A DNA stretch of 17,044 nucleotides from Lentzea sp. (lineage in GTDB: Bacteria; Actinomycetota; Actinomycetes; Mycobacteriales; Pseudonocardiaceae): positions 1-17,044 of the forward strand of contig JASLAV010000595.1 in the NCBI GenBank assembly GCA_030146905.1, in the 5' to 3' direction. Below, piece by piece: positions 1 through 17,044 of this stretch (positions are counted from its first letter, which is position 1; the number at the start of each line of letters is the position of its first letter). A model generated the notes under the pieces. That model searched no databases. It was not told the DNA's origin and worked only from the letters and a program-made list of their open reading frames with translations. Both the position numbers and the translations under genes were made by a program.

Positions 1-16
1 CCCCCACGATTTTCAC

Positions 17-21
17 GGGAG
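17..21 (+). promoter_or_regulatory. Ribosome binding site of pyrG
   Basis: GGGAG lies 8 nt before GTG at 30 but only 5 nt before TTG at 27. This spacing supports the GTG start. Confidence 0.55.
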
Positions 22-29
22 CCCCGTTG

Positions 30-1708
<1,679 letters not shown>

Positions 1709-1712
<4 letters not shown>

Positions 1713-2329
1713 CGTCGAGGCACGACTTCAGGACCGTCTCCAGCGAGGACGTGCACGTCGGGAAGATCCTGGCGCTGCGCGTCGACGAGGTGGAGATGCC
1801 CGGCGGCGGCACGGCCAAGCGCGAGATCGTCGAGCACACCGGCGCCGTCGCGGTCGTCGCGGTCGACGACGAGGGCCAGGTCACGCTGGTCCACCAGTAC
1901 CGGCACGCGCTGGGCAGGCACCTGTGGGAGCTGCCGGCGGGCCTGCTCGACCACGAGGGCGAGCAGCCCGTGGTCGGTGCGCGCCGCGAGCTCGCGGAGG
2001 AGGTCGGGCTCGCCGCGGAGCAGTGGCACGTGCTGGTCGACGTCGCCGCGTCGCCCGGTTTCACCGACGAGGTCGTGCGCGTGTTCCTGGCGCGCGAGCT
2101 GTCCGAGGTCGACCGCGACGTGCAGGGCGAGGAGGAAGCGGATCTGGAGGTCCACCGCTTCCCGCTCGCCGAGGCCGTGCGGATGGTGCTGTCCGGCGAG
2201 ATCGTCAACGCCTCCTCCGTCGCCGGGCTGCTCGCGGCCCGCGAGGTGGTGGAGGGACGGGTGGAGCCGCGTCCGGCCGACGCGCCCTTCCGCGACAAGC
2301 CGACCCGGTTCGTGGCCCGCAAGAAGTAG
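1709..2329 (+). CDS. NUDIX hydrolase, ADP-ribose pyrophosphatase type
   Basis: A 206-residue NUDIX protein that probably hydrolyses ADP-ribose to AMP and ribose 5-phosphate. The NUDIX box spans residues 78-101, with G78, E85 and the metal-binding core R93-E-L-A-E-E-V-G-L101. The first spacer of the box has one residue more than the classic G-x5-E pattern. From memory, mycobacterial Rv1700, the ADP-ribose pyrophosphatase next to pyrG, has the same spacing. SPGFTDE at 115-121 and the acidic EEEAD at 141-145 also fit that subfamily. GTG at 1709 overlaps the pyrG stop by 4 nt. The gene ends in TAG at 2327-2329, which is also the first half of the next gene's -10 box. The substrate is inferred from synteny and subfamily; the fold is certain. 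Confidence 0.9.
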
Positions 2330-2332
2330 GTT
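2327..2332 (+). promoter_or_regulatory. -10 box of a leaderless promoter for the DUF2752 gene
   Basis: TAGGTT (TANNNT) ends 6 nt before ATG 2339, so transcription would start at or next to the start codon. No Shine-Dalgarno sequence is present. No clear -35 hexamer is visible 17 nt upstream. The hexamer includes the NUDIX stop codon. Confidence 0.5.
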
Positions 2333-2338
2333 GGGCTG

Positions 2339-2734
2339 ATGCGGACGCTGAAGGGTGCCTTCTCGCGGTTGAAGGCGCCCTTCGGCCTTCTCGCGCTCGG
2401 CGGGGCCGGTGCGGTCGTGCTGCTGTTCGTCGACCCGAACAAGCCCGGCAACCTGCTGCCGAAGTGCCCGTTCAACTGGCTGACGGGCCTGGACTGCCCC
2501 GGATGCGGGGCCACGCGCATGCTGCACGCGCTGCTGCACGGTGACGTCGTCAGCGCGTTCCACCACAACGCGGTGCTGCTCGCGCTGGGCGTTCCGCTGG
2601 CCCTGTGGCTGTTCGGGCGCTGGACCCGCGACAGGTGGACAGGGGAACGGCGATCCGTGCCGAAGTCGGTCGGTGTCGCCGTTCTCGTCGTCGCGGCGGT
2701 GTGGGGTGTGGGCAGGAACCTCGCGGGGATCTAG
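2339..2734 (+). CDS. DUF2752 small membrane protein
   Basis: A 131-residue protein of unknown function matching the DUF2752 pattern. The diagnostic segment is LDCPGCGATR at 51-60, with Cys53 and Cys56 in a CxxCGxTR arrangement, and a further Cys43 just before it. After it come HALLHGDV and HHNAVLLALGVPLALW, also typical of the family. Three hydrophobic segments (about 16-31, 77-93 and 110-125) suggest an integral membrane protein. The N-terminus has a short internal repeat (LKGAFSR, LKAPFGL) encoded over a DNA inverted repeat. No Shine-Dalgarno precedes ATG 2339, and the upstream -10 box suggests a leaderless mRNA. The neighbouring TM2-domain gene is convergent and shares the terminator. Function cannot be stated. 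Confidence 0.8.
   Translation: MRTLKGAFSRLKAPFGLLALGGAGAVVLLFVDPNKPGNLLPKCPFNWLTGLDCPGCGATRMLHALLHGDVVSAFHHNAVLLALGVPLALWLFGRWTRDRWTGERRSVPKSVGVAVLVVAAVWGVGRNLAGI
2350..2383 (+). repeat. Inverted repeat inside the first codons of the DUF2752 gene
   Basis: GAAGGGTGCCTTC (2350-2362) and GAAGGCGCCCTTC (2371-2383) form a 13-bp stem with one G-U pair and an 8-nt loop. It starts 11 nt after the start codon of an apparently leaderless gene and 20 nt after the NUDIX stop. It could be an attenuator or 5' mRNA structure, a partial terminator for pyrG-NUDIX, or a by-product of the LKGAFSR/LKAPFGL codon repeat. Confidence 0.6.
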
Positions 2735-2771
2735 TGGTGTGGCCCGGCAACGGGCCGGGTCGCGCCACTAG
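2731..2771. terminator. Bidirectional terminator holding both convergent stop codons
   Basis: The inner perfect stem GGCCCG/CGGGCC (2741-2746 with 2751-2756) has a GCAA tetraloop. It is enclosed by an outer perfect arm CTAGTGG/CCACTAG (2731-2737 with 2765-2771). The TAG stops of the DUF2752 gene (2732-2734, plus) and the TM2 gene (2768-2770, minus) pair with each other in the outer arm. No U-tract follows, as is common in actinomycetes. Confidence 0.75.
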
Positions 2772-3382
2772 TCGCGGAGCTTGCGGCCCTGCGCGTCCGT
2801 GCCGCCGCTGACCAGGATGATGATCCCGTCGATCAGCGACCAGATGCCGCAGCCGCCGCAGGTCAGCAGCTGGGCGACGCCGATGCCCACGTGCCCGGTG
2901 TAGAAGCGGCCGATGCCCAGGTTGCCCAGGAACAGCTGCAGCACGCCCGCGGCGATCTTCGACTTGTCCGACAGCGGCACGCCGGTGATCGGGTCGAAGC
3001 CGTACGGCGCGGCCGGGTTCGCGTAGCCCGTGCCCGGCGGCACCATGCCGGGAGGAGGCGGCGGCACGTACTGCTGGTGTGATCCGGTGGGCGGCGGGTA
3101 GTACGGCTGCGTGGACTGGGGCGGGAAGCCCTGCGGTGGCGGTGGCACGGCCGCGAACGGCACCGAGGGCGGTGCGAGGAACGGCGGGTGCGGCTGCGGC
3201 AGGTCGCGGAACAGCTCCGCGAGCTCGTGGTAGGACTGCGCGCCGGACGCGCGGTTCACCCTGTCCTGGTACTCCGTGATGTCGAGCCGCGCCATCGCGA
3301 AGTGGTCGTTGAGCGCGGTGATCGCTTCTTCGCGCTGCTGGTTGCCGATGCGCTGCTGCTCCGGCCCGAATGCTTCTGACAC
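2768..3382 (-). CDS. DUF1707 and TM2 domain membrane protein
   Basis: A 204-residue three-part protein. Residues about 11-63 ([18 protein letters not shown] onward) fit the actinobacterial DUF1707/SHOCT-like domain. Residues 64-128 are a Pro/Tyr/Gln-rich linker with repeated PPP runs. Residues 138-192 are a TM2 domain: two membrane helices around a turn, with [11 protein letters not shown], a CGGCG turn at 175-179 and the downstream LIDGIII. Function of such proteins is unknown; a membrane role is inferred. GTG at 3382 is chosen because DUF1707 begins right after it. An upstream in-frame ATG at 3454 would overlap the ald coding region and adds unrelated sequence. The gene is divergent from ald across 53 bp and convergent with the DUF2752 gene. 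Confidence 0.82.
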
Positions 3383-3390
3383 GGCTGAGC

Positions 3391-3396
3391 ACGTTA
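3391..3396 (-). promoter_or_regulatory. Possible -10 box for the TM2 gene
   Basis: On the minus strand TAACGT lies 8 nt before GTG 3382, predicting a leader of 0-2 nt. No convincing -35 element is visible. The ald promoter is on the opposite strand in the same 53-bp gap, so the two may interfere. Confidence 0.35.
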
Positions 3397-3423
3397 TCCG
3401 ATGCAGGAGATCGACATCGGGAA

Positions 3424-3429
3424 TACGCT
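3424..3429 (+). promoter_or_regulatory. ald: -10 box of a leaderless promoter for ald
   Basis: TACGCT lies exactly 6 nt before ATG 3436, and no Shine-Dalgarno is present in between. The transcript is predicted to begin at or next to the start codon. The -35 region is weak. Confidence 0.55.
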
Positions 3430-3435
3430 GCGACG

Positions 3436-4506
3436 ATGCGGGTCGGTGTCCCAAAGGAGATCAAGAACCACGAGTACCGGGTGGCGATCACACCCGCTGG
3501 AGTGGTCGAACTGGTGCGCCGCGGTCACGACGTCGTCATCGAGCAGGACGCCGGTGCCGGCTCGTCGTTCCCCGACCACGAGTACACGGCGGCGGGCGCG
3601 CGCATCGCGCCGTCGGCCGACGAGGTGTGGGGTCTCGCGGACCTGGTGCTGAAGGTCAAGGAACCGATCGAGCCCGAGTACCACCGCATGCGCCGTGGCC
3701 AGGTGCTCTTCACCTACCTGCACCTCGCGGCCGGTCCGGAGTGCACCAGGGCGATCGTGTCCTCCGGCATCACGGCCATCGCCTACGAGACCGTGCAGCT
3801 GCCGGACGGGTCGTTGCCGTTGCTGGCGCCGATGAGCGAGATCGCCGGGCGGATGGCGGCCCAGGTGGGCGCGCACTGCCTGGAACGCGCGCAAGGAGGC
3901 CGAGGGGTGCTGCTCGGCGGGGCGCCCGGTGTCGCGGCGGGCAAGGTCGCGGTGATCGGCGCCGGCGTGGCGGGGATGAACGCCGCGACCATGGCGGTCG
4001 GCATGCAGGCCGAGGTCGTCGTGCTCGACACCAACGTCAACCGGTTGCGGCAGATCGACTTCACCTACCGCGGGCACCTGCAGACCATCGCGTCGAACGC
4101 CTACGAGATCGACAAGGCCTGCCGCTGGGCGGATCTCGTCGTCGGCGCCGTGCTGGTGCCCGGTGCCAGGGCGCCGAGGCTCGTCAGCAACGAACTGGTG
4201 TCCAGGATGCGTTCCGGGAGCGTGCTCGTCGACATCGCGATCGATCAAGGCGGCTGCTTCGAGGATTCGCGTCCCACCACGCACGACGCGCCGACGTACC
4301 GTGTGCACGACTCCGTGTTCTACTGCGTTGCGAACATGCCGGGCGCGGTGCCGAACACGTCGACCTACGCTTTGACGAACGTGACGTTGCCGTACGTGAT
4401 CGCGTTGGCGGACAGAGGTTTCGACGATGCCGTGGCATCGGATCCAGCACTCGCGAAGGGCGTCAACGTGCGGGACGGGGAGATCGTGCTGGAAGGGCTG
4501 GAGTGA
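3436..4506 (+). CDS. ald: Alanine dehydrogenase
   Basis: Catalyses reversible NAD-dependent oxidative deamination of L-alanine to pyruvate and ammonia. The 356-residue product starts with the family signature [17 protein letters not shown]. It has every key residue known from mycobacterial Ald at the same number: Arg15, Lys75 (in VKEP), His96 and Asp270. The Rossmann motif is IGAGVAG around 174-180. Length is slightly below the usual 370 or so, but both ends look complete, including the C-terminal [20 protein letters not shown] stretch at 301-320. ATG 3436 gives the conserved N-terminus and follows a -10 box by 6 nt. It is coupled to xerD by a 4-nt GTGA overlap, a metabolic gene driving a recombinase gene. 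Its location here, rather than elsewhere as in Mycobacterium, is a lineage difference. Confidence 0.96.
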
Positions 4507-5402
4507 TCCCGGGAGCGGTCACTGACCTGGTGGCGACCTACCTCGACCACCTCGCCGTGGAACGCGGCACCGCCCGCAACACGCTCGACTCCTACACCAG
4601 GGACCTGCGCCGCTACACCGAACACCTGGAGTCCGCCGGTGTGACGGATCTGGGCGCGGTGACCGAGAGGCACGTGAGCGAGTTCCTGGCCGCGTTGCGG
4701 GAAAGCGGGCTCGCGGCGTCGTCGGCGGCCAGGACCTTGGTCGCCGTGCGGGGACTGCACCGCTTCGCGCACCGCGAAGGCGTTGTGCCGCACGACGTGG
4801 CGAAGGCCGTGCACCCGCCGTCACCGCCCAAGCGGCTGCCGAAAGCATTGCCCGTCAATGATGTTCTGACGTTGCTCGACACCGTCGGGAACCTGCGGGA
4901 CAAGGCGTTGCTGGAGCTGCTGTACTCGACGGGCGCGCGGATCTCCGAGGTCGTCGGGCTGGACGTCGACGACATCGACGCGGGCGAGCGGACCGTGCTG
5001 CTGGACGGGAAAGGCGGGAAGCAACGCCTGGTCCCCGTCGGACGGCCGGCGCTGGCGGCGGTCGACGCGTACCTGGTCCGCGCGCGCCCGGCGCTGGCGG
5101 CCAAAGGTCGTGGCACACCCGCGTTGTTCTTGAACGCGCGCGGCGGAAGGCTTTCGAGGCAGAGCGCGTGGACCGTCCTGAAGACCGCGGCGGAGGAAGC
5201 CGGGATCACCGCGGCGGTGTCTCCCCACACGTTGCGACATTCGTTCGCCACCCATCTGCTGGAAGGGGGTGCCGACGTTCGGGTGGTGCAGGAACTTCTC
5301 GGGCACGCATCGGTTACGACCACTCAGGTGTACACGCTGGTAACCGTTACGACTTTGAGGGAGGTCTACGCAACTGCACACCCTCGGGCCACTGGAACAT
5401 GA
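4503..5402 (+). CDS. xerD: Tyrosine recombinase XerD
   Basis: Site-specific recombinase that, with XerC, resolves chromosome dimers at dif near the terminus. The 299-residue product has the N-terminal SAM-like core-binding domain (about 7-92) and the catalytic domain (about 113-295). The catalytic residues are all present: Arg146 in TGARISEV, Lys170 or Lys173 in DGKGGKQR, His242 and Arg245 in [15 protein letters not shown], His268 in LGHAS, and the nucleophile Tyr277 in TTQVYT. The tail [12 protein letters not shown] is typical of XerD rather than of phage integrases. GTG 4503 overlaps the ald stop by 4 nt. Position upstream of parA-scpAB fits a housekeeping recombinase, not a mobile element. 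Confidence 0.94.
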
Positions 5403-5414
5403 GGCTTCCACGGG

Positions 5415-5420
5415 TACGGT
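5415..5420 (+). promoter_or_regulatory. -10 box of a leaderless promoter for the ArsR-type regulator
   Basis: TACGGT ends 6 nt before GTG 5427, with no Shine-Dalgarno. A weak -35 (CTGGAA, 5392-5397) lies 17 nt upstream. A short inverted repeat TGGAA-N8-TTCCA (5393-5397 and 5406-5410) overlaps the -35 and might be an autoregulatory operator. Confidence 0.5.
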
Positions 5421-5426
5421 GGTCGG

Positions 5427-5756
5427 GTGCCGAACTTGGACGAGCCGTCCCCACAGGCCATTGATCTAGCCGCTGTGCTGCACGCGCTGAGCGACCCGAC
5501 ACGGCTCGCGGTCGTTCGCCAGATCCAGTCGAGCGGTGAGAGGCTGTGCGGGGCCTTCGAGGTCGACGTCGCGAAATCGACCCTCTCCCAGCACCTGCGC
5601 GTGTTGCGCGAAGCGGGCATCACACGAACACGCTGCCGCGGCAACCAGCGCTGGGTGTCGCTGCGCCGGGATGACCTGGATCTTCTCTTCCCCGGCCTGC
5701 TGGACGTGGTGCTCTCGGCGGTTGACAGGCGAACACGAACGGATGTCGCTGTCTGA
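5427..5756 (+). CDS. ArsR-family winged-helix transcriptional regulator
   Basis: A 109-residue DNA-binding protein of the ArsR/SmtB fold. The winged helix-turn-helix covers about 13-85: the family opening LHALSDPTRLAVVRQI at 18-33, the recognition helix KSTLSQHLRVLREAG at 50-64, and a wing with RCRGNQRWVSL. It lacks the classical metal-binding ELCVCD motif in alpha-3. The only cysteines are Cys41 and Cys70, so it is probably not a classical arsenic or cadmium sensor. Targets are unknown. It has its own leaderless-type promoter inside the 3' flank of xerD and lies 101 bp before parA in the same direction. Regulation of the parA operon is possible but unproven. Confidence 0.85.
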   Translation: MPNLDEPSPQAIDLAAVLHALSDPTRLAVVRQIQSSGERLCGAFEVDVAKSTLSQHLRVLREAGITRTRCRGNQRWVSLRRDDLDLLFPGLLDVVLSAVDRRTRTDVAV

Positions 5757-5785
5757 CCAAGTCTTGACAAGACCGGCGAGGCGCG

Positions 5786-5814
5786 TTGCCGCTCGCACGG
5801 GTGCGGCCTACGCT
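5786..5814 (+). promoter_or_regulatory. Promoter of the parA-scpAB operon
   Basis: TTGCCG (5786-5791), a 17-nt spacer and TACGCT (5809-5814) form a plausible sigma-70-type promoter, with a predicted start near 5821. The leader would be about 37 nt and carries a good Shine-Dalgarno at 5843-5848. A short dyad GTCTT-GAC-AAGAC at 5761-5773 lies just upstream. Confidence 0.5.
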
Positions 5815-5842
5815 GCGCCCGGGAGAGACGTCCACGACCAGT

Positions 5843-5848
5843 GAGGGA
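5843..5848 (+). promoter_or_regulatory. Ribosome binding site of parA
   Basis: GAGGGA sits 9 nt before ATG 5858. It decides this start over upstream in-frame codons, and it shows that this gene is leadered, unlike ald and the ArsR gene before it. Confidence 0.7.
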
Positions 5849-5857
5849 ACGCCAGTC

Positions 5858-6781
5858 ATGTCGACACCGGAGCACGCTTTCGCGCCCCGTGCCGACCTGA
5901 ACCTGGCCCCGCACGCCGCGCCGGTGGACGACGTCGCCCACGAACAGCTCGACGGCATCGGACCGACGGGCCGCACCCGCCGGCGCATCCCGGATCCGCC
6001 GCCGTTGCTGCACCACGGCCCGGCGAAGATCCTCGCGGTGTGCAACCAGAAGGGCGGCGTCGGCAAGACGACGACGACCATCAACCTGGGCGCGGCGCTG
6101 GCCGAGTACGGCAGACGGGTGCTGCTCGTCGACTTCGACCCCCAGGGCGCGCTGTCCGTGGGCCTCGGCGTGCACCCGCACCAGCTGGAAACCACGATCT
6201 ACAACGTCATCATGGAGGGCAACACCGCCGTCCCCGACGTCATCCGCAAGACCATGATCGACGAGATGGACCTGCTGCCGAGCAACATCGACCTGTCGGC
6301 GGCGGAGATCCAGCTGGTGTCCGAGGTGGGCCGAGAGCACACGCTCGTGCGCACCTTACGCCCCGTCATCGACCAGTACGACTACGTGCTGGTCGACTGC
6401 CAGCCGTCGCTCGGCCTGCTCACGGTGAACGCCCTCGCGGCCGCGGACGGAGTGCTGATCCCGCTGGAGTGCGAGTTCTTCTCGCTGCGCGGGGTGGCGC
6501 TGCTCATCGACACCATCGAGAAGGTCAAGGAACGCTTGAACCCCAAGCTCACCATCACCGGCATCCTCGCCACGATGTACGACCCGCGCACGCTGCACTC
6601 GCGCGAGGTCATGGCCCGCGTCGTGGAGGCGTTCGGCGACATCGTGTTCGACGCGGTCATCAACCGCACGGTGCGCTTCCCGGAGACCACCGTGGCCGGC
6701 GAGCCGATCACCCGCTGGGCCCCGCGTTCCTCCGGCGCCAACGCCTACCGGGCGCTGGCCCGCGAGGTGATCGCCCGGTGA
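5858..6781 (+). CDS. ParA/MinD-type ATPase (Soj-like) upstream of scpAB
   Basis: A 307-residue deviant Walker ATPase resembling mycobacterial Rv1708. ParA proteins form ATP-dependent dimers on DNA and move or position cargo such as partition complexes. Visible motifs are KGGVGKTT at 65-72 (deviant Walker A with its signature lysine), VDFDPQGALSVGLG from 91 (switch I region), and Walker B VLVDCQPSLG with Asp180. The first 55 residues are a Pro/Arg-rich extension (TGRTRRRIPDPPP at 38-50), as in Rv1708. It is not the oriC-linked chromosomal ParA, since no ParB gene follows. Instead it is coupled by a GTGA overlap to a small ribbon-helix-helix-like protein and then to scpA-scpB. That context suggests a role in chromosome organisation. 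The partner and cargo are unknown. Confidence 0.92.
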   Translation: MSTPEHAFAPRADLNLAPHAAPVDDVAHEQLDGIGPTGRTRRRIPDPPPLLHHGPAKILAVCNQKGGVGKTTTTINLGAALAEYGRRVLLVDFDPQGALSVGLGVHPHQLETTIYNVIMEGNTAVPDVIRKTMIDEMDLLPSNIDLSAAEIQLVSEVGREHTLVRTLRPVIDQYDYVLVDCQPSLGLLTVNALAAADGVLIPLECEFFSLRGVALLIDTIEKVKERLNPKLTITGILATMYDPRTLHSREVMARVVEAFGDIVFDAVINRTVRFPETTVAGEPITRWAPRSSGANAYRALAREVIAR

Positions 6782-7095
6782 ACCGCCGCCCTTCCTTGCC
6801 GGGGGCGGCCGAGCTGTTCCGGCTGACCGCTGCGCCCACGCCCGCTCCCGAGCCCGTCGACCCGCCCGTGCAGCGCCGCGGCACCGGGCGGACGAAGCAC
6901 ACCACGAAGATCACGGTGTACGTGTCGGACGAGGAGCTGCTGGCGCTGGAACAGGCGCGGCTGACGTTGCGCGCCTCCCACGCGCTGGGCGTCGACCGCG
7001 GGCGCGTGGTGCGCGAGGCCATCGCCATCGTGCTGGACGACCTCGAGAGGCTCGGCGACGAGTCGCTGCTGGTACGCAGGTTGCGCGAGCAGTGA
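6778..7095 (+). CDS. Small ribbon-helix-helix-like protein, putative ParA partner
   Basis: A 105-residue basic protein. The first 43 residues are Pro/Arg-rich and probably flexible, with a short motif GAAELFRLT at 9-17. The C-terminal half looks like a ribbon-helix-helix DNA-binding fold: beta strand KITVYVS (44-50), helix DEELLALEQARLTL (51-64), then helix DRGRVVREAIAIVLDDLERL (73-92). Its start and stop overlap parA and scpA by 4 nt each as GTGA, so the three genes are almost certainly translated together. Plasmid ParA systems often use a small RHH protein (ParG, omega) as the DNA-binding partner, so the same role is inferred here. It could instead be an autoregulator or an accessory factor for ScpAB. 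Fold assignment is from pattern only. Confidence 0.75.
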   Translation: MNRRPSLPGAAELFRLTAAPTPAPEPVDPPVQRRGTGRTKHTTKITVYVSDEELLALEQARLTLRASHALGVDRGRVVREAIAIVLDDLERLGDESLLVRRLREQ

Positions 7096-7925
7096 CCGAG
7101 GACGCCCCTGCCGAGGTTGCCGTTGCGGACGACGGCAAGTTCAAGGTCAGGCTCACGAACTTCGAAGGTCCGTTCGACCTGCTGCTGCAGCTGATCTCGC
7201 AGCACACGCTCGACGTGACCGAGGTGGCGCTGCACACGGTCACCGACGACTTCATCGCGCACCTCCGCGGCATGGGGGAGGCGTGGGACCTCGACGAGAC
7301 CACCGAGTTCCTGGTGATCGCGGCGACGCTGCTCGACCTGAAGGCCGCCCGCCTGCTGCCCACCGGTGACGTCGAGGACGAGGACGACCTCGCCCTGCTG
7401 GAGGCGCGGGACCTGCTGTTCGCCCGGTTGCTGCAGTACCGGGCCTACAAGCAGGTCGCGGCGCTGTTCGCCGAGCTGGAACAGGGTGCCTACCGGCGCT
7501 ACCCGCGGTCGGTGGCGCTGGAGCAGCGGTTCGAGGGCCTGTTGCCGGAGGTGATGCTCGGCGTCACACCCGGCAAGTTCGCCCTGATCGCGGCGTCCGC
7601 GTTCCGGCCGAAGCAGAAGCGGACCCTGTCGGTCGCGCACATCCACCAGCACAGGGTGTCGATCCGCGAGACGGCCGACCTGCTGCGGACGATGCTGATC
7701 GAGCGCGGCACGGCGTCGTTCGCGGAGATCGTCGCCGACTGCACGGAGACCATGGAGGTCGTGGCGCGGTTCCTGGCGCTGCTGGAGCTGTACCGGGAGA
7801 AGTCGCTGGCCTTCGAGCAGGAGGACCCGCTCGGCCCGCTGCGGGTGACGTGGGTCGGCGGGACGTTGGAGCAGGTGCAGACGCAGGCACACGCCGGCGA
7901 CGAGGACGAGGACTACGGCGGATGA
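7092..7925 (+). CDS. scpA: Segregation and condensation protein A
   Basis: The kleisin subunit that bridges the two heads of the SMC dimer in bacterial condensin, acting on chromosome compaction and segregation. The 277-residue product has the N-terminal kleisin signature FKVRLTNFEGPFDLLLQLIS at 17-36, followed by LDVTEVALHTVTDDFIAHL. An acidic Glu/Asp stretch (about 93-103) follows. The C-terminal winged helix (about 190-255) contains SFAEIVADCTETMEVVARFL and LALLELYREKSLAFEQ, the surface that contacts the SMC head in known kleisins. GTG 7092 overlaps the RHH gene by 4 nt, and the stop overlaps the scpB ATG by 4 nt. Length and order are normal for actinobacteria. Confidence 0.95.
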   Translation: MTEDAPAEVAVADDGKFKVRLTNFEGPFDLLLQLISQHTLDVTEVALHTVTDDFIAHLRGMGEAWDLDETTEFLVIAATLLDLKAARLLPTGDVEDEDDLALLEARDLLFARLLQYRAYKQVAALFAELEQGAYRRYPRSVALEQRFEGLLPEVMLGVTPGKFALIAASAFRPKQKRTLSVAHIHQHRVSIRETADLLRTMLIERGTASFAEIVADCTETMEVVARFLALLELYREKSLAFEQEDPLGPLRVTWVGGTLEQVQTQAHAGDEDEDYGG

Positions 7926-8629
7926 GCGAGCCATTGGTGGGACCGGACGCGGCGGAGATCCCGAAGCCGGGACCGGCGTTCGACGGGGACGGTGCGCCTG
8001 TTGCCGAGCCGGACGCCGCCGCCCTCGAGGCGCAGCTCCTCGCGACCGCACCCGAAGAGGTCATCGAGGACAGCGGTCTTCCCGACCTCACCGACGCCGC
8101 CACCTTCGAGGCCGCGCTCGAGTCCGTGCTGCTCGTCGTCGACAGCCCGATCACCGAAGACCAGCTCAGCAGCGCACTCGAGCAGCCGGTGAAGCGGGTC
8201 AAGCAGGCACTCCGTACACTTTCCACCCGGTACACCGAGTCCGGCAGCGGCATCGACCTGCGCAGGGCGGGAGACGGCTGGCGGTTCTACACGCGGGACC
8301 GCTTCGCCCCGTTCGTGGAGAAGCTGCTGCTCGACGGCCAGCGCGCGAAACTCACCCGCGCTGCCCTGGAGACGCTCGCGGTGATCGCCTACCGGCAGCC
8401 CGTCACGAGGGCGCGGATCGCGGCGGTGCGCGGCGTCAACGTCGACGGTGTGATCCGGACCCTGGTCGCACGGGGGCTCATCGAGGAGACGGGCACCGAC
8501 AGCGACACGGGTGGGATCCTGTACCGCACGACCGAACTGTTCCTGGAGCGGTTGGGGCTGTCGTCCTTGCACGACCTGCCGCCAATCGCGCCGCTGCTGC
8601 CCGAAGTGGATGCGATCGACGATGTCTGA
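7922..8629 (+). CDS. scpB: Segregation and condensation protein B
   Basis: A dimeric winged-helix (kite) subunit that binds the ScpA linker in SMC-ScpAB condensin. Of 235 residues, the first 58 or so are an acidic, Pro/Ala-rich extension. The two tandem winged helices then follow: FEALESVLLVV-type opening and SPITEDQLSSALE in the first, and LTRAALETLAVIAYRQPVTR at about 140-159 in the second. VRGVNVDGVIRTLVARGLI is the usual ScpB signature. ATG 7922 overlaps the scpA stop as ATGA. The start of rluB lies 8 nt inside the 3' end, so the operon continues without a gap. The long N-terminal extension is the only unusual point and is probably disordered. Confidence 0.95.
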   Translation: MSEPLVGPDAAEIPKPGPAFDGDGAPVAEPDAAALEAQLLATAPEEVIEDSGLPDLTDAATFEAALESVLLVVDSPITEDQLSSALEQPVKRVKQALRTLSTRYTESGSGIDLRRAGDGWRFYTRDRFAPFVEKLLLDGQRAKLTRAALETLAVIAYRQPVTRARIAAVRGVNVDGVIRTLVARGLIEETGTDSDTGGILYRTTELFLERLGLSSLHDLPPIAPLLPEVDAIDDV

Positions 8630-9356
8630 GAACGAGGGCGTGCGCCTGCAGAAGGTGCTCGCGCAGGCCGGGATCGCCTCCCGCCGTGCTTCGGAGGAGC
8701 TGATCGACCAGGGACGCGTCCAGGTCGACGGCGAGGTCGTGCGCGAACAAGGGCGCAGGATCGACCCCGAGACGGCCGTGGTGCACGTCGACGGCGTGCG
8801 GGTGCAGATCCGCGAGGACGTCGTCACGATCGCGCTGAACAAGCCGTTCGGGATGCTCTCCACGATGGAGGACGACCTGGGCCGCCCGTGCGTCGGCGAC
8901 CTGGTGCGCAACCGCGCGGAGCGGCTGTTCCACGTCGGGCGGCTCGACGCCGAGACCGAGGGGCTGCTGCTGCTCACGAACGACGGCGAGCTCGCGCACC
9001 GGCTGATGCACCCGAGCTACAACGTCAAGAAGACCTACCTCGCCGAGGTGCCAGGCCCCGTCGAGAAGGGGCTCGGCAAGAAGCTGAAGGCGGGCGTCGA
9101 GCTCGAGGACGGCCCGGTCAAGGTCGACTCCTTCAAGCTCATCAGCGCCGTGCCCGGCAAGGCGCTCGTCGAGGTCGTGCTGCACGAGGGCCGCAAGCAC
9201 ATCGTGCGCCGCCTGCTCGAGCACGTCGGCTACCCGGTGCAGTCGCTGGTGCGCGTCGCGGTCGGTGACGTGTCGCTGGGCAACCAGCGGCCCGGCTCGA
9301 TGCGCGTGCTGAACCGCCAGGAAGTCGGCGGGCTGTACAAGCTCGTCGGTCTCTGA
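8622..9356 (+). CDS. 23S rRNA pseudouridine synthase, RluB/RsuA family
   Basis: Isomerises a specific uridine in rRNA to pseudouridine. The 244-residue product starts with an S4 RNA-binding domain: VRLQKVLAQAGIASRRASEE at 7-26, then LIDQGRVQVDGEVV at 27-40. The catalytic domain (about 67-235) has FHVGRLDAETEGLLLLTNDG, in which Asp109 is the nucleophilic aspartate. Later come KTYLAEV and the GRKHIVRRLLEHVGYPV motif typical of RluB/RluE/RsuA members. It corresponds to Rv1711 in synteny. It overlaps scpB by 8 nt and is the last gene of the parA-scpAB operon, followed by a strong terminator. The exact rRNA position modified cannot be read from the sequence. Confidence 0.93.
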   Translation: MSENEGVRLQKVLAQAGIASRRASEELIDQGRVQVDGEVVREQGRRIDPETAVVHVDGVRVQIREDVVTIALNKPFGMLSTMEDDLGRPCVGDLVRNRAERLFHVGRLDAETEGLLLLTNDGELAHRLMHPSYNVKKTYLAEVPGPVEKGLGKKLKAGVELEDGPVKVDSFKLISAVPGKALVEVVLHEGRKHIVRRLLEHVGYPVQSLVRVAVGDVSLGNQRPGSMRVLNRQEVGGLYKLVGL

Positions 9357-9375
9357 CCACACTGACCACCTCCGC

Positions 9376-9408
9376 TCGTCCCTCCGGCCCCAGAAGCCGG
9401 AGGGACGA
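9376..9408 (+). terminator. Terminator of the parA-scpAB-rluB operon
   Basis: TCGTCCCTCCGGC (9376-9388) and GCCGGAGGGACGA (9396-9408) form a perfect 13-bp stem with a 7-nt loop, 20 nt after the rluB stop. No U-tract follows, as in many actinomycete terminators. Confidence 0.85.
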
Positions 9409-9538
9409 CCCGCGGTGGCCGCGGTGCCGTCAGCGAGCGGGGTTGACCGATCACGAACCACGCACCCGAATGGTGAGTGGTTAGCGGGTCGTTAGACGGC
9501 GGCTGAACCTCTGGTGGACAATCCGGCCAGGAGGCGGC
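9409..9538. other. Intergenic region upstream of the STAND protein gene
   Basis: This non-coding stretch holds an inverted repeat AACCAC (9456-9461) / GTGGTT (9477-9482) with a 15-nt spacer, a possible operator. A weak promoter may be TTAGAC (9492-9497) with GACAAT (9517-9522) at 19 nt spacing, giving a leader of only about 10 nt. No gene is seen. Conserved actinobacterial gene order (cmk and der after rluB) is broken here. Confidence 0.35.
9529..9534 (+). promoter_or_regulatory. Ribosome binding site of the STAND protein gene
   Basis: A perfect AGGAGG sits only 4 nt before ATG 9539, closer than the usual 5-9 nt. It is still the strongest Shine-Dalgarno in the window and fixes the start. Confidence 0.7.
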
Positions 9539-12262
9539 ATGCCACGAGGTGAACGACCCCTGGGTCCGGAGGACACCGCGCTGCTGCGGTTCGCCGGTGA
9601 CCTGCGCAGACTGCGTGACCAGGCAGGCAAACCGAGCTACCGCGAACTGGCCAGGCGCGCGAACTACTCGCCGACCGCGTTGTCCGACGCGGCCGGCGGC
9701 CGCAAGCTGCCGTCGCTGGCGTTGACGCTCGCGTTCGTCAAGGCGTGCGAGGCCGACCCCGCGCCGTGGACGAAGCGCTGGCGGGAGCTGGCGGCCGAGC
9801 ACGCGCAGCCGTTGCACCCGAACGCCCCGTACCCCGGCGCCGAGCCGTTCACCGAGCACGACGCGAAGCGGTACTTCGGACGGGAGTACCTCGTCGAGCA
9901 GATCGCCGAGTCGGTCAGGACGAAGCCCCTCACCCTCGTGTTCGGCGTCTCCGGGGCCGGCAGGACGTCGTTGCTGCGGGCCGGTGTGAAGCCCGCGCTC
10001 GACGACGCCGTGGTGGTCACGCCGGGGAACGGCGACCCGGTCGACGACCTGGTGGAGGCGCTCGCCGGTGTCTTCGCGGCCGACCGGTTCGCCCAGGAGA
10101 TCCGGCAGGACCCCGGCCACCTCGCGCTGATGATCCGCCTGCACCGTCCCGGTCTCGTCCTGCTCGTCGACGACGCCGAGAAGGTCCTCGGCGCGGACGA
10201 CTTCCTCGCCGCCGTCACCCGCTGCCCGCACGTGGTCCTCGCGGTCCGCGCGGACCAGCGGCAGCGCTGCCTCGACGCGGGCCTGTCCGGCACCGGGATC
10301 ACCATCGAGCCGATGAGCGCCGACCAGCTGCGCCGCGCGATCACCGAACCCGCCGTCAAGATCGGCGCCTCCGTCGAGACCGCGGTCATCGCCCAGCTGG
10401 TCGCCGACGCCGCGAACCGGCACGCGCTGCCGTTGGTGCAGCAGGCGCTCGTCGAGGCGTGGCGGCGCAAGCGCGGCATGACGCTGTCGCTGGCCGGGTT
10501 CGAGGAGTCCGGCGGCATCGAGCACGTCGTCGTGAGCGCCGCGGAGGCGTTCTTCGACCGCCTTCCCGAGACCGGTCGCAGGGCGGCCAGAGGGGTGTTC
10601 CTGAGGCTCGTCTCCGTGCGGCGCAACGGACTCCCGCAACGCAGGACCCGCAGGCTCGACACCGAGCCGCACCTGGTGGACCTGCTCGTCAAGGCCAGGC
10701 TCGTGACGCTCACCGACGACGGCGCCGAGCTCACCCACGACGCGCTGCTGCGCTGGCCGCGGCTCGCCGCGTGGATCGACGAGGAACGCGACAACCTCAG
10801 GACCCACCAGCAGCTCGTCACCGCGATGGAGCTGTGGGAGGCGAGCGACCGCGACCCGCTCGCCCTCTACCGGGGTGCGCGCCTGCGCAAGGCCAAGGAA
10901 CTCGGCGAGTTCTTGACGGCTCAGGAGCGCAGGTTCGTCGACATCAGCACCAGGCGCGAGACCCGCCGCTCGACGGCGTTGATCGCGGTGGTGGCCGTGC
11001 TGATCGCCCTGGTGCCGGGGACGGTCGTCTACGCGCTCTCCAACGAGCGCAAGCTCGTCGCGGCGCACGACAGGGAGCTCGGCGGCAAGGCGATCTCCGA
11101 GTCGGAGGCGCTGATGGAACAGCGCCGGCCGTACGCGGACAAGTACGCGCTGGTCGGTTACAAGGTCAACCCGTCGCCCGAGGCGGAGAAGGTGCTGCGG
11201 CTGGCCAACGCCGTCACGCGCGGCATCCCGTTCACCGGCACGCCGAAGGACGACGCGGACGTGCTCGTCGCGCCGCGCGGGGAGATGGCGGCGGTGACCG
11301 ACGAGGACGGCACCGACAGGATGTGGAACCTCGACGAGGACCGCGCGACGCCCGGCAAGAGGTTCGCCGACGGCCACCGCGTCCTGAAGCTCGCCGAACG
11401 CCGTGCCATCACGAGGGACAGCACCGGCCGTGAACACGTGTGGGCCGTCAACCACCCCGACGACATCACGTACCTCGCCGCGCTGCCGGACCGGTTCAGG
11501 ACGCTCGACCTCAGCGCGGACGGCTCGCGCGTCGTCGGCAAGGTCGGGGACGCGGTCGAGGTCGGGCTGCCGACGCCGGACGAGACCGAGCACGCGGAGC
11601 TGTTCGACCTCAGCGACCCGCGTGCTCCCCGCAAGCTGCCCGTGCCGGTGCGCAACCCCGAGACCCTGGCGCTGAGCCAGGACGGCCGCGAGCTCGCCAC
11701 CGCCGTCTGGGACGCGGCCGCGGGCACCACCACGGTCCAGTTCTGGCGCATCGGCGGCACCGTCGAACCCGCGGCGCCCGCGTTGTCCCAGCGCGTCTAC
11801 GTCCGCGGCATCACCTACAGCGGCGACGGCCGGTGGCTGGCCGTGGAGCATTCGCCGGAGTCCGTCGTCGAGGTGTGGCAGCGCGTGCCCAGCGGGACGC
11901 CCGTGCTGCGGGCACGGCTCGACAGCGCGTTGCGGTACGGCGCCCGCGTCACGTTCTCCGACGACAACCGCGTCGCCGTCGTGCGCGACAACATCTTCGA
12001 GGTGCAGCGGCTCTACACGTCCGGCCGTGCCGCGGACCGGCTCGTCTACGTCGTCGGGCACGGCAACTCGACGAAGGCGGTGTACCGGCCGCAGTACGAG
12101 GACTTCCTCGTGCGCAGCGGAGGTCAGGACCCCGAGCTGCTGCCGTACGACCTCGACAGCGGGCGGATCATCAAGAAGATGTGTGAAAAAGACGGTGCGC
12201 GGCTCACGGACTCCGAATGGGTGAAGAGCTTCGGCGAAGTGGAGCGCGTGGAGGTCTGCTGA
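9539..12262 (+). CDS. HTH - STAND NTPase - transmembrane - beta-propeller protein
   Basis: A 907-residue receptor-like protein of a type common in actinomycetes. Residues about 14-85 look like a helix-turn-helix (YRELARRANYSPTALSDAAG). After a linker, YFGREYLVEQIAES near 112 opens an nSTAND1-type NTPase. Its Walker A reads GVSGAGRTS at 136-144, with Arg142 where lysine is normally found. Walker B is LVLLVDDAEKVL at 206-217. ELTHDALLRWPRL (397-409) is the usual winged-helix end of this family. One membrane helix lies at about 479-500. The C-terminal 400 residues form an irregular WD40-like propeller ending in the family-type LTDSEW...C tail. Such proteins are thought to be signalling switches; specific role and ligand are unknown. 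It is monocistronic and flanked by hairpins. Confidence 0.85.
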   Translation: MPRGERPLGPEDTALLRFAGDLRRLRDQAGKPSYRELARRANYSPTALSDAAGGRKLPSLALTLAFVKACEADPAPWTKRWRELAAEHAQPLHPNAPYPGAEPFTEHDAKRYFGREYLVEQIAESVRTKPLTLVFGVSGAGRTSLLRAGVKPALDDAVVVTPGNGDPVDDLVEALAGVFAADRFAQEIRQDPGHLALMIRLHRPGLVLLVDDAEKVLGADDFLAAVTRCPHVVLAVRADQRQRCLDAGLSGTGITIEPMSADQLRRAITEPAVKIGASVETAVIAQLVADAANRHALPLVQQALVEAWRRKRGMTLSLAGFEESGGIEHVVVSAAEAFFDRLPETGRRAARGVFLRLVSVRRNGLPQRRTRRLDTEPHLVDLLVKARLVTLTDDGAELTHDALLRWPRLAAWIDEERDNLRTHQQLVTAMELWEASDRDPLALYRGARLRKAKELGEFLTAQERRFVDISTRRETRRSTALIAVVAVLIALVPGTVVYALSNERKLVAAHDRELGGKAISESEALMEQRRPYADKYALVGYKVNPSPEAEKVLRLANAVTRGIPFTGTPKDDADVLVAPRGEMAAVTDEDGTDRMWNLDEDRATPGKRFADGHRVLKLAERRAITRDSTGREHVWAVNHPDDITYLAALPDRFRTLDLSADGSRVVGKVGDAVEVGLPTPDETEHAELFDLSDPRAPRKLPVPVRNPETLALSQDGRELATAVWDAAAGTTTVQFWRIGGTVEPAAPALSQRVYVRGITYSGDGRWLAVEHSPESVVEVWQRVPSGTPVLRARLDSALRYGARVTFSDDNRVAVVRDNIFEVQRLYTSGRAADRLVYVVGHGNSTKAVYRPQYEDFLVRSGGQDPELLPYDLDSGRIIKKMCEKDGARLTDSEWVKSFGEVERVEVC

Positions 12263-12263
12263 A

Positions 12264-12280
12264 CCGCCGCGCCGCGGTGG
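12264..12280 (+). terminator. Short hairpin after the STAND protein gene
   Basis: CCGCCGC (12264-12270) pairs with GCGGTGG (12274-12280) through 7 bp, including one G-U, with a 3-nt loop. It starts 2 nt after the stop codon. It is small and lacks a U-tract, so termination is only plausible. Confidence 0.4.
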
Positions 12281-12308
12281 AAACAAGCCGGAGTTGAGCA
12301 AACACGCA

Positions 12309-12337
12309 TTGTGAAGCAGAGATCCACTCTCTAGGGT
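12309..12337 (+). promoter_or_regulatory. Leaderless promoter of the ABC transporter operon
   Basis: TTGTGA (12309-12314), a 17-nt spacer and TAGGGT (12332-12337) match a sigma-70-type promoter. Six bases then separate the -10 from GTG 12344, and there is no Shine-Dalgarno, so the mRNA probably starts at the start codon. This is the clearest promoter in the window. Confidence 0.65.
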
Positions 12338-12343
12338 GACCGG

Positions 12344-13087
12344 GTGCGTGCGTTCACAAGGGGAATCCTCGGCATCGCCGGATTTCTCGTGCTGTGGGAG
12401 CTCTTAGGACGCTCCCCCCTCCTTCCTGCACACGCGCTCCCCCCACCGTCCGTCGTGTTCGGTGAGCTCGTGACGCAGTTGACCTCTCCAGAGTTCATCA
12501 GTCATGTCGTGGCAACGGTGCTGGCGTTGCTGATCGCCATCGGGATCGCGATCGCCGTCGCGGTGCCGAGTGGACTCGTTCTCGGCAGCGTCCCCGCAGT
12601 GCGTCACGCGACGCGCGCGGTGATCGAGTTCCTGCGCCCGATTCCTTCTGTGGCACTGATCCCGCTCGCGCTGGTGATGCTCGGCTTCGGGCCGGAAACG
12701 AAGATCACCCTCGCGGTCTACGCGGCGTTGTGGCCGATCCTCTTCAACACCATCTACGCGCTCGACGAGCTCGACCAGTTGCAGGTCGAGACGGCGAAGG
12801 TCTTCGGGACCGGCCGGGTCGGCGTGCTGTTCAGGGTGGCACTGCCGAGCGCGTTGCCCTTCGTGCTCACCGGGATCCGGCTCGCGGCCACGACGGCGCT
12901 GGTCGTGATGGTGAGCGTCGAGATCATGGCGAGCAGCCAGATCGGCATCGGCTACTTCATCATGGAGGCCCGCAGCGGGCCCGGCCGGATGGACCAGGTG
13001 CTCGTGGGCACCGTGGTCGCGGGCGTGATCGGCCTGCTGCTCAACAACGGTCTCGAGCGCGTCCGCCGACGTTGGGTGGCCTGGTGA
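12344..13087 (+). CDS. ABC importer permease 1 (SsuC/TauC-type)
   Basis: A 247-residue integral membrane protein of the nitrate/sulfonate/taurine importer family. Hydrophobic segments lie at about 8-21, 55-80, 95-112, 117-133, 178-195 and 215-233. Family features include PSVVFGELVTQL near the start, FLRPIPSVALIPLALVMLGF in the core, and an EAA loop (ETAKVFGTGRVGVLFRVALP at 149-168) that docks on the ATPase. The EAA loop keeps its conserved glycine. It is first in a three-gene transporter operon and overlaps permease 2 by 4 nt (GTGA). The start GTG has no Shine-Dalgarno but follows a promoter by 6 nt. The substrate cannot be deduced, because no binding protein is encoded nearby. Confidence 0.9.
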   Translation: MRAFTRGILGIAGFLVLWELLGRSPLLPAHALPPPSVVFGELVTQLTSPEFISHVVATVLALLIAIGIAIAVAVPSGLVLGSVPAVRHATRAVIEFLRPIPSVALIPLALVMLGFGPETKITLAVYAALWPILFNTIYALDELDQLQVETAKVFGTGRVGVLFRVALPSALPFVLTGIRLAATTALVVMVSVEIMASSQIGIGYFIMEARSGPGRMDQVLVGTVVAGVIGLLLNNGLERVRRRWVAW

Positions 13088-13851
13088 ACAAGTTCCTCCA
13101 ACGGTGGGCCGTCTTCGCCGGTCTCGTCGTCGTGTGGCAGGTGTTCGCCTGGTGGGGCGAGAACCCGTTCTTCCCCCCGCCCTCCGACATCGTGTCGGCG
13201 GCCTGGGAGTGGTGGGTGGTCGAGCCGGAGAACTTCACCGAGCACGTCGTCCCCTCGATCGTCAGGCTGCTGACGGGGTGGGCGATCGCCTCGGTGATCG
13301 GTGTCGCGCTCGGCCTGCTGCTGGGTCGTTCCGACCGGGCGATGGAGTACGCGGGACCGCTCCTGGTGTTCCTGCGCTCGATCCCGCCGCCGGCGCTGGT
13401 CCCGGTGTTCCTGCTGCTGTTCAAGGCCGGTACGTCGATGCAGCTGGCGACGATCATCTTCGGGGTGGTCTGGCCGGTGCTGCTGAACAGCGTCGACGGG
13501 GCGCGTTCCGTCGACGTGACCAAAGTGGACACTTCGGCCGTCTTCCGGATCCCCCGCCGGCAGTGGGTGTTCGGGGTGGTTCTCCCCGCCGCCTCACCGA
13601 AGATCTTCGCCGGCCTGAGGCTCTCGCTCTCGCTCTCGCTGGTGCTGATGGTCATCTCCGAGCTCGTGGGCACGGACAACGGCATCGGCTCCCAGCTCAT
13701 GCAGGCACAGCGCGAGTTCGACTACACGCGCATGTGGGCCGGGATCGTCCTTCTGGGCGTGCTCGGGTACGGACTCAACACCGCGCTTCTCGCGGTGGAA
13801 CGCAGAGCATTGGCGTGGCAACCGAGGAGTCGGGATGAGCAACATGCTTGA
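13084..13851 (+). CDS. ABC importer permease 2 (SsuC/TauC-type)
   Basis: A 255-residue membrane permease of the same family as its neighbour but clearly different in sequence, so the importer is probably a heterodimeric channel. Hydrophobic segments lie at about 8-24, 64-81, 91-113, 121-137, 163-195 and 218-238. The core segment VFLRSIPPPALVPVFLLLF is well conserved. The EAA loop is degenerate: DVTKVDTSAVFRIPRRQ at 144-160 lacks the EAA triplet and has Arg in place of the usual glycine, whereas permease 1 keeps it. GTG 13084 overlaps the previous stop. Its own 3' end overlaps the ATPase gene by 17 nt. Confidence 0.88.
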   Translation: MNKFLQRWAVFAGLVVVWQVFAWWGENPFFPPPSDIVSAAWEWWVVEPENFTEHVVPSIVRLLTGWAIASVIGVALGLLLGRSDRAMEYAGPLLVFLRSIPPPALVPVFLLLFKAGTSMQLATIIFGVVWPVLLNSVDGARSVDVTKVDTSAVFRIPRRQWVFGVVLPAASPKIFAGLRLSLSLSLVLMVISELVGTDNGIGSQLMQAQREFDYTRMWAGIVLLGVLGYGLNTALLAVERRALAWQPRSRDEQHA

Positions 13852-14632
13852 GGTGGCCGACCTCGGCCACTCCTACGGCGACTACGAGGCGATCGGTGGG
13901 CTTTCGTTCACCGTGCGCGCGGGCGAGCTCGTCTGCGTGGTGGGACCGTCCGGCTGCGGCAAGTCCACCTTGCTGCGGACGATCTCCGGGCTCATCGAGC
14001 CCTCGCGCGGAGACGTGAAGCTGAACGGATCGCACCTGGCGGTGGTGTTCCAGGACTACCAGCGTTCGCTCTTCCCGTGGCTCACGGTGCAGGGCAACGT
14101 GGAGTTCCCGCTGCGCTCCCTGCGTCGCGCGGAGCGCCGCAAACGTGCCGCTGAGGCACTGGAGTGGGTGGGGCTGTCCGCGGCCGCTCGCAAGCGTCCG
14201 TGGCAGCTTTCCGGTGGTATGCAGCAGCGTGTGGCCATCGCGCGTGCTCTGGCGTACCGGCCCGCGTTGTTGTTGATGGACGAGCCGTTCGCCTCGGTGG
14301 ACGCGCAGACCCGCTTCGAGTTGGAGGACCTGTTGCTTCGCGTGCGCCGTGAACACGACACGACCGTCCTCGTCGTCACGCACGACATCGACGAGTCCGT
14401 CTACCTCGGTGACAGGATCCTGGTGCTGAGCAACTCTCCCGCACGGCTGGTGGCGAACCTGGAGGTTCCGCTGCCCGCCGAGCGCGACCAGGTGACGACG
14501 CGGACCGCCGACGGCTTCGTCGCGCTGCGGTCCAAGGTGGCGCGGCTCCTCAACGTCGGCAAGCCGACGATGGACGTCGAGAAGTGGGCAGCCGCCGAGC
14601 GCGAGTCGCTGAGCGAGACCGTCTCCACCTGA
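13835..14632 (+). CDS. ABC importer ATP-binding protein (SsuB/TauB-type)
   Basis: A 265-residue ATPase that powers the importer formed by the two upstream permeases. All motifs are intact: Walker A GPSGCGKST at 37-45, Q-loop VFQDYQRSLFPWLTV with Gln73, signature LSGGMQQR at 125-132, Walker B ALLLMDEP ending in Asp149-Glu150, the D-loop ASVD, and the switch His183 in VTHDIDES. QRSLFPW after the Q-loop is typical of nitrate/sulfonate/taurine ATPases. ATG 13835 is assumed; ATG 13844 (residue 4) is an in-frame alternative. It overlaps permease 2 by 17 nt, and a small unknown gene follows 7 nt after it. Confidence 0.92.
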   Translation: MSNMLEVADLGHSYGDYEAIGGLSFTVRAGELVCVVGPSGCGKSTLLRTISGLIEPSRGDVKLNGSHLAVVFQDYQRSLFPWLTVQGNVEFPLRSLRRAERRKRAAEALEWVGLSAAARKRPWQLSGGMQQRVAIARALAYRPALLLMDEPFASVDAQTRFELEDLLLRVRREHDTTVLVVTHDIDESVYLGDRILVLSNSPARLVANLEVPLPAERDQVTTRTADGFVALRSKVARLLNVGKPTMDVEKWAAAERESLSETVST

Positions 14633-14639
14633 TCCTTCC

Positions 14640-15050
14640 GTGACGGACTGGAACCTGTTCCTCGTCGTCGACGCGGAACCCGTCGAGCTGTCCGGTGGGC
14701 GGGACAGGATCGTGCTGCTCGAAGGCCGGTGCCTGCTCGTGTTGCCGGACAACGGGTACCAGCTCCTGCTGGCGTGGGCGGTGGGCCCGCGCCGGGTGGT
14801 CCGCACCCCGGCACCGGTGCATCCCGACCAGGAGATCGTCGACACGTTCGTCAACTCCTACCTCGTGGAGGCCGGCGTGCCGCCGCGGCCGCGCGGGTTC
14901 GCCTGGTACCTCGACCTCCCGGCCGGTGTGGCGCCTTCTGACGTGTGGCGCGCGGTCGACGCGGGAGGGGTGCACGGGTCGCCTGTGGACCTCCACCGCG
15001 TCCGGGAGGCGATGGAACGGGGTGTCGCCGAGCTCTACGGCACCGCCTGA
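14640..15050 (+). CDS. Hypothetical protein at the end of the ABC operon
   Basis: A 136-residue protein I do not recognise. It looks soluble: no signal peptide or membrane helix, with a beta-rich start (NLFLVVDAEPVEL, RIVLLEGRCLLVLP) and a helical C-terminus (DVWRAVDAGG, HRVREAMERGVAELYG). GTG 14640 lies 7 nt after the ATPase stop, with no Shine-Dalgarno of its own, so it is probably translated by coupling. A strong terminator follows within 33 nt. Codon use (GC-rich third positions) looks like a real gene. Its operon position suggests an accessory or metabolic link to the transported compound, but nothing in the sequence proves this. Confidence 0.7.
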   Translation: MTDWNLFLVVDAEPVELSGGRDRIVLLEGRCLLVLPDNGYQLLLAWAVGPRRVVRTPAPVHPDQEIVDTFVNSYLVEAGVPPRPRGFAWYLDLPAGVAPSDVWRAVDAGGVHGSPVDLHRVREAMERGVAELYGTA

Positions 15051-15083
15051 CGAAACCTCTACAAAACCTCTGGCACAACTGGA

Positions 15084-15125
15084 GAAGATCAGCCCCGGAC
15101 CCGCCGCGGTCCGGGGCTGATCTTC
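15084..15125. terminator. 18-bp perfect-stem terminator between convergent genes
   Basis: GAAGATCAGCCCCGGACC (15084-15101) and its exact complement (15108-15125) form an 18-bp stem with a 6-nt loop. The AAGATC/GATCTT ends give short A/U flanks on both strands, so it may stop transcription of the ABC operon (plus) and the IniB-like gene (minus). Confidence 0.88.
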
Positions 15126-15227
15126 GTGCACATAGGAGGGTGTGCACAGCGGTGGGATCGGCGGGCATCCGCGCTCGGGGCAGAACGCTAGTGCGCCGTC
15201 AGGTGATCCCGCGACCTGCGAGGTGGA
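15126..15227. other. Intergenic region between convergent genes
   Basis: This short non-coding stretch between the 18-bp terminator and the IniB-like stop has no recognisable gene or promoter. Just before the terminator, AAACCTCT occurs twice (15053-15060 and 15064-15071), of unknown meaning. Confidence 0.4.
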
Positions 15228-15230
15228 TCA
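15204..15230 (-). terminator. Hairpin at the stop codon of the IniB-like gene
   Basis: TGATCC (15204-15209) pairs with GGATCA (15225-15230), and inside it ACCT (15214-15217) pairs with AGGT (15221-15224) around a GCG loop. A 4-nt bulge separates the two stems. The stop codon (complement of 15228-15230) is in the outer arm. It is a weak terminator at best. Confidence 0.35.
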
Positions 15231-15980
15231 GAGGTGCAGGTCGAGCTCGTTGCCGTTGCCGACGCCGTCGCCCAGCAGGTCGAGGTCGCCGATGTTGCCG
15301 ACGTTGAGGTCACCGATGACGTGACCCACGTTGAGGTCGCCGGTGACCTGGCCGACGGTGGTCTCCACGTCGCCGACCTGGGCGACGTCCGTGACGACGT
15401 CGGTCACGTCCACGACGTTCTTCACGTCGGCCACGTCGGTGATGCCCGTGACGGTGTTGACGAGCGTGTCGGCGTCGACGACGTCCTTCACGAGGAGGTC
15501 GGTGTCGAGGTCCTTCACGAGCACGTCGGAGACGTTGGTGACGTCCGCGACGTCCGTCACCGAGGTGAGGACGGAGTTGTCGGAGACGCTGGAGACGACG
15601 TCGGTCGCCTGCAGGACGGTGGCGTCCAGGGTGGAGGACACGTCGCCCACACCGGCGATGTCGGAGACCAGCGCGGTGACGGCGGCCGGGGAGGCGATGT
15701 CCACGACGTCGGTGATGCCGCCGGCGTTGCCCGCGATCAGCTTCAGGCTGTCGACGGCGGTGAGGTCGCCCGCCCCGACCAGGACCTTGTCCAGGACGTC
15801 CACGTTCGCGACGGACGCGCTGTCGAGCACCAGCGGCAGGATCTCGTGGATGTCGACCGGCGAGATGTCACCCAGACCGGCCGCCTGGAGGGCGCCCTCG
15901 GGGTCGGCCTGGAACGCCTCACGGGCGTCGAGGTCGCCGAGCAGGTTGAGGGTGAAGTCGTGCAGCGTCTGCTGGGCCAT
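15228..15980 (-). CDS. IniB N-terminal domain protein with Asp/Val repeat tail
   Basis: A 250-residue acidic protein. Residues about 5-50 (TLHDFTLNLLGDL, EAFQADPEGALQAAGLGDIS, ILPLVLD) match the IniB N-terminal domain, named after the isoniazid-induced mycobacterial gene iniB. The rest is low complexity: repeating hydrophobic-acidic units of VxDV type, such as TDVADVTNVSDV (142-153) and TDVADVKNVVDV (181-192). It ends in a Gly/Asn/Asp-rich tail with GDLNVGHVI and GDLNVGNIG. There are almost no basic residues, no signal peptide and no membrane helix. In mycobacteria iniB precedes the dynamin-like genes iniA and iniC. Here no such gene follows, so it stands alone. Function is unknown; a cell-envelope stress role is inferred only from the domain name. 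Confidence 0.82.
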   Translation of the reverse strand: MAQQTLHDFTLNLLGDLDAREAFQADPEGALQAAGLGDISPVDIHEILPLVLDSASVANVDVLDKVLVGAGDLTAVDSLKLIAGNAGGITDVVDIASPAAVTALVSDIAGVGDVSSTLDATVLQATDVVSSVSDNSVLTSVTDVADVTNVSDVLVKDLDTDLLVKDVVDADTLVNTVTGITDVADVKNVVDVTDVVTDVAQVGDVETTVGQVTGDLNVGHVIGDLNVGNIGDLDLLGDGVGNGNELDLHL

Positions 15981-15991
15981 GAAAACTCAAG

Positions 15992-15996
15992 CTCCT
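15992..15996 (-). promoter_or_regulatory. Ribosome binding site of the IniB-like gene
   Basis: On the minus strand AGGAG lies 11 nt before the ATG at 15980, slightly far but the only candidate, and it supports that start. Confidence 0.55.
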
Positions 15997-16007
15997 GTAG
16001 CTGGATC

Positions 16008-16049
16008 GGGGGGTGTCGGTATGAACCGTATGGATGAACGACACCCCCC
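16008..16049. repeat. 11-bp inverted repeat centred on the IniB-like promoter -10
   Basis: GGGGGGTGTCG (16008-16018) and CGACACCCCCC (16039-16049) are perfect inverted repeats with a 20-nt spacer. The minus-strand hexamer TACGGT (16025-16030) sits at the centre of the dyad and is the best -10 for the IniB-like gene. The 17-nt upstream hexamer TGCCGG is a poor -35. The dyad could be an operator, or a hairpin if transcription starts further upstream. Confidence 0.6.
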
Positions 16050-16134
16050 GGCATCGGGAGTTGGCCCCAGATCGTGACGTAGTGAGGTCCCTAGGGGGTT
16101 CGAGCCACCCGTTAGGGGAGTGGGGATTTCACCC
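16050..16134. other. Region between the PobA-like and IniB-like genes
   Basis: This short non-coding stretch holds two TAGGGG hexamers on the plus strand (16092-16097 and 16113-16118), 21 bp apart, so on the same DNA face two turns apart. They may be activator or sigma-factor sites for the IniB-like promoter. No convincing terminator for the PobA-like gene is seen. Confidence 0.3.
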
Positions 16135-17044
16135 TTATGGACCGACGTAGTTCTCCGCGAACGTGGCTTGGTAGGCGGGGGACTCCGCCAGGTGCTCCAG
16201 CCGCGCCTGCGCCAACCGTCCGAAGAACGGTGAGTTCGCGTCGGTGTGGATCATGTTGACCATCCACTGTGAAAATTCCTGTGCCCGCCAGACGCGGCGC
16301 AGGCAGTCCTCCGAGTAGGTCTTGAGCCCGGTCTCGGATCCGGTGGCGTAGAAGTCGATAAGCGCACGTCCGAACGTCGCGGCGTCGTTCATCGCGAGGT
16401 TCATGCCCTTGCCGCCCACCGGAGTGATGATGTGGGCTGCGTCACCCAGCAGGTACAGCCGGCCGTAGGACATCGGCTCGACCACATGGCTGCGCATGTC
16501 GAGCACGCGCTTATCGATGATCTTTCCCTCGGTCAGCGCCCACGACGAGTCGTGCAACGCGAGCCGCTTGTGCAACGCCTCCCACACCTGTTCGTCGGAC
16601 CAGTCGTCCGCATTCGTTCCCACCGGTACCTGCAAATAGAAGCGGGAAATGGTCGGTGATCGCAACATGTGTCCCGCGAAGCCGTCGGCGTGCAGCGCGT
16701 AAATGATCGCTTTAGTCGACGGAGGGGCCTCCGCAAGAATGGAGAGCCACTCAATCCCGTGCTGATGCGTGAATTGCGAGAGCACCCCTTCAGGAATGGA
16801 GGGGCGACTTACTCCGTGAAACCCGTCACATCCGGCCACGAAGTCTGCGGTGACGGTTTCCCGGGTCCCGTCTGCGCTGGTCCAGACCACGGAGGGCTGC
16901 GAGGACGTCAGGTTCCGCAACTCCACGTCGCTGACCGAGAACCGGATGTCACCCCCGGCGTCCAGAAATGCCCCGATGAGGTCCTTGACGACTTCCTGCT
17001 GTGGGTAGACGTAGTGCTGGCGTCCTCCGTACAGGTCGCTGTAC
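16135..17044 (-). CDS. PobA-like FAD-dependent aromatic hydroxylase (partial, 5' end beyond window)
   Basis: The last 302 residues of a flavoprotein resembling 4-hydroxybenzoate 3-monooxygenase (about 394 residues). The N-terminal FAD-binding GxGxxG part lies outside the window, and the frame is open to the edge. Visible are VAGCDGFHGVSR, the second FAD motif LYLLGDAAHIITPVGGKGMN, and the C-terminal ENYVG. By alignment from memory with Pseudomonas PobA, Tyr201 (IIYALH), Arg214, Tyr222 and Tyr385 are kept. The position of substrate-binding Ser212 is Met, and VPPTGAKG reads ITPVGGKG. The substrate may therefore be a modified benzoate. An internal GTG at 16926 is not the start. Several A/T-rich codons around 16630-16740 suggest a somewhat different base composition from the core genes. 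Confidence 0.85.
   Translation of the reverse strand, partial: YSDLYGGRQHYVYPQQEVVKDLIGAFLDAGGDIRFSVSDVELRNLTSSQPSVVWTSADGTRETVTADFVAGCDGFHGVSRPSIPEGVLSQFTHQHGIEWLSILAEAPPSTKAIIYALHADGFAGHMLRSPTISRFYLQVPVGTNADDWSDEQVWEALHKRLALHDSSWALTEGKIIDKRVLDMRSHVVEPMSYGRLYLLGDAAHIITPVGGKGMNLAMNDAATFGRALIDFYATGSETGLKTYSEDCLRRVWRAQEFSQWMVNMIHTDANSPFFGRLAQARLEHLAESPAYQATFAENYVGP

Follow-up and report, generated by a model that had tools for sequence, protein, structure and literature searches.

The actinobacterial second ParA lies beside the condensin genes scpA and scpB. One such orphan ParA, PldP of Corynebacterium, is described without a partner ParB (PMC3989709). With what, then, does this ParA work? The question is raised by a short gene between parA2 and scpA in Lentzea sp., in the window analyzed here, a stretch of DNA of 17,044 nucleotides taken as a whole. 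The features needed for the argument are the following, RHH denoting ribbon-helix-helix.

5858–6781, plus strand: parA2, 307 residues, orphan ParA of the PldP/Rv1708 type
6778–7095, plus strand: small RHH gene (fold predicted), 105 residues, GTG start, 4-nt overlap with the parA stop
7092–7925, plus strand: scpA, operon neighbor of variable linkage
7922–8629, plus strand: scpB, operon neighbor
6778–6828, plus strand: N-terminal peptide MNRRPSLPGAAELFRLT of the small protein, residues 1–17, proposed ParA2-docking motif
6829–6888, plus strand: variable linker of the small protein, residues 18–37
6889–7095, plus strand: predicted RHH domain, residues 38–105 and stop codon
5859–5866, no strand: palindrome TGTCGACA, spanning the parA start codon (ATG TCG ACA), candidate RHH operator

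The operon and its ParA

An earlier note on this DNA had described the four genes as joined by consecutive 4-nt overlaps, and these are present (GTGA, GTGA and ATGA). In Pfam, the ParA matched AAA_31/CbiA and the next two condensin genes matched SMC_ScpA and SMC_ScpB; the small protein of the window matched nothing significantly, RHH families included. An ArsR-type HTH gene (5427–5756) lies immediately 5' of parA and recurs at a few related loci (L025 and L030). The block at 5761–5857, also 5' of parA, is conserved in Lentzea-type genomes and contains a near-perfect inverted repeat, GTCTTGACAAGAC, at 5761–5773.

The window ParA carries a deviant Walker A motif (KGGVGKT, residues 65–71) and aligns with Soj-type chains from about residue 52 to residue 307; residues 1–54 form an N-terminal extension. 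It contains IDLSAAEIQLV, a peptide that PMC10482377 quotes for Rv1708. Because of the Walker A motif, the Soj-type match, the peptide shared with Rv1708 and the adjacency of scpA and scpB, we regard it as the second ParA of actinobacteria, known as SCO1772/ParA2 (PMC4255298), PldP in Corynebacterium (PMC3989709) and Rv1708. As befits an orphan ParA2/PldP, it is a chromosomal ParA beside scpAB and away from the parAB locus. The earlier statement that there is no ParB is right for the operon but not for the genomes, since an ordinary ParB is encoded elsewhere in all 18 related genomes tested.

In M. smegmatis, the locus tags of the ParA gene and of scpA, MSMEG_3743 and MSMEG_3742, follow directly on each other (PMC10482377) and thus leave no annotated gene between the two. 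The same arrangement, which we take to hold also between PldP and scpA in Corynebacterium, may explain why a partner of ParA2 was missed. A switch of residues between paired and unpaired ParA2 was also considered, and the comparison of ParA columns, which left out L239 and L108, gave no strong column. Faster evolution of ParA2 after partner loss was apparent in five hand-picked sister comparisons of a first tree and was dropped when a larger tree gave seven longer versus five shorter branches.

Predicted fold of the small protein

Alignments of 22 and 27 sequences showed the same three-part architecture: an N-terminal peptide, a linker of highly variable length, and a C-terminal domain with the consensus H-D-E-K-I-T-V-Y...D-R-G-R-I-V-R-E-A. 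The predicted models contain helix A (51–68), helix B (74–95) and a short C-terminal helix (97–104), preceded by a ribbon stretch (about 43–49) that is extended, with no strand in the monomer models. The ribbon strand of RHH proteins forms only in the dimer. The strand-helix-helix pattern noticed earlier at 44–92 fits this extended ribbon and the two helices, and the structure prediction that had been proposed as a check returned an RHH-like fold for the 105-residue product. We conclude that the small protein has a predicted ribbon-helix-helix fold.

Library matches to RHH families were weak or lacking. Pfam RHH_3 matched 4 of 72 small-protein members at E ≤ 1 (best, 0.00095), and none of the NCBIfam RHH models matched. 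Foldseek returned no PDB match below E 1, the first full-length model matched no PDB structure, and a profile run against PDB sequences found only designed or unrelated chains. A single-sequence comparison with CopG placed the small protein in the correct register with a weak match. The top library match of the window protein, at E 0.0017 and covering 28 residues, was to the RecBCD inhibitors of PHROGs family phrog_6234.

Distribution and gene neighborhood

The small protein has 2,050 homologues at E ≤ 0.001, the closest named ones being from Lentzea. Its gene was found in 45 of 60 relatives by single-sequence search, in 101 of 216 genomes of the class (42 of 96 genera), and in at least 44 of 396 genomes of the phylum, the last a lower bound because at most nine candidates per genome were scored. 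For comparison, 208 of the same 216 class genomes yielded scpA. Carriers named among the best 80 of 569 loci belong to Lentzea, Amycolatopsis, Saccharopolyspora, Streptomyces, Nocardioides, Kribbella, Microlunatus and Blastococcus. A whole-genome profile search of 15 genomes lacking the small gene next to parA2 gave a top match of E 0.0507 only. A plasmid or phage origin was considered, and single-sequence tblastn found no match in either collection. The earlier note knew of no description of the small protein, and our searches of the open-access literature likewise listed none of it or of a ParA2 partner. Some database records already name it "Ribbon-helix-helix protein, copG family."

The gene neighborhood revealed which genes belong together. 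parA2 lies upstream on the same strand at no fewer than 140 of 146 small-gene loci, a count that also required 620 nt of upstream sequence, and the twelve commonest spacings account for 137 loci, at 121 of which the start of the small gene and the parA stop overlap. Where scpA was found (126 loci), it starts no more than 250 nt from the small gene at 90 loci and farther away at the other 36, by up to 7,050 nt (L062); at 20 further loci it is absent from the fetched stretch. Since the small gene stays behind parA2 even where scpA is kilobases away, the conserved unit is parA2-rhh, not rhh-scpA. The earlier note had expected a ParA and an RHH-like protein to be conserved as a pair, with the small gene adjacent to parA in relatives, and the survey of loci bears this out. 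With a partner gene directly 3' of parA and conserved together with it, and a deviant Walker A ParA in which Pfam finds no HTH family, the pair shares two features of type Ib (ParFG-like) systems.

The same survey bears on the proposal, made in the earlier note, that the pair is a loader linking ParA2 movement to SMC-ScpAB. The operon of the window includes scpAB, and the Rv1708 homologue is reported to bind ScpA and ParB (PMC10482377); both favor the loader. However, scpA is displaced or out of reach at the loci counted above, and parA2 followed by scpA is kept without the small gene at 16 loci of a first set and 20 of a second. A specific tie of the pair to ScpAB was thus not upheld, condensin is ruled out as an obligatory partner since parA2-rhh remains joined where scpA is displaced, and we consider the loader very unlikely. 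The retention of parA2-scpA in non-carriers also implies that ParA2 can work without the small protein.

A ParA2 tree of 100 rows contains eight changes of the small-gene label, at least six of them on well-supported branches. Repeated loss of the small gene is the simplest reading of this tree, because the lineages without it are nested among carriers. At four loci without the small gene (L052, L053, L059 and L060), a hydrophobic ORF of about 220 codons lies between parA2 and scpA; its product looks like a membrane protein, presumably of the M50 type.

A palindrome at the parA2 start

A DNA signal was searched for in the 600 nt 5' of the Walker A codon at 116 discovery loci, the Lentzea loci L001–L024 being excluded. 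The exact palindrome TGTCGACA was present at 58 of the 116 loci, as against 0 of 106 control stretches, and the next 8-bp palindrome reached 22. Merging the six near-repeat pairs among these loci left the proportion at 56 of 110. A relaxed site ([AT]GTCGACA or TGTCGAC[AT]) was found at 77 of the 116, so that between about a third (relaxed) and half (exact) of the carriers have no site, including both f111 genomes tried (L211 and L212). When the Lentzea loci were included (140 loci), TGTCGACA occurred 86 times in 84.0 kb of upstream sequence versus 20 times in 984.8 kb elsewhere. It overlaps the parA start codon in most Pseudonocardiaceae loci, and the copy at 5859–5866 is the only exact one in the window.

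The position of the palindrome might be explained by a coding preference for Met-Ser-Thr. This is unlikely because 22 of the 62 copies lie in a different frame from parA and four more are separated from parA by a stop, and because the base after ATGTCGAC is A in 62 of the 71 loci with that reading (related genomes included) even though ACA accounts for only 145 of 2,598 Thr codons in ParA bodies.

The half-sites GTCG and CGAC recur around the palindrome at multiples of 8 bp: 62 were observed around 70 non-redundant sites versus 19.1 expected, and the next-largest excess among periods of 5–14 was at period 12 (19 versus 11.5). The control, 151 GTCGAC sites elsewhere, showed the codon periods 6, 9 and 12, with 54 versus 41.0 at period 8. 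The Lentzea window, in contrast to this family-wide period, has a single palindrome without an 8-bp array. RHH partition proteins are known to use short repeats of this kind: pSM19035 has 7-bp repeats (PMC9499535), and TP228 has tetramer boxes separated by spacers (PMC7308502).

Sites elsewhere on the chromosome were sought in 12 genomes. WTGTCGACAW exceeded its reversed control in 11 of the 12 (38 versus 0 in G027), namely in seven of eight carriers and in four of four non-carriers. No genome-wide centromere cluster was seen in the two position lists that were complete, those of G027 and G003, which look spread by eye. Because the excess extends to non-carriers and neither genome shows a cluster, dedicated chromosomal sites are not demonstrated.

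The site in genomes with and without the small gene

The motif was fixed first, and 20 carriers and 20 small-less genomes were then taken from the class sample. L209 was dropped since it has no Walker motif, and L214 and L216 repeat the discovery loci L157 and L108, which left 17 carriers. The relaxed site was present in 12 of these 17 versus 1 of 20 non-carriers (Fisher p 5.7e-5), and the exact site in 7 of 17 versus 1 of 20 (Fisher p 0.014), relatedness being ignored in both tests. Inclusion of the two repeats gave 13 of 19 for the relaxed site (Fisher p 3.9e-5). The non-carriers L221 and L222 are alike. In the survey as a whole, two loci without the gene (L048 and L232) keep the exact palindrome. 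TGTCGACA also led the 8-bp palindromes of the new set (7 of 19 regions versus 5 for the next), and the 8-bp period was seen again (9 versus 3.6 expected, 14 sites).

Relatedness was addressed with 17 independent pairs from the best tree of 89 rows. On average, 9.8 pairs changed in the same direction and 0.5 in the opposite direction for the relaxed site (median sign-test p 0.006); the corresponding values for the exact site were 9.0 and 1.5 (median p 0.039). Supported branches alone gave only five or six independent pairs, and significance was not reached with them; many forks of this tree are weak. The second tree left out L100 and L136 for their long branches and L061 as a likely contaminant contig. 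These results indicate that the site tends to go missing along with the small gene.

A palindrome at the parA start that is lost together with the gene is what a pure autorepressor would leave, as is the lack of demonstrated dedicated sites elsewhere. The small protein might then control only the parA2(-scpAB) operon and set the dose of ParA2 and kleisin, without contacting ParA2, and its N-terminal peptide would serve something else. A peptide that is conserved across the phylum before a highly variable linker is, however, not obviously needed by such a repressor, and we think it unlikely that repression is the whole function.

The N-terminal peptide

The peptide has the consensus M-x-R-R-x-S-L-P-G-A-x-E-L-F-R-x-T and is present at 143 of 146 loci, the exceptions being L080, L113 and L124. 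A DNA pattern for its core matched 46 of 60 related genomes versus 2 for the reversed control. The matches in G007, G008, G015 and G046, the last of which is among the 46, are internal or in the wrong frame and were taken as chance. In 25 Lentzea-type genes, the 17 peptide codons comprise 10 with synonymous changes only, 4 with amino-acid changes and 3 fixed, and the 67 codons of the RHH part comprise 33, 18 and 16, respectively. Within Lentzea, amino-acid conservation of the peptide is thus no higher than that of the RHH part (4 of 17 versus 18 of 67 codons vary). No peptide match was found in the new carriers L202 and L206. In six further f95 genomes, the profile match begins only at positions 27–48, which by itself is no proof of peptide loss.

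ParB frames of 14 related genomes, picked by a search for LG[RK]G, begin with a basic peptide of the GGLGRGLAALIP kind, which is comparable but distinct. The LG-R/K-GL motif of ParB is reported to contact ParA (PMC13245405). By analogy, the N-terminal peptides of the small protein and of ParB may do the same job.

The peptide is also found on other proteins. The small protein of G346 is without the peptide, and an O-methyltransferase gene in that genome starts with ERRASLPGADELFRPT; by eye, this methyltransferase gene adjoins a sigma-factor-like gene. The strict pattern stands at the N-terminus of 24 of the 120 methyltransferase homologues listed (of 184), 14 with LFR and 10 with LFG. A peptide profile run over 396 genomes found matches in 60, and six of the 18 places fetched are N-termini resembling the same O-methyltransferases, all with LFG. 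The feature is exemplified by the following gene.

L164, 2719–3438, minus strand: O-methyltransferase with peptide RRASLPGADELFR/G (also L168–L172 and L178)

One of these, L170, resembles P0193, a record from Egicoccus. Other fetched places differ: the matches of family f32 (L174–L177 and L182) lie near frame ends, four of the five with no start codon ahead of them, and possibly represent another frame of a conserved gene; L173 is an apparent cut-off small gene; and at L179 and L180 the peptide, or a variant of it, is encoded in other frames.

The peptide may serve as a docking tag that is portable between proteins. One reading is that the cargo positioned by the pair is not DNA but a protein or the divisome, in a PldP-like division role, with the RHH part serving regulation and the peptide being a borrowable ParA2 cargo tag. 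The methyltransferases, and G346 in particular, are consistent with this reading, as is the report that deletion of pldP leads not to defective segregation but to minicells and to cells of variable length (PMC3989709). On the other hand, binding of the peptide to ParA2 is itself inferred, and the named methyltransferase records come from few groups (Nitriliruptorales, Egicoccus and unplaced actinobacteria). We regard this reading as unlikely.

Proposed mechanism

We favor the reading that makes the 105-residue protein a cognate RHH partner of ParA2, its operon's autorepressor and a probable activator of the ParA2 ATPase, as in ParFG and SegAB, and consider it probable. The analysis itself shows the gene pair, the three-part architecture, the RHH-like prediction, and the DNA signal with its co-loss. 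Counted against the reading are the carriers without a site, the lone palindrome of the window, the motif excess in non-carriers, the outcome on supported branches, the weak RHH library matches, the two small-less loci with the exact palindrome, the retention of parA2-scpA without the small gene, the lack of a clear residue switch in ParA2 and the ordinary amino-acid conservation of the peptide within Lentzea. An RHH dimer would recognize half-sites of the TGTCGACA type, set apart by 8 bp or a multiple of it, where its operon begins, and would thereby repress that operon. The N-terminal peptide would engage ParA2 and stimulate its ATPase activity. Together, ParA2 on the nucleoid and the RHH protein on its DNA would make up a pair that acts in positioning or in a partition-like way and might move DNA. 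A role of the pair in SMC-ScpAB loading is only a possibility.

A wider scheme can be proposed tentatively. In many actinobacteria, ParA2 and its adaptor on TGTCGACA arrays could constitute a SegAB-like second chromosomal system in which the peptide is a portable tag, found also on an O-methyltransferase, so that one gradient serves several cargos and is tuned with condensin via the operon. We hold this scheme to be possible but rather doubtful.

Comparison with known systems

Chromosomal ParABS resembles the present pair in that ParB also has a basic N-terminal peptide before its DNA-binding part. The peptides differ, however, and ParB is an HTH/CTPase protein, whereas the small protein is predicted to be RHH-like.

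PldP, Rv1708 and SCO1772 (ParA2) are the same kind of gene beside scpAB, and the window ParA shares its peptide with Rv1708. Unlike PldP as described in PMC3989709, the window ParA has an adjacent gene for a predicted RHH protein. A ParA so far treated as partnerless gains a conserved putative adaptor, together with candidates for the docking peptide and the DNA site, and the role of the second ParA beside scpAB becomes directly testable in Streptomyces and other carriers.

The nearest working parallels are SegAB and ParFG. ParFG-parH of TP228 and delta-omega of pSM19035 likewise combine a ParA with an RHH partner whose N-terminal tail meets ParA, control their own operons and have short upstream repeats (PMC7308502 and PMC9499535); the corresponding control in actinobacteria is inferred. 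In contrast to these systems, the actinobacterial pair is chromosomal, its repeat has a step of 8 bp and the unit GTCG/CGAC, its partner peptide is RRxSLPGAxELFR, and the small protein has no single-sequence tblastn match in the plasmid or phage collections. Archaeal SegAB of Sulfolobales also pairs a ParA-type ATPase with a small RHH protein in overlapping chromosomal genes (PMC12284271). SegB differs in its palindrome, TCTAGASTCTAGA, and in having sites scattered over the chromosome, a scatter not demonstrated for the actinobacterial pair. If our reading is true, a ParA-RHH pair of the plasmid and archaeal type operates on bacterial chromosomes.
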